57,767 nucleotides of DNA from a bacterium (GTDB taxonomy: Bacteria; Actinomycetota; Acidimicrobiia; Spongiisociales; UBA5794), in the NCBI GenBank assembly GCA_024228555.1, contig JAAETI010000280.1, positions 1 to 57,767 on the forward strand. The letters are read 5' to 3'. Positions 1-57,767 of this stretch are shown here, piece by piece (position 1 is the stretch's first letter; each line of letters begins with the position of its first letter). The position numbers and the translations under genes are program-made. The notes under the pieces are model-generated. The model was given only the letters and a program-made list of their open reading frames with translations. It had not been told where the DNA came from and searched no databases.

Positions 1-37
1 CCATGTCTTCGGCTGCCTAGCCGACCATGTCTTCGGC
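1..37. repeat. 13-nt direct repeat around the pepA stop codon
   Basis: The 13 bases CCATGTCTTCGGC occur at 1-13 and again at 25-37. The offset is 24 bp, exactly eight codons, and the pepA stop (17-19) lies between the copies. Read on the minus strand it looks like a small in-frame duplication of the last codons of pepA, with the second copy beyond the stop. No function is implied. Confidence 0.5.
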
Positions 38-1453
38 GAGGGCAACCAGAGTGCTCACGGCAAATCCAGTCCCACCCTTGGAGATATAGCCATCCGGCTT
101 GTCAAGACGTGCCGGACCGGCAATATCGAGATGCACCCACGGGTGATCGTCGGTGAACTCCTGCAGGAACAAGGCGGCAGTGATAGCTCCCCCGTACCGG
201 GTGCCGATGTTCTTGAGGTCAGCGATCGGCGAATCGAGCATCGTGCGATAGTCCTGCTCGACCGGCATCCTCCACACCTTCTCGCCGGCGCGGCGAGCCG
301 CTGCTTCAACCTGAGCTGCCGCATCATCGTCTGATGAGAACAGGCCGGCGATCTTCGGGCCAAGCGCTACCACACACGCCCCGGTGAGGGTGGCGATGTC
401 GATCATGAGGTCGGGCTTGTCCTCAGCCGCCAGCGCCAAGCCATCTGCAAGCACCAGCCGACCCTCTGCATCGGTGTTGAGCACCTCTACCGTCTTGCCA
501 TTGCGTGCCGTAAAAACATCGCCGGGGCGCTGGGCGGCGCCACCGGTCATGTTCTCGGTGAGCGGGGTGATCGCGGTCACATTGACCTTCAGGCCGAGGG
601 TGGCGATCGCCTGCACGGCTCCAAACACGGTGGCTGCGCCGGACATGTCGGTCTTCATGGTCTCCATACCGGCAGCAGGTTTGATCGACAGCCCGCCACT
701 GTCGAAGACAATTCCCTTGCCGACGAGCGCAAGCGACTTCTCAGCGCCCTCCGGTCGATACTTCATTACGACCATCCGTGGTGGATTGGTTGCACCCAAA
801 GCAACCGCATAAAGCCCGCCAAAACCCTCAGCAGCGATCTCGTCACGGTCATAAACCGTGATGTCAATCCCGTGCTCTGCAGCCATCTCAACTGCGAGAT
901 CCGCAAGCACCTCAGGCTTCTTGCCACCTGCAGGCTCATTGACAAGGTCCCGAGCCAAAGCAACAGCCTCCGCCACGGTACGGCCATGGTCAATCTCGCT
1001 GGCCTCAATATCGCCGACCAGCAACAACGATGTCGTCTTGGAGAGTTTCGGATCAGACAGGTACTTGCCAAACTTGTACTGACCAAGCACGAAGCCGTAG
1101 GTGACTGCTTCAGCGGCACCGTCGATCTCGACCTGGCTCAACGTGGTGGCAACCTGCTCGTATCGCATGGCAGCCCGCCCCACAACGCCTGCAGCCTTGC
1201 GCAACTCATCGATATCGGCCTCTTCGCCAAGACCGACGAACATGACCCTGGCGAAGCCGCCCGCACCGGGCACCGCGGCCGTTTGCCCGGACTTGCCGGT
1301 GAAGTCAAGGCCGTCGAGGTAGGGCTCGAGCCACCCACCGAGTTCCTCGGCCACCGCTTCTGCCCCTGGGCCCCAAGCTCGGTCTTTGAATACCGGCAGC
1401 ACGAGGAGATCCCCGCTTGCCTCCTGCAGATCTGACGCGACACTGATTTCCAT
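17..1453 (-). CDS. pepA: Leucyl aminopeptidase, M17 family
   Basis: A cytosolic dimetal aminopeptidase that removes N-terminal residues from peptides. The product is 478 aa, the usual size for the family. The C-terminal catalytic domain carries the family signature NTDAEGRL at about residues 326-333 and the upstream metal-binding stretch VGKGIVFDSGG (about 244-254), which supplies the conserved Lys and Asp; a second Lys-Asp group (KTDMSG) follows near 267. I chose the ATG at 1453: it overlaps the stop of the adenosyltransferase gene as TGATG and has GAGGAG about ten bases upstream, whereas the TTG one codon earlier is less well placed. It is the last gene of the lpdA-dlaT-lipBA run, matching the pepB gene near dlaT in mycobacteria. 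Confidence 0.95.
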   Translation of the reverse strand: MEISVASDLQEASGDLLVLPVFKDRAWGPGAEAVAEELGGWLEPYLDGLDFTGKSGQTAAVPGAGGFARVMFVGLGEEADIDELRKAAGVVGRAAMRYEQVATTLSQVEIDGAAEAVTYGFVLGQYKFGKYLSDPKLSKTTSLLLVGDIEASEIDHGRTVAEAVALARDLVNEPAGGKKPEVLADLAVEMAAEHGIDITVYDRDEIAAEGFGGLYAVALGATNPPRMVVMKYRPEGAEKSLALVGKGIVFDSGGLSIKPAAGMETMKTDMSGAATVFGAVQAIATLGLKVNVTAITPLTENMTGGAAQRPGDVFTARNGKTVEVLNTDAEGRLVLADGLALAAEDKPDLMIDIATLTGACVVALGPKIAGLFSSDDDAAAQVEAAARRAGEKVWRMPVEQDYRTMLDSPIADLKNIGTRYGGAITAALFLQEFTDDHPWVHLDIAGPARLDKPDGYISKGGTGFAVSTLVALAEDMVG

Positions 1454-2010
1454 CAAGGATTCGTCTCCTCTTTGCTAGTAGTCCAAGTCTCTTCAGCGGC
1501 TCGGGCCAGCATGAAGAGATAATCCGTAAGTCGGTTTAGGTAGGGCAACACAAAGCTCTCTTCGTAGCCGCCGCCGCGGGCGTGCGCTACCGCTTTGCGC
1601 TCGGCGCGCCGCGCCGTTGCTCTGGCGAGATCGAGCGCGGCCCCCAGTCGATTTCCGCCGGGAACCAGGAATGCCTCGGGGGTCCCTTGCTCATCATCGA
1701 TCCGATCGATGGCTGCTTCGAGATCAGAGACCATTGCCGCGGTGACCTTGCTTTCGCCGGCGACAAGCTTGTGGTGGTTCTCCGGAGCGGTCGCCAATTC
1801 GGCGGACAACACGAACAGGCTGCGCTGGAGACGAAGGAGTTCGTCGTTCAGATCGGAACCCGGTTCGGTCTCGGCCCGAGCCAAACCTAGGCAAGCTCCG
1901 GTTTCGTCGACATCCCCATAGGCTTCCGGCCCGGTCGAATCCTTGGGAACCCGTCCCCCGTAGAACAACCCTGTGGTCCCGTCGTCGCCTTTGCGTGTGT
2001 AAATCCTCAC
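1453..2010 (-). CDS. pduO: ATP:cob(I)alamin adenosyltransferase, PduO type
   Basis: Transfers the adenosyl group of ATP to cob(I)alamin, making adenosylcobalamin for B12-dependent isomerases. The product is 185 aa and opens with the diagnostic TRKGDDGTTGL stretch (residues 5-15), the ATP-binding signature of PduO/MMAB-type enzymes; the later helices contain the family-typical RATARRAERKAV segment. The start is a GTG at 2010, nine bases after the preceding membrane-protein gene. The only obvious B12 user in the window is the acyl-CoA mutase large subunit at 12701-14347, so this enzyme probably charges its cofactor. A TAGGAT hexamer six bases before the GTG could be a leaderless -10 box, but it overlaps the upstream stop codon and may be chance. 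Confidence 0.93.
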   Translation of the reverse strand: MRIYTRKGDDGTTGLFYGGRVPKDSTGPEAYGDVDETGACLGLARAETEPGSDLNDELLRLQRSLFVLSAELATAPENHHKLVAGESKVTAAMVSDLEAAIDRIDDEQGTPEAFLVPGGNRLGAALDLARATARRAERKAVAHARGGGYEESFVLPYLNRLTDYLFMLARAAEETWTTSKEETNP

Positions 2011-2019
2011 TCGGCGATC

Positions 2020-2355
2020 CTACAGACCCGCAACCAGCAGTCGGTCAAACACGACGACACCATAGGTTGTCAGCACACCTAGGCAGAAAAGCCCCGTCGC
2101 CGCCATCGCACCGGAGCAGCCTTGCTCCTTCAGTGAGAACCAGGCTGCTGCCACCAGCAGCGCAGTCATTGAGGCAAGCGCCACCAACGCCCCGATCATC
2201 ACCGAATCACCAGCACCGAATGCCCCAAGAGCTGCAACCACCGCAAGATCGAGAGCCAACCCGGCGCCTGCCGCGAGTGCGAGTCTTTGCAGGGCCCACC
2301 GGGGCAACCTCGGGTTGACGAGGAGCCAGTGACCAAGCAACATCTCACTCGTCAT
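2020..2355 (-). CDS. Small membrane protein of unknown function
   Basis: The product is 111 aa. Hydrophobic stretches at roughly residues 22-45, 50-70 and 84-108 predict three membrane segments, with a short soluble N-terminus and a brief polar loop (SLKEQGCSG) between the second and third. I do not recognise the family. It lies nine bases after tkt and nine bases before the adenosyltransferase, so it is very probably co-transcribed with both. Nothing in the context fixes a job for it. Confidence 0.75.
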   Translation of the reverse strand: MTSEMLLGHWLLVNPRLPRWALQRLALAAGAGLALDLAVVAALGAFGAGDSVMIGALVALASMTALLVAAAWFSLKEQGCSGAMAATGLFCLGVLTTYGVVVFDRLLVAGL

Positions 2356-2364
2356 GGCACCAAG

Positions 2365-4314
2365 CTATCCGAGCCAGGAACCGAGGGTGGCAGCAACCTG
2401 AGGAGCGGTGATCCCATAGTGCTCAGCCAGCACAGCAGCAGGTGCCGAAGCTCCGAACTGGTCAATCCCGATCGACAAACCGTCGTTGCCGACGATGTCG
2501 CCCCATCCGTAGGTGACGCCAGCCTCTAGCGACGCCATCGGTAGACCGCTGCCGAGCACCCCGGAGCGATAGTCCGCATCCTGCGCTCGAAATGCCTCAA
2601 CACAGGGCATCGAAACGACCCGGACCGACTTGCCCTCGCCTGCCAAGATCTCGGCAGCCTCGATAGCAGTTGCAACTTCGGAGCCGGTTGCGACAAGCAC
2701 CGCGTCATCGCCATTGCGCACCAAGTAGCCACCCTTGTCGACAGGAACCCTTTGGGTGTCGCCAGTGGGAACACCCTGCCTGGTGAGAATCAGTGCGGTT
2801 GGTCCGTCAGTCCGGTTGAGCGCAAGCTCCCACGCACCGGCAACCTCGGCTGCCGTGCCGGGTCGCACCACCCACAGATTGGGGATGGCCCGCAGCGCCG
2901 ATACATGCTCGACGGATTGGTGGGTGGGACCGTCCTCACCGAGGAACACCGAGTCATGGGTGTATACCCACACACTGGGGATACCCATGAGTGCCCCCAG
3001 CCGGACTGCACCCCGCATGTAGTCAGAGAAGGTAAGGAAGGTCCCGCCGTACGCCCGCATTCCACCATGAACAGTGATGCCGTTCACGATCGAACCCATG
3101 GCGTGCTCCCGCACTCCGAACCGGAGGTTCCTGCCGGTTCGATCGTTTGCCGAGAAGTCCCCCGACGATTTGATGAGCGTGTTGTTGGACGAAGCCAGGT
3201 CTGCAGACCCACCGATCAGATCGGGCCGATCGTCGGCGATGCTGTTGATCACGGCTCCCGAGATGGCCCGCGTCGCAACCTTGGAACCATCGTCGTATTC
3301 CGGGACCGCGATTCTGATTGGGGTTGCATCGAAGTGCTGCTTCCACGCAGCGGACAGCTGTGAATCGCTTGCCAGCTTCATCTCGAGAATGCGTTGCCAC
3401 TCAGAAGCTTCGTGACGGCGGTCGTCCAATGCCTTGGTGAAGAACGAGTACACCTCGTTGGGGACGTGGAACGGCTCGTACTCCCAACCCATCTTCTCCT
3501 TCACGGCTTTGATCTCATCAGCCCCGAGAGGCGAGCCGTGGGCTGCCGCGGTGTCTTGCTTGGCTGGGCTCCCATATCCGATGTGGGTCTTGCAAGCAAT
3601 AAGCGTTGGCCTGCTGTCGTCTGCAATACCGGCCGCAATGGCCTCGCCAACAGCGGCCCGATCATGACCGTCGACGGACAGAGTCTGCCATCCATAGGCG
3701 TCGAAGCGCTTCACCGCGTCCTCGCTGTAGGACCAGTCGGTGGGACCAACCAGAGTGATGCCGTTGTCGTCATAGAGATAGATGAGCTTGCCGAGACCGA
3801 GGTGACCGGCCAGTGAGGCGGCTTCCGAGGCGACTCCCTCCATCAGGTCCCCATCGGAGACAAACCCGTAGGTCCGGTGATTGATCAGGTCGCTGCCAAA
3901 GCGATCGGCGAGTTTGGTCTCGGCGATGGCCATGCCGATGCCTGTGGCAAATCCCTGGCCGAGTGGGCCGGTGGTGAGCTCGATTCCCTGCTCGAGCTCC
4001 AGTTCGGGATGGCCAGGAGTTGCCGAACCCAATTGCCGGAACTGCTTGATGTCCTCAATGGTGATTGGGAACCCTGCGAGGTGAAGCATCGAATACAAGA
4101 GCATCGAGGCATGGCCAGCCGAAAGAACGAATCGATCTCTGTTCTCCCATGTTGGGTTCTGCGGGTCGACCCGCAAGAACTTGCTCCACAGCACGACGGC
4201 CATATCGGCCATGCCCATCGGGGCGCCCGGATGACCGGAGTTGGCCTGCTGTACGGCGTCGATCGACAGCGTTCTTATGGTGTCTGCAGCTAGCTGCTCG
4301 ATGTCCTTTTCCAC
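2365..4314 (-). CDS. tkt: Transketolase
   Basis: A thiamine-diphosphate enzyme of the pentose phosphate pathway that moves two-carbon ketol units between sugar phosphates. At 649 aa it has the expected length and three-domain order: an N-terminal TPP domain with the GDG...N cofactor motif (SDGDLMEG at about residue 152, followed by the YDDNG segment), a central pyrimidine-binding domain ([13 protein letters not shown]), and a C-terminal domain. The start is a GTG at 4314 preceded by GGAGG at about five bases. An 85-bp gap separates it from the upstream M24 peptidase, the largest gap in this eight-gene run, so it may have its own promoter; I see no clear one. Confidence 0.97.
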
Positions 4315-4399
4315 GATTCCTCCATGGGCAATCTCGGTCTGGCAAGGGTAGCCACTGGCGAGCGTTGATCACCAAAGCCCCGCACTACTTCCCGACGGT

Positions 4400-5494
4400 C
4401 TAGCCAACAACGGCGATGCGCCGCGACGATCGGTTCATCCGGTCCACACCGTTTTCGGTGCAGACGACGATGTCTTCGATCCGAACCCCAAACTCTCCCG
4501 GAAGGTAGACCCCAGGCTCGATGGAGAATGCCATTCCGGGCTGCAAGACCTGGCCATTTCCTTCGACGATATACGGGTCTTCATGGGTGTCCAGGCCGAT
4601 GCCGTGGCCGGTGCGGTGGATGAAGAATTCACTGTATCCGGAATCGGTGATGACACGTCGGGCCGCCCGATCGACATCCTGCGCCGCAACGCCGGGTCGC
4701 GCTGTGACAATCGCGGCCTTCTGCGCAGCCCGTACCACCTCGTGGACCTCCATGTACCTGGCGGACGGCTCACCGACGTGGAAGTTGCGCGTCGTGTCAG
4801 ATCCGTAGCCACCCACGGTTCCCCCAAAGTCGATGACAATGCCATCGCCCTCACCGATGACGCGCTCCCCCGGCTCGTGATGTGGTGAAGCTCCGTTCGG
4901 ACCGGAGGCGACGATCGCAAACTCGGCGACGTCGGTGCCGTTGGCTTCCAGCATCTCACTCACCTCGCGGGACACCACAGCCTCGGCCTTCCCGGCAAAC
5001 GTGTGCTGAGCTAGCAAGCCCGCAACAACGTCTGCTGAGGCACCGGCGCGGCGCAGCAATTCGATCTCTGCAGGTTCCTTGATCACCCGCAGCGCCTCAG
5101 TCAACGGCCGCGCCGAGCGAAAGGCAGTGTGGGGCAGGGCCCGCTGTAGCTCCAACAGGAACACCGACCACGTCTGGTCACCGATCATTGCCTTGCCGGC
5201 ACCGCCAACGAGACCGGCGACGATCTCAATGACGTCTTCGGTCTCACCCCATGGCTGCACCGTGAAGACGCCGGGAACTCGATCGACCCGTGGCGCTTCG
5301 AGCTCGGGGACTACCAGCACTGGATCGCCTTCTCTTGGCACCACCGCGATCGTGAGACGCTCCAGGGGCATCGCCTCATACCCGGTCAGGTACGGGAGGT
5401 CGGACCCTACGGAGACCAGGAGAACATCGATGTCGCTACCGGTCAGCTCCCGGCGGGCTTGGTCCATGCGTGCGGCGTAGTCGAACCCACTCAT
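4400..5494 (-). CDS. Xaa-Pro aminopeptidase, M24 family
   Basis: A dimetal peptidase expected to cleave the N-terminal residue from X-Pro peptides; some relatives cut X-Pro dipeptides only. The product is 364 aa with an N-terminal creatinase-like domain and a C-terminal pita-bread catalytic domain. The five metal ligands of the family are visible: Asp in IDFGGTVGG, Asp in GSDTTRN, His in RTGHGIGLDTHED, Glu in FSIEPGVY and Glu in VRIEDIV. Its start overlaps the stop of lipBA by four bases (5491-5494), so translation is coupled to the lipoylation genes although no functional link is known. A cytosolic location is likely, since no signal peptide is seen. Confidence 0.93.
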   Translation of the reverse strand: MSGFDYAARMDQARRELTGSDIDVLLVSVGSDLPYLTGYEAMPLERLTIAVVPREGDPVLVVPELEAPRVDRVPGVFTVQPWGETEDVIEIVAGLVGGAGKAMIGDQTWSVFLLELQRALPHTAFRSARPLTEALRVIKEPAEIELLRRAGASADVVAGLLAQHTFAGKAEAVVSREVSEMLEANGTDVAEFAIVASGPNGASPHHEPGERVIGEGDGIVIDFGGTVGGYGSDTTRNFHVGEPSARYMEVHEVVRAAQKAAIVTARPGVAAQDVDRAARRVITDSGYSEFFIHRTGHGIGLDTHEDPYIVEGNGQVLQPGMAFSIEPGVYLPGEFGVRIEDIVVCTENGVDRMNRSSRRIAVVG

Positions 5495-7161
5495 TGCAGT
5501 GCGTTCTCCAGTGATTCTCGAGCGTGATAGGACGAACGGACCAGCGGGCCCGACTCTACATGGGAGAGGCCGAGCACTTCGCCCTCCGCGGCGTACCTGC
5601 CGAACTCGTCAGGATGAACGTAGCGATGGACTGGGCGATGGCGAGGAGTGGGACGGAGGTATTGCCCGATTGTCACGAGGTCGACACCAACCGCACGAAG
5701 GTCGGCAAGCGTCGAGATAATCTCGGCCTCAGTCTCCCCCATCCCGACGATGAGACCCGACTTGACCGTGGCGGCCGGGTTGATCCACTTCGCTCTTGCC
5801 AGCAGCGCAAGGGAACGCCCGTAGTTGGCGGCGGTACGGACGTCACGTTGGAGCCGGAGCACTGTTTCGGTGTTGTGGTTGAGAACGGCCGGCTTGGCGA
5901 GCATCACGGTCTCCAGCGCCTCCAGGTCTCCTTTGAAGTCGGGGATGAGCACCTCAACATCGCAATCGGGGACCAGCTCTCGAATACGGGAAATCGTGTC
6001 GGCGAATACCTCCGAACCGCCATCATCCAGGTCGTCACGGTTTACCGAGGTGAGGACAGCATGCTTGAGCTCCATCGCCGCCACCGCTTCGGCAGCTCGT
6101 AGCGGTTCTTCGATATCGACCTCACCGGGTCTACCCGTTTGCACGTCACAGAACGCACAAGCTCTGGTGCACTTGTCCCCGAGCAGCATCAACGTGCCCG
6201 TGCCCTGTGACCAGCACTCGTAGATATTGGGGCAGCCGGCCTCCTCACAGACGGTGTTGAGCTCCTTCTTGCGCATCAATCTGCGCAGCCCCCGGTAGCC
6301 ATCTGACGAGATATCGGCCTTGATGCGCATCCACTCGGGGCGAACCGGTTCATCAGGAAGCAAACCGTTGATCGTGATGGGCACCTCATTCGCATTGCGT
6401 CCTGAGAAGACACCCGCCGCCACCATTGCATCCACAGCGAACGGCTCGCGGCCGGCGCCGCGAGCAAATGCACCAAGTTGGACCTCGGTCTCGTCGTGGC
6501 CAAAAGCCGCGGCGATTCTGGGTCCGACCGCATCGACCACCTCTTCCAGGCTGACCGCTCGACCCAGCACCTCCGACAGTGAGGTCACCTCCCTGTCGGC
6601 GATGCCGCAGGGAACGATCCTGCCGAAGTACTCGAGATCGGGTTCGACGTTTATCGCAAATCCGTGCATCGATGTCCCACGGGCAACCCGCACGCCGATT
6701 GCGGCGATCTTGCCGCGATGGGTCCAAACGCCGGTGAGGCCATCCTCTGCCCATGCTTCCACACCGAGATCGCCGAGCACCCCGATGATTGCCTCCTCGA
6801 TGCGACGTACATGGCCCACCATGTCAAAGCCCTTGGGCAGCCGCGGAACTGTGAAGACCGGGTAGCCGACCAACTGGCCGGGTCCGTGATAGGTGATGTC
6901 GCCGCCGCGGTCGACGTGGTGCATCTCCGCTCCAATCGCAGGCAAGTCATCTTCTTCGATCAGAAGGTTTGAGCCGTCGCCGTTGCGACCAACCGTGTAC
7001 GTATGCGGGTGCTCGAGCAACAACAGATAGTCGTCGCTGCTCCGTCCGCCGACCCGACCTTCCCAGAACGCCTTCTGCAAATCCCACGCCTCGGCATAGG
7101 GAAGACGCCCAAACCATCGGATTCGCAGCCGACCAGCCTCATGGCCAGCAGGAATCGTCAC
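5491..7161 (-). CDS. lipBA: Fused octanoyltransferase-lipoyl synthase (LipB-LipA)
   Basis: One 556-aa reading frame carries both steps of lipoyl cofactor assembly. Residues 1 to about 235 are LipB, which moves octanoate from acyl carrier protein to the target lysine; the catalytic Lys (GKIAAIG, K151) and Cys (RIVPCGI, C185) are present. Residues from about 270 are LipA, a radical-SAM sulfur insertase, with the auxiliary cluster cysteines C305, C310 and C316, the radical-SAM CxxxCxxC at C331, C335 and C338, and the C-terminal RSSYHA. In most bacteria these are separate genes. No stop or frame change lies between them. The GTG start overlaps the E2 stop (GTGA). LipA needs two 4Fe-4S clusters, supplied here by SUF. 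Confidence 0.95.
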   Translation of the reverse strand: MTIPAGHEAGRLRIRWFGRLPYAEAWDLQKAFWEGRVGGRSSDDYLLLLEHPHTYTVGRNGDGSNLLIEEDDLPAIGAEMHHVDRGGDITYHGPGQLVGYPVFTVPRLPKGFDMVGHVRRIEEAIIGVLGDLGVEAWAEDGLTGVWTHRGKIAAIGVRVARGTSMHGFAINVEPDLEYFGRIVPCGIADREVTSLSEVLGRAVSLEEVVDAVGPRIAAAFGHDETEVQLGAFARGAGREPFAVDAMVAAGVFSGRNANEVPITINGLLPDEPVRPEWMRIKADISSDGYRGLRRLMRKKELNTVCEEAGCPNIYECWSQGTGTLMLLGDKCTRACAFCDVQTGRPGEVDIEEPLRAAEAVAAMELKHAVLTSVNRDDLDDGGSEVFADTISRIRELVPDCDVEVLIPDFKGDLEALETVMLAKPAVLNHNTETVLRLQRDVRTAANYGRSLALLARAKWINPAATVKSGLIVGMGETEAEIISTLADLRAVGVDLVTIGQYLRPTPRHRPVHRYVHPDEFGRYAAEGEVLGLSHVESGPLVRSSYHARESLENALQ

Positions 7162-8690
7162 GCCAGTTCCTGATCCCAGTCCCAGGTCTCCAGGTTCTCT
7201 TTGATCCGACGGAGGAACAAGACTGCGGTGGAGCCGTCAAACACGCGGTGATCCCAGGTCAAGCCGAGATACCCGATGTGGCGAATCGCAATGGCATCGG
7301 AGCCGTCTGGCTGGGTAACAACCGCTGGCCGCTTGGTCACGGTATCGGTCGACAGAATCGCAACATTCGGGATGTTGATGATGGGGGCCGACATGAACGA
7401 GCCAAACGGGCCGGGATTGGTGATGGTGAAGGTGCTGCCAGACAAGTCGTCAAGCCCTAGCTTCCCGCCACGTGCCTTGTCGGCAACGCCACGAATCCCT
7501 CTCGCCAGACCGGCGAGACTCAACCCGTCGGCACCTGGCATGTTCATGACTACGAGGCCGCCCTCGTTCAGGTCGACGGCAATGCCCAGCCCGACTGCAG
7601 AGTGGAAGGACTGGGTTCCGTTCTCGAGATCAAACGAGCTATTCACCACGGGATAGACACCGAGTGCATCAATAGTCGCTCGGGCGATGAACGGCATATA
7701 GGTCAGCGAGTAGCCCTCACGACTCTTCCATCCAGCCTTGTGCAGCTGGCGGACCCGCTCAACTCGCTCGTAGTCAACCTCGACAGAGGTCCACACATGC
7801 GCTGCGGTCCGCTTGGCGTTGAGCATGTTCTCTGCAATCACCTTGCGCAACCGCGGCATCTGCTCGACCCGGTCCGGCCCAACTGCGACAGGCTCCTCCT
7901 CCTCCTCTGGCTCCGAGGGTGCGGCGGATGCCGGGGCTTCTGGCTCGGCGGCAACCGGTGCCGCGGCTGGAGCTGGCGATGGTGCAGGAGCGGGCGCCGG
8001 GGGCGGAGCCGGCGTTGGTGCCGGTGCGGGCTCGAAGGTGACCTCGGCTGTTGGAGCCGCAGGGGGAGGCGGTGGGGTAACCCCGGCCGTCTGGGCGTCC
8101 AGATATCGGCTCACATCCTTGCGAGTGATCCGGCCACCATCCCCGGTCCCGGGGACCAAGTTGAGATCGATGTTGTTCTCGGCGGCGAGTTTGCGCACAA
8201 CGGGCGACAACACCGACCGTTTCGGTGCGTCCTCTCCACCTGGTGCCAACTCGGGAGGAGGTGTTGCTTCAGTCACCGGGGTGGGTGCAGGCGCCGGAGC
8301 GGGAGGTGGCGCTGGTGCCGGATCAGGCGTTGGTGCCGGATCAGGCGTTGGTGCCGGGTCGGGGGCTGGGGCAGCTTCCGCAACGGGTAGCTCAGTCTCT
8401 ACCGAAGACGCTGCAGCCGCGACTGGTGCTGCGGCATCCCCGGCGTCCTCGCCCTCGTCACCGATGACCACCAACGGCGTACCCACACTGACGGTTTCGC
8501 CCTCGGAAACGAGGATGTCGAGCACAATGCCGGCCACCGGAGATGGAACCTCCGTATCGACCTTGTCGGTTGAGATTTCGAGTAACACCTCGTCTGCCGC
8601 AATCGCTTCACCGGGCTTTTTCGCCCAGCTGAGAATGGTGCCTTCAGTAATCGTCTCGCCAAGTTGTGGCATGGTGACAGTGGTAGCCAT
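7158..8690 (-). CDS. dlaT: Dihydrolipoamide acyltransferase E2 of a 2-oxoacid dehydrogenase complex
   Basis: The product is 510 aa. An N-terminal lipoyl domain carries the lipoylated lysine in ISTDKVD (K43); a Pro/Ala-rich linker follows, then a peripheral subunit-binding domain (SPVVRKLAAENNIDL), a second Pro/Ala linker, and the C-terminal catalytic acyltransferase domain ending in the active-site HRVFDG motif. I set the start at the ATG at 8690, which has AGAGGAAA upstream and begins directly at the lipoyl fold; upstream in-frame codons would add a low-quality basic tail. Genes for E3 and LipB-LipA flank it but no E1 is near, so the substrate (pyruvate, 2-oxoglutarate or branched-chain) is open. 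The neighbourhood matches mycobacterial dlaT (sucB). Confidence 0.93.
   Translation of the reverse strand: MATTVTMPQLGETITEGTILSWAKKPGEAIAADEVLLEISTDKVDTEVPSPVAGIVLDILVSEGETVSVGTPLVVIGDEGEDAGDAAAPVAAAASSVETELPVAEAAPAPDPAPTPDPAPTPDPAPAPPPAPAPAPTPVTEATPPPELAPGGEDAPKRSVLSPVVRKLAAENNIDLNLVPGTGDGGRITRKDVSRYLDAQTAGVTPPPPPAAPTAEVTFEPAPAPTPAPPPAPAPAPSPAPAAAPVAAEPEAPASAAPSEPEEEEEPVAVGPDRVEQMPRLRKVIAENMLNAKRTAAHVWTSVEVDYERVERVRQLHKAGWKSREGYSLTYMPFIARATIDALGVYPVVNSSFDLENGTQSFHSAVGLGIAVDLNEGGLVVMNMPGADGLSLAGLARGIRGVADKARGGKLGLDDLSGSTFTITNPGPFGSFMSAPIINIPNVAILSTDTVTKRPAVVTQPDGSDAIAIRHIGYLGLTWDHRVFDGSTAVLFLRRIKENLETWDWDQELA
8314..8364 (-). repeat. 18-bp tandem repeat coding for the E2 linker
   Basis: The unit GGTGCCGGATCAGGCGTT (plus-strand reading) occurs at 8314-8331 and 8332-8349, with a partial third copy from 8350. 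It encodes repeated Pro-Asp-Pro-Ala-Pro-Thr in the flexible linker after the lipoyl domain. Such Pro/Ala linkers let the lipoyl arm swing between active sites, and the repeat probably varies in copy number between strains. Confidence 0.8.
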
Positions 8691-8709
8691 TAACGCTTTC
8701 CTCTCGTCC

Positions 8710-10083
8710 TCAGTGCAGGCTGCGACCGGCTGCCGAGAGCAACGTCTCGCCGATAGCTTCCGAAATAGTTGGATGGGCATGGATGTACGCGGCAGCTTCT
8801 GCCGGGAGGGCCTCCCAAGCGACGGCGTACATGAGTTCGTGAATGAGCTCCCCCGCCGATGGACCGACAACGGTGGCACCAAGAATCGGACCGTCGACCT
8901 CGGTGACAATCTTGACGAGACCGCCGACTTCGCCCTGGATAATCGCACGGCCAACGCCACGCATCCCGTGGTCGTAGACCTCGACCTCGTAGCCGGCGTC
9001 GCGTGCGGCCGCCTCGGTCAGCCCCACCGAAGCAACCTCCGGGTCGGTGTAAACAACGAGCGGGATGGCGCGATAGTCGACAGGAGCGACGTCCCCAGTG
9101 GCGATGTGGGTGATTGCAGCAATCCCCTCGGCGAATCCGGCATGGGCCAGCTGCGGGGTCCCCGCAACGATGTCCCCAACCGCATAGATGTGCGGTTCAT
9201 CGGTCATCATTGTTGTCAGGTCGACATGCACAAATCCGCGGTCGACACGTACCTTGGTGGTCTCCAACCCGAGGTCGTCCGTCACTGCCGCTCTGCCCAC
9301 CGCAACAAGCACCTTGTCGACTTCGACATAGTCGCCCTCAAATGGCACCACGACACGATCCTCGTGGACCTCAGCGGGGCCAACACCAACGCCGGTTCGG
9401 ACCTTGATGCCCTTCTTCTTCATCTCACGGGCCAGAGACTTGCCTGCCTCAGGCTCGGCTTCCGGGACAACCTGGGCCATCATCTCAAAGAGGTGCACCT
9501 CGGTGCCGATTGATCCGAGGATCAAAGCGAACTCGCTTCCGATCGCACCTGCGCCGACGATGGCAACACGATTCGGCCGCTCCGTCCAGTCGAGCGCTTC
9601 TCTGCTGGAAACGACCCGGTTGCCGTCAAACTCGTAGCCGGGAATCGAACGGGGTTTGGATCCGGTGGCCAGGATGACGTTGCGGGCCTCGAGCCTCTTC
9701 AATGCGCCATCTTTGCCCGTGACCTCAACGCCACCGTCCGCAAGCCGGCCGTAGCCTTCCACGACTTCAACATTGCGTTGCTTGAGCAAACCGCCGAGAC
9801 CTCTAACCAGACCGTCAACAATGCCATTCTTCCGATTCAGCGCCGCTCCCCAGTCGAGCGTTGGTTCCCCAACGTTGACACCGAAGTCGCTGGCCTTTTT
9901 GGCGTGGGCGAATACCTCTGCGGTCTTGAGCCATGCCTTGGCGGGTATACAGCCACGCAGGAGGCAAGTCCCGCCAATCCGCTCCTTCTCGACCAAAGCA
10001 ACACTCAAACCGAAGTTGTGGGCGTACAGCGCAGCCGCATAGCCACCAGGTCCGCCACCAATGATTACGACGTCGTACACCAT
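8710..10083 (-). CDS. lpdA: Dihydrolipoyl dehydrogenase (E3)
   Basis: A flavoprotein that reoxidises the dihydrolipoyl arm of E2 with NAD. The product is 457 aa with an FAD-binding GGGPGG motif near residue 9, the redox-active disulfide GGTCLLRGC (C40 and C45), a second Rossmann fold (VGAGAIGSEFA) for NAD, and the C-terminal dimer interface with HPTISE, whose His-Glu pair completes the partner active site. It is the first gene of the minus-strand run; E2 starts 19 bases after it. Its ATG lies about 30 bases downstream of a plausible -10 box. Without an E1 in the window it may serve more than one 2-oxoacid complex. Confidence 0.96.
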   Translation of the reverse strand: MVYDVVIIGGGPGGYAAALYAHNFGLSVALVEKERIGGTCLLRGCIPAKAWLKTAEVFAHAKKASDFGVNVGEPTLDWGAALNRKNGIVDGLVRGLGGLLKQRNVEVVEGYGRLADGGVEVTGKDGALKRLEARNVILATGSKPRSIPGYEFDGNRVVSSREALDWTERPNRVAIVGAGAIGSEFALILGSIGTEVHLFEMMAQVVPEAEPEAGKSLAREMKKKGIKVRTGVGVGPAEVHEDRVVVPFEGDYVEVDKVLVAVGRAAVTDDLGLETTKVRVDRGFVHVDLTTMMTDEPHIYAVGDIVAGTPQLAHAGFAEGIAAITHIATGDVAPVDYRAIPLVVYTDPEVASVGLTEAAARDAGYEVEVYDHGMRGVGRAIIQGEVGGLVKIVTEVDGPILGATVVGPSAGELIHELMYAVAWEALPAEAAAYIHAHPTISEAIGETLLSAAGRSLH

Positions 10084-10113
10084 GCCTCCGCAGGGAATTT
10101 CGGGTCCAGACTG

Positions 10114-10119
10114 AGCCTA
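10114..10119 (-). promoter_or_regulatory. Possible -10 box for the lpdA run
   Basis: TAGGCT on the minus strand (TANNNT consensus) would place the transcript start about 24 bases before the lpdA ATG. No convincing -35 element is visible. The adjacent divergent promoter at 10183 makes a bidirectional control region plausible. Confidence 0.3.
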
Positions 10120-10182
10120 GTGCCTTGGCGAATCAGAAAGAGCAGACAGTGGCAGCCGCACCCCGCAACCAGAAGGGACATC

Positions 10183-10188
10183 TATCCT
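10183..10188 (+). promoter_or_regulatory. Leaderless-type -10 box
   Basis: TATCCT is followed by exactly seven bases and then the ATG at 10196. This matches the actinobacterial leaderless arrangement, in which the A of ATG is the first transcribed base. No usable Shine-Dalgarno lies at normal distance (AGAAGGG is about 18 bases away), which supports this reading. The same hexamer and spacing occur before sufC1 at 19693. Confidence 0.6.
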
Positions 10189-10195
10189 GCCTCTG

Positions 10196-10285
10196 ATGCA
10201 GACTCGATACCTCCTGGTTGCCTCTCTCGCTACCGGCCTTGTGATACTGATCGCAGCCGCGGTATGGGTGGCGACCCGACTGTGA
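10196..10285 (+). CDS. 29-aa single-pass membrane microprotein
   Basis: The frame starts MQTRYLLVAS and ends VATRL, with one hydrophobic span from about residue 5 to 26 flanked by arginines. It begins at the ATG exactly seven bases after a TATCCT box, and its stop TGA overlaps the GTG start of the hydrolase gene as GTGA. That start context and coupling are the reasons to believe it is translated; it is too short to be judged by homology. It may be a small membrane peptide or a leader peptide that couples translation into the hydrolase. Confidence 0.5.
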   Translation: MQTRYLLVASLATGLVILIAAAVWVATRL

Positions 10286-10932
10286 CTTCGATCACCGTTG
10301 ACTCCTCGGTCGAGTTGGAAGCACGTTGGGACATCCCTGCGACTGTCGAACGTGGCGTTGTGCTGTGTCACCCCCATCCGCTCCACGGTGGCACCATGAA
10401 TGTGCCGCTGCTGGAAGCCATAACCAAGGATCTGGTGGACCGTTCTGTTGCGGTTCTGCGGTTCAATTTCCGGGGCGTTGGCCGTTCGACGGGTGCACAT
10501 GACAGCGGTCTGGCGGAGATCGACGACGTCGCCGCCGCGGCCACCCACGCAGAGGAAACCTATCCGGATCTCGATTTTGGCGTTGCCGGCTGGTCGTTTG
10601 GGGCAGGTGTGGCGCTGCGTTGGCACGCCAGGGACCGCTCCGACCACAACTACGTGGGCATCGCACCGGGCATCGGCAAAGAAGCCGGTCAGCGTTTGCC
10701 CGAGCCGGAGTCGCTCCAGCCCGCCAATCGCACGTTCATCATCGGCGATCGAGACCAGCTGGTCCCGGTCGCCGCTGTCGTCGACTACGCCGAACGAGCA
10801 CAAGCGACTTTGCATGTGTTGCAGGGCAGTGATCACTTCTTCTACTTCCGCGAGCAGAAGGTTGCCTGCCTGCTTGCAGCAGGGTTGGGGATACCGGTTC
10901 CCGTAGATCAGATACGGTCAGCGTGCGAGTAG
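10282..10932 (+). CDS. Alpha/beta hydrolase
   Basis: The 216-aa product has the alpha/beta hydrolase fold: oxyanion-side HPHPLHGG near the N-terminus, FNFRGVGRS, the nucleophile elbow GWSFG, the acid in GDRDQLVP and the catalytic His in GSDHFF. These resemble the small intracellular hydrolases annotated as dienelactone-hydrolase-like; the substrate is unknown. I chose the GTG at 10282 because it overlaps the stop of the 29-aa membrane ORF (GTGA); an ATG at 10264 would add six residues inside that ORF. Its 3' end overlaps the convergent amidohydrolase gene by 15 bases. Confidence 0.85.
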   Translation: MTSITVDSSVELEARWDIPATVERGVVLCHPHPLHGGTMNVPLLEAITKDLVDRSVAVLRFNFRGVGRSTGAHDSGLAEIDDVAAAATHAEETYPDLDFGVAGWSFGAGVALRWHARDRSDHNYVGIAPGIGKEAGQRLPEPESLQPANRTFIIGDRDQLVPVAAVVDYAERAQATLHVLQGSDHFFYFREQKVACLLAAGLGIPVPVDQIRSACE

Positions 10933-11760
10933 AGCAGTGACATTGTCGACCAGGACCGCCCTGGTGATGGCGTCGGGCAGACCAAGTGAGTCCCACTCTG
11001 CAAGCCACGCATCCGGGGCACCAAACGGATAGTCACTACCAAAATGAACCCGGTCATGGAGCGGGCCGCGAATCAGATCCAGAAGCTCCGGGCTCATGGA
11101 CTTTGGTGAGATGCCGGAGAGACAAATGTGAACATTGCTCTTGTGAACCGACACTGCCAGGGCCTCATCCAGCCACAACGGGCCGGTATGGGCGAGGATT
11201 ATCTTCAACTCCGGGTGGGCCGCGGCAACCCGATCAACATGGATGGGGCGAGCCTTCTCCAGACCAACACCACCCCCGCCCGGCAGCGCTGCACCGAGCC
11301 GGGTGAACCCAGTGTGGATGAGGCAAACCAATCCGTGTTCGGCGGCGGTTTCCCATACTTGCCGACCGTCCCGTTCCGAGGGTGCCACCCGTTCCGCAGC
11401 CGGGTGAAACGACAGTCCCGCCAAACCCATTCGGGCAGCTTGGTGAACACCGGCGACCGCCCCAGCGCCGCCGTTGGGCTCCACGGCACCAAACCCATAG
11501 AAGACATCTGGAGCCGACTCGACCAAGGCAATGATCTCCTTGTTGCCCAGCGAGCGATACCCGCTGGTCTGCAGACTGTTCCAGCCCAGCAAGACCGCCT
11601 TGGCATCGCGCGACCGATAGAACTCGGCCAACTGCTCAGCGGATTGGGCTTCGATCGGGTCGTCGAGGTACCTGCGCAGCCCTGCGATGTACGGAGCGAT
11701 CGGGCCGTCCAAAAACTCGGTGACCGGTGGGTGAACGTGGGCGTCAACAAACTTAGTCAC
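10918..11760 (-). CDS. Amidohydrolase-superfamily protein (ACMSD-like)
   Basis: The 280-aa product is a TIM-barrel metal hydrolase of the amidohydrolase-2 group. Metal-ligand positions are visible: the N-terminal HxH (DAHVHPP), a mid-chain His (CLIHTG), a second (ILAHTG) and the C-terminal Asp in HFGSDYPFG. Relatives include aminocarboxymuconate semialdehyde decarboxylases and related hydrolases or decarboxylases; the substrate cannot be told here. Its start overlaps the stop of the 67-aa gene upstream by four bases, so the pair is translationally coupled. Confidence 0.85.
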   Translation of the reverse strand: MTKFVDAHVHPPVTEFLDGPIAPYIAGLRRYLDDPIEAQSAEQLAEFYRSRDAKAVLLGWNSLQTSGYRSLGNKEIIALVESAPDVFYGFGAVEPNGGAGAVAGVHQAARMGLAGLSFHPAAERVAPSERDGRQVWETAAEHGLVCLIHTGFTRLGAALPGGGGVGLEKARPIHVDRVAAAHPELKIILAHTGPLWLDEALAVSVHKSNVHICLSGISPKSMSPELLDLIRGPLHDRVHFGSDYPFGAPDAWLAEWDSLGLPDAITRAVLVDNVTALLAR

Positions 11761-11960
11761 GCGGGCCTGAACCCCCGGTTCCGAGCTTCCGCAAGAGTGT
11801 CCGGAGCGAAGGTCTGAATCAGGTTGAGGGTCAGCAGATCCTCGGATGCCACTTGGCTCTCTAGTGCGGCAAACTCATCATCGTTGTCACAGTCGTGTAC
11901 GGCCATGTTGTCGCGCGTACCGACGAATCGGTGTTCGTCAAAGCGTTTCAGCCGACCCAT
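11757..11960 (-). CDS. 67-aa protein coupled to the amidohydrolase
   Basis: The frame from the ATG at 11960 begins MGRLKRFDEHRFVG and is rich in Asp and Glu in its middle. GGAGAA lies just upstream at good spacing, which favours this start over an ATG 42 bases further up. It has no membrane span or signal. I do not recognise the family. Its TGA overlaps the amidohydrolase ATG, so it may be a partner or regulator of that enzyme. Confidence 0.7.
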   Translation of the reverse strand: MGRLKRFDEHRFVGTRDNMAVHDCDNDDEFAALESQVASEDLLTLNLIQTFAPDTLAEARNRGFRPA

Positions 11961-12035
11961 CGGTTTCTCCTCGTGACAGCCAGGGGCTCCGTGCGTGTGC
12001 ATCAGGCCAACGCAGTCTAAGCCTGGCGGGACACC

Positions 12036-12470
12036 CTACGGGATGTTGTACCGAACGAGTGCCTGGCTGATGCCTTGGACGGGCTCACCGATGTCGATGG
12101 TTCCCTTGGATCCGTCAAGACTGAACACGATCACCCAGGTGCCAGCTTCATCGCTGCTGCTTTCGACCTCGAATCCATTCTGAGCCAGCGCCTGGTCAAA
12201 GAACTTTGCGGTCACGGCCTGCTCTGCGCTGACCCTCACAACTACCTCCGTGAAACCCGATTCGGGCACGACCATTGTGCTCCCAACAGAGCTACCAGTA
12301 GGCATTGGAAAGGACTCGGGGAAGGTTTCGGGCAATGACCCGGAACCGAAGACGACTTCAGCAGACGAGTCGCCGTTGGCAGCGGTGGTGTCGGACCCTT
12401 CACCCCCGCTACAAGCAGCACCGAATAGCGCAAGCACGACGACGAGCGCGGCGATTGTATAGCGTCTCAA
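12036..12470 (-). CDS. Predicted lipoprotein of unknown function
   Basis: From a TTG start at 12470, with AGGAG at eight bases' spacing, the 144-aa product starts MRRYTIAALVVV and has a typical lipoprotein signal ending FGAAC, with the lipidated Cys about residue 19. An acidic Ser/Thr/Gly linker follows, then a compact domain of about 100 residues (ETFPESFPMPTGS ... VVVRVSAEQAVTAKFF ... GTWVIVFSLDG). That domain resembles small two-layer folds seen in many actinobacterial lipoproteins, but I cannot name it. The nearest upstream genes are a 67-aa ORF and the acyl-CoA mutase. Confidence 0.7.
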   Translation of the reverse strand: MRRYTIAALVVVLALFGAACSGGEGSDTTAANGDSSAEVVFGSGSLPETFPESFPMPTGSSVGSTMVVPESGFTEVVVRVSAEQAVTAKFFDQALAQNGFEVESSSDEAGTWVIVFSLDGSKGTIDIGEPVQGISQALVRYNIP

Positions 12471-12504
12471 AATGGTTTCTCCTGGAATGTGAGCGCAGGC
12501 GAGT

Positions 12505-12700
12505 CTACCGGCGCTGTGGTCTATCGATACTGGTAACAGGACTGCCGATCGGGAGCACGGCAACCGTACGGATTCCCGGGTCCGATCGCCAGTCAGGAAC
12601 GGTGGACGGTGCCAGCGCTATGAAGGCAGCAAAAAACGCACCGCCCAGCCGCACCCGCAGGCTTGAGTCAACCGATTCGGGACCCTCATCTGGATGCCGG

Positions 12701-12708
<8 letters not shown>
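12505..12708 (-). CDS. Possible 67-aa protein after the mutase gene
   Basis: A GTG at 12708 overlaps the end of the acyl-CoA mutase gene and has GGGAG seven bases upstream, so coupled translation is possible. The product starts VSSRHPDEGP and contains a weakly hydrophobic stretch (GGAFFAAFIALAPS). I recognise no family. The start context is the main support; it may be a chance frame. Confidence 0.4.
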
Positions 12709-14347
<1,639 letters not shown>

Positions 14348-14350
14348 TGG

Positions 14351-14788
14351 CTAGTCCCCCTCTTCGATACGCTCGAGCTCTGTTGCGGAAACCTGTTCCG
14401 CGATTGCCCCTATCGATGCCATGTACTCGGCCTGGAGCGACAACACCTCGTCGACAATTGCGGGCTCGTACTCGAAGCCCTCTTTGGCAGTCTGGTCAAG
14501 CACGTACTGCCGTGCAGCCTCTCCGCCAAGCACCACTATCTGATCAGGGTCGGAATCGAGCTGGTCCTGAACGAACTTCATCTCCCACTCCAGGATGCGT
14601 CGCACACTCGTCTTGCCGATGACAGAGTTGGTGTCCGAAGACAGACGCGGCGTTATGTATTTGATGGAATCTTCAACGCCGTAGGCCACCGCGCTGCCCG
14701 GAAGCTGGATGGAGCCCTGCCAAAAGAAGGCGAGCCCGATCACAATCAGCAACGTCAGCAGGCCAAGCGCAAAAAGGGTCGATGTCAT
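14351..14788 (-). CDS. Membrane-anchored protein of unknown function
   Basis: From the ATG at 14788 the product is 145 aa: an N-terminal hydrophobic span (about residues 4-23) followed by a soluble, acidic, mostly helical region. An ATG 21 bases further upstream is possible. I do not recognise the family. The gene ends three bases before the mutase GTG, so the two are almost certainly co-transcribed, but nothing in the sequence suggests a cobalamin or CoA role. Confidence 0.7.
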   Translation of the reverse strand: MTSTLFALGLLTLLIVIGLAFFWQGSIQLPGSAVAYGVEDSIKYITPRLSSDTNSVIGKTSVRRILEWEMKFVQDQLDSDPDQIVVLGGEAARQYVLDQTAKEGFEYEPAIVDEVLSLQAEYMASIGAIAEQVSATELERIEEGD

Positions 14789-14852
14789 AGCCCCGCATGG
14801 TACCGGCATGCCCCGGCGAGGTGAACAAGATTCCGTCTACACGAAAATGGCA

Positions 14853-14858
14853 TATAGT
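14853..14858 (+). promoter_or_regulatory. -10 box for the dsbB-like gene
   Basis: TATAGT lies 23 bases before the ATG at 14882, and GAGGAG sits at 14872-14877. TTCCGT at 14831 with 16-base spacing is a weak -35 candidate. It drives the three-gene thiol-disulfide cluster on the plus strand. Confidence 0.45.
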
Positions 14859-14881
14859 CTTGCCGCACGCCGAGGAGACCG

Positions 14882-15454
14882 ATGTTCGATCTGCAGACAG
14901 CCAAGCTCTTTTTCGCCATGTTGACGGTTGCCGTCAACATCGTTGTGGTCGGTTATGTCGTGGTTGTCATCGGCGCTATCTGGTCAGATCGAGCGGCAGG
15001 AATCAGAGACCAGTTCTACGAGTATGTCGACGGCCACGAAATGCTATTTGGGTCGATCGTTGCAGGCGCCGCCATGTTGGGAAGCCTCTACCTTTCCGAG
15101 ATCGCCCACCTGCCGCCGTGTCGGATGTGTTGGTATCAACGATTTGCCATGTACCCAACCGCAATCGTTCTCGGCATCGCGGCCTGGCGTCACTTCACCG
15201 TCGTCAGGATCCCCGTGATGATCACCGTCACCATCGGTGCCGGAATCTCCGTCTACCACTACTTGATTCAGTGGTTCCCAAGTCTGGAAGGCACCAGTTG
15301 CTCGATTGATGTGCCCTGCACGACGGCATACTTCCGCGTATTCGGATTCATCTCGATTCCATACATGGCGTTGAGTGCGTTCGCACTGGTATTCGTCATG
15401 ATGCTGGCGCTAGGCGCCAACATGAAACGTCAACAAGATAGAGCACGGGCGTGA
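14882..15454 (+). CDS. DsbB-family disulfide oxidoreductase
   Basis: An integral membrane protein (190 aa) expected to oxidise an extracytoplasmic thiol-disulfide partner and pass electrons to quinone. After an N-terminal extra span come the DsbB features: the first Cys pair in PPCRMCWYQR and the second in TSCSIDVPC, with four membrane segments around them (the last, YMALSAFALVFVMML). The N-terminal span makes it longer than classical DsbB, closer to BdbC-type proteins with an extension. GAGGAG precedes the ATG. Its stop overlaps the GTG of the first thioredoxin-fold gene (GTGA), a strong sign that the two form a redox pair. Confidence 0.9.
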   Translation: MFDLQTAKLFFAMLTVAVNIVVVGYVVVVIGAIWSDRAAGIRDQFYEYVDGHEMLFGSIVAGAAMLGSLYLSEIAHLPPCRMCWYQRFAMYPTAIVLGIAAWRHFTVVRIPVMITVTIGAGISVYHYLIQWFPSLEGTSCSIDVPCTTAYFRVFGFISIPYMALSAFALVFVMMLALGANMKRQQDRARA

Positions 15455-16104
15455 ACGCCAAACCAACAGCGCCCAAGAAGGCAGGCGAGGAACGCGGCAA
15501 GCTTCCCATCGTCGGGATCGTGCTGGGCGTGATCGCGGTTGCCTTGGTCATAGCTGTGATGTTCGCCGGTTCTGAGCCCCTCGGTGGTGCCGAATTCGGC
15601 GAGCCCACCGTCGAAGGTACTGCACTCCCTCCCAACATCGGCTCCAACCCCGCCGACCCAGCAGACGATCCCGCTTTCGGTCTCGTGATCCCGGAGGTCA
15701 CCGGGCAGGACTTCGCAGGCGAAGAAGTCTCCATTGCCAACAACGGTACCCCCAAGGCTCTCCTGTTCGTGTCCCATAGCTGCCCCCATTGCCAGGACGA
15801 GATCCCGGAAGTCCAATCCTGGCTCGATGCCACAGGCGGCGTGCCCGGTGTCGAAATCATCACTGTGTCGACCGCGGCCAACTCGGCAGCAGCGAACTGG
15901 CCGCCCTCAGAGTGGCTTGATCGCGAAGGCTGGGAGCCCCCGGTGATCGCAGACGACACCGATTCATCGGTGTTCCGCGCCTTTGGTGGCTCGGCAATTC
16001 CCTACTGGGTCTTTGTCAATGCCGACGGTACGGTTGCCTACCGCAACGTCGGCCGCATGGAAATCAACGCTGCCACCGCAGTCATGCAAAGCCTGATCCC
16101 CTAA
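15451..16104 (+). CDS. Membrane-anchored thioredoxin-fold protein (CPHC)
   Basis: The 217-aa product has a short basic N-terminus, one membrane span (about residues 18-38) and an extracytoplasmic thioredoxin fold with active site SCPHCQ and the cis-proline loop AIPYWVF. CPHC is the active site of DsbA-type oxidants, so it is the likely substrate of the DsbB-like protein whose gene it overlaps. An acidic Pro-rich linker joins the span to the domain. It is a tandem paralogue of the next gene, with shared blocks such as VQSWLDATGGVPGV and NWPPSEW. Confidence 0.88.
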   Translation: MNAKPTAPKKAGEERGKLPIVGIVLGVIAVALVIAVMFAGSEPLGGAEFGEPTVEGTALPPNIGSNPADPADDPAFGLVIPEVTGQDFAGEEVSIANNGTPKALLFVSHSCPHCQDEIPEVQSWLDATGGVPGVEIITVSTAANSAAANWPPSEWLDREGWEPPVIADDTDSSVFRAFGGSAIPYWVFVNADGTVAYRNVGRMEINAATAVMQSLIP

Positions 16105-16216
16105 CCGGCACCCGAAGCCCATTTTGAAATACCGTCGATTTATCCTTTGAAACGCGCCATTATGTGCCCTCACTTGCGACACCCCGCACAAAACAGGGGC
16201 GAAAGGGCTGCCACCA

Positions 16217-16870
16217 ATGGCGACAAAGACCAAGAAAACGATGGCAAAGACCGAGTCTGCCAAGAAGAGCTTCCCGGTTCTGGGTGTCGTCTTTGGTGGG
16301 ATCGCTCTCTTGCTGGTCGCGGCAATTGTCTTCAGCCCCTCCGAGTCAATCGGCAGCGCCGGCGAATACGGTGACCCCGTGATCAGCGGCAGCTCACTCC
16401 CCCCGATGACCGGTGGCGCCTCTGTAGTCGAGTCAGATGAGGCAATCGGGCTGGATGCTCCCGAGGTTGAGGGACAAGACTTCGACGACAGCACCGTCAA
16501 GATCGAAAACGACGGTACCGCCAAGGCAATCGTGTTCCTGGCTCACTGGTGCTCGCATTGCCAGGCCGAGGTGCCTCGAGTGCAGAGTTGGCTTGATGCG
16601 ACCGGCGGTGTGCCCGGGGTCCAGCTGATGTCGGTTACTACGTCAGCCAGCTCCGGTCAGCAGAACTGGCCTCCGTCAGAGTGGATGGAGAGGGAGAACT
16701 GGTCCTCTCCCAACATCCGCGACGACTCGGATTCAAGTGTGCTTCGAGCGTACGGAGGGAGCTCATTCCCCTACTGGGTCTTTCTCAACAGCGACGGCAC
16801 CGTTGCGTTTCGCATGTCAGGCGAGACTGACATCACGACCCTCGAAACCATCATGGAGAGCTTGAACTAG
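16217..16870 (+). CDS. Membrane-anchored thioredoxin-fold protein (CSHC)
   Basis: A 217-aa paralogue of the preceding gene with the same layout: Lys-rich N-terminus, one membrane span, acidic linker, thioredoxin fold and cis-proline loop SFPYWVF. The active site is CSHC rather than CPHC, which should alter its redox potential and perhaps its role (reductant or isomerase rather than oxidant). It is separated from the first copy by 112 bp, where I see no clear promoter. An ATG 24 bases downstream (MAKTESAKK) is an alternative start. Its end lies six bases from the convergent acyl-CoA dehydrogenase. Confidence 0.87.
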   Translation: MATKTKKTMAKTESAKKSFPVLGVVFGGIALLLVAAIVFSPSESIGSAGEYGDPVISGSSLPPMTGGASVVESDEAIGLDAPEVEGQDFDDSTVKIENDGTAKAIVFLAHWCSHCQAEVPRVQSWLDATGGVPGVQLMSVTTSASSGQQNWPPSEWMERENWSSPNIRDDSDSSVLRAYGGSSFPYWVFLNSDGTVAFRMSGETDITTLETIMESLN

Positions 16871-16876
16871 CGGAAG

Positions 16877-18001
16877 CTAGACGCCGATGCGATCGGCAAG
16901 TGTGGCACGCCACGCAGCAGGTTCGCCAAACAGCAACTGCGTGCTTTTTGCTCGCTTGAAATAGAGATGAGCATCGTGCTCCCAGGTAAACCCGATGCCA
17001 CCGTGCACCTGGATGTTGTCCGCGGCGACGTTGAAGTAGGCCTCTGAGCAGCACGACTTCGCCAGCGGTGCCGCCACCAACAGCTCCTGCGGATCGTGGG
17101 CGGCCGCCCAGCTTGCGTGGTAGGCCGCTGACTTCGCCGACTCGACCTGGACCAGCATGTCGGCGCACTTGTGTTTGACGGCCTGGAATGAGCCGATCGG
17201 TCTCCCGAACTGGTGCCGTACCTTGGCGTATTCGACTGCGGCCTCTAGGCAGGCTTGAGCGCCCCCAACCTGTTCCGCCGCAAGCGCCACTACCGCCAGG
17301 TCGTAGAGGCGTTCGATCGTTTCAGCCGCCGCTCCGGAAGAACCGACCCGCGCCCCGACAGGAACGACAACATCGTCGAACGACACCGTGGCAAGACGTC
17401 GTGTCATGTCCAGCGTCTCAAGACGTTCGCTGGAGACCCCATCACGATCGGACTCGACTAGAAACATCGAGATATCGCCATTGTCCTCGCGGGCGGTCAC
17501 GATCAACCTGTCAGCGGTATGTCCGTCGACGACGAACGACTTGGTCCCCGAGAGCACAAAGGTGTCCGCGGTAGCTATGGCGGTCGTTGTGGTCTGTTCG
17601 GTCGTCCATGCACCATCGCTCTCGGTTGCCGCCAGCGCCAACCTGGCCTCGCCATTCGCAACCGAAGGAAGGAGTTCCGACTTCTGTTCCCCGCTCCCAG
17701 CCAGCAGTAGCACTCCTGCACCAAGGACCACAGACGACAGGAAGGGCAAAGGGGTCAAGGCACGACCCAACTCCTCCATGACCAGACCCAGTTCCTGAGC
17801 GGTGAAACCGGCACCGCCATATTGTTCAGGGATGTGGATGCCAAGCATGCCCAGCTCTGCGAGATCGGCCCACAACCCGACATCGAATCCGGCATCGGTC
17901 TCCATGATCGTACGCACCGAAGCCATAGGTGCCTTGTCCGCCAGGAACGACCGCACAGTGTCGCGCAACATCACCTGCTCGGAATCGAACACAAAGCTCA
18001 C
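16877..18001 (-). CDS. Acyl-CoA dehydrogenase (FadE type)
   Basis: A 374-aa FAD enzyme expected to introduce an alpha,beta double bond into an acyl-CoA. The three-part fold is visible: N-terminal helices (EQVMLRDTVRSFLADKAP), a middle beta domain (ALAATESDGAW, TKSFVVDGHTADRLIV) and a C-terminal helical domain ending in the conserved GGIGFTWEHDAHLYFKRA. It resembles the actinobacterial FadE proteins that often work as heteromers on sterol or branched side chains, but the substrate is not predictable. I chose the GTG at 18001, which has GGAGGAGGG just upstream; an ATG 21 bases earlier precedes that ribosome site. Confidence 0.9.
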   Translation of the reverse strand: MSFVFDSEQVMLRDTVRSFLADKAPMASVRTIMETDAGFDVGLWADLAELGMLGIHIPEQYGGAGFTAQELGLVMEELGRALTPLPFLSSVVLGAGVLLLAGSGEQKSELLPSVANGEARLALAATESDGAWTTEQTTTTAIATADTFVLSGTKSFVVDGHTADRLIVTAREDNGDISMFLVESDRDGVSSERLETLDMTRRLATVSFDDVVVPVGARVGSSGAAAETIERLYDLAVVALAAEQVGGAQACLEAAVEYAKVRHQFGRPIGSFQAVKHKCADMLVQVESAKSAAYHASWAAAHDPQELLVAAPLAKSCCSEAYFNVAADNIQVHGGIGFTWEHDAHLYFKRAKSTQLLFGEPAAWRATLADRIGV

Positions 18002-18072
18002 AAGTCCCTCCTCCGATCGCATTGTGGCACGGCAATGACCGCTACGCTCAAGGTCCGAACAAGAAGGACACG

Positions 18073-18681
18073 ATGACGCACACCTGGCACTTCCAGAACG
18101 ACGAGATCGGGATCCACAAAGCGGAGGTCGGCACGTTTGGGAACAACACCTATGTCGTGGCGTGCAAGCGCACGATGGAATCCTTCATCGTCGATGCAGC
18201 AGCCGATGCCGACCTTGTCATCGCCACCGCCCAAGGCACCAACCCGCTCGCCATCCTCACCACACATGGTCACGCCGACCATGTTGGCGCAGCCACCGAA
18301 GTGGCAAAGAGGCTCGATATCCCGATCCGGCTCAGCGAACTCGACAAGGAGATCTGCCCTATCAGCATTGACGAGTTCATGACTTCGGGGCGCCTCGACC
18401 TCGGGAAGGCTTCAATCCAACTCGTCCCCACACCGGGGCACACGCCGGGATCCACGAGCATCGTCACCGCGGGAGCGGTACTGACTGGCGACACGCTGTT
18501 CCCCGGTGGGCCGGGAGCGACCCGTTTCCCCTATTCTGACTTTGATCAGATGATGGATAGTCTCGATCGTGAACTCTTTTCACTGCCTGATGAAACCATC
18601 GTGATGCCGGGCCACGGCCTCGATACGACCATCGGCACGGAACGACCGGCGCTGCCGGACTGGCGCACCCGTCGCTGGTAA
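18073..18681 (+). CDS. MBL-fold metallo-hydrolase (glyoxalase II-like)
   Basis: The 202-aa product has the metallo-beta-lactamase fold: the HxHxDH motif in THGHADHVGA, the third His in PTPGHTPGS, the Asp in LTGDTLFPGG and the final His in VMPGHGLDT. Compact size and motif spacing fit the glyoxalase II-like group that hydrolyses thioesters, but many relatives have other substrates. The ATG at 18073 has AAGAAGG upstream at five bases. It is 18 bases before the F420-type oxidoreductase and probably in one transcript with it. It reads divergently from the acyl-CoA dehydrogenase. Confidence 0.9.
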   Translation: MTHTWHFQNDEIGIHKAEVGTFGNNTYVVACKRTMESFIVDAAADADLVIATAQGTNPLAILTTHGHADHVGAATEVAKRLDIPIRLSELDKEICPISIDEFMTSGRLDLGKASIQLVPTPGHTPGSTSIVTAGAVLTGDTLFPGGPGATRFPYSDFDQMMDSLDRELFSLPDETIVMPGHGLDTTIGTERPALPDWRTRRW

Positions 18682-18699
18682 CAGCAGGAGGAAAGCTAA

Positions 18700-19632
18700 A
18701 TGGAATTCGGTTTGATGGTTGAGCCCCAGATTGGCGGCTCGTACAACGATCTACTCGAGATCACACTCGCCGCAGAACGGGCCGGGTTCACGTCGATCGC
18801 ACGTTCCGATCACTACATGGCCGGCGAAGAAAGCAAGCCGACCACCGACGCCATGACCACCATCGCCGGCCTCGCTCGCGAAACCGAAACCATTGCGCTA
18901 ACGGTCCTCGTGACACCGCTCACGTTCCGCCACCCTGCCGTCATCGCCAAGACCGCGGCCACCCTGGACGAAATGTCCGAAGGCCGTTTCGAACTCGGAG
19001 TGGGAACCGGATGGATGGAGAGCGAGCACGAAGCTTTCGGGATCAGACTCCCCGAACTGCGAACCCGTTTCAGTCTTCTCTTCGAGACGCTCGCCTACAT
19101 CCACTCTGTTTTCGGCCGAAGCGAGGGCGGCTACTCCGGTCGCCACTTCGAATTGCAGGACATCGAGGTTCTGCCGCGTCCGACGAATCTGCCAATCATC
19201 ATCGGTGGCACCGGAATGAAGAAGACGCCGTCGATCGCCGCCCGTTTTGCGGACGAGTACAACATGTTTGCCTGCGATGCCGAAGCGTTGGCGGCTCGCC
19301 TCAACGTGGTTCGAGAAACCGCAACCGACCTCGATCGCGATCCCGCCGAGGTGAAGGTGTCAATCACGTCATCAGCCTTTGTCGGCGCAGACGAGGCGGA
19401 ATACCGCGAGGTACTCGGTGCGGCCGCAGCCAGTAGGGAGAAAGAGCCGGCAGAGTTCGAAGCAGCGCTCGAGAGTCGCCGGATTCTCCACGGGACCTAC
19501 GAGCAGGCTGCCGAGCAAATTGCCCAGTACGGCAAAGAGGGCGTGGCGAGGATCTACATTCAGCACTTCTCGTCCCTTGCCGACATCGATTCTGGTGACC
19601 TGGAACGTCAGCTCAAAGGTCTGCAGGGCTAA
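18700..19632 (+). CDS. Luciferase-like (LLM) F420-type oxidoreductase
   Basis: A 310-aa TIM-barrel oxidoreductase of the bacterial-luciferase superfamily. The signature segments are SDHYMAG near residue 35, the LVTPLTFRHP strand, the ARTIA-like conserved helix ATLDEMSEGRFELGVGTGW and the glycine-rich IIIGGTGMKKTPSIAARFAD. In actinobacteria this subgroup most often uses coenzyme F420, although FMN is possible. AGGAGGAAA lies before the ATG. The substrate is unknown. A second member of the superfamily is at 42500-43288. Confidence 0.9.
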   Translation: MEFGLMVEPQIGGSYNDLLEITLAAERAGFTSIARSDHYMAGEESKPTTDAMTTIAGLARETETIALTVLVTPLTFRHPAVIAKTAATLDEMSEGRFELGVGTGWMESEHEAFGIRLPELRTRFSLLFETLAYIHSVFGRSEGGYSGRHFELQDIEVLPRPTNLPIIIGGTGMKKTPSIAARFADEYNMFACDAEALAARLNVVRETATDLDRDPAEVKVSITSSAFVGADEAEYREVLGAAAASREKEPAEFEAALESRRILHGTYEQAAEQIAQYGKEGVARIYIQHFSSLADIDSGDLERQLKGLQG

Positions 19633-19692
19633 CTGAAAACGACCATTCGATAAGTCCTAGCCGCGTAGTGCTTAGAGCTTGTCGGGGAGGAC

Positions 19693-19698
19693 TATCCT
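19693..19698 (+). promoter_or_regulatory. Leaderless-type -10 box for sufC1
   Basis: TATCCT followed by exactly seven bases and the ATG at 19706, the same layout as at 10183. No Shine-Dalgarno sits between box and start. It implies that the first suf operon is expressed as a leaderless mRNA. Confidence 0.6.
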
Positions 19699-19705
19699 GC
19701 GGGTT

Positions 19706-20464
19706 ATGACGTCTTCATCACCCCTTCTTGTAATCGAAAACTTGCGCGCCTCGGCTGGCGACGTCGAGATCATCAAAGGCATGAATCTCACCGTTCGCAG
19801 CGGCGAAGTACATGCGTTGATGGGTCCGAACGGCTCCGGTAAATCGACCCTATCGAACGTTCTCCTCGGTCATCCCAGCTACGAGGTCACCGGTGGCTCG
19901 ATCCACTACAAGGGTGAGGACATCACCGAGTGGACGGCCGACCAGCGTGGGCGCGCCGGCATGTTTCTTGGGTTCCAATACCCAGAAGAGATCCCAGGGG
20001 TGTCCGTCCTCAACTTCCTGCGAACCGCATTGAGCAATCGCACCGGAACCGACTACACGGTCTTGGAGCTGCGACTCAAGGTTGCCGAAGCCATGAAGGA
20101 ACTCGGCATGGACCAGTCATTTGCCGACCGCTACCTCAATGAGGGCTTCTCTGGCGGCGAACGCAAGCGCAACGAGGTCCTCCAGATGTCCATCCTGCAG
20201 CCAGACCTGGCGGTACTCGACGAAACTGACTCAGGCCTCGACATCGATGCGCTCCGCACCGTCGCCGAAGGGGTGCAACGCCTCCACGATGACGAGCGGG
20301 GCTTCCTCATCATCACGCACTATCAACGGATGCTGGACTACATCACACCCGACATCGTCCATATCTTTGTCGACGGCCAGATCGTCGAGACGGGCGGGCC
20401 GGACCTGGCGAAGGTCATCGAGGAGTCCGGCTACGACAACTACCGAGTCGGAGCGGTTGGATGA
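19706..20464 (+). CDS. sufC: Fe-S assembly ATPase SufC (copy 1)
   Basis: The ABC-type ATPase that powers the SufBCD scaffold. The product is 252 aa: Walker A GPNGSGKST, the SufC-typical LGFQYPEEIPGVSVLNFLR, the ABC signature FSGGERKRNE, and Walker B LAVLDETDSGLDID with the extended D-loop. The start is the ATG at 19706, seven bases after a TATCCT box. It overlaps sufS by four bases (ATGA). Unusually, a second complete SufC is encoded at 29973-30737 beside sufD, so this copy travels with the desulfurase instead of the scaffold. Confidence 0.95.
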   Translation: MTSSSPLLVIENLRASAGDVEIIKGMNLTVRSGEVHALMGPNGSGKSTLSNVLLGHPSYEVTGGSIHYKGEDITEWTADQRGRAGMFLGFQYPEEIPGVSVLNFLRTALSNRTGTDYTVLELRLKVAEAMKELGMDQSFADRYLNEGFSGGERKRNEVLQMSILQPDLAVLDETDSGLDIDALRTVAEGVQRLHDDERGFLIITHYQRMLDYITPDIVHIFVDGQIVETGGPDLAKVIEESGYDNYRVGAVG

Positions 20465-21684
20465 CCAACCACCTGCGGGCCGATTTTCCCATCCTTGACC
20501 GTCTGGTCAATGGGAAGCGACTTGCCTACCTGGACTCGGGGGCGACCACGCAAAAGCCCATTCAGGTCATCGATGCGGTCGCGGACTACTACAAGACCTG
20601 CAACTCCAACGTGCACCGTGGGGCGCACACCCTCGCCGACGAGGCAACCACGGCCTACGAGGGTGCCAGGGCCAAGGTCGCCCAGTTCATCGGCGCAGAC
20701 TCGTCCGATGAGGTTGTCTTCACCAAAGGGACGACGGGGGCACTCAACACCATCGCCTACGGCTGGGGGCTCAACCGATTGCAGGAAGGCGACCGGATCC
20801 TGCTGACGGTAATGGAGCACCACGCCAATGTTGTGCCCTGGCAATTGGTTGCAAAACACACCGGCGCCGAACTCGTCTATCTGGAACTCGACGACAACTA
20901 TCGGGTTGATCTATCCGGTCTCGACAAGATCATGGATGAGCGCGTCAAGATCGTCAGCGTCTCCGGGATGTCCAATGTCACCGGAGCGATCGGGCCGGTG
21001 GCCGAGTTGGTCGCAGCCGCCCGCCGCGTCGGTGCGATCGTGATCGTCGACGGCGCCCAATCGGTGCCTCATCTCCCCACAAACGTTGCGACGCTCGGGG
21101 CCGACTTCGTGGTCTTCAGCGCCCACAAAATGCTCGGCCCCACCGGCATCGGGGCCCTGTGGGGGCGGCGCGAGATTCTCAACGAGATGGAGCCCGCCGA
21201 AGGTGGCGGGGAAATGATCGCCGATGTACAACTCTATGAGTCACGTTGGGCACCCATCCCGCACAAGTTCGAGGCAGGGACACCACCCATCGCCCAGGCC
21301 GTCGGCTTTGGAGCTGCGATCGACTACCTAGAAAAGATCGGAATGACCGAGGTACGCCGTCACGAGATCGAGATCACTCAGTACGCCCTTGATCGGCTGG
21401 CTGAGGTTCCCGATCTGCGTATTGTCGGCCCGACCGATGTTGCGATTCGCGGTGGAGCCGTGAGCTTTGAACTTGGCGATGTCCATCCCCACGACGTCGC
21501 CACCATCCTGGATCAAGAAGGCGTTGCGGTACGAGCCGGGCACCACTGTGCCAAACCTCTGATGCGCTATCTGAACGTCCCGGCAACGGCGCGGGCATCG
21601 TTCTACGTTTATACAACGCCGGAAGACATCGACCAGCTCGTCACCGGTCTCCATCGGGCCCGAGAGCTTTTTGGTCTGACCTAG
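20461..21684 (+). CDS. sufS: Cysteine desulfurase SufS
   Basis: A PLP enzyme that takes sulfur from cysteine as a persulfide for cluster assembly. The product is 407 aa, class V aminotransferase fold, with the PLP lysine in FSAHKMLGP, the cofactor Asp and His segments (VDGAQSVPH, EHHANVVPWQ), and the catalytic Cys in RAGHHCAKPL near residue 364. The RxGHHCA context is typical of group II (SufS) enzymes, which need a sulfur-transfer partner; that partner, SufU, is encoded 65 bases downstream. Confidence 0.96.
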   Translation: MTNHLRADFPILDRLVNGKRLAYLDSGATTQKPIQVIDAVADYYKTCNSNVHRGAHTLADEATTAYEGARAKVAQFIGADSSDEVVFTKGTTGALNTIAYGWGLNRLQEGDRILLTVMEHHANVVPWQLVAKHTGAELVYLELDDNYRVDLSGLDKIMDERVKIVSVSGMSNVTGAIGPVAELVAAARRVGAIVIVDGAQSVPHLPTNVATLGADFVVFSAHKMLGPTGIGALWGRREILNEMEPAEGGGEMIADVQLYESRWAPIPHKFEAGTPPIAQAVGFGAAIDYLEKIGMTEVRRHEIEITQYALDRLAEVPDLRIVGPTDVAIRGGAVSFELGDVHPHDVATILDQEGVAVRAGHHCAKPLMRYLNVPATARASFYVYTTPEDIDQLVTGLHRARELFGLT

Positions 21685-21749
21685 CGGCCCCCGATTTGGG
21701 ACAGGCCGACTCGGGTTATCGTTGACGGCTCCGGACAGAAGACAGAAAC

Positions 21750-22199
21750 ATGGCACTTGAAGAGCTCTACAGAGAAGTAATCCTCGACCACTACCGCAAC
21801 CCCCGCCACAAGGGGTCGTTGTCGCACGCCGATTTCCATGCAGAAGGCTTGAACCCCTCCTGCGGTGACGAGTTCTCGCTCGATCTCGCCGTTGCGGACG
21901 GCGTAATCGTCGAAGTGGCTACCCAGGGACAAGGGTGCTCGATCTCGCAGGCCTCCGGATCAATGATGGCCGACATCATCAAGGGCAAGACTGTTGCCGA
22001 GGTCGAAGAAATCTCTACCAACTTCAAGCTGATGATGGCCATCGAGGAGGGCGAGAGTCCGATCGACCCGGCTCGCCCCGGCGCAGTCCTCGGCGACCTG
22101 GAAGCACTCCAGGGCGTTCGCAAGTTCCCAGTACGCATCAAGTGCGCCGACCTCCCCTGGACGACGCTTGCGGATGCATTGGAAGCGGCACAGTCCTGA
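21750..22199 (+). CDS. sufU: Zinc-dependent sulfurtransferase SufU
   Basis: The 149-aa product is the SufU form of the NifU/IscU fold. It accepts persulfide sulfur from SufS through a Zn-bound Cys. The ligands are present: C38 and D40 in NPSCGDE, C63 in QGQGCSIS and C132 in KCADLPW, and the SufU-specific insertion between the second and third Cys (about residues 80-118) is there. A TATCGT hexamer about 28 bases upstream of the ATG could be a separate -10 box in the 65-bp gap after sufS. Confidence 0.94.
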   Translation: MALEELYREVILDHYRNPRHKGSLSHADFHAEGLNPSCGDEFSLDLAVADGVIVEVATQGQGCSISQASGSMMADIIKGKTVAEVEEISTNFKLMMAIEEGESPIDPARPGAVLGDLEALQGVRKFPVRIKCADLPWTTLADALEAAQS

Positions 22200-22280
22200 G
22201 TCCGCAGCGCCATCGGGCAAGCTAGATTCGTACCTGAGAACCTCCCCCGATTCTGTCCGTAGGCAACCCTGGAGTCACCA

Positions 22281-22652
22281 ATGCCAATGCCACTCTGGTT
22301 CGGTCACGTCAACAAGCGGCTCTTTAACAGGTCCGTGATCAAGAAGGGCACTCGTCCAGTCTTGACTCACGTCGGCAGATCGTCGGGGACGGTGTATCAG
22401 ACCCCTCTCGATGCCCACCAGGTGGAGGACGGCTACATCTTCATCCTCGTCTACGGCTCGCGATCGGACTGGGTTCAGAACATCCTGGCTGCGGGGAACG
22501 CCACCCTCACGATTGATGACGAAGAGCACGAGTTGGTGACGCCGCGGGTGGTCACCAAGGAAGAAGCCTGGCCGCTAATGCCCGCCGGTACCAAGCAACC
22601 GCCCGGATTGCTCAATGTGACGGAGTTCCTGCAAATGGACATCCGCAAGTGA
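22281..22652 (+). CDS. Deazaflavin (F420)-dependent nitroreductase-family protein
   Basis: The 123-aa product is a small split-barrel protein of the Ddn/FDOR-A type, with the family pattern HVGRSSGTVYQTPL, FILVYGSRSDWVQNILAAGN and the C-terminal PPGLLNVTEF. Members use reduced F420 to reduce quinones or nitro compounds. GGAG lies six bases before the ATG. Its TGA directly abuts the stop of the convergent pncB (22650-22655 reads TGATCA), leaving no room for a terminator. Confidence 0.85.
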   Translation: MPMPLWFGHVNKRLFNRSVIKKGTRPVLTHVGRSSGTVYQTPLDAHQVEDGYIFILVYGSRSDWVQNILAAGNATLTIDDEEHELVTPRVVTKEEAWPLMPAGTKQPPGLLNVTEFLQMDIRK

Positions 22653-24197
22653 TCAACGCCCCTTGGCTTCGTCGATAAGACGAAGCTGTAGCCGTTTCAT
22701 CTGCTCGGTCAGCGAGACGTGATAGATGTGAGGGTTGACAAGACGGCGCACTCCGACGTCAAGGCGATCGAGATCGGCAGTGCGCCGATTGCGCATCGTA
22801 TCGAGACTTGGTGACGGCGACGTTCGAGCGCCATCTCGATATACCTCAACCAGTAGGTCTTCAACTTCGGTGATGTCGGAACGTTGAATAACTCGGCTCA
22901 CGCCTTCACGATGCGGGTGGTAGAGCTTGATCTCACTATCGGTGAAGTCCTCGTCGGCGACTCCTACGACATCGGCGGTGGCTCTCCCCCTCTTGTCATA
23001 CAGGCGCCAGACCTTCTTCTGGCCCGGAATGGGGATCTTCTCGGGTGTGTCAGACACCTTGATGGCGGGAACCCAATCGTCACCATCTTGGATAGCCACA
23101 AGCTTGTAGACGCCATCTAGTGCTTCATGGCCTTGCGACGTGATCAGCCGCGTCCCAACGCCATACACAAGACGGTTCATGATGCGACGGGGATCGATAT
23201 CAATCCTGGTCGATTCATCGAGAATCTGCGCTCTGATCTGCCAGATCTCGAGCTCATCGAGATTTCCCGAGAGAACAATATCGACGTCTTCGAAACCAGC
23301 TTCGTCAAGCATCGCCGCCGCCTCAATACTGAGATAGGCCAGGTCTCCTGAATCGAGCCGAATCCCCACCGGCTCGTGTCCTGCAGCCCGCAGTTCCTCG
23401 AACACCGTTATGGCATTGGGAACACCCGACTTCAGCGTGTTGATGGTGTCGACCAACAAGATGCAGTCGTCCGGATACACCTCGGCGAATGCACGGAATG
23501 CTTCTAGCTCCCCATGACCAAGCGCCATGAAGACCTGGACCATCGAATGTGCATGTGTCCCCTTGGGGTCAACACCGAGCTCGTGTGACACTCCGACATT
23601 CGAAGTGAAGTCGGCGCCGCCGATCAGGGCTGCCCGCCCCCCGGCGTTGGCACCGAAGGCAGGTCCACGGCGCATCCCGAACTCGAGTGAGGGCCGGCCA
23701 GCGGAGGCTTCGTGGATACGAGACGCCTTTGTTGCGATCAAAGTTGGATAGTTGAGGTGGTTGAGAAGCGAAGTCTCCAGGATCTGAATCACCCCGAGCG
23801 GCCCCTGCACGATCGCCGACGGCGCCAATGCGTGAACCACTCGACCTTCGGGCACCGCCTTGATGACCACGTCATCAAACGTGCCGTTGCGGCTGAGCCA
23901 CTCGAGGAATGGCTCATCAAACCGCCGCTCGCCGCGGGAGTTCCGTTGGCCGCGCAGCAGCTCCAGATCCCTGTCGGTGAATCGGACCTCGGCCATCCAC
24001 TCGAGAAGCGGGTCGAGACCCGCGGCTACTGCATATCCCGCCTGGTGTCGCCCATAATCCGGGTAGCGACGGAAGTAGTAGTCGAACTGGGCAGGCCGCT
24101 CGTGCAGGTCCTTCCTGAAGTACAACTGCGCCATCGTGAGCTGGTACTGGTCGGTGAAGAGGATACCGTCACGGGTCCGACCGGATTGTGGATTCAT
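22653..24197 (-). CDS. pncB: Nicotinate phosphoribosyltransferase
   Basis: Joins nicotinate to PRPP in the NAD salvage pathway. The product is 514 aa with the family core EFGMRRGPAFGANA, the phosphoribosyl-binding GGADFTSNVGVSHELG, the GTHAHSMVQ segment and IRLDSGDLAYLS. The ATG at 24197 overlaps the stop of the MFS gene (ATGA) and has GGAGGAAAG upstream; earlier in-frame codons lie inside that gene and add a basic low-complexity tail, so I rejected them. Co-transcription with a transporter raises the possibility that the transporter handles a nicotinate-like precursor, but that is only inference. Confidence 0.94.
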   Translation of the reverse strand: MNPQSGRTRDGILFTDQYQLTMAQLYFRKDLHERPAQFDYYFRRYPDYGRHQAGYAVAAGLDPLLEWMAEVRFTDRDLELLRGQRNSRGERRFDEPFLEWLSRNGTFDDVVIKAVPEGRVVHALAPSAIVQGPLGVIQILETSLLNHLNYPTLIATKASRIHEASAGRPSLEFGMRRGPAFGANAGGRAALIGGADFTSNVGVSHELGVDPKGTHAHSMVQVFMALGHGELEAFRAFAEVYPDDCILLVDTINTLKSGVPNAITVFEELRAAGHEPVGIRLDSGDLAYLSIEAAAMLDEAGFEDVDIVLSGNLDELEIWQIRAQILDESTRIDIDPRRIMNRLVYGVGTRLITSQGHEALDGVYKLVAIQDGDDWVPAIKVSDTPEKIPIPGQKKVWRLYDKRGRATADVVGVADEDFTDSEIKLYHPHREGVSRVIQRSDITEVEDLLVEVYRDGARTSPSPSLDTMRNRRTADLDRLDVGVRRLVNPHIYHVSLTEQMKRLQLRLIDEAKGR

Positions 24198-25399
24198 CGT
24201 TCGCTTTCCTCCGCTTGCCCGGAGTTTGGCACGGATCGCTCGGCGGCGGCGCCATCGGCTGAGCCTCCCCACGCCAGAACAGCCATCGCCAAGAGGTTCA
24301 GAGCAACGGCAACCAGAGCCGCCGCTGCAATGCCGGAGCCCAAATAGAGCCTGGGACCGATGGCGGAACCGAAGGTCCGGCCGAGCGACCAGCCAACGAC
24401 CAGCCAGGAAAGAAACCGCGCCCTGGCATGGGGATGGATCTCTGAGGCGTACGGAATGCTCGAGACGATCGCAAGCTCGAAACCGAAGTACGCGAGCATG
24501 ATCGGAGCAACGCCACCGGCCAGGCTTCCGCTGCTGGCGGCGAAGATGCCAAAGCCGGCTGCGGAGGTGAGCATCCCCGCAAAGACTGAACGACGTTTGC
24601 CGATTCTGTCGGAGAACGCGGTGACGGCCCCCTCCCCGCTCAGTTCAGCGAGACCGATGAACACAGCGATTCCGCCAGCAGCAACCAGTGACAGGCCAAA
24701 CGAATCTTCTAGCCATGCTCCAAGGACGACGAACATCAGCTCGGCCGCCATTGAGAACAGCCCACTCGCGACCAGCAGGGCTGCTGAAGTCCGGTCGAGA
24801 TAGAGCCTTCCCGCCGCCCCATGAACATCCCCCGTATCCTTGTCGAGCAAGCTTCCAACTGCCAGCGCGCCTGCAGCAACCAGCACACCGAGCAACCAGA
24901 ACGGTGACCGCCATCCCCAAGCTCTGATCATCCACCCTGCAAGAGGGGCCCCAACCAGCAACCCGCCGGCCCAGGTCAGTTCGAAGATGCCAAGAACCCG
25001 GCCCCTCTTCTCGTACGGAACCCGATCGGCAAGATACGCCTGTGACGACACGTCAAACAGCGGCTTGGCAACGCCCATCATGATGAACCCGATGACGGCG
25101 CCAACGTAGACGTTTGTTGCTGCGGTTGTCAGCGATCCCAGCGCAAACAACCCAAGACCAAGCCCAATCAGATTGCGCCGTGGCCGCCCCCGACTCATTG
25201 CGGCCATGAACAAAGGTGTCGGCAACCCGGCCGCCCACCGGATCGAGATCAGGTCACCGGCTCGCTCCAGCGGGATGCCAAGACCGCGTGCGATTGCCGG
25301 CAAGAAGAACGACACAAAGCGGGCCGCCGTGTTGATGATCAAACGAAGACCAGTGAGATACCCGAGACTGATGCGAAAGCGCACCGAGCGATGTGGCAT
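24194..25399 (-). CDS. MFS transporter
   Basis: The 401-aa product has about twelve hydrophobic spans and the MFS loop pattern between spans 2 and 3 (MSRGRPRRNLIGLGLG), with a matching half-way loop (FSDRIGKRRSVFAG). Substrate unknown. The start is uncertain: ATG at 25399 (MPHRSVRFRIS) or a TTG at 25429; neither has a good ribosome site, and I prefer the ATG. It overlaps pncB by four bases, and upstream lie the tandem hairpins that separate it from fumC. Confidence 0.88.
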   Translation of the reverse strand: MPHRSVRFRISLGYLTGLRLIINTAARFVSFFLPAIARGLGIPLERAGDLISIRWAAGLPTPLFMAAMSRGRPRRNLIGLGLGLFALGSLTTAATNVYVGAVIGFIMMGVAKPLFDVSSQAYLADRVPYEKRGRVLGIFELTWAGGLLVGAPLAGWMIRAWGWRSPFWLLGVLVAAGALAVGSLLDKDTGDVHGAAGRLYLDRTSAALLVASGLFSMAAELMFVVLGAWLEDSFGLSLVAAGGIAVFIGLAELSGEGAVTAFSDRIGKRRSVFAGMLTSAAGFGIFAASSGSLAGGVAPIMLAYFGFELAIVSSIPYASEIHPHARARFLSWLVVGWSLGRTFGSAIGPRLYLGSGIAAAALVAVALNLLAMAVLAWGGSADGAAAERSVPNSGQAEESER

Positions 25400-25490
25400 G
25401 CCGCTGGACCCTACTGCGTCCGTACCCAACCAATCTCACAAGTAGCTAAGCCGTCATCCGATCAGGCACGCTCTCACAGGCGCAAGCACC

Positions 25491-25590
25491 GAGTTCAGCA
25501 AAGCTGAACTCGCAACCTGCCCGAAGGGCAGGCGCTAGCCAGGAGTTCTGCCTTGCAGAACTCCACAGGTAGTCGCCGAAGGCGACTACC
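25491..25590. repeat. Four tandem perfect hairpins
   Basis: Four back-to-back perfect inverted repeats, each with a three-base loop, fill this 100-bp stretch. Arms are 25491-25499/25503-25511 (9 bp, loop AAA), 25516-25522/25526-25532 (7 bp, GAA), 25542-25551/25555-25564 (10 bp, CTT) and 25568-25577/25581-25590 (10 bp, GAA). The last contains the fumC stop codon (25586-25588). No run of T follows any of them on either strand, so they are not classical U-tract terminators. They could act as a U-less tandem terminator or mRNA stabiliser between fumC and the MFS gene, or be a REP-like dispersed element. Confidence 0.85.
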
Positions 25591-26974
25591 CAATTACCCC
25601 GCCCTCGGTCATGCGCTTGATATCGAGAAGCTCGGTCACCTGGTCTGCGGTCAGCCAGCCCTTTTCGACAACAACATCGGCAACGTTGCGCCCAGAGGCG
25701 AATGCCTCCTTGGCGGCTACGGCACCGTTGTCATACCCAATGTGCGGGTTGAGGGCGGTGACGACAATGATGTTGCGTTCTACCAGTTCCCGAGCCCGAT
25801 CGACGTTGGCGACGATCCCCACCACACACTTGTCGGTAAACGTATTGGCGGCAGCCGCCAGCAGGCTGATCGATTCGAGCAGATTGTGAGCAATCAGCGG
25901 CATCATCACGTTGAGCTCGAAGTTGCCGTTGGCGCCACCCCACGTGATGGCGACGTCGTTGCCCATCACCTGCGCAGCCACCTGCATGACCATCTCTGAC
26001 ATGACCGGGTTCACCTTCCCCGGCATGATCGATGAGCCCGGCTGCAGCGAGGGCAGCTGGATCTCGGCGATGCCGGTGCGGGGGCCACTCGACAACCAAC
26101 GGAGGTCATTGGCAATCTTGAACATCGATGTTGCCACCGTCTTGAGCGACCCGGACGCATTCACCGTTGCGTCCTTCGCAGCTTGGGCCTCGAAGTGATC
26201 GTCGGCTTCGCGGAACGCATATCCACTGATGGCGGCCATGTCGGCAATAACGGCGGCCGGGAATCCGTCAGGTGCATTCAGACCGCTGCCGACCGCAGTG
26301 CCGCCCAGGGCAAGCTCCTCGAGTTCGGGCAAAGTCTTCTCGACTCGCTCTTTGCCCTTTTTCATCTGGACTGAATATCCCGCAAACTCTTGGCCGAGTG
26401 TCACCGGTGTGGCATCCATGAGATGAGTGCGTCCCGACTTCACCACATCGGCAAACTCATCCGCCTTGGCTGCGAGCGCACCAGAAAGCTTGTCGAGGGC
26501 CGGCAATAGCTCTTCGCGAATTGCGGCCACCGCGGCCACGTGGATCGCGGCGGGGATTACGTCGTTGGACGACTGCCCGAAGTTCACATGGTCGTTGGGG
26601 TGGACATCCTTCGAGAGAAAGTCGCCGCTGATCATCTCGGACGCACGATGTGCGATGACCTCGTTGGCGTTGGTGTTGGTCGAGGTACCGGATCCGGTCT
26701 GAAAGATGTCCAACACGAATTGGGCATCGAGCCTGCCATCCCTGACCTCATCGGCAGCGTCGGCAATGGCCTTTGCCTTGGCTTCATCCACATACCCGGA
26801 AGGTCCGGAAACCCGTGCGGCGGAACCCTTGAGCAAACCAAGCGCCCATACGAAGCGGCGACTGAACTTGAGGTTGGAGATCGGGAAATTGTCAACGGCG
26901 CGTTGTGTGGAAGCCCCGTAGTAAGCGTCGGCGGGTACCTGGACCTCGCCCATTGAATCGCGTTCGATGCGCAT
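25586..26974 (-). CDS. fumC: Fumarate hydratase, class II
   Basis: Hydrates fumarate to malate in the TCA cycle. The 462-aa product has the superfamily signature SSIMPGKVNPVMSE, the TGSGTSTNTNANEV loop and the THLMDATPVTLGQEF segment with the catalytic residues. The length is normal. The last codons and stop lie inside the fourth hairpin of the tandem array. The next gene upstream is a sirtuin 44 bases away on the same strand; the ribosome site (GGGGGCAAGCT) is poor. Confidence 0.97.
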   Translation of the reverse strand: MRIERDSMGEVQVPADAYYGASTQRAVDNFPISNLKFSRRFVWALGLLKGSAARVSGPSGYVDEAKAKAIADAADEVRDGRLDAQFVLDIFQTGSGTSTNTNANEVIAHRASEMISGDFLSKDVHPNDHVNFGQSSNDVIPAAIHVAAVAAIREELLPALDKLSGALAAKADEFADVVKSGRTHLMDATPVTLGQEFAGYSVQMKKGKERVEKTLPELEELALGGTAVGSGLNAPDGFPAAVIADMAAISGYAFREADDHFEAQAAKDATVNASGSLKTVATSMFKIANDLRWLSSGPRTGIAEIQLPSLQPGSSIMPGKVNPVMSEMVMQVAAQVMGNDVAITWGGANGNFELNVMMPLIAHNLLESISLLAAAANTFTDKCVVGIVANVDRARELVERNIIVVTALNPHIGYDNGAVAAKEAFASGRNVADVVVEKGWLTADQVTELLDIKRMTEGGVIG

Positions 26975-27018
26975 AGCTTGCCCCCGATGGTGAGCGGATT
27001 GGTTCTACATCCCAAAGA

Positions 27019-27816
27019 CTAGTGAGGCTGCTCCCCCGGTGAACCTGCCAGCGCCATCTCGACTGCCACGGGAACAATCGACTCGACATCGCCCTCGATG
27101 CGCATTGTCACCACAACGAGCCGATCGTGATCAGTTGCGCCCTGATTCACAATCACATAAGGCGTTCCCCGCTCGGTTGCATGCAAAGGGATCGAGGCCG
27201 CCGGGTTCACCGACAGTGTCGATCCCAAAGCCAAAACGAGATCGCAACCATCGGCTGCCTTGTAGGCCCGGGCCATCTCATCAGCCCGTAATGCCTGCCC
27301 GAAGCTGATCGTGGCCGCTTTCAGGATCCCACCGCAGTGACAATGCGGCACAACCCCGGTGTCACGGAAAGTCGCAAAGTGTGGCTCCGGCGCCGAGCGA
27401 TCGCGGCAGGTCTGGCACTCGATCTCACGGTTTGTGCCGTGGATCTCGACAAGCCGGTCCTTGCTCGTTCCTGCCTGAGCATGCAACCCGTCGACATTCT
27501 GAGTTACAACCATCGCGATTTTGCCGGCGTTCTCCAGATCGACAATGACATGATGCACCGCATTGGGTGGGGCGGCTCCCCAAGACTCCGAGTCCTCCAT
27601 CTTCTGCTGCCAATACTCGATCTGATGTTCCTCGGACCTCATAAAATCCTGGTAGTACACCGGTTGTCGGGTCTTCCACACACCCTGCGGACCGCGGTAG
27701 TCCGGTATACCGCTGGCGGTCGATATACCGGCACCGGTGAAGACAAGGATCTCTGACGCCCCTGCAATCAGCCCGGATAGTTGCTCGATTCGCTCCACGT
27801 TCTCCAACCTACTCAT
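27019..27816 (-). CDS. cobB: Sir2-family NAD-dependent protein deacylase
   Basis: The 265-aa product has the sirtuin core: FTGAGISTASGIPDYRGP for NAD binding, TQNVDGLH, the catalytic His in EIHGTNRE (H126), a zinc site of two Cys pairs (C134/C137 and C159/C161), and the LGSTLSVNPA strand. It should remove acetyl or related acyl groups from lysines, releasing nicotinamide. It overlaps the preceding membrane-protein gene by four bases and so ends the sufD-Rieske-sufC2 run. pncB, an NAD salvage gene, is three genes downstream. Confidence 0.93.
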   Translation of the reverse strand: MSRLENVERIEQLSGLIAGASEILVFTGAGISTASGIPDYRGPQGVWKTRQPVYYQDFMRSEEHQIEYWQQKMEDSESWGAAPPNAVHHVIVDLENAGKIAMVVTQNVDGLHAQAGTSKDRLVEIHGTNREIECQTCRDRSAPEPHFATFRDTGVVPHCHCGGILKAATISFGQALRADEMARAYKAADGCDLVLALGSTLSVNPAASIPLHATERGTPYVIVNQGATDHDRLVVVTMRIEGDVESIVPVAVEMALAGSPGEQPH

Positions 27817-28751
27817 TGTCCGACCGCACCACCGGTCAAATCAAAACTGATGGCAACGGGGGTGCTGTCGGCGATCCGCAGCCGGAATTTGAAAACCACC
27901 TCATCTGCACCGGTCTGATCGATGGAGAAGTGTTGGTCCCAGAAGATCTCGCTCGTTCCCTCGGTCCGCGGCGGCATCAGGTCCGGGAACGCTTGGTAGC
28001 GACCGATCTCGGCGCCGGCTGCATCGAGCAGAATCGCAGTGATATGAACACTGCCACCTAGCTCAGGGCCCTGCAGTTTCCACTCGACCCGTCCCAGAAA
28101 TCGGCCCAGGTTGATTGTCGGCAGAATCAACGTGACGTCTTGATCTACTGCGACTGAAACGGACTCGGCCGCAGCGAATGGCTCTCCAGTGAATGGCAGG
28201 CTCGTCGACCCGGCCAACTCGCGTTGGTCCCAGCGCTCCGCCATGCGCACGGTCGTGAACTCTCTGTCGGCTCCAAATGGCTCCACCGGGAATTCGACAG
28301 AGAAGACCCCTGGGCTGAACCGTGCCAGCACAACCCGTGACGATTCTGCAGCTGCCCCCGACTCGGATTCCAACCACCACGTCCCCCCAACCGGCCAAAT
28401 CGGAGCAAGCACATCGCCGTCTCGCTCCACCACTGTGTCGACCGCAACAGTGATCGATTCGTCGTCGGCACTGATCTCGCCGATTCGCGCCCCGAGACCA
28501 GGAGCAATCTCCGCATAATCGTCTGGGTAGGCGGGAGAGACCACGTCGGCGACAACCGGGGAAACGGTCGATGGAGGGGCCGTCGGTGCGACCACCGGCT
28601 CGGTAGATCCACCGAAGACCAACGCCATTGCCAGACCGACAAGACCTCCAGTTACTAACCCAATGGCACTCCATCCCCAGCCCGTGCCGGTGCTCTCTTC
28701 GATGCCATCCAAGGGCGAGCGAATTAGCTCCTCGTAGTCGATCTCGCTCAT
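27813..28751 (-). CDS. Single-pass membrane protein, extracytoplasmic domain of unknown function
   Basis: The 312-aa product has an acidic cytoplasmic start (MSEIDYEELIRSPLDG), one membrane span at about residues 27-47 (AIGLVTGGLVGLAMALVFGG), a Pro/Thr/Val linker and a beta-rich domain of about 240 residues with many Trp, Glu and Val. I recognise no family. It shows weak similarity in layout and short patterns (GDVLA, W.LES.SGA.., FSPG..SVEFP) to the product of the next gene upstream, so the two may be old duplicates. Both ends overlap neighbours by four bases. Confidence 0.75.
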   Translation of the reverse strand: MSEIDYEELIRSPLDGIEESTGTGWGWSAIGLVTGGLVGLAMALVFGGSTEPVVAPTAPPSTVSPVVADVVSPAYPDDYAEIAPGLGARIGEISADDESITVAVDTVVERDGDVLAPIWPVGGTWWLESESGAAAESSRVVLARFSPGVFSVEFPVEPFGADREFTTVRMAERWDQRELAGSTSLPFTGEPFAAAESVSVAVDQDVTLILPTINLGRFLGRVEWKLQGPELGGSVHITAILLDAAGAEIGRYQAFPDLMPPRTEGTSEIFWDQHFSIDQTGADEVVFKFRLRIADSTPVAISFDLTGGAVGQ

Positions 28752-29527
28752 GACTCGACCCGCTGGTCGACGACACGAAGCCGACCTTCGACCGGCCCCA
28801 TCCGGATTCCGCCATCCTCAAAGATGATGCGGTCCGGCGCATCTGCACCATCCCAGAGCAACTGCAGTCCACCGAACTGCCGGCCGGATACACGCCAGTA
28901 GTCGTCAATGGGGAGAACGGCAGGGAACTGCCAGTCGCCGTCTGTTTCGTCGAAGTCGAGTTGCACAATCGTCGAGAAGCGCTGCTCAAGCACCGTTTCG
29001 ATGGTCATCGTCCCGCTTTGGAATACTCCGGTTGCACCGACCTCGACCGGCATCTCCACCCGATCTCCGCGCGCCCGCGCCTCCCGCCAGCCAACCAGGT
29101 CGATGGTGGCCACCTGATCGTCTGCGGCGGGCAAATCGAATCGGACTGACTCGGCCCCTGGGCTGGTGGATGCTTCCACAGTTGCCCCGCTCCGTGTCGT
29201 GAGCACCCAGTTCTCGGGCAAGGCCAACACGTCACCTTGGTGCTCTACGTCGTCTTGCTCTTGGAGCGATGGACTAAGCCCCGCGAGCTCGTACGACAGG
29301 ACGGCTACTCCGTCTTCGACCTCGAGGCCACGTGGCAGAATGACTGCCGACCCGATTCGCACTTCTCCCGGTTCGAGCCACGGAGTGATTTCTGTTGGAG
29401 CGGCAACGGTCGTTGCGACGGGAGGCGGCAGTGTCTCCGCCGTAGGCGAATCCCACGTCAACGACAGAAGCCCCACGAGCACGACACCGATCACCAGTCC
29501 GATACCGAACTTGCCGGGCGGGTTCAC
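28748..29527 (-). CDS. Single-pass membrane protein, possible paralogue of its neighbour
   Basis: From a GTG at 29527 that overlaps the upstream stop (GTGA) the product is 259 aa: a short N-terminus (VNPPGKFG), one membrane span, a Pro/Thr/Ala linker, and a beta-rich extracytoplasmic domain. Patterns such as GDVLALPENW, TTRSGATVEAS and SPGAESVRFDLP echo the neighbouring 312-aa protein. The family is unknown. It sits between a small membrane protein and that neighbour, all overlapping by four bases, suggesting a membrane assembly made of these three. Confidence 0.72.
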   Translation of the reverse strand: MNPPGKFGIGLVIGVVLVGLLSLTWDSPTAETLPPPVATTVAAPTEITPWLEPGEVRIGSAVILPRGLEVEDGVAVLSYELAGLSPSLQEQDDVEHQGDVLALPENWVLTTRSGATVEASTSPGAESVRFDLPAADDQVATIDLVGWREARARGDRVEMPVEVGATGVFQSGTMTIETVLEQRFSTIVQLDFDETDGDWQFPAVLPIDDYWRVSGRQFGGLQLLWDGADAPDRIIFEDGGIRMGPVEGRLRVVDQRVES

Positions 29528-29946
29528 GGACGGGGACCAAACAACACGTAGACAAGGCCAAGAAGTGTGGCCGCCACGACAAAGTGCCTGGCGATCAGCC
29601 ACTTCTCGCTCATCCCCGCGCTGGCAAGGGCGGCCCGCACTGGCTTGCTCCCGTACGCGAGCTCTCGCAAGACCCGGTCACGCGTGGTCCCGCCCCGCAA
29701 AGCGGATACGGCGGCGTTGTCCTCTTGTGCATTGGCAGGGACCAAGGACTCACTTCTTGTGAGCAACGGACGAGCCAACAGAAGCAACGTTGCGATCAGA
29801 CCGATCGAAACCCAAATCAACGGAGGTCCGCTGGTGACGAGGACGACTGTGAGCCCCACAACCCAGACCAGCCAGAGCAGACCCACCTGGCGCAGATAAG
29901 TCCTGGCGTCTTCAGGACCGTCAAAGGTGTAGGCGATGTCTTCCAA
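29524..29946 (-). CDS. Small multi-span membrane protein
   Basis: The 140-aa product starts at a TTG (29946) with GAGGA four to five bases upstream. Two adjacent membrane spans occupy about residues 22-60 and a third lies at the C-terminus (FVVAATLLGLVYVLFG). Between them is a soluble stretch containing ALRGGTTRDRVLRELAYGSKPVRAALASAGM, which looks like a small helical module. I recognise no family. It follows sufC2 by 26 bases. Confidence 0.7.
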   Translation of the reverse strand: MEDIAYTFDGPEDARTYLRQVGLLWLVWVVGLTVVLVTSGPPLIWVSIGLIATLLLLARPLLTRSESLVPANAQEDNAAVSALRGGTTRDRVLRELAYGSKPVRAALASAGMSEKWLIARHFVVAATLLGLVYVLFGPRP

Positions 29947-29972
29947 ATCGTCCTCGCTCGTCGAGAACGAGG

Positions 29973-30737
29973 TTAGACGTCAAAGGGAGTAGCGACCTCG
30001 GGAGCCGCCAGTGTTGCTTCGCCGGCCTGCATCTCCACGTACCCACTGGCCTCCAACTCGGCAGCGATTTCTGGGCCCCCGGTCTTGACGACCTTGCCCG
30101 CCACCATCACATGAATCTTGTCGGGCTTCATGTAGCGCAGAATGCGGCTGTAGTGCGTGATGATCAGGACTCCCAGATCGTCGCTGCGGAGCTCCTCGAC
30201 CAGGTGGGCGACCTCACGGACAGCATCGATATCGAGACCAGAGTCGATCTCGTCGAGGATGGCAACCTTCGGTTGCGAGATCGCCATCTGAAACATCTCG
30301 GACCGTTTCTTCTCGCCACCGGACAGACCACCGTTGACCGCCCGCTCGCGGAACCGCGCCATGTCGAGAAGGTCCGATGCGCTTTCCACCCTGGCGGCGA
30401 AGCCAGCGTCGTCTCGGACCTCACCCATTTCGTCGATCAGATCGTCGAGCGAGACCCCAGGTACCTCAACGGGGTATTGGAACGCCTCAAAGAGCCCGAG
30501 CCGAGCCCGTTCGTCAACGGGCAGGCCCATCACTTCGGTGCCCCCGACGAGCGCCGAGCCCGTAGCCTCGTACTCGTCTTTCCCCATCAGCACATGGCAC
30601 AGCGTTGACTTGCCGGAGCCGTTGGGCCCCATGAGAACGTGAACCTCACCGAAGGGCACCTCGAGGTCAACCCCCTTGAGGATCTCGAGGTCACCGTACT
30701 GGGCACGAACATCCGAAACTTGTAGAGCAACCGACAT
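29973..30737 (-). CDS. sufC: Fe-S assembly ATPase SufC (copy 2)
   Basis: The 254-aa product is a full SufC: Walker A GPNGSGKST, AFQYPVEVPGVSLDDL, ABC signature LSGGEKKRSE and Walker B VAILDEIDSGLDID. Its ATG overlaps the Rieske stop (TGATG). Compared with copy 1 it shares all functional motifs but differs through much of the sequence, so the two are not a recent duplication. Being next to sufD, it is the more likely partner of the SufB-SufD scaffold. Confidence 0.95.
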   Translation of the reverse strand: MSVALQVSDVRAQYGDLEILKGVDLEVPFGEVHVLMGPNGSGKSTLCHVLMGKDEYEATGSALVGGTEVMGLPVDERARLGLFEAFQYPVEVPGVSLDDLIDEMGEVRDDAGFAARVESASDLLDMARFRERAVNGGLSGGEKKRSEMFQMAISQPKVAILDEIDSGLDIDAVREVAHLVEELRSDDLGVLIITHYSRILRYMKPDKIHVMVAGKVVKTGGPEIAAELEASGYVEMQAGEATLAAPEVATPFDV

Positions 30738-31054
30738 CAGGACTCCTCGTCAATCGTCAGATAGACGACGTCGTCCTCAACGTCGACCTTATAGACAGGA
30801 ACAGCGACTGTGGCGGGCAGTGTCAATGCATCACCGTCGGCGAGACTGAATGCCGCACCGTGACGAGGACACTCGACCTCGCCATCCAAAACCTCGCCTT
30901 CCGCCAGCGACGCCTCGGCGTGGCTGCACCTATCGCCTATGGCATATATGCCGTCTCCGACACGGAACATTGCGATGCGATGCTCTCCGATCTCGAGCCG
31001 CAGACCGACCTCGTTCGGGATGTCGGCGAGTGGAGCCACCTGGACTCGTGCCAC
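30737..31054 (-). CDS. Rieske-type ferredoxin
   Basis: From a GTG at 31054, overlapping the sufD stop (TAGTG), the product is 105 aa. It has both halves of the 2Fe-2S Rieske site: CSHAEASL and CPRHGAAFSL, which supply two Cys and two His. It resembles the soluble NirD/BphF-like ferredoxins. It lies between sufD and sufC in many actinobacterial suf operons, where it may donate electrons for cluster assembly. An upstream ATG inside sufD is possible but unlikely, given the GGGGAGGG just before the GTG. Confidence 0.92.
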   Translation of the reverse strand: MARVQVAPLADIPNEVGLRLEIGEHRIAMFRVGDGIYAIGDRCSHAEASLAEGEVLDGEVECPRHGAAFSLADGDALTLPATVAVPVYKVDVEDDVVYLTIDEES

Positions 31055-32340
31055 TACACCCTCCCCGCTTCTTGTGCGGTCCGATACTTCGTATCGATCC
31101 ACGATGTGACCACATCAGCGACTACCGGTTCGGGGAACTTGGCCAGTGCCTCGTTGAAGAAACCATGCACCAGCAAACGGTTGGTGCGCTCTTCGTCCAA
31201 GCCACGGCTCATGAGGTAGTAATGCTGCTCCTCATCAAGCGGGCCCATCGTTGAGCCGTGCCCGCATTTGACGTCGTTTGCCAGAATCTCGAGATTGGGC
31301 ACCGACTGGGCCGAAGCACCATCCGACAAGATCAGATTTCGGTTCGTCTGGTAGGCGTTGGTCTTCTGCGCTTCCTCATCGATTCGAATCATTCCGGTGA
31401 AGACCGACAGCGCCTCGTCTTGGACTGCCCCCTTCAGGAACATGTCGCTGTTGGTGTTCACTCCAGCGTGATGCATCGTGTAGCGGTAGTCCATGGTCTG
31501 GGCCGCATCACCAAAGTACGCACCAACAATATTGGCCGACGATCCATTGCCTTCGAGATCGACCGTCAGCTGGAGTCGTGACATCGATCCCCCCAGACCT
31601 GCCTCCCCCAAGTGAACATTGGCGTCGCGTCCGACCACAGCGCGGGCGTGCGAAATCGATCGGGTGCCGGCTCCCCAGTGCTGGACAACGGTCACATTGA
31701 GGTTGGAGTTGTCAGCGGCAAACAGCTCCAGATGAGGGACAACGAGAGCGTCGACATCGTCATCTGATCGATAGCGAATGACAACGGATGCTTGCGATGA
31801 TTTCTCCGCGACCAGCGTGATGCGGGGAAACGAAACGGTGCCGCTCGTTGCCGCCTGCACGTCGATGAAGAACGGCTCGATCACGGCCGCTCCCGCCGGC
31901 ACAACCAATGCAACACCCTCGCCACTGAAGGCATGATGGGCTGCTGAGAATTTGTCGAGGTCCGGGTCGATAAGGGTGCCCAGATAGCCTTCGAGCAGGT
32001 CTGGAGACTCCACCAGCAAGCTGCTCAACGTGCCGAACACCGCAGCTGATGTGCCCGTATCGGCGCTAACGGTGTGCCCATCCACCATTGCAACAGATCC
32101 AGCGTTATTGGCCAGGGCGGCGGCAATCCCGGCACCGATCTCATGCGCTTCACCGGGGCCTTCGGCCAACACGTAGTCATCGATCGAGAAGCCAAGCTCA
32201 ACGTAGCGCCAGACCTCTTCGATCGACGATGGCATGTCGAGCTTTTCGTAGTAGTCGAGAGCCGTCTTGCGACGGCCGGCAAGCCAGGACGGGTCGGATA
32301 CTCCTACCGCGGCTGAGCCCTGTGCATCAAGGGTCTTCAA
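31054..32340 (-). CDS. sufD: Fe-S cluster assembly protein SufD
   Basis: The 428-aa product is the SufD half of the SufBCD scaffold, with the C-terminal core seen in VPNLEILANDVKCGHGSTMG and DEEQHYYLMSRGL. I chose the TTG at 32340 because AGGAGAAACC lies directly before it and because a TAATCT -10 box at 32366-32371 lies downstream of the alternative ATG at 32403. The homologous part begins at the DPSWLAGRRKTALDYYEKL segment either way. SufB, its usual neighbour, is 6.7 kb away. Confidence 0.94.
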   Translation of the reverse strand: MKTLDAQGSAAVGVSDPSWLAGRRKTALDYYEKLDMPSSIEEVWRYVELGFSIDDYVLAEGPGEAHEIGAGIAAALANNAGSVAMVDGHTVSADTGTSAAVFGTLSSLLVESPDLLEGYLGTLIDPDLDKFSAAHHAFSGEGVALVVPAGAAVIEPFFIDVQAATSGTVSFPRITLVAEKSSQASVVIRYRSDDDVDALVVPHLELFAADNSNLNVTVVQHWGAGTRSISHARAVVGRDANVHLGEAGLGGSMSRLQLTVDLEGNGSSANIVGAYFGDAAQTMDYRYTMHHAGVNTNSDMFLKGAVQDEALSVFTGMIRIDEEAQKTNAYQTNRNLILSDGASAQSVPNLEILANDVKCGHGSTMGPLDEEQHYYLMSRGLDEERTNRLLVHGFFNEALAKFPEPVVADVVTSWIDTKYRTAQEAGRV

Positions 32341-32365
32341 GGTTTCTCCTGTAGTGAACCCAGAA

Positions 32366-32371
32366 AGATTA
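32366..32371 (-). promoter_or_regulatory. -10 box for the sufD operon
   Basis: TAATCT on the minus strand would start transcription about 20 bases before the TTG of sufD. It is the best TANNNT match in the 207-bp gap and supports the shorter sufD start. No clear -35 element is visible. Confidence 0.45.
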
Positions 32372-32418
32372 CCTGTCTCGCCAGGCTCAGGAGACGTTGC
32401 CAATCTCGCGACAGCGGC

Positions 32419-32487
32419 CGGGATCCCGCGCCCTTTCCGGACCGGGGCATTCGGTCCTGCGATTCAAGGAGTTCCCGGTAGCTACCG
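32419..32487. promoter_or_regulatory. Cluster of palindromes between sufD and the M23 gene
   Basis: This divergent 207-bp region holds a 10-bp palindrome CGGGATCCCG (32419-32428), a hairpin GGACCG/CGGTCC with a seven-base loop (32439-32457) and a perfect 12-bp palindrome CGGTAGCTACCG (32476-32487). They are candidates for operator sites or for a folded 5' end of the M23 transcript. Which regulator they serve cannot be told. Confidence 0.45.
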
Positions 32488-32547
32488 ATAAGGGATAACG
32501 TGAACCAGATAACTTGAGATTACTTCCAAAAGGCCAGATCCGTTCCC

Positions 32548-33126
32548 ATGCCAAAGACCCGATTGATACTGTTTCTTGTCGCGCTCGTCGCGGCGACTGC
32601 CGTCCTTCCTGCTGCCGCCTCGGCAAGCTCTGAGGACTTCCGCCTCATCTACTTCCCCCACCAAGACGTTGGGTCCCACTTCAGCAACGATTGGGGCGAC
32701 GCTCGCTCCGGAGGTCGGGGCCACAAGGGCACCGACGTCTTCGGGACCAAGCACAGTGCGGTGGTCGCAGTCGCCGATGGCTTCATCACAAAGATGTCCA
32801 GTGGATCCCGGTCGGGTTACCACGTGCGAATCGAGCATCAGGATGGTTGGGAGAGCTGGTACATGCATCTCAACAACGATTCCGCGGGAACCGATGACGG
32901 CGCAGGCGGCACCGGTGGGGCGTTCCCCGAGGATCTCGAAGTCGGCATGTTTGTGCCCGCGGGAACCGTGGTCGGATACGTAGGTGACTCCGGCAACGCC
33001 GAAGGAGCGAGCGCTCACACCCACTTCGAGCTGCATAACGGTCGAGCTGTGAATCCGTATCCCTATCTCGCCGATGCCCACAAGCGTTGGATCAGGGTGC
33101 TGGAGTTGGCGGGCACGGTCCGCTGA
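32548..33126 (+). CDS. Secreted M23-family metallopeptidase
   Basis: The 192-aa product has a Sec signal peptide (about residues 1-26, ending AAASA) and a LytM/M23 domain with the zinc ligands His and Asp in GHKGTDVF (H59, D63) and the HxH of SAHTHFELH. Such enzymes cut peptidoglycan cross-links or act as cell-wall scaffolds. An insertion with Asp and Gly (DSAGTDDGAGGTGG) sits in a loop before the HxH. The last 35 bases overlap the convergent uracil-DNA glycosylase gene. Confidence 0.92.
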   Translation: MPKTRLILFLVALVAATAVLPAAASASSEDFRLIYFPHQDVGSHFSNDWGDARSGGRGHKGTDVFGTKHSAVVAVADGFITKMSSGSRSGYHVRIEHQDGWESWYMHLNNDSAGTDDGAGGTGGAFPEDLEVGMFVPAGTVVGYVGDSGNAEGASAHTHFELHNGRAVNPYPYLADAHKRWIRVLELAGTVR

Positions 33127-33802
33127 ATTGGCGGGCCCTTTCAAACACTGCTGCAAACATCTCTCTCGTTAGCTTGCCCGTAAAGGTGTTTTGCTGGCTC
33201 GGATGGAACGACAGCAATACGGTGACGTTGTTGGGTAGCGAGATCTCAACCCCGTGGCCAAACTTGGGTCGCGGCCGCGGCAGCTCAACGCCGCGACTGC
33301 CCAGATACCGCCACAACGAGTGGTATCCGTATTGCCCAAGACAGATGTAGATGCTTCTGTTCACAAGAAGATCGAGTTCGGTCTCGAACCAGGGCGCACA
33401 ACTGTCCCTCTCGTCTGTGGTCGGTTTGTTGGCAGGTGGTGCGCACCGAACCGGTGCGGTAATCCATGCGGCGTCCAACGCAAGACCATCGGTAGGCCCT
33501 ACCGAAGCTGGCTTGTTGGCGAATCCGGCTTCGTGGAGCGCTCGAAACAACCATTGTCCACTCCGGTCGCCCGTGAACATCCGCCCGGTCCGGTTGGCGC
33601 CGTGGGCAGCCGGCGCGAGCCCCACTATGACGACATTGGCGGCTGGATCCCCAAACCCGGGGACGGGTCGACCCCAGTAGTCATCGTCTGCAAACGACGC
33701 ACGCTTGTCTCGGGCAACTTGCTCCCGCCATTCGACGAGGCGAGGGCATCTGCGACATTCGGCCAGAGCTGCGGTCAGCTCATCGATCGATGCGAAGTCC
33801 AC
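33092..33802 (-). CDS. Uracil-DNA glycosylase, family 5 (UDGb)
   Basis: The 236-aa product removes uracil and related damage from DNA. Motif 1 is GLAPAAHGANRTGRMF and motif 2 SFHPSQQNTFTGKLT. Four Cys that bind the 4Fe-4S cluster lie at C16 and C19 (ECRRCPRL) and in VRCAPPANK and SCAPWF. The GTG start at 33802 follows the stop of the DUF4015 gene by three bases, with GGAG seven bases upstream. Family 5 enzymes lack the usual polar residue of motif 1 and act on uracil, hypoxanthine and xanthine in double-stranded DNA. Confidence 0.93.
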   Translation of the reverse strand: MDFASIDELTAALAECRRCPRLVEWREQVARDKRASFADDDYWGRPVPGFGDPAANVVIVGLAPAAHGANRTGRMFTGDRSGQWLFRALHEAGFANKPASVGPTDGLALDAAWITAPVRCAPPANKPTTDERDSCAPWFETELDLLVNRSIYICLGQYGYHSLWRYLGSRGVELPRPRPKFGHGVEISLPNNVTVLLSFHPSQQNTFTGKLTREMFAAVFERARQFSGPCPPTPAP

Positions 33803-33805
33803 CCG

Positions 33806-35335
33806 TTACTCCGGTGGTGGGAGGTGTCCGGAGTCGAAGATGGTCCCTGCGCTCCACAACATCCACCCCATGTTGCGGGCTTCGGCGACCTGCTGCACAC
33901 CAATAATCTCCGAGTCCTCGAGGAAGGCACGCTGCAGCCAAGGCCGATACAACGCATATCCCTCGAGACGGGGAATGCCGGCATCTAGCGCCGCCGCCAC
34001 GAGTTCCGAAGAATGCTCGGTTGGGTCATCCCATCCCTTCCAACCTGAGCCGTACGTGTAGGTGTAGATCATGGGGCTGAGTACGTCGACATAGTTCGAG
34101 AACACATTCGGTGACTGACCGATCCCCTCATCGGTGCTTGACTCCAGGGTGATCGCAAAGATATCGGCGGCTACGGCACATCCCATCGGATTGAGCTGTC
34201 GATGGGCTTCCTCGAGGAATGCGGCGATGGTCTCGACCCGTGTCTGTTCGGAGGATTCGCTGTAGTAGTCGTTTGAGGTGAGCTCGTCGAAACTGAGTTC
34301 ACTGATCGGGCCATCCGAGGGGAAGCGGATGTAGTCGAATTGGATCTCATCGAACCCGATCTGGCAGGCTTCCTGCGCTAGATCCAGGGCATAGGTCCAC
34401 GAATTGCGATCCGTGGGATCAAGCCATGCCAGATTCTTGTTGTTCGTCCACGGTTTGCCGGTGGTGGTGTTGATGGCAGCGATAGACGGGTCGTACCGAG
34501 CCAGCTGATCGCTCTGGAAGGTGACGATGCGGGTGATCTTGTAGAGACCGTGAGCCTCCATGTCGGCAATCACTTGGGCAGCGTCATAGCTAGGAATGAC
34601 CGCACCGATGTCGTAGGCGAGCGCCACGTCGGTCTCGTGGAAGACGTTGCCACCTTCGTCTTGGGTATCGACGACGAAAGCATTGATTCCCGTGTTGTCG
34701 GCCAACTCGAGCAGATCGGCCCACTTCTCCACATTCCCCACTCCAGAGGCATCGCCGGCGACCCGCAGCGCTTGAATCATGCGCGGTTCGAGTTCTACAG
34801 AAACCGAGTCCTCAGTGCCATCCCACGTTGTCGTCGCCCCTTCCCATGCCGGCCGCTCAACCTCGAGCTCACCGGGAACTGCACGGAACAGCGCAAATTC
34901 GCCGTCGGTGTCGGTGACAGCCTCCGTCCCACCAAGACGCACCGTCGCCCCTGGCAAGGCACGGCCATCCTGGGATAGGACCGCGCCTTTGAGCACGACC
35001 GGCTCCATCCGAATCTCAATTGGCTCTTCAGCCGGCTTGGAGTCCACAGTCAGGGTGCTGGGATGAAACCCGGCTGCCGTGATGTTGACCTCGACCGGCT
35101 TCTCGTTCCACACCACCTCCGTGACGCCATCGTTGTCGGTCGTTGCCACCTCGTTGTCCATTTCGACGTCGGCCACGACTGGGGTGAGGTCGTCGGCACC
35201 AAGGACCACAAACGACAACGTGACAGGCGGAGGCTCGGGAAGATGCATGGATTCGCCTGCCAGCAAAACCGATGATCCAGCGCAGGCAGGAAGAACCAGG
35301 GCGCTGGCAGCGGCAAAGGTAACTAGTCGTCTCAT
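33806..35335 (-). CDS. DUF4015 glycosyl-hydrolase-like lipoprotein
   Basis: The 509-aa product has a lipoprotein signal (MRRLVTFAAASALVLPAC, Cys at 18), then two beta-sandwich repeats, the second of the carboxypeptidase-regulatory type (GRALPGATVRLGG ... DTDGEFALF), and from about residue 205 a TIM barrel of the DUF4015 family, with the conserved FDEIQFDYIRFPSDG strand. Relatives are predicted to act on polysaccharides, but no activity is established. The ATG at 35335 lacks a strong ribosome site; the other in-frame starts further upstream would spoil the signal. It is co-directional with the uracil-DNA glycosylase three bases on. Confidence 0.88.
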   Translation of the reverse strand: MRRLVTFAAASALVLPACAGSSVLLAGESMHLPEPPPVTLSFVVLGADDLTPVVADVEMDNEVATTDNDGVTEVVWNEKPVEVNITAAGFHPSTLTVDSKPAEEPIEIRMEPVVLKGAVLSQDGRALPGATVRLGGTEAVTDTDGEFALFRAVPGELEVERPAWEGATTTWDGTEDSVSVELEPRMIQALRVAGDASGVGNVEKWADLLELADNTGINAFVVDTQDEGGNVFHETDVALAYDIGAVIPSYDAAQVIADMEAHGLYKITRIVTFQSDQLARYDPSIAAINTTTGKPWTNNKNLAWLDPTDRNSWTYALDLAQEACQIGFDEIQFDYIRFPSDGPISELSFDELTSNDYYSESSEQTRVETIAAFLEEAHRQLNPMGCAVAADIFAITLESSTDEGIGQSPNVFSNYVDVLSPMIYTYTYGSGWKGWDDPTEHSSELVAAALDAGIPRLEGYALYRPWLQRAFLEDSEIIGVQQVAEARNMGWMLWSAGTIFDSGHLPPPE

Positions 35336-35401
35336 TGCTGGCGGTGAACCTCGACGGAGCCTGCTCTTGACATGCTCCAAAATGGCTATCGGTGAACGGC
35401 C

Positions 35402-35440
35402 CTGAGGGTAGTAGCAAGGCAACGTATCGGTAACCCTCAG
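35402..35440. promoter_or_regulatory. Inverted repeat in the divergent DUF4015/sigma region
   Basis: CTGAGGGT at 35402-35409 and ACCCTCAG at 35433-35440 form perfect 8-bp arms around a 23-base spacer. It lies between two divergent genes, upstream of both, so an operator or a stem in the DUF4015 mRNA leader are both possible. No T run follows on either strand. Confidence 0.4.
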
Positions 35441-35478
35441 ACCCAACAAAAACCAATAGCGCACAACTGTGCAATTCA

Positions 35479-35507
35479 TTGAAGCCAGAACTTAGGCGTG
35501 ATAGCTT
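35479..35507 (+). promoter_or_regulatory. -35/-10 promoter of the sigma-factor gene
   Basis: TTGAAG at 35479-35484, exactly 17 bases, then TAGCTT at 35502-35507; the transcript would start about 23 bases before the ATG at 35537. An imperfect palindrome GCACAACTGTGC (35461-35472) sits just upstream of the -35 element and could bind a regulator. Confidence 0.5.
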
Positions 35508-35536
35508 TACTAGACACAACGTCATGAGGGGGGCCC

Positions 35537-36463
35537 ATGGCACGGAAGGCGCGAGGAACGGTGCAGGCCGACGGTGTTGGTCTGTACCTCGACAAGGTAT
35601 CTGGCCACGACCTACTGACCGCAGAAGACGAAGTTCGTCTGGCGCGGCTCATCGAGGTTGGCAGGCAAGCAGTCGTCCGTCTCGAGACCGAGAAACTGCC
35701 GTCACGCGAACGCTTCGAAATGCGACGTGCGGTGCACCAGGGCGAAGAGGCTCGTGCCGAGTTCATCCGCTCCAATCTTCGTCTAGTTGTTTCTATTGCG
35801 AAGAAGTACACCGGTCGTGGGCTTGATCTTCTCGACCTTGTTCAAGAAGGCAATCTGGGCTTGATCCGTGCCGTCGAAAAGTTCGACTGGCGCAAGGGCT
35901 TCAAGTTCTCGACATATGCCACGTGGTGGATCCGCCAGGCGATTACTCGCGGCCTCGGCAACACCGCACGCACGATCAGGCTCCCCGTCCACCTCGTCGA
36001 CGTTGTGCGGGTGGTCCATGAGACATCCACCACCCTGCAGGAGAAGCTTGGGCGCCGCCCCTCTGCGAATGAGATCGCAGAGGCAAGTGGGCTGGATGTC
36101 GACCAGGTCGTCATCGCCATGGATTGCCCCGATGACTGCGTGTCGCTCGATCACCCGGTCGGCGATGCCGGAGATGCCAGTCTCGGCGACTTCGTTGAAG
36201 ACCTCCAGGCGGACGACCCCTTCGTCGTTGCCGCCGACATCGCAAGACGCGATGAGTTGGAGCGGGCTCTTGGAATGCTCGAGGCCAACGAGCGGCAAGT
36301 GATCATCCTTCGCTACGGGTTGAGTGGCGGCGGACCACGGACGCTGTCCGATGTGGGTCGAGAACTCGATGTCACGCGGGAACGGATTCGCCAGGTAGAG
36401 CGCAAGGCTCTCACCAAGCTGCGTCATCCCTCCTTCGCCTACGACCTCGAGAGCCTGTTCTAG
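35537..36463 (+). CDS. RNA polymerase sigma factor, sigma-70 family (group 1/2)
   Basis: The 308-aa product directs RNA polymerase to promoters. It has region 1.2 ([16 protein letters not shown]), region 2 with [37 protein letters not shown] and [13 protein letters not shown], region 3, and region 4.2 with the helix-turn-helix ([20 protein letters not shown]). There is no long N-terminal acidic region, so it is likely an accessory SigB-like sigma rather than the principal sigma. The region 2.4 sequence suggests recognition of the same TANNNT -10 elements seen in this window. Confidence 0.93.
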
Positions 36464-36472
36464 CCGTCAGTT

Positions 36473-37324
36473 CTAGGCTGCCCATCCCCACGGAGACTCC
36501 AACTCGTATAGGAATCGATCGGAGACGTGGTTCAGGACGCGACGTGCGGCACGGAATCGGGTCACCACATCAGAGACAGCCACCGGGGCCGAGCCTGCGT
36601 CGATCGCCCTCCCGTACCACCGTTTTCCCAAGGCCTCCAGAGCGTCGAGACCGGGAGAAATAGTGCCGCTATCGCACAACTGCAAGACCTCATCCGATGT
36701 CATATCCACGGTTGCACCCAGTCGCGCAGCCTGAGTCGGAGCAAGCGCCACCGACCCGGTCGAATCAGGGAGCACTCCGGTGAGGAATAGGCTCAGATCG
36801 CCGAGGCGACACATCAGCGTCGCCCGCTGACTCGGCACCGCAACGTCGACCCACCCGGCTAATCCCGCCAGATCAAACGGATCACCGGGGACCGGAGCAG
36901 GCGCTGGTACTGCAAATGACTCCAGGAGACGCACGAGGAAGAACAGACGACCTGGGTCCTCGATGTACTCCTGCAGCGGAGCAACGTCGAACACGGGGAG
37001 ACGAGACCGCGGCCCGGTCCAATCATTGACGAACGTGGCGGTGCGCAATTCTGCCGCCGCACGATGCACCATCACAGCAAAGAGCAGGAAAGGGGACACG
37101 AGGTTTGCAGGGTGTGCATGCCGGCCCATCACGCCGGCCACCACTTCTTCATCTCCCAACAAGTCATGGATAGCCCACGGGCGGCATCGAAGATCCTCAG
37201 CCAATTCGTCTGCATCACCGGCCGTGATCGCCGCTAAGCAACGAAGGTCTCTACCGCTCAGACCGTCCAGATACGAAGTCATTGTTGTTTCCCAATGAGG
37301 CGTATCGACCCTGTCGGCGGTCAT
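36473..37324 (-). CDS. Hypothetical protein
   Basis: The 283-aa product is soluble and mostly helical. It has no signal peptide, and I recognise no domain. A short segment (SPFLLFAVMVHRAAAELR) is hydrophobic but too polar for a membrane span. Pro/Ala-rich residues near 140 (PAPAPVPGDP) split it into two halves. The ATG at 37324 has a modest GAGG upstream; an ATG at 37282 is possible. The 3' end comes within nine bases of the sigma-factor gene, and the gene reads divergently from a methyltransferase. Confidence 0.75.
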   Translation of the reverse strand: MTADRVDTPHWETTMTSYLDGLSGRDLRCLAAITAGDADELAEDLRCRPWAIHDLLGDEEVVAGVMGRHAHPANLVSPFLLFAVMVHRAAAELRTATFVNDWTGPRSRLPVFDVAPLQEYIEDPGRLFFLVRLLESFAVPAPAPVPGDPFDLAGLAGWVDVAVPSQRATLMCRLGDLSLFLTGVLPDSTGSVALAPTQAARLGATVDMTSDEVLQLCDSGTISPGLDALEALGKRWYGRAIDAGSAPVAVSDVVTRFRAARRVLNHVSDRFLYELESPWGWAA

Positions 37325-37474
37325 CGCCTCAACTTGAGCAGTGACTTGCTGGCTACGCTTCGGCCATCATGTTTGTCTAGCTGCACCTGCAATTCTGTAC
37401 CCCTGGCGCGGATGTCAGGCGGTGCGTTGTCTTGACCAAATGACCCTTGGATCAACCGCAAGGTAAGGACCAAC

Positions 37475-38320
37475 ATGCTTTCACTTCTTGACTTAATCAC
37501 CCGCTCGCTACCGCCTGCTCCATGGAGCGAAGGGGACAACATCCCTTGGGACGAGCCCGCATTCAGCCAGCGGATGCTCAACGAGCACCTTGCTCAGGAC
37601 CACGACCTGGCAAGCCGCAGGCTCTCGCTCATCGACTCGCAGGTTTCCCGCTTGATCGAGACCAGCATCCCAGCCGCACCGGCCCGAGTGCTCGACCTGG
37701 CGTGTGGGCCCGGCCTCTATCTGCACCGTATCGCCGCCGCAGGACACTCTGGGGTTGGTATTGATTTCTCGCCGGCCTCGATAGACCACGCGCGATCGGA
37801 GGCGGATGCCGCCGGGTACGACCTGATCTACCACCATGACGACCTTCGTACGGCCGATTTTGGGAGCGGGTTCGACACGATCCTGCTCTTGTACGGGCAA
37901 ATCAACGTCTTCCGACGTACCGAGGCCCTGAAGATCCTGACCAAGGCGCATGCGGCACTAGTCCCGGGCGGGAAACTGGTGTTGGAGCCGCAGACCTTCT
38001 CTCACATCCGGCTGACGGGCCAAGCTCCTCCGGTCTGGAGTAGTCACGAGTCGGGGTTGTTCGGGGCAGATCCACATCTGACGCTCACCGAGAGCTCCTG
38101 GTATGAAGCGTCTGCCGTCACGACACAACGGTTCTACATCGTCGATGCGGCGACCGGTGCGGTTGAACGGCACGCCCTGAGCAGCGAGGCGTATACGGAT
38201 GAGCAGCTCACTAACACGCTCAACGATGCGGGTTTTGCAGAAGTGACCCATCGGCCATCATTGACAGGCGAGGAAACCGATGACGGCTTGAGTGTCGTGG
38301 TCTGCGCTAGAACAGCTTGA
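37475..38320 (+). CDS. Class I SAM-dependent methyltransferase
   Basis: The 281-aa product has the SAM-binding motif [12 protein letters not shown] (about residues 73-83), motif II acidic residue in [12 protein letters not shown], and the motif III/IV segments DDLRTADFG and [11 protein letters not shown]. The substrate is not predictable. AAGG and AGGA lie just before the ATG, and TTGACC about 45 bases upstream may be part of a promoter, although no good -10 box matches. The end overlaps the convergent nucS by 14 bases. Confidence 0.88.
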
Positions 38321-38966
38321 GCATCGGTGAATCAACACCGCGGAGCTCGTCGTAGTCAACCTCGATGCAATCGATGCCACGGTCCTCGGCCAACGTGCGG
38401 GCCTGCAGTTTGATGACCTGAGCGACAAACAAACCCCGCACCGGCGCCAATCGCTCGTCGCGGTTGAGAAACTCGAGATAACGGGTGAGCTGCTCGACGC
38501 CGTCGATCTCGCCCCGCCGTTTGATCTCGACGGCAACTACCTGGCCGACGGTGTCTCGGCACAGCAAGTCGACCGGGCCGATTGGAGTCGGATACTCGCG
38601 CCGAATCATCTCGAGGCCTTCTTCCATGGAGCCCGGAGTCTCAGCCAGCAGTCGTTGCAGCTCCAGTTCGACGCCGTCTTTCTGCAGGCCAGGGTCCTCG
38701 CCCATTTCGTGAGAGGTCTCGAAGTGGATCTCACCAAACGTGATCGTCAGCTTCTCCCCCTTGGGATTGGTGACGATCCATTGACCATCCTCCTCGACCA
38801 GATGGTTAGGGGCGTTCATCCAGTTCAGTGGCTTGTATGCACCACCGTCGGCGTGGATGGCGACACAGCCATCGGCCTTGATCATCACCAGGCGCGTTGC
38901 CATGGGTAGGTGGGCATTCAGCCTTCCGTCGTAGTCGACGGTGCACTCAGCAACAACGATTCTCAT
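38307..38966 (-). CDS. nucS: Mismatch endonuclease NucS (EndoMS)
   Basis: The 219-aa product is the actinobacterial-archaeal NucS nuclease, which starts the non-canonical mismatch repair used by lineages without MutS/MutL. The N-terminal DNA-binding domain spans about 1-110; the RecB-like nuclease domain has the catalytic Asp in GPVDLL (D133), Glu and Lys in VEIKR (E147, K149) and YLEFLNRDE. The last residues, LKLF, fit the beta-clamp-binding tail known in NucS. It is probably leaderless: TACGCT lies seven bases before the ATG. Sequence and length match the family closely. Confidence 0.96.
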
Positions 38967-38973
38967 GACGTGC

Positions 38974-38979
38974 AGCGTA
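38974..38979 (-). promoter_or_regulatory. Leaderless-type -10 box for nucS
   Basis: TACGCT on the minus strand, then seven bases, then the nucS ATG at 38966. No Shine-Dalgarno lies between them. The box falls in the 30-bp gap after sufB, so nucS can be expressed apart from it. Confidence 0.55.
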
Positions 38980-38996
38980 CCCGAGTCGGGTCTCGG

Positions 38997-40400
38997 CTAG
39001 CCGACCGAACCTTCCATCTGAAGCTCGATGAGGCGATTGAGCTCCACGGCGTACTCCATGGGCAATTCTCGCACGATCGGCTCGATGAAGCCGGCCACGA
39101 TCATCGCGGTGGCTTCCTCTTCGGAGAGACCACGACTCATCAGATAGAAGAGTTGCTCCTCACCGACCTTGGATACCGTTGCTTCGTGACCCAGATCGAC
39201 ATTGGATTCTTCGATCTCCATATACGGGTATGTGTCGGATCGGGAATCCTCGTCGAGAATCAACGCGTCACATCGGACAAACGACTTGGCGTTCTCGGCG
39301 TCGTCCTCTACACGAACAAGCCCGCGGTATGCGGATCGCCCACCACCCTTGGAGATCGACTTGGAGGTGATGAGTGAAGACGTATTCGGGGCGGCGTGGA
39401 CCATCTTGGCACCGGCATCGAGATGCTGGCCCTCGTTGGCGAATGCGATCGAAAGCACCTCACCATGGGCACCCTCACCGAGCAACCACACTGCCGGATA
39501 CTTCATCGTTAGGTTGCTGCCCAGGTTGCCGTCGACCCACTCCATGGTGGCGTTCTTGTAGGCGACCGCCCGCTTGGTGACCAGGTTGAACACGTTGTTT
39601 GACCAGTTCTGGATGGTCGTGTAGCGACAACGACCGCCTTCCTTGACAACGACCTCGACAACCGCCGAATGGAGCGAGTCGCTGCTGTAGGTTGGCGCCG
39701 AGCAACCCTCGACGTAGTGGCAGAAGGCCCCTTCGTCGATGATGATCAGCGTGCGCTCGAACTGACCCATGTTCTCCGCATTGATCCTGAAGTAGGCCTG
39801 AAGCGGCTCTTCGACGTGGACACCGGGAGGGACGTAGATGAAGCTTCCTCCGGACCAGACAGCCGAGTTGAGGGCAGCAAACTTATTGTCGTTTGGGGGA
39901 ATGATCGTCCCGAAGTACTCCTGGACATGCTCCGGGTACTCCCGAACCGCAGTGTCCATGTCACAGAAGATCACACCGAGCTCTTCAAGATCCTCACGGT
40001 TGCGGTGATAGACGACCTCGCTCTCGTACTGAGCGGTTACACCCGCCAGGTACTTGCGCTCGGCCTCGGGAATCCCCAGCTTCTCATAGGTCTCCTTGAT
40101 GGAGTCGGGAACCATGTCCCAATCCTTCGCCTGACCCTCGGTCGGCTTGATGTAGTAGTAGATGTCGTCGAAGTCGATGGTGTCCAGCATCTCGGTGCCG
40201 CCCCAATTTGGCATGGGCTTGCGCAGGAAACGCTTGTAGGCCTTGAGGCGGAAATCGAGCATCCACTCCGGCTCTTCCTTCATTGACGACATCTGCCGAA
40301 TGATGTCCTCATCGAGACCCTTTTCCGGCTTGAAGACATAGTCTTCTTCGTCGGCCCAGCCGAGCTGATAGCCGCCGAGATCAATGTCGACCGTTGTCAT
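38997..40400 (-). CDS. sufB: Fe-S cluster assembly scaffold SufB
   Basis: The 467-aa product is the larger SufBCD scaffold subunit, with the conserved [10 protein letters not shown], the [16 protein letters not shown] and EGCSAPTY segments, and the C-terminal core around [21 protein letters not shown] and [12 protein letters not shown]. The Cys in EGCSAP is the one implicated in building the cluster. From the ATG at 40400 an AAGGGACC ribosome site lies ten bases upstream; an ATG or GTG further up is not needed. It stands alone, 6.7 kb from sufD and 18 kb from sufS. Confidence 0.95.
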
Positions 40401-40438
40401 ATTTGGGGTCCCTTCAAGACGTCGCAGAGACAATTACC

Positions 40439-40444
40439 ACTATA
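40439..40444 (-). promoter_or_regulatory. -10 box for sufB
   Basis: TATAGT on the minus strand would give a leader of about 32 bases before the sufB ATG. It lies between the gene and the structured element at 40512-40620, so sufB mRNA would not include that structure if this promoter is used. A clear -35 is not seen. Confidence 0.45.
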
Positions 40445-40511
40445 GCGATAGGAGATTGAGAAACCGACGAGAAAGTGGTGATCGGCCGGAATTGTGCCCT
40501 AAAAACGGTGG

Positions 40512-40620
40512 GATACCAAGTCGGGCCGCACCCGAGGCACTTGACCTCGGATGATCTCGCCGGGACGTATGGGAGTGGGGGGAAGACCGGTTACCGTCCC
40601 GGCGGATCATCCGTGGTATC
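40512..40620. ncRNA. Candidate structured RNA (three-way junction)
   Basis: Nested inverted repeats predict one compact fold. P1 pairs GATACCA (40512-40518) with TGGTATC (40614-40620). Inside it, P2 is a 5-bp hairpin at 40521-40535 (TCGGG/CCCGA), and P3 pairs 40548-40567 with 40595-40613, 19 pairs broken by one unpaired base and closed by a 27-base loop. P3 abuts P1 directly, as in a three-way junction. The P3 loop read on the minus strand contains CCCCCC. I match it to no RNA family. Strand and expression are unknown. Confidence 0.45.
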
Positions 40621-40693
40621 AATACAACGTCGCAGGTCGGAGAAACGATCCCGAGAATGTCGGACCGGCGACCTTGCCACCCTGCTGTTGCCG

Positions 40694-40699
40694 TATTCT
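40694..40699 (+). promoter_or_regulatory. Leaderless-type -10 box
   Basis: TATTCT followed by six bases and the ATG at 40706, with no ribosome site between. It resembles the arrangements before the ORFs at 10196 and 19706. Confidence 0.5.
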
Positions 40700-40705
40700 C
40701 AGCCC

Positions 40706-41170
40706 ATGCCAGTAATCGTCATCGGAGCCGACACGACTGCGGGCCAAGCGGTTGTTGCAGCCCTACGGCCAGCGTCAGGTGAGATCCGTGTATTTGTTTC
40801 AGACGATGCAGCCGGAGCGGACTATCGATGCGCAGCCAAGGTTGCGGTCGGCGACATCTCGGACGGAACTCATGTCGGGGGCGCCGCGATCGGTGCATTC
40901 TGTGCGGTCGTCGTCGCCTGCGCCGCCCATGACACGCGAGACCGGCACTTCGCCCCCACCCCAGCCGCAGTCTTTGCCCAGTGGGCGGACGGTCTCCACG
41001 ACGCCGGCATCGGCAGGGTCATCGTCATCGGGGACCGCACCGAGATCCCCATCCCGGATCCGTTGGCCGCGATCGGTGCCGAATACGTCGTTGTCGGAAG
41101 CGGCGGGCTCCCCGTTGCCGAGGTCGCCGGTCGGGTGGCCGCGGCCGAAGCCGCTCTCCCCCCCGACTAG
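40706..41170 (+). CDS. Small Rossmann-fold (NAD(P)-binding) protein
   Basis: The 154-aa product opens with a dinucleotide-binding pattern (VIVIGADTTAGQAVVAAL) and alternates strands and helices (GEIRVFVSD, VAVGDISDG, VVVACAAHD, RVIVIGDR), as in a short NAD(P)-binding domain of the atypical SDR or NmrA type, but it lacks the catalytic half. Its role is unknown. Six bases separate a TATTCT box from the ATG. It shares a CTAG stop overlap with the convergent eis gene (41167-41170). Confidence 0.75.
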   Translation: MPVIVIGADTTAGQAVVAALRPASGEIRVFVSDDAAGADYRCAAKVAVGDISDGTHVGGAAIGAFCAVVVACAAHDTRDRHFAPTPAAVFAQWADGLHDAGIGRVIVIGDRTEIPIPDPLAAIGAEYVVVGSGGLPVAEVAGRVAAAEAALPPD

Positions 41171-42396
41171 AAGATCTCAGGACACCACGGAGCAGGTGAA
41201 CTGCGAAACAGCGTACCGAATCGGGCAACCGCCGCGGCGTCTCCCTCGATACGGCCGGCACGAGCGAACGATACCGCATCCCGCCCGCCCAGATACATCG
41301 CACCCAACGTATTTACATCCATCGCCACATCGGGCTCGGCCGCGACCTTCTCGCAGGCTGCGGTCCCATCGTCAATAACCAGACGATATGTACCTTCGTT
41401 CCAGGGGCAGAACTGATCGGCGATGCTGATGACAACACTGCCCGTGCCGGAGTAGCTGCGCTTGACCAGCGCATCGGCAACGTCAATCAAGCGCACCCAC
41501 AAACCGTCTGAGTAGTCGGTGGTAACCACGGTGCGGCCGTCACGCATGATCAGAGGTAGCGGATCATCAACAGGATTGCTCCAGTACTTCACAATCGGGA
41601 ACAGATCGATGTTGGCGGCGTAGTGCCACAAGGCACGGTAAGCCGCGTCATCAACCGGGATCAGCTCCCGGATCCGGAGTTCGCCTTCCGACAACAGATC
41701 CCAGCTCGCCTTCTGACGATACGTCACGTAGCCAATCGGTTCACCGTTGCGTTCGGCGACCGCGTGGCGAAGAGCGCTGGCACCGTCGCGGTGCTTCTCC
41801 GGGTCATGGAACAACCGGTACTTCCACCAGTCTTCCGAACGTTTGTACATGCCTGGTCGAGTCTTCATTGCGCGGTTGTACAGTTGCGGCAACACCGTCT
41901 CCGCCTCGTCCCCCCCTGCCAGACGAACCGTCACACCTGGTTCCGATCCGCCACGGCCGGCAAGTCGAGCATCGAACTTGATGCCGTGCATGAGAGTCGC
42001 CGGCCCGTATCCAAAGCGACCGTATATCGGTACCTCAGATGCCCACAAGCCTCCGAGCGGCTCACCCCGTTTCCGAGCACGATCAACGTGCTCTCGCATC
42101 ATGGCGGTGAGCACGCCCTGGCGGGTGTGTGTTGGCCGCACAGTGATGATGGTCAACCCAGACATCGGGACCTGCGCTCCCCCGGGCACCGTCAAGTTGA
42201 GCTCGAGGTCGGAGCCGGTTCCTACGATCTCGTTGCCGTCGAAGGCGGGGAAGGCTCGCTCGGTGCCGAAAATGGCATCGAACCGTTCGGTGGCAGCCTC
42301 GTCGTCGGGATCGGAATCGTATCCGAATCCGGCAGCAAGAGCTTGCCTGCAAGCGGGGATTTGCTCTCTCAACAAAGTGCGGATCTCAAAACTCAT
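41167..42396 (-). CDS. eis: Eis-type GNAT N-acetyltransferase
   Basis: The 409-aa product has the three-part Eis layout: an N-terminal GNAT domain with the acetyl-CoA binding stretch VRPTHTRQGVLTAMM, a second GNAT-like domain, and a sterol-carrier-like C-terminal domain, ending in the family-typical aromatic tail (PEIF) whose C-terminal carboxylate takes part in catalysis. Known Eis proteins acetylate aminoglycosides and protein lysines; the natural substrate here is unknown. The ATG at 42396 is seven bases after a TAGCGT box, so the mRNA is probably leaderless. Confidence 0.92.
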   Translation of the reverse strand: MSFEIRTLLREQIPACRQALAAGFGYDSDPDDEAATERFDAIFGTERAFPAFDGNEIVGTGSDLELNLTVPGGAQVPMSGLTIITVRPTHTRQGVLTAMMREHVDRARKRGEPLGGLWASEVPIYGRFGYGPATLMHGIKFDARLAGRGGSEPGVTVRLAGGDEAETVLPQLYNRAMKTRPGMYKRSEDWWKYRLFHDPEKHRDGASALRHAVAERNGEPIGYVTYRQKASWDLLSEGELRIRELIPVDDAAYRALWHYAANIDLFPIVKYWSNPVDDPLPLIMRDGRTVVTTDYSDGLWVRLIDVADALVKRSYSGTGSVVISIADQFCPWNEGTYRLVIDDGTAACEKVAAEPDVAMDVNTLGAMYLGGRDAVSFARAGRIEGDAAAVARFGTLFRSSPAPWCPEIF

Positions 42397-42403
42397 GGCC
42401 AGC

Positions 42404-42409
42404 ACGCTA
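42404..42409 (-). promoter_or_regulatory. Leaderless-type -10 box for eis
   Basis: TAGCGT on the minus strand, seven bases, then the eis ATG. No Shine-Dalgarno is present. The divergent F420-type gene starts about 90 bases away at 42500. Confidence 0.5.
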
Positions 42410-42499
42410 TCAGCTGCACGACAGGGCTGAGCCGCTGCCGTCATCGCCCAACCACATTGCTGCCTAACCTGATCAGACCACTTCGGAAGGGACTTCACC

Positions 42500-43288
42500 G
42501 TGCATCCAGTGCGCATCGCTGTGCAACTTCACCCACAACACGCGGACTACTCAGATCTCCGCAAGGCCGTCACCGAAGCCGAGGAACTCGGAATTGATGT
42601 CGTCTACAACTGGGATCACTTCTACCCGCTGTACGGCGATCCAGACGGAAAGCACTTCGAGTGCTGGACCATGCTCGGAGCATGGGCAGAGCAGACGACA
42701 AGCGTAGAGATCGGAGCACTGGTCACCTGCAACTCTTATCGGAATCCGCAGTTGCTGGCCGACATGGCACGCACCGTCGACCACATGTCGGGGGGCCGTC
42801 TCATCCTGGGTATCGGCTCGGGGTGGTTCCAGCGGGACTACGACGAATTCGGCTACGAATTCGGAACAGCACCAAGCAGGTTGCGTGACCTCGACGCAAA
42901 CATGCCTCTCATCGCGGAACGCTTGAACAAGGGCAATCCTGCCCCGCTTCGCAAGATCCCCGTGCTGATCGGCGGAGGAGGAGAGAAGGTCACGCTTCGC
43001 ATCACGGCCGAGCACGCCGATATCTGGCACTTCTTTGGAACACCAGAGCAGATGGGGCGGAAGGCCGGAATCCTCGACGGGTGGTGCGCCAAGGTGGGTC
43101 GTGATCCCGCAGAGATCGAGCGCTCTACCCAGGTCGAGTACGACGAGATTGAGGGTGATCCCATCGAGTTTGCCGAGCAGTACTACGCCCTCGGCTTCAC
43201 CCAGTTCGTATTTGGACTCAATGGCCCCGACTACGACATGACACCGGTCAAGGCTTGGCTCGAGTGGCGGGACAGCAAGAACGCCTAG
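42500..43288 (+). CDS. Luciferase-like (LLM) F420-type oxidoreductase
   Basis: The 262-aa product is a TIM-barrel member of the luciferase-like superfamily: VVYNWDHFYPLYGDP near residue 35, TCNSYRNPQLLADMARTVDHMSGGRLILGIGSGWF in the core, and PVLIGGGGEKVTLRITAEHAD as the cofactor-phosphate loop. The cofactor is inferred to be F420. The GTG start has GGAAGGGA about nine bases upstream. Its stop shares CTAG with the convergent giant gene (43285-43288). It belongs to a different subgroup from the enzyme at 18700-19632. Confidence 0.9.
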   Translation: MHPVRIAVQLHPQHADYSDLRKAVTEAEELGIDVVYNWDHFYPLYGDPDGKHFECWTMLGAWAEQTTSVEIGALVTCNSYRNPQLLADMARTVDHMSGGRLILGIGSGWFQRDYDEFGYEFGTAPSRLRDLDANMPLIAERLNKGNPAPLRKIPVLIGGGGEKVTLRITAEHADIWHFFGTPEQMGRKAGILDGWCAKVGRDPAEIERSTQVEYDEIEGDPIEFAEQYYALGFTQFVFGLNGPDYDMTPVKAWLEWRDSKNA

Positions 43289-46200
43289 GTACTAGAACTC
43301 TGCCGTCGTCCGGTGATCGCAACCAGTGCGGCACCGGCGGCGAGCAGCAATAGTCCGATGACGGCGAAGCGGAGAAGATCCGAACCGGTGTAGGGCAATT
43401 CGCCAACGGGAACTGTCGCCGAGTCAGCGTTGTCGCTCAGGTCAAGCTCCGGCACGGGGCCGGTGACGGTCACCTCGGCGGTATTGACGATGTCATTGTC
43501 GACCTGAGCAATCACCATCGTCTCAACAGAGATCGCGGCAGACACACCCATGGTCAGATCACCGTCGAGCACGCACTCAATCGCCCGGTCCTGCACCGCA
43601 CAGTCCCAGCGGTCACCATGCGCTGCGACGACAGATAGCTCCTCGGGCACAACATCGACGACCGTCACCGGGCCCAGCGCCGTCGCCGGACCGGCGTTAG
43701 TCACCGTGATGAGGAAGTCAATCGGCGAGTCAAGCTCTGCTTCCCCGACGGCCGTCTTCACCAGGCTCACGTTGAACTGACCGACGTACCCAAAGTCATT
43801 GTCCGCAGAAACCTCACCCGACACAACGACAACATCGGTCATTCCGTCGAGTACACCATCGGGATCAAAGGTGTTTTGCACGACCCAGGGAAGTGTCGAC
43901 CGGTCGACAAGCACCACATAGTTGCCGGCGGGAACATCGTCGAACGAATACGAGCCATCGGCAGCGGTGGTACTGATGCTGATCAGCACATCGTCGGCAC
44001 TGCCGACATTGCCGTCGGGTCCCGGATCGATCAGCTGAACTGTGACGTCGGGGATGCCGTCCTCTGCTGGATCGGCGAGCCCGTCGCCGTCCTCGTCGTT
44101 CCATACGGCACCGCTGACCCCACCCAGAGCAGGGAAGGCAACCGGGGTCGGGTCGTTGTTGTCGGCGGGATCACCGTTCCCGTCGGGATCGGGATCAACA
44201 CCGTCTTGGGACACATCGGTCACCCCTGTGCCCACCGGAGAGCGTCCGGTGGCGATTGCCGAATTCCGGTGCGGGCCGAGCTCTGAGCCCGGAGTGACGG
44301 TGACGCGTATCTGAATAGTCGCGATCTCTCCGACGATGAGCGTATCGCTCCCAACCAGGAGTTGAGTGTCCGCATCGCCGTCATAGGTTGGGGAAACTGT
44401 GAGAGAGTCCGAGTCAATCGACCGCAGCTCCCAGGAGGTGGCGAGTTCAAAGGTCGCCGCCAGGTTGTCGGTAACTTGAATACCGTTCAGCGCAACGTCA
44501 CCGAAGTTCTCGACGGCAACGGTATAGGTGAGGTTGTACGAGCCATCACCATTCCCGACCGGGTCCGCGCTGACCGTCTTGGCAACGCCAAGTAATGGCG
44601 CTTCCGCAAACGAAACCGGCGTTGGGGTGTCCTCGTCGGGTACGTCATCTTCGTCAACTGTGCCGTCGTCGTCATCGCCGTCGACATCAGGATCGATACC
44701 GTCTGTCGAGTCATCGCCGACAGGCCCGTCGGTTGGAGTGAGCCCGGCTACGTAGGCGACATTCTCGTGAGGTCCGATGTCGGCACCTGGAGTCACCGTC
44801 ATCGCCAGATAGATGGTCCCAATCTCTCCGGGGTCAAGCTTCTGACCGGCAACCATCATGTTGACGGAGCCCGTTCCATCCCAAGCCGGATTGGCAAGGA
44901 GCGCCCCGTCGCTGGCCGAGAAATCTCTGGCGTCGAGTGCCGCAAACTGCGCCGCCACGTCATCAAACAGCTCGAGATCGTCGATGACCACATCCCCGAG
45001 GTTCTCGACGGTCAGCAGATACGAGACGCTGTAGGTGCCGTCGCCGTGGTTGACAACGCTGCCGACGCTCTTGGCTAGTCCCAGGACGGCAGGAGTGACG
45101 GCGGCACTGTCTTCGTCGTCTTCTGACTGATCGCCGTCATCGTTGTCCGGGGTTGAGTCCGGATCGAATTGGTCGACACCAACGATCTGAGCGACATTGA
45201 GGAATTCGCCGCTTGTCCCCGTCGGTGTGGCAACGGTGACCTCGAAGGTCAGCGTGATCGCGGAACCCGCGGCGATCGTCAAGCCACTCCATGTGATGGT
45301 GGAACCGGCCAGAACGCCTCCGTTCGAAATCGCGGTCGCCGCTACAAAACCGCTGGGGAGTTCGTCGACCACCGTGACGCCGGTAGCCGATCCCGGGCCG
45401 TCGTTCGCAACAACAATTGAGAACAAGACCGTGGAACCTGCGACTGGAGCCACCTCGTCGACATCCTTGGTCACGCTGAGATCAGCCTGCTGCGGCACCA
45501 CCGCAGAGTTGCTTTCGTCGTCCTCCGACTGATCGCCATCATCGTTACCTGGTGTGCTGTCGGTGTCGTGCTGAGTCGCTGCAGTCACCTCAGCAACGTT
45601 CCGATACTCGTTCGGGCCACCGACCGGTGCTGCCACCAATGCGTCGAAAGTCAAGGTGAGCGAGCCGCCGGAGGCCACCGCTATCCCCGCCCACGTCACC
45701 TGGCCACCGACCTCGGTGCCACCCGCCGAGATGTTGGACACATCGGTGAGGCCGGCGGGAAGGGTGTCGACGATGGCGACGTCGCTCGCATCAGATGGGC
45801 CATCGTTACCAACAGTGATGGTGAAGCTGACCGTGTCGCCAACGTTTGGCGTCGGATCAGAGACAGATTTGGCAAGGCTGAGATCGATGATTCGAGGCAC
45901 AACGGCCGCTGCGTCCTCGTCGTCCTCTGACTGGTCACCGTCGTCGTTGCCAGGAACGCTGTCAGAATCGAATTGGTCAACTGCTGTGACTTCGGCGGTA
46001 TTGACGAACTCGCCGGGGGCCCCGCTGGGTGCTGCAACAGTGGCTGCGAAGGTCAGGTCAACACCGGCGCCCGAGGCGAGCGAAGTGACGCTCCACACCA
46101 AGGTCGGATCGCCTGCTGCATCCCGGCTGTCACCGCCACCGATTGAGCCTGCGTTGTAGACAAAGCCCGACGGCAGCGAGTCAGTGACCGTCACCGCAGT

Positions 46201-49200
46201 GGCCACATCCGGCCCGGCGTTATGGAGCGAAATCGTGAAGACAACGGTGTCACCGACATTGGGGGTCGGATCAGAGACGCTCTTGACAAGGCTGAGGTCG
46301 ACCTGTTGCGGAACAACCAAAGCGTTGTCCTCGTCGTCCTCTGACTGATCGCCGTCGTCATTGTTCGGCGCCGAATCGGAGTCGTATTGATCGGCGGCGA
46401 CGACCTCTGCGATGTTCACATGGTCCGCAGGCGGCGCCGCCACAGCCGCATCAAAGCTCAGGTCGACGTAGGCACCGGCCGCGATGTCGATGCTGTTCCA
46501 GGTGACTGTTGACCCGGCAACGATGCCGCCGGCTGTTACACCGGAGATAGCCGCATACCCTGCGGGTACTGAGTCCTCAATAGCCACACCGGTGGCGTCG
46601 TCGGGGCCGGCATTGGCGACTCTGAGCGTGAAAGTGACCGTGTCCCCGACGTTGGGAGTGGCTGCGGAGACCGTTTTTGCCAGGCTTAGATCTATCTCGC
46701 GCGGGGACACCTGGGCGCTGTCCTCATCATCCTCGGATTGATCGCCATCATCGTTGTTCGGGACAGAGTCGGGATCGAACTGGTCCCCCGCGACAACTTG
46801 GGCAGTGTTCACGTATTCGCCACTTGCACCGGTTGGTGCAAGAACCGTGGCGTCGAAGGTGAATGGGACCGATGATCCCGCAGGGACGCTGAACCCGGAC
46901 CAGGTGATGGTCGATGCCGCAAACGTCCCGCCACCCGAGATGGCAGTGATCCCCGTCAGTCCCGCAGGCACGCCATCGGCAACAGCCACGCCGGTCGCAT
47001 CCGCCGGACCATCATTGGTGACGGTGACTGTGTAGGTCACGACTCCACCGACGCCAGGATTGGCATCGCTGACGCTCTTGACGAGCCGGAGATCGGCGAC
47101 TGGGGGTGTTGCGACGGCACTGTCCTCATCATCCTCGGATTGATCGCCGTCGTCGTTACCTGGCGTTGAGTCCACATCAAATTGGGTAGCGGCGACCACC
47201 TCGGCAACATTGCGATACTCGTCGGCAGGGCCGGTCGGTGCCATGACGTCCGCATCGAAGCTCAGTACGACACTTGATCCCGCCGCGATCGCCAAGCCGC
47301 TCCACGTGATCGTCGAGCCTGTCTCGATCCCGCCAGTGGAGATCGCATCGACCCCGGCGAATCCTGCCGGGACGGTGTCCGCTATCGACACTCCGGTAGC
47401 GTCATCCGGCCCTTCGTTGGTAACGGTGACGTTGAAGGTGACGGTCTGCCCGACGTTGGCATTCGAATCGGAAATGGTCTTTTGGAGACTCAGATCGATC
47501 ACTTGCGGTGCGACTGCGGCCGCATCCTCGTCATCTTCTGACTGATCGCCGTCGTCGTTTCCTGGCGTGCTGTCGGTATCGTGCTGATCCGCTGCCGTCA
47601 CCTCGGCAACATTCATGTAGTCGGCCGATGGCGAATCAACAGTGACCATAAAGGTGAGATCGAGATACCAGCCAGCAGGAATGGTGAGCCCGCTCCAGGA
47701 CACGATCGAGCCCGCCGCACCGCCACCATTGGAGATTGCGAACGGTGCCGAGTAGCCATTGGGGACCGTATCGGCAACGGCGACTCCAGTTGCATCATCA
47801 GGGCCGGCGTTGGTCACCCGGATGGTGAAAGTGACATCACTGCCAACATTCGGAGCTGGGTCCGACACAGTCTTGGCCAGGCTGAGATCGATCCGCTGCG
47901 GAGCAACAATTGCGAAGTCCTCGTCATCTTCTGACTGATCACCGTCGTCGTTGCCCGGACTGCTGTCGGGGTCGAATTGGTCGACGTCGGCGATCTCAGC
48001 AGTGTTCCTGAACTCATCCGTGACACCGGTACCAACCAGCACGGCGGCGGCAAAGGTGAGGTCCACAGTCTCGCCAGGAAGAATGGCTCCGATACTCCAG
48101 GTGAGATCTGGATTCCCGGCGGCGTTCTGGATGTCGCCACCTGCGATCGAACCAGCCTGATAAGAGTATCCGCTGGGAAGACTGTCGGAGACGAGGACAC
48201 CCGTCGCGGTATTGGCGCCCTTGTTGGAGACTGACAGTGTAAAGGTGATGACATCACCAACATTGGGCGTCGTCGTGGGAACCGACTTCACCAGTTCGAG
48301 GTCCGCCTGCCGCGGTGCGACAAGCGCACTGTCCTCGTCGTCCTCGGACTGGTCTCCGTCGTCGTTGCCAGGAGAACTATCGGGATCGAACTGGTCGGTA
48401 TCGGCGACCTGCGCCGTGTTCAGGTACTCGTCAACGACACCCGTCGGTTCATCGACAACGGCGTCGAAAGTGAGGACCACCGAGTCACCGGAACTGGCCG
48501 CCAAACCTGTCCACGAGATCACGGATCCGGCGAGACTGCCTCCGGCCGAGATCGCCGACGCCGCGGAGTATCCGGCAGGGATCACATCGGTGACCTGAAT
48601 CCCGGTCGCATCATCGGGGCCCTGATTGGCCACCCTGATGGTGAAGGTCACGGTATCGCCAACGTTGGGGACAGGGTCGGATACCGTTTTGACCAGCTCC
48701 AGATCGGATCGTGTCGGAGTAAGCCCGACGTTGTCCTCATCGTCTTCCGACTGGTTGCCGTCGTCATTGCCAGGAGTACTGTCCGGATCGAACTGGTCAG
48801 AGGCGGTTACCTCTGCCATGTTGATATAGGCCGCAGGGGGCGCCACGACAGCGGCGTCGAACGTGACGCTTACCGAACCGCCCGCGGGCACCGTCAGCCC
48901 CGACCAGCTGACAACGCTGCCTACGACGGTTCCACTATCGGACACATTGGCGATTGACGTGTAGCCGTTGGGCACTTGGTCACTCACCGCCACACCGGTG
49001 GCCGCATCGGGTCCGGCGTTGTTGATGGTGAGCGTGAACGTTATGACCTCATCTACGAGCGGAGTCGTGTCGGAGACTGCTTTGACGAGCGACAGGTCGG
49101 CCACCTGCGGGGTCGCAACTGCTTCGTCTTCATCGTCCTCTGACTGATCACCATCGTCGTTGCCAGGCGTGCTGTCGGGATCGAATTGGTCAGAGGCTGT

Positions 49201-52200
49201 GACCTGAGCTGTGTTGCGATACTCCCCCGGTGCGCCTGTCGGTGCATCGACCACAACATCAAAGGTGAGAGCGACCGTTGCACCAGATGGAACGCTGAGA
49301 CCGGACCAAGTGATGGTGGCTCCAACTGCCGCTCCTCCATGCGAGATGGCCGTGATCGCGTTGTAGCCATCCGGCACAACGTCGACGACATCGACGCCGC
49401 TGGCGTCGCTAGGACCGGCATTGGTCACGGCAACGGTGAAAGTGATCGAGTCCCCAACGTTTGGCGTGGCGATCGAGACTGATTTCGCGATCTCGAGGTC
49501 GGCTTGCTGCGGAGCAACCGTCACGGCGTCTTCGTCGTCTTCGGATTGGTCTCCATCGTCATTACCGGGCGTGCTGTCGGGGTCCAGTTGGTCGGTGGCG
49601 CTGATCTGGGCAACGTTCTCATAGGAACCGGGTGGAGCGTTGACCACGGCTTCAAAGGTGAGCGCAATGGAACCGCCCGCAGCAACCGCGAGACCCGTCC
49701 AGGTCACTGTCGTACCGGCGATCACTCCGGAATGCGAGGCATTGGCAATGGTGCCGAAGCCTGCCGGCACCACGTCGGTGACCGCCACTCCGGTCGCATC
49801 GTCGGTTCCGGCATTGTCGACCGTGATCGTGAACACCACTGTGTCCCCGACATTCGGGGTCGAGTCCGAAACGGTCTTGACCAGACTCAGGTCGGCCGAT
49901 TGCGGCACGATCTGTGCGCTGTCCTCGTCATCCTCAGATTGGTCTCCGTCGTCGTTGTCGGGGGTGGAGTCCGGATCGAGGGTGTCGGAGGCGGTGACTT
50001 CTGCGACATTCTCATACTCATCGGGAACTCCAGTCGGCGTTGCCACTACAGCTGTGTAGGTGAGGTTCGTCGTTGCCCCTGATGCCATTGCATCTATCGA
50101 CCACGAGAGCGTCGGTAGCGACGCATCGTCCTGTGCGTTGCCACCTGCGATCGACCCGTTCTCGTAAGACAAGCCGGCTGGGAGGTGATCAGAGACAACC
50201 AGGTTGGTTGCGGTATCGGGGCCGTCGTTGACGATCGAGATTATGAATACGACCGGATCGCCGACGTTGGGGTTCGAGTCGGAAACCGACTTGAACAGCG
50301 AGATGTCGGCCTGAGCGGTAAACAGTGTCTCGGTATCGTCATCAGACGTCGGTGTCCCTGCCGGAGCAAGACCGACCACTGTTGCGGTGTTTTCGATCTG
50401 GCCGCCTGCCGTGTCGGTGGCGGTGACCGTGTAGTCAGCGGTGCATGACATGGTGGCGCCCGGTGCCAGGGTCGTTCCCTGAGCAGGCACACATGAGATC
50501 GGACCGAGGCTCGGCATCGGATCTGTGACGGTGACCCCCGTCAAGGTGACGTCGCCGGTGTTCTCGACATTGAATCCGTAGGTCAGTGTGTCACCAAGCG
50601 AGATGTCGCCGGTGCCATCCTCATCAGCGTTGCCTGCCAGGTACTTGTCGAGAAGGATCGAAGGGCTGCCCTCGATCGGCGTGACGACGCCGTCGGTGTC
50701 CGTGACCGGAGTTGAATTCGGGTCGACCGCGTTGACGGTCGCAGTGTTGCTAATCGCCGCAGCATCGAGATCAGCCTGCGTCACCGAGTACTCGGCAGTA
50801 CATACCAGCGTCGCTCCCGGTACGAGCACTGCAGGTTGCGCCGGATTGCAGGCGAGAGCAGAGAGCCCCGAAAGGGGATCGGAAATCGACGCTGCCGCCA
50901 ATGTGACGTTGCCGGTGTTGGTTGCAACGAATTGATAGGTAAGGGTGTCGTCACGGGTGATCCCGCCAGAAACATCTTCGTCAGCGTTGTCGGCTACGAA
51001 CTTATGGAGCGAGATCGATGCGTTCTGGTAGATAGAAACGGCAACGCTGTCTTGATCGGACACCAGCGTGGAATCCGGCGCAAGACCTTGGGCAGTCGCG
51101 GTGTTGAGGATCTGTCCTTGATCGATGTTGAGTTGGGTGACTGTGTAGGTAGCGGAGCACGTGATCGTTTCGCCGGGAGCCAGTGAAGCGGGTTGGCTGG
51201 GGGCGCAAGACAATGCCGACAAGCCGGCAAGCGGGTCCGTAATCCGCACTGCGGAAAGCGTGACATCACCGTCATTGGTTGCGACAAAGCCGTAGGTCAG
51301 CGTGTCACCAATAGAGATCCCGCCTGATCCATCTTCGTCCGCATTCGTCTGCAGAGTCTTGATGAGACTGATTGTTGGATTCACCACCACCGGCGTCGCC
51401 ACCGCATCGTCATCGCTCACATCGGTCCCGTGAGGATCGGTTCCCGTCGCTGTCGCGGTGTTGATGACAAACCCTGCATCGGCGTCAGCGAGGTCCACGA
51501 CGTGGGCGGCGGTACAGGTAGTGCTCGCTCCAGGGGCAAGCGTTGCAACCGGACATGAGACCGTTCCCACCAACGGGTCGGCTACTGCGACCGTGGCGAG
51601 CGTCACGTTGCCCACGTTCTGCACGACGAATTCGTAGCTGAGGGTATCCCCGACGGAAACGTCGCCAGAGCCGTCGTCGTCGGCATTGCCGGACATGGTC
51701 TTGGTCAAATCAATCGCGGGCTCCGCAGGGATCACCACCGAATGATCGTCGTCGTCGGAGACATCGTCGCCCGGGTCGCCGGGATCGCCACCTGGTCGCT
51801 CTGCCGCAACCGACCCCGTGTTGTCGATCACACCGTCGTCGACATCGAACTGGGTAACGGCATAGGAAGCGGTGCAAGTCATCGTGTCACCGGTGGCGAG
51901 CGATGAACCGGCAACGGGCGCACACGACAACGGGCTCAGACCAGGCTTGGGATCAGTAATCGTGACCAGACCCAAAGTGACGTCGCCGTCGTTCGTCGCT
52001 GCGAACTGATAGGTCAGGGTGTCACCAACCGAGAGATCGCCAGATCCGTCGTCATCTGCATTGTCGAGGAGGGTCTTGAGAAGCACGATTGACGGGTTCT
52101 GCGGTGGGCCGATCAGTTCGTCGTCGGTATCCGTCAGCGGGTTGCCACCGGGCTCGTCTGCGGTGACCGTCGCAGTGTTACTGATCGAACCGGCGTCAAT

Positions 52201-55200
52201 GTCGGTCTGAAGGACCGCGTACGTGGTCGTGCAAGTCATCGAGGCGCCTGGCGCCAGCGTCGGCAGCGGGCAAGCAACAGGACCGCCGGTGAGCGGGTCA
52301 TCAACAGCAATATTGCTGAGCGTGACATCACCAGAGTTTTGGACAACCATCTCGTACGTGAGCGTGTCCCCCAGCGAGACGTCGGCCGACCCGTCTTCGT
52401 CCGTGTTGGTGGTGAAGCTCTTCACGATGTTGATCGATGGGTTCTGGGCGGTCGACACAGTGACGCTGTCCTGATCGGTGACCGCACCCCCACCACCGGA
52501 ATCATCACCATTGGCGGTTCCGGTGTTGAGGATTTCGCCGGCATCAACGTCAGCTTGGGTGACGACATAGGTGGCAGTGCACGTCATCGCTGCCGTTGGA
52601 GCAAGCGAGGACCCTGGCGCCGGCGTGCACCCCAGCGGTGACAGACCCGGCAAGGGATCCGAGATGCCCACATTGTCGAGCCCAACATCACCGTCGTTCT
52701 CGGCGACGAACCGGTAGGTAATGGTGTCGCCAAGGCTGACGTCTCCGCTCCCGTCCTCATCGGCGTTGCTGAGCAGGGTCTTGGTGAGGTCGATAGAGGG
52801 GTTACGGTCGGGGAAGACAACCTCGTCGTCGCTGTCGGAGATCGGCAGCCCGTTCGGTTGGAACCCTGTTGCTGTTGCCGTGTTGTCAATCCGCCCCGCA
52901 TCGACGTCGGGCTGAGTCACGGTGTAGGTCGCGGTGCAAGAGATTGTCCCACCAGGAATCATTGTGACTGGGAGGGTGTCCGCACCGCACGAGAACACCG
53001 ACATGCCAGGCAACGGATCGGTGATGGTGACAACCGTCAACGACACGTTGCCGTCGTTAACCACATCGAACCTATAAGTGAGTGTGTCGCTCAGCGAAAC
53101 GTCGCCTGAGACGTCCTCGTCAGCGTTGGCGATGAAGCTCTTCGAGAGGGTGATCGATGGGTCCTGCGAGGTCGAGACCGACTCGGATGCTTGGTCGGTG
53201 ACATCCGCCCCGGTCACTGCGGTACCTACGACTGTTGCTGTGTTCTCAATGACACCTGCATTGACATCGCTTTGGGTGACTTCGTAGGTGGCGGTGCAGA
53301 CCATCTGCTCGCCAGGAAGGAGGCTCGACCCGGGAGTCGGGATGCAGCTCAGCGGTCCGAGACCCGGTAGCGGGTCCGTGAGGCCGACCGCATTCAGTGT
53401 GACGTTGCCATCGTTGGTCGCGACGAATCGATAGGTCAGGGTGTCTGCAAGAGAAACGCTCCCGGTGCCATCCTCGTCGGCGTTGCCTTGCAGCGCCTTG
53501 GTGAGATCGATTGACGGGTTCTGTTCGAGGATCGCCAGCTCGTCGTCATCATCTGTCACGGGATCCCCCGTTGGATCAACGGCGGTGACCGTTGCGGTGT
53601 TGGCAACCTGGCCGTCGTCAACATCACTTTGGGTGACGGTGTAAGAGGCCGCACAAGTCATCGACTCGTTCGGTGACAATGTGGTCTGCGGGCAACCCAC
53701 CACACCGCCCAGGAGCGGATCCGTCACAACGACATCAGTGAGATCCACGTTGCCGGTGTTGGTGACCGAGAAGTCATAGTCGAACGTATCTCCGGCGACG
53801 GTTCCCGCGATGTCGGTCTGCAGCGACTTTGCGAGCGTGACCGCCGGGACCGGGTTGATCGGCACGGTCTCCGCCGCGATGTCGCTCACGGGACGATCCG
53901 CAGGGTCGACTGCAGTGGCCGTTGCGACATTGTCGATACGGCTTGCGTTTACGTCGCCCTGCACGACCTGGTAGGTCGCCGTACAGGTCAGGCTCTCCCC
54001 CATCGCCAGGGCTGCCGGTTGCAACGGCAAGCATGACAACGCGGAGAGGCCGGGCATCGGATCGGTCACGGCGACGTCGACAAGATCGGTATCGCCGGTG
54101 TTCTCCGCGATGAACTGGTAGGTGAGAGTGTCGCCGATCGTGACGTCCCCCGAGACATCCTCATCGGCGTTACCCAGCAGACCCTTGCTCAGCGACAGCT
54201 CAGGAAACGCTATCGGGTCGGTCACGGAGGCGGTCGTGAAGACTGGTTGTTGTTCTGAGGCTGCATAAACCGTGTTGGTCAACTCGGTGATGTCGACAAC
54301 CAATGGGTTGGCAACCTCGACCTGATAGGTGATCGTCATTGTCTCTCCGGGATCGAGAGAGAATGGATCAGCGGGAGTCAACAGATTCGGGCTCGCCCCG
54401 TCTGCGAGTGGTGCGGGGTCGGCACTCGCATTGGTCCTGGTTTCGGGATCGATAGTTGAGGCGCTGATCACAACGTTGTCGATCATGAAACGATCGGAGC
54501 CGCCAAGGTTCGAAGATGTCACAAACCGAATCGCGGCGCCTGCGGTCAGGTAGGCGTCCAGGCTGTGCGAGGTCGGCAGGAATGCTGGGTCGCTACCGGG
54601 TCCCTCCCAGATCCCCAGCTGATCCCAGCCCCCTCCGCCATCGGTTGCCTCGAGAACGACGTAGTCATTTGTGTTGTCGAACCCAGAACGAGCGAAGTCG
54701 AAGCTGAGCGTTGCGGTGTCATAGCCGGCAAGGTTGATCGCCCGCGAGACACCCTCGCCACCGCCGTCGTTGTCTTGGACTCGCAACACAAGACTCGAAC
54801 CGTTGGTGATGATCCTCTCGTCACCGCTGTTGACCCCGTCACTTTCGTTTATCTCGGTCCAGTCCGGGCCCCACAACACGCTGCCGGTACTGCCACCGTA
54901 TCCCCCGCTCTCCATGTCATCCGCATAGGTGACAGTGGTCGTCACCGAACCCACAACGACCGTGCTCTCGGCAACGTAGGTGGTTCCCAAGGGGACAGCA
55001 TCGGCAATCGTGAACTGATCCTGCGGAGTGTTCGAGGTGTTCTCGACGACGATGGAGTAGGTGATGGTGTCACCCGGTATTGCTCCGCTGATTGGAACAT
55101 CAGAAGTCTTCGCAACGTCCAGATAGGGGTCGAACACCGGATGAACTGAAGTGCCCTCGACTGAGATCCCGACACTATTGAGCTGGGCGTTGTTGACGAT

Positions 55201-57039
55201 CGAGCTCATTCCGTCCGGAAGGAACTCGTCAAGTTGCACGTCATATGTGATGACGACGATCTGCCCAGGAACGATCGGGCCAAGATCGTAGCCGCCCTCG
55301 TCAAACGGAAATGGGGTAACGCCCGCATCGGCGAGATTCCCACCATCGACGGAGGACGTGCCAGGGACATAGGTCGTGTAGGGATCGAGGACATCGTCGA
55401 ACATGGCGGGGTTTATCGATGCCGTGCCGTCGTTGCGAATGGTGACTGTGTAGGTAATGAACTCTCCAGCATCCAACACACCGTTTCCGTTGGTGTCTCC
55501 GGACAGAGACCCAATCTTGCCAAGGGCGACCAGAAGCAATGGCACGACCGCGGTGCCCAGGTCGATGGCTGGGGAGCCGCCGGAGGCCGTATCGGGGTCC
55601 TGGCCGTAGGCGACGGCGATACGGGTTCCGTCCAACGTGTACACCTTGAGCCCGGTTTGGTCCGAGTCGTTCGTGTCGTAGAGCAGCTCCATCTGGTAGG
55701 CCACCACCGGAATGAGAACGTCATAGTGGGCGCCGTTCGCATCGGTCAGCGCACCGGTGGTCGGGTCACCGTCGTAGTCAACGTACAGATCCGTCGCACC
55801 CTCAGCGGTAACCCAGACTGGACTGCTGTTCTCAGTCGCAGGGTCGTTGCTACCCGGTCCCCAACCGACAACGGCTGCGGTTGAGAGCCTGGTCTCCGGA
55901 ACGAGGGTGAATCCCCAGTCTGAAGCCGTGTCGTCGTAGTCGACTACGACAGTGGCATAGAACTCGGTGGCGGCGCTGAATCGGGCTCCACTGGCTGGCA
56001 TTTGGTAGGTGGCGACATCCTTGGAGGCGACGCTCACCGCCGTTGAACCACCCTCGTAGTCAACAGTGACATCGAGCTGGCTGCCCGTCGGGTTGTACAG
56101 GACTACTACAGAGGGACCGTCGGTTGTCGATGTGCCCACCGGGTTGAAGTAGCTGTCTGCCCAGTCAGTAGTCGGAAGCAGCGCATACCAGCGGCCGGCG
56201 TACGTTGCCCCTACATCACCAGTTAGAAGGTCAACCTGAATCGGCCCGGTGGCGGCAATCGTGGCACTCTGGTCCAGACCAGCGACGAGCTGCGACGCCC
56301 CGGCGCCGAGCGTGAACGTCTGATCCACGATGGTGTCGCCGTCGGCATCGATTGAAACGGTTGTGCCTGCATGGGCAGCCATGATCGAAGCAGCCGTGTA
56401 TTCGAAGTTTTGGCCGAGCGCAGAATCTTCGCCCATCGGGACTTCATAGGAGGTGCCCCAAGCGTCGGTTGGATAGACCTCGACCGCTCCTGCGAGCAAA
56501 GTGCCCGGGTCGAGCGCCCAGCCCGCACGGGTGACTGCGACCGGACCGGTGGCCCCGATCCGGTCGCCGCCGTCGTAGAAGACGTCCACCGGGTCGCGAG
56601 GGTTGGCAAACACGTCGTTGATAAGGGCTGCGTTGTCACCGGCTCCGAAAGTGTCGCAAACGTCGGCAAGACAGCCCGGAGGTGCTCCATTGGCGAACAC
56701 ACTGTCTCCCCAAATCTCGGTGCTGGCCTGCGCCGGGTTCGACAGGTTGAGCTCATAGCCGTCTTCCCAGTGGTCGTAGTAGACGATGGTGCCGTCCACG
56801 GCACTGGTGACAGAGATCACTGTGTGCACGGTTTCGTGGGTGGACGCATACAGCGCAAGCGAACCGCCGCGGATGTCTTCCTCGGGCAACGGGACGATGT
56901 AGGTCTCCACTGTTGGTGGCCCCGCCTCGGCTGAGGCAAGCTGCGCACCAGGAATATCGAAAGGAAGTATCGAGGCAATGAGAACGAACGCAGCAAGCAA
57001 CGCGCTACGTCGAGGGGTCCGCCGTTTGTAATTGTGCAT
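43285..57039 (-). CDS. Giant LPXTG-anchored repeat surface protein (4584 aa)
   Basis: Predicted cell-wall protein built from beta-sandwich repeats, probably an adhesin or surface-layer fibre. From the ATG at 57039: Sec signal (about residues 1-39); an N-terminal beta-rich domain (to about 500); a first repeat-like domain with a Ca-type loop DTNGNGVLDAGE; a DUF11-like domain interrupted by a jelly-roll insertion; eleven type A repeats of about 118 residues; thirteen type B repeats averaging 134 residues; two C-type repeats; an SdrD_B-like domain (SGAVWNDEDGDGLADPAEDG); a last DUF11 domain; then LPYTG, a membrane span and a basic tail, the sortase sorting signal. No sortase gene is in the window. 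No frameshift is seen. It starts about 50 bases after a structured leader. Confidence 0.95.
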   Translation of the reverse strand: MHNYKRRTPRRSALLAAFVLIASILPFDIPGAQLASAEAGPPTVETYIVPLPEEDIRGGSLALYASTHETVHTVISVTSAVDGTIVYYDHWEDGYELNLSNPAQASTEIWGDSVFANGAPPGCLADVCDTFGAGDNAALINDVFANPRDPVDVFYDGGDRIGATGPVAVTRAGWALDPGTLLAGAVEVYPTDAWGTSYEVPMGEDSALGQNFEYTAASIMAAHAGTTVSIDADGDTIVDQTFTLGAGASQLVAGLDQSATIAATGPIQVDLLTGDVGATYAGRWYALLPTTDWADSYFNPVGTSTTDGPSVVVLYNPTGSQLDVTVDYEGGSTAVSVASKDVATYQMPASGARFSAATEFYATVVVDYDDTASDWGFTLVPETRLSTAAVVGWGPGSNDPATENSSPVWVTAEGATDLYVDYDGDPTTGALTDANGAHYDVLIPVVAYQMELLYDTNDSDQTGLKVYTLDGTRIAVAYGQDPDTASGGSPAIDLGTAVVPLLLVALGKIGSLSGDTNGNGVLDAGEFITYTVTIRNDGTASINPAMFDDVLDPYTTYVPGTSSVDGGNLADAGVTPFPFDEGGYDLGPIVPGQIVVITYDVQLDEFLPDGMSSIVNNAQLNSVGISVEGTSVHPVFDPYLDVAKTSDVPISGAIPGDTITYSIVVENTSNTPQDQFTIADAVPLGTTYVAESTVVVGSVTTTVTYADDMESGGYGGSTGSVLWGPDWTEINESDGVNSGDERIITNGSSLVLRVQDNDGGGEGVSRAINLAGYDTATLSFDFARSGFDNTNDYVVLEATDGGGGWDQLGIWEGPGSDPAFLPTSHSLDAYLTAGAAIRFVTSSNLGGSDRFMIDNVVISASTIDPETRTNASADPAPLADGASPNLLTPADPFSLDPGETMTITYQVEVANPLVVDITELTNTVYAASEQQPVFTTASVTDPIAFPELSLSKGLLGNADEDVSGDVTIGDTLTYQFIAENTGDTDLVDVAVTDPMPGLSALSCLPLQPAALAMGESLTCTATYQVVQGDVNASRIDNVATATAVDPADRPVSDIAAETVPINPVPAVTLAKSLQTDIAGTVAGDTFDYDFSVTNTGNVDLTDVVVTDPLLGGVVGCPQTTLSPNESMTCAASYTVTQSDVDDGQVANTATVTAVDPTGDPVTDDDDELAILEQNPSIDLTKALQGNADEDGTGSVSLADTLTYRFVATNDGNVTLNAVGLTDPLPGLGPLSCIPTPGSSLLPGEQMVCTATYEVTQSDVNAGVIENTATVVGTAVTGADVTDQASESVSTSQDPSITLSKSFIANADEDVSGDVSLSDTLTYRFDVVNDGNVSLTVVTITDPLPGMSVFSCGADTLPVTMIPGGTISCTATYTVTQPDVDAGRIDNTATATGFQPNGLPISDSDDEVVFPDRNPSIDLTKTLLSNADEDGSGDVSLGDTITYRFVAENDGDVGLDNVGISDPLPGLSPLGCTPAPGSSLAPTAAMTCTATYVVTQADVDAGEILNTGTANGDDSGGGGAVTDQDSVTVSTAQNPSINIVKSFTTNTDEDGSADVSLGDTLTYEMVVQNSGDVTLSNIAVDDPLTGGPVACPLPTLAPGASMTCTTTYAVLQTDIDAGSISNTATVTADEPGGNPLTDTDDELIGPPQNPSIVLLKTLLDNADDDGSGDLSVGDTLTYQFAATNDGDVTLGLVTITDPKPGLSPLSCAPVAGSSLATGDTMTCTASYAVTQFDVDDGVIDNTGSVAAERPGGDPGDPGDDVSDDDDHSVVIPAEPAIDLTKTMSGNADDDGSGDVSVGDTLSYEFVVQNVGNVTLATVAVADPLVGTVSCPVATLAPGASTTCTAAHVVDLADADAGFVINTATATGTDPHGTDVSDDDAVATPVVVNPTISLIKTLQTNADEDGSGGISIGDTLTYGFVATNDGDVTLSAVRITDPLAGLSALSCAPSQPASLAPGETITCSATYTVTQLNIDQGQILNTATAQGLAPDSTLVSDQDSVAVSIYQNASISLHKFVADNADEDVSGGITRDDTLTYQFVATNTGNVTLAAASISDPLSGLSALACNPAQPAVLVPGATLVCTAEYSVTQADLDAAAISNTATVNAVDPNSTPVTDTDGVVTPIEGSPSILLDKYLAGNADEDGTGDISLGDTLTYGFNVENTGDVTLTGVTVTDPMPSLGPISCVPAQGTTLAPGATMSCTADYTVTATDTAGGQIENTATVVGLAPAGTPTSDDDTETLFTAQADISLFKSVSDSNPNVGDPVVFIISIVNDGPDTATNLVVSDHLPAGLSYENGSIAGGNAQDDASLPTLSWSIDAMASGATTNLTYTAVVATPTGVPDEYENVAEVTASDTLDPDSTPDNDDGDQSEDDEDSAQIVPQSADLSLVKTVSDSTPNVGDTVVFTITVDNAGTDDATGVAVTDVVPAGFGTIANASHSGVIAGTTVTWTGLAVAAGGSIALTFEAVVNAPPGSYENVAQISATDQLDPDSTPGNDDGDQSEDDEDAVTVAPQQADLEIAKSVSIATPNVGDSITFTVAVTNAGPSDASGVDVVDVVPDGYNAITAISHGGAAVGATITWSGLSVPSGATVALTFDVVVDAPTGAPGEYRNTAQVTASDQFDPDSTPGNDDGDQSEDDEDEAVATPQVADLSLVKAVSDTTPLVDEVITFTLTINNAGPDAATGVAVSDQVPNGYTSIANVSDSGTVVGSVVSWSGLTVPAGGSVSVTFDAAVVAPPAAYINMAEVTASDQFDPDSTPGNDDGNQSEDDEDNVGLTPTRSDLELVKTVSDPVPNVGDTVTFTIRVANQGPDDATGIQVTDVIPAGYSAASAISAGGSLAGSVISWTGLAASSGDSVVLTFDAVVDEPTGVVDEYLNTAQVADTDQFDPDSSPGNDDGDQSEDDEDSALVAPRQADLELVKSVPTTTPNVGDVITFTLSVSNKGANTATGVLVSDSLPSGYSYQAGSIAGGDIQNAAGNPDLTWSIGAILPGETVDLTFAAAVLVGTGVTDEFRNTAEIADVDQFDPDSSPGNDDGDQSEDDEDFAIVAPQRIDLSLAKTVSDPAPNVGSDVTFTIRVTNAGPDDATGVAVADTVPNGYSAPFAISNGGGAAGSIVSWSGLTIPAGWYLDLTFMVTVDSPSADYMNVAEVTAADQHDTDSTPGNDDGDQSEDDEDAAAVAPQVIDLSLQKTISDSNANVGQTVTFNVTVTNEGPDDATGVSIADTVPAGFAGVDAISTGGIETGSTITWSGLAIAAGSSVVLSFDADVMAPTGPADEYRNVAEVVAATQFDVDSTPGNDDGDQSEDDEDSAVATPPVADLRLVKSVSDANPGVGGVVTYTVTVTNDGPADATGVAVADGVPAGLTGITAISGGGTFAASTITWSGFSVPAGSSVPFTFDATVLAPTGASGEYVNTAQVVAGDQFDPDSVPNNDDGDQSEDDEDSAQVSPREIDLSLAKTVSAATPNVGDTVTFTLRVANAGPDDATGVAIEDSVPAGYAAISGVTAGGIVAGSTVTWNSIDIAAGAYVDLSFDAAVAAPPADHVNIAEVVAADQYDSDSAPNNDDGDQSEDDEDNALVVPQQVDLSLVKSVSDPTPNVGDTVVFTISLHNAGPDVATAVTVTDSLPSGFVYNAGSIGGGDSRDAAGDPTLVWSVTSLASGAGVDLTFAATVAAPSGAPGEFVNTAEVTAVDQFDSDSVPGNDDGDQSEDDEDAAAVVPRIIDLSLAKSVSDPTPNVGDTVSFTITVGNDGPSDASDVAIVDTLPAGLTDVSNISAGGTEVGGQVTWAGIAVASGGSLTLTFDALVAAPVGGPNEYRNVAEVTAATQHDTDSTPGNDDGDQSEDDESNSAVVPQQADLSVTKDVDEVAPVAGSTVLFSIVVANDGPGSATGVTVVDELPSGFVAATAISNGGVLAGSTITWSGLTIAAGSAITLTFEVTVATPTGTSGEFLNVAQIVGVDQFDPDSTPDNDDGDQSEDDEDSAAVTPAVLGLAKSVGSVVNHGDGTYSVSYLLTVENLGDVVIDDLELFDDVAAQFAALDARDFSASDGALLANPAWDGTGSVNMMVAGQKLDPGEIGTIYLAMTVTPGADIGPHENVAYVAGLTPTDGPVGDDSTDGIDPDVDGDDDDGTVDEDDVPDEDTPTPVSFAEAPLLGVAKTVSADPVGNGDGSYNLTYTVAVENFGDVALNGIQVTDNLAATFELATSWELRSIDSDSLTVSPTYDGDADTQLLVGSDTLIVGEIATIQIRVTVTPGSELGPHRNSAIATGRSPVGTGVTDVSQDGVDPDPDGNGDPADNNDPTPVAFPALGGVSGAVWNDEDGDGLADPAEDGIPDVTVQLIDPGPDGNVGSADDVLISISTTAADGSYSFDDVPAGNYVVLVDRSTLPWVVQNTFDPDGVLDGMTDVVVVSGEVSADNDFGYVGQFNVSLVKTAVGEAELDSPIDFLITVTNAGPATALGPVTVVDVVPEELSVVAAHGDRWDCAVQDRAIECVLDGDLTMGVSAAISVETMVIAQVDNDIVNTAEVTVTGPVPELDLSDNADSATVPVGELPYTGSDLLRFAVIGLLLLAAGAALVAITGRRQSSST
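43384..43398 (-). other. Sortase motif LPYTG of the giant protein
   Basis: LPYTG is followed by a hydrophobic span (about 22 residues) and the basic tail GRRQSSST, the three-part sorting signal for covalent attachment to peptidoglycan by a class A- or E-type sortase. Confidence 0.9.
43775..44125 (-). other. SdrD_B-like domain of the giant protein
   Basis: The segment opens SGAVWNDEDGDGLADPAEDG and continues with a GSYSFDDVPAGNYVV turn, the Cna-B/SdrD_B pattern of a prealbumin-like sandwich with a calcium-type Asp loop. It sits as a stalk module just before the final DUF11 domain and the cell-wall anchor. Confidence 0.8.
45085..50310 (-). repeat. Thirteen type B (DUF11) repeats in the giant gene
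   Basis: The block is 1742 codons, thirteen repeats averaging exactly 134 residues. Each runs from a (A/I/V)DLSLVKxVSD strand through NVGDTVxFTIxVxNxGPDDATGV to a linker that is almost invariant: DxDSxPxNDDGDQSEDDED. Individual copies have diverged elsewhere, but the acidic linker is strongly kept in amino acids and nearly so in DNA. The regular spacing suggests an extended, Ca-stabilised stalk. Confidence 0.9.
50311..54204 (-). repeat. Eleven type A repeats in the giant gene
   Basis: Eleven repeats averaging 118 residues, most starting near NPSIDLTKxL and containing NADEDGSGDVSLGDTLTY, then SLxPGxxxxCTATYxVTQxDVDAG and an NTATV strand. The NADEDGSGDVS segment resembles a Ca-binding Asp loop. 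Nearly every copy has two Cys at the same spacing (about 20 residues apart, SCxP ... TCTATY), absent from type B repeats, which suggests one disulfide per repeat. Confidence 0.9.
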
Positions 57040-57090
57040 CGTGGTCTCGGTCCTCGGGAGGAGATTCACGGCTACACAGTCGGCCAACGC

Positions 57091-57240
57091 CTGGCAATGT
57101 TTAGATGTCGTAAGTGCCAGGGGAACGCGCCAGCGATCGCTCTCCCCACCATTGAGAGCGACCGCTTCTTGGCCCGCCACGCCCCGTTTCCGGGGAGTTC
57201 TTGTGATGTTGATTACCTATCGGCATCGCGGGCCAAGAAG
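57091..57240 (-). promoter_or_regulatory. Structured leader of the giant surface-protein gene
   Basis: Four stems lie in the 218-bp gap. A perfect 13-bp inverted repeat (57165-57177 with 57228-57240) encloses a CCCCG/CGGGG hairpin (57182-57195); next come an 8-bp hairpin (57137-57144/57154-57161) and a 6-bp stem (57091-57096/57115-57120), then about 50 bases to the ATG. The array could be a cis-regulatory RNA or, for the 13-bp pair, an operator or a terminator of the upstream gene. I could match it to no known riboswitch class. Confidence 0.5.
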
Positions 57241-57257
57241 TTAAAAGTGGGAGGGGA

Positions 57258-57767
57258 TCAATCGCCCACCACAAGGAATGACCAGTCACCGTCCTCGTAG
57301 ATCCCGGTGCGGTATCCGATGTAGGCACCGAAGGACTCAAACCCGGCAAAGTCGTCATCGTCGTACAGCGGCCGCAGGGCTTCCTTGTCTTCCTCGGGCA
57401 CGGTGTTCCAGCCGCCATCGTGTGCGGCTGCGGCCGGCCAGATGTAGAGGACCCGACCATCTACCTCGGTCGTGCCATACGGCATGTTGAGAATCTGCAT
57501 CAGGGAGTGCATCGGTGCGTAGCCTTCTCCCTCCTCGTACGTCCATAGCTCTTCGGCATCTTCACCACCGAACCCTGCGGCGAAGTTGTCCGGCGAGATC
57601 GCGGCGAGATCCTCGAACCAGCAGCGTGAGCCAAATAGCATGATCTGGCCAAGGGTCTGGATGACGGGCTCCGGGACGCCGGCGGTATCGACATCGGGGA
57701 AGAAGCGAGCACCGGAACAGGTGTCGCCCGGGTCGGTGACCGCTTCTGTGGTTTGGGTGGCTGCGTC
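57258..57767 (-). CDS. Partial gene for a secreted or lipid-anchored protein (5' end outside the window)
   Basis: The frame is open to the window edge, giving at least 169 residues. The visible start is a low-complexity Thr/Ala stretch, DAATQTTEAVTDPG, typical of the linker after a lipoprotein or signal anchor, then a compact domain starting TCSGARFFPDVD with a few Trp and Tyr, two Cys, and many acidic residues, ending in GDWSFLVVGD. I recognise no family. It lies upstream of, and is co-directional with, the giant surface protein, separated by 218 bp of structured sequence. The ATG at 57641 is internal, not the start. Confidence 0.7.
   Translation of the reverse strand, partial: DAATQTTEAVTDPGDTCSGARFFPDVDTAGVPEPVIQTLGQIMLFGSRCWFEDLAAISPDNFAAGFGGEDAEELWTYEEGEGYAPMHSLMQILNMPYGTTEVDGRVLYIWPAAAAHDGGWNTVPEEDKEALRPLYDDDDFAGFESFGAYIGYRTGIYEDGDWSFLVVGD

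Follow-up and report, generated by a model that had tools for sequence, protein, structure and literature searches.

Comparative sequence analysis indicates that the hairpin beside sufB in an actinobacterial genome (Acidimicrobiia; Spongiisociales; UBA5794; assembly GCA_024228555.1) is an RNA family without an Rfam match, real and conserved within one actinobacterial order. Comparison between genomes establishes its structure, functional strand, loop conservation, single copy number and separability from sufB. On balance, the element is probably a stress-induced small RNA of the minus strand, whose C-rich loop would pair with G-rich mRNA sites in a manner analogous to that of 6C RNA. A first-pass annotation of the locus had proposed a new structured RNA, and this proposal is upheld by strong covariation and by the absence of an Rfam match.

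The window, that is, the whole stretch of DNA that was analysed, comprises 57,767 nt of contig JAAETI010000280.1. The hairpin sits between sufB (minus strand) and the divergent gene that begins at 40706, and the coordinates of all features are listed in Table 1. The long stem, the 27-base loop and the 7-bp outer stem are present in the sequence as first described; counted from the sequence, the long stem has 18 pairs and one bulge. In a stem scan, the long stem reached a score of 19, whereas no stem in 40 Markov resamples of the whole window scored above 16; it is therefore not attributable to chance. Fold z-scores were −4.1 for the minus strand and −2.9 for the plus strand. Pairing probabilities were near 1 in the long stem, about 0.54–0.83 in the outer stem and at most 0.8 (minus) or 0.22 (plus) in the small hairpin, which shares bases 40549–40550 with the long stem. 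The three-way junction of the first-pass annotation stands in part: the sequences for the outer stem and the small hairpin are there, but the junction is not conserved. A 7-nt complement corresponding to the outer stem was found in none of six same-genus copies (0/6), so only the long hairpin is conserved. In the window's genome, the outer stem would close an RNA ending at the UUUUU run, which has no counterpart among the six sister copies. Since the minus-strand promoter-like motif is part of the element, the element is judged from the sequence to reach to about 40653.

Table 1 Features of the hairpin locus and its surroundings in the window
Feature	Position	Strand	Sequence or evidence
sufB, usual downstream neighbour	38997..40400	−	TIGR01980 (726 bits); PF01458; synteny
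Separate, conserved promoter- or operator-like block of sufB	40421..40453	−	CTATCGCTATAG, TATAGT; blastn blocks upstream of sufB; palindrome
UUUUU run, possible 3′ end in the window's genome (predicted from sequence, ~120-nt transcript)	40501..40505	−	
Outer stem, 7 bp	40512–40518 with 40614–40620		
Small hairpin	40532–40537 with 40545–40550		CCGAGG with CCTCGG
Conserved hairpin RNA	40543..40617	−	covariance-model match, 71.4 bits
3′ arm of long stem (first arm in the window)	40549..40567	−	GGATGATC (40549–40556), single unpaired T (40557), CGCCGGGACG (40558–40567)
Apical loop, 27 bases	40568..40594	−	GTAACCGGTCTTCCCCCCACTCCCATA; contains the near-invariant core
5′ arm of long stem (partner arm in the window)	40595..40612	−	GGATGATCCGCCGGGACG; in the window CGTCCCGGCG (40595–40604) and GATCATCC (40605–40612); all 15 modelled pairs covary, 51 sequences
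Predicted ECF-sigma-type promoter	40626..40652	−	−35 GGGATC (40647–40652), 17-nt spacer, −10 CGTT (40626–40629)

Several other genes were noted in the window. The gene at 40706–41167 (plus strand), called a Rossmann protein in the first-pass annotation, gave no Pfam or NCBIfam match, and its homologues are divergent to sufB in both families that carry the hairpin. The endonuclease gene nucS (38307–38966, minus strand) directly follows sufB on the same strand and is likewise a neighbour in locus L066. An open reading frame of 4631 codons (43285–57180, minus strand) contains many repeated domains and probably encodes a protein that is secreted or located at the cell surface.

Among 60 relatives searched by blastn, every genome of the same genus carried the hairpin, as did some more distant genomes, and the first covariance model was built from fifteen homologues found by blastn. 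At E ≤ 0.01, 54 of 395 genomes from the class gave a match to the model; at E ≤ 1e-4, 50 of 138 genomes from the order did, each with one copy, and these 50 fall into two families. In a phylum sample of 396 genomes, just two matches fell outside the order, both weak. Most of the other weak matches (about 22–30 bits) were not near sufB and resemble chance hits. Two do adjoin sufB, in L209 (genome G020, another genus of the first family) and L118 (a further family), and these copies appear to widen the family range slightly. The search for further copies proposed earlier returned a single copy in the window's own genome, with no extra copies there or on plasmids. Rfam searches of the window and 20 homologous loci at the gathering score, and a permissive search on the element, gave nothing convincing, and no description of the hairpin RNA was found in the library of papers searched.

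Covariation among homologous regions, the check that had been suggested for this structure, extended to the whole modelled stem. In 51 sequences, aligned by fitting to the model, all 15 modelled pairs covaried with double changes and 94.5% of cells were paired; an unfitted MAFFT alignment of the first 15 sequences already gave 13 of the 15 pairs. None of 500 shuffles reached the observed pairing, and slid registers collapsed. On the C-loop strand, G-U pairs exceeded A-C pairs by 101 to 39 (34 sequences versus 5), a count whose nominal p-value is inflated because the sequences are related. From this excess, the functional RNA is assigned to the minus strand, towards sufB; the divergent regulatory element considered in the first-pass annotation does not agree with this orientation. 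The most conserved part is the loop core CGGUCUU-C(3-7)-ACUCCC, in which about 17 bases are nearly invariant, a conservation partly favoured by the search itself as the first matches were found through the loop. The length of the C-run differs between copies by single bases. A coding origin was considered for the plus-strand frame that spans the hairpin (40475–41170) and was rejected, as single-base changes of the C-run would break any frame. The sequence UUCCCCACU, present in C4-type loops, is complementary to the AGUGGGGAA stretch of 16S rRNA, which is possibly a coincidence.

The motif G(G/A)A(A/T)(C/T)-N17/18-(C/T)GTT is found in 41 of the 50 copies having upstream sequence, with a spacer of 17 in 37; it reads GGAAC or GGATC, then mostly N17, and CGTT is placed just before the stem. 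The motif has the form of ECF sigma-H/sigma-E promoters (GGAAC/T at −35, CGTT at −10, 16–18 nt between them). Corynebacterium promoters of this type read GGAAC-N16/17-CGTT (PMC10012870), hence the same motif at near-equal spacing, whereas the window's genus has GGGATC at −35, one base off, and not GGAAC. In five same-genus genomes, GGGATC-N17-CGTT occurred at 6–12 sites per genome, versus 0–2 for the reversed pattern. The SigH_actino model found matches in all 41 relatives searched, 31 of them above the cut-off. No matching promoter indicative of sigma autoregulation was detected near the SigH genes examined; for this reason and because of the GGGATC in the window, the cognate sigma factor is one that we infer. 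Transcription of the hairpin RNA probably depends on a SigH/SigE-type stress sigma factor, with a start predicted from the promoter near 40617–40620. SigH/SigE-type ECF sigma factors are tied to heat, oxidative and envelope stress.

Most copies lie 50–250 nt upstream of sufB on the same strand, with about 400 nt between hairpin and sufB in L072. In L066, the promoter and hairpin are divergent from an inverted sufB, and the loop has diverged. In L080, the hairpin lies beside gltB and is followed by a GC hairpin, a clear −35 is missing, and sufB was not detected on the stretch examined. Inversion of sufB leaves promoter and hairpin as a unit, and the hairpin is retained where no sufB was found; an independent small RNA therefore appears more likely than a sufB leader. 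The independent small RNA named among the first-pass options thus gains support from a promoter-like motif of its own and from persistence away from sufB, a combination seen in few genomes, all of them metagenome assemblies.

The strongest competing explanation is a cis-acting 5′ leader, in which transcription from the ECF promoter under stress would extend through sufB, and the hairpin would control read-through, stability or translation of this long mRNA. The same-strand position upstream of sufB in most copies, often at 50–120 nt, is as such a leader predicts. A U-run just after the hairpin is present in 9 of 51 copies, versus 0–1 in shifted windows, an enrichment in favour of an independent RNA; most copies, the window's included, have none, so transcription may continue into sufB. 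However, the arrangements in L066 and L080 do not fit a leader, and genes intervene between hairpin and sufB in L064 (a GNAT-like gene, the promoter overlapping the gltB end) and L035 (a TetR-type gene). Moreover, a promoter-like block of sufB itself lies downstream of the hairpin, as the first-pass annotation expected in placing the sufB promoter beyond the hairpin. We therefore regard the leader as unlikely, but still deserving of attention.

Further features of gene order were observed around these loci. In many genomes (L033, L052, L069 and others, and the window), a TAcAAT-like −10 and then the palindrome CACTA-N6-TAGTG stand directly before sufB, and the palindrome is likely the operator of a sufB regulator. 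The glutamate synthase gene gltB ends just beside the small RNA in L064, L072, L035 and L080, in both families, which suggests that gltB, small RNA and sufB form the ancestral order. The TetR-type regulator gene of L035 (1504–2184, plus strand; genome G008) lies directly after the hairpin, with GGAGG just before the start used (1594), and the C-rich loop could pair with it.

For an independent small RNA, the following course of action is proposed. A SigH/SigE-type ECF sigma factor, as judged from the sequence, would start transcription at ~40617–40620 from GGGATC-N17-CGTT. The RNA would fold at once into the long GC-rich hairpin, so that the C-rich apical loop is held single-stranded, and would terminate, in some species, at a U-run immediately past the stem; in the window, it may run to the UUUUU at 40501. 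The loop would base-pair with G-rich segments in target mRNAs, Shine-Dalgarno regions being the most plausible sites, and would thereby lower target translation under stress. These last two steps are conjecture because two scans for the loop complement, covering the window's own genome and 11 genomes, gave no recurrent start-codon target.

The absence of a recurrent complementary site in the target scans also agrees with a protein-binding RNA, in which the invariant C/U-rich loop would sequester or recruit an RNA-binding protein and would not serve as an antisense seed. Protein binding is the chief alternative to mRNA pairing, and the ~17 near-invariant loop bases are more than a simple anti-Shine-Dalgarno seed needs. 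This explanation is nevertheless rather improbable: the C-run length differs from copy to copy, and in 6C RNA the C-rich loops reportedly bind mRNAs, according to a reference title cited in PMC9569102. A functional plus-strand RNA that acts as the leader of the divergent gene at 40706 has very little in its favour, for although the plus strand folds well too and the gene is divergent from sufB, the excess of G-U over A-C points to the minus strand, the conserved promoter motif is oriented the same way, and the search for the 40706 gene was without a match in many homologous loci. A mobile palindromic repeat or other DNA-level element, suggested by a long imperfect intergenic palindrome and listed in the first-pass annotation, is hardly credible given that the window's genome holds one copy and other genomes hold a single strong copy each, mostly with the same neighbouring genes, and given the G-U-bearing covariation, the invariant asymmetric loop and the lack of a plasmid match; a REP/MITE-like repeat was rejected on copy number, as dispersed multiple copies per genome were not found.

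To our knowledge, few small RNAs have been characterised in Actinobacteria and none is known from Acidimicrobiia, a largely uncultured class. The comparative signature of the hairpin RNA is unusually complete (covarying stem, invariant loop, conserved stress-type promoter motif and single copy), which makes its function directly testable, and the covariance model is a family definition suitable for offering to Rfam. Among known RNAs, the Rhizobiales small RNA Atu_C10 (RF02497) also has a hairpin with a C-rich loop, but the match was weak (13.7 bits, E 4.3), far under the gathering score of 60 and from a different phylum; the resemblance is likely convergent. No RF01066 (6C RNA) match was found on the element even at E up to 10, nor in the own genome or 40 relatives, in a search of limited sensitivity in which the C. 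glutamicum control matched below the cut-off. Membership of 6C was rejected, as there was neither a gathering-score match nor a pair of stem-loops with about six C each. As far as these tests reach, the hairpin RNA appears to be a family of its own. Like 6C RNA, it is an actinobacterial RNA with a hairpin loop carrying a run of about six C; unlike 6C RNA, which has two C-loop hairpins (PMC4046766), the sufB-adjacent RNA has one long hairpin with one C-rich loop in its 51 copies. As a tentative and somewhat doubtful extension, the RNA may be a stress RNA specific to this lineage: the sampled genomes of the order yielded no detectable 6C, and a SigH/SigE-driven single hairpin with a C-rich loop would fill a similar role there, linking stress with translation or iron-sulfur assembly.
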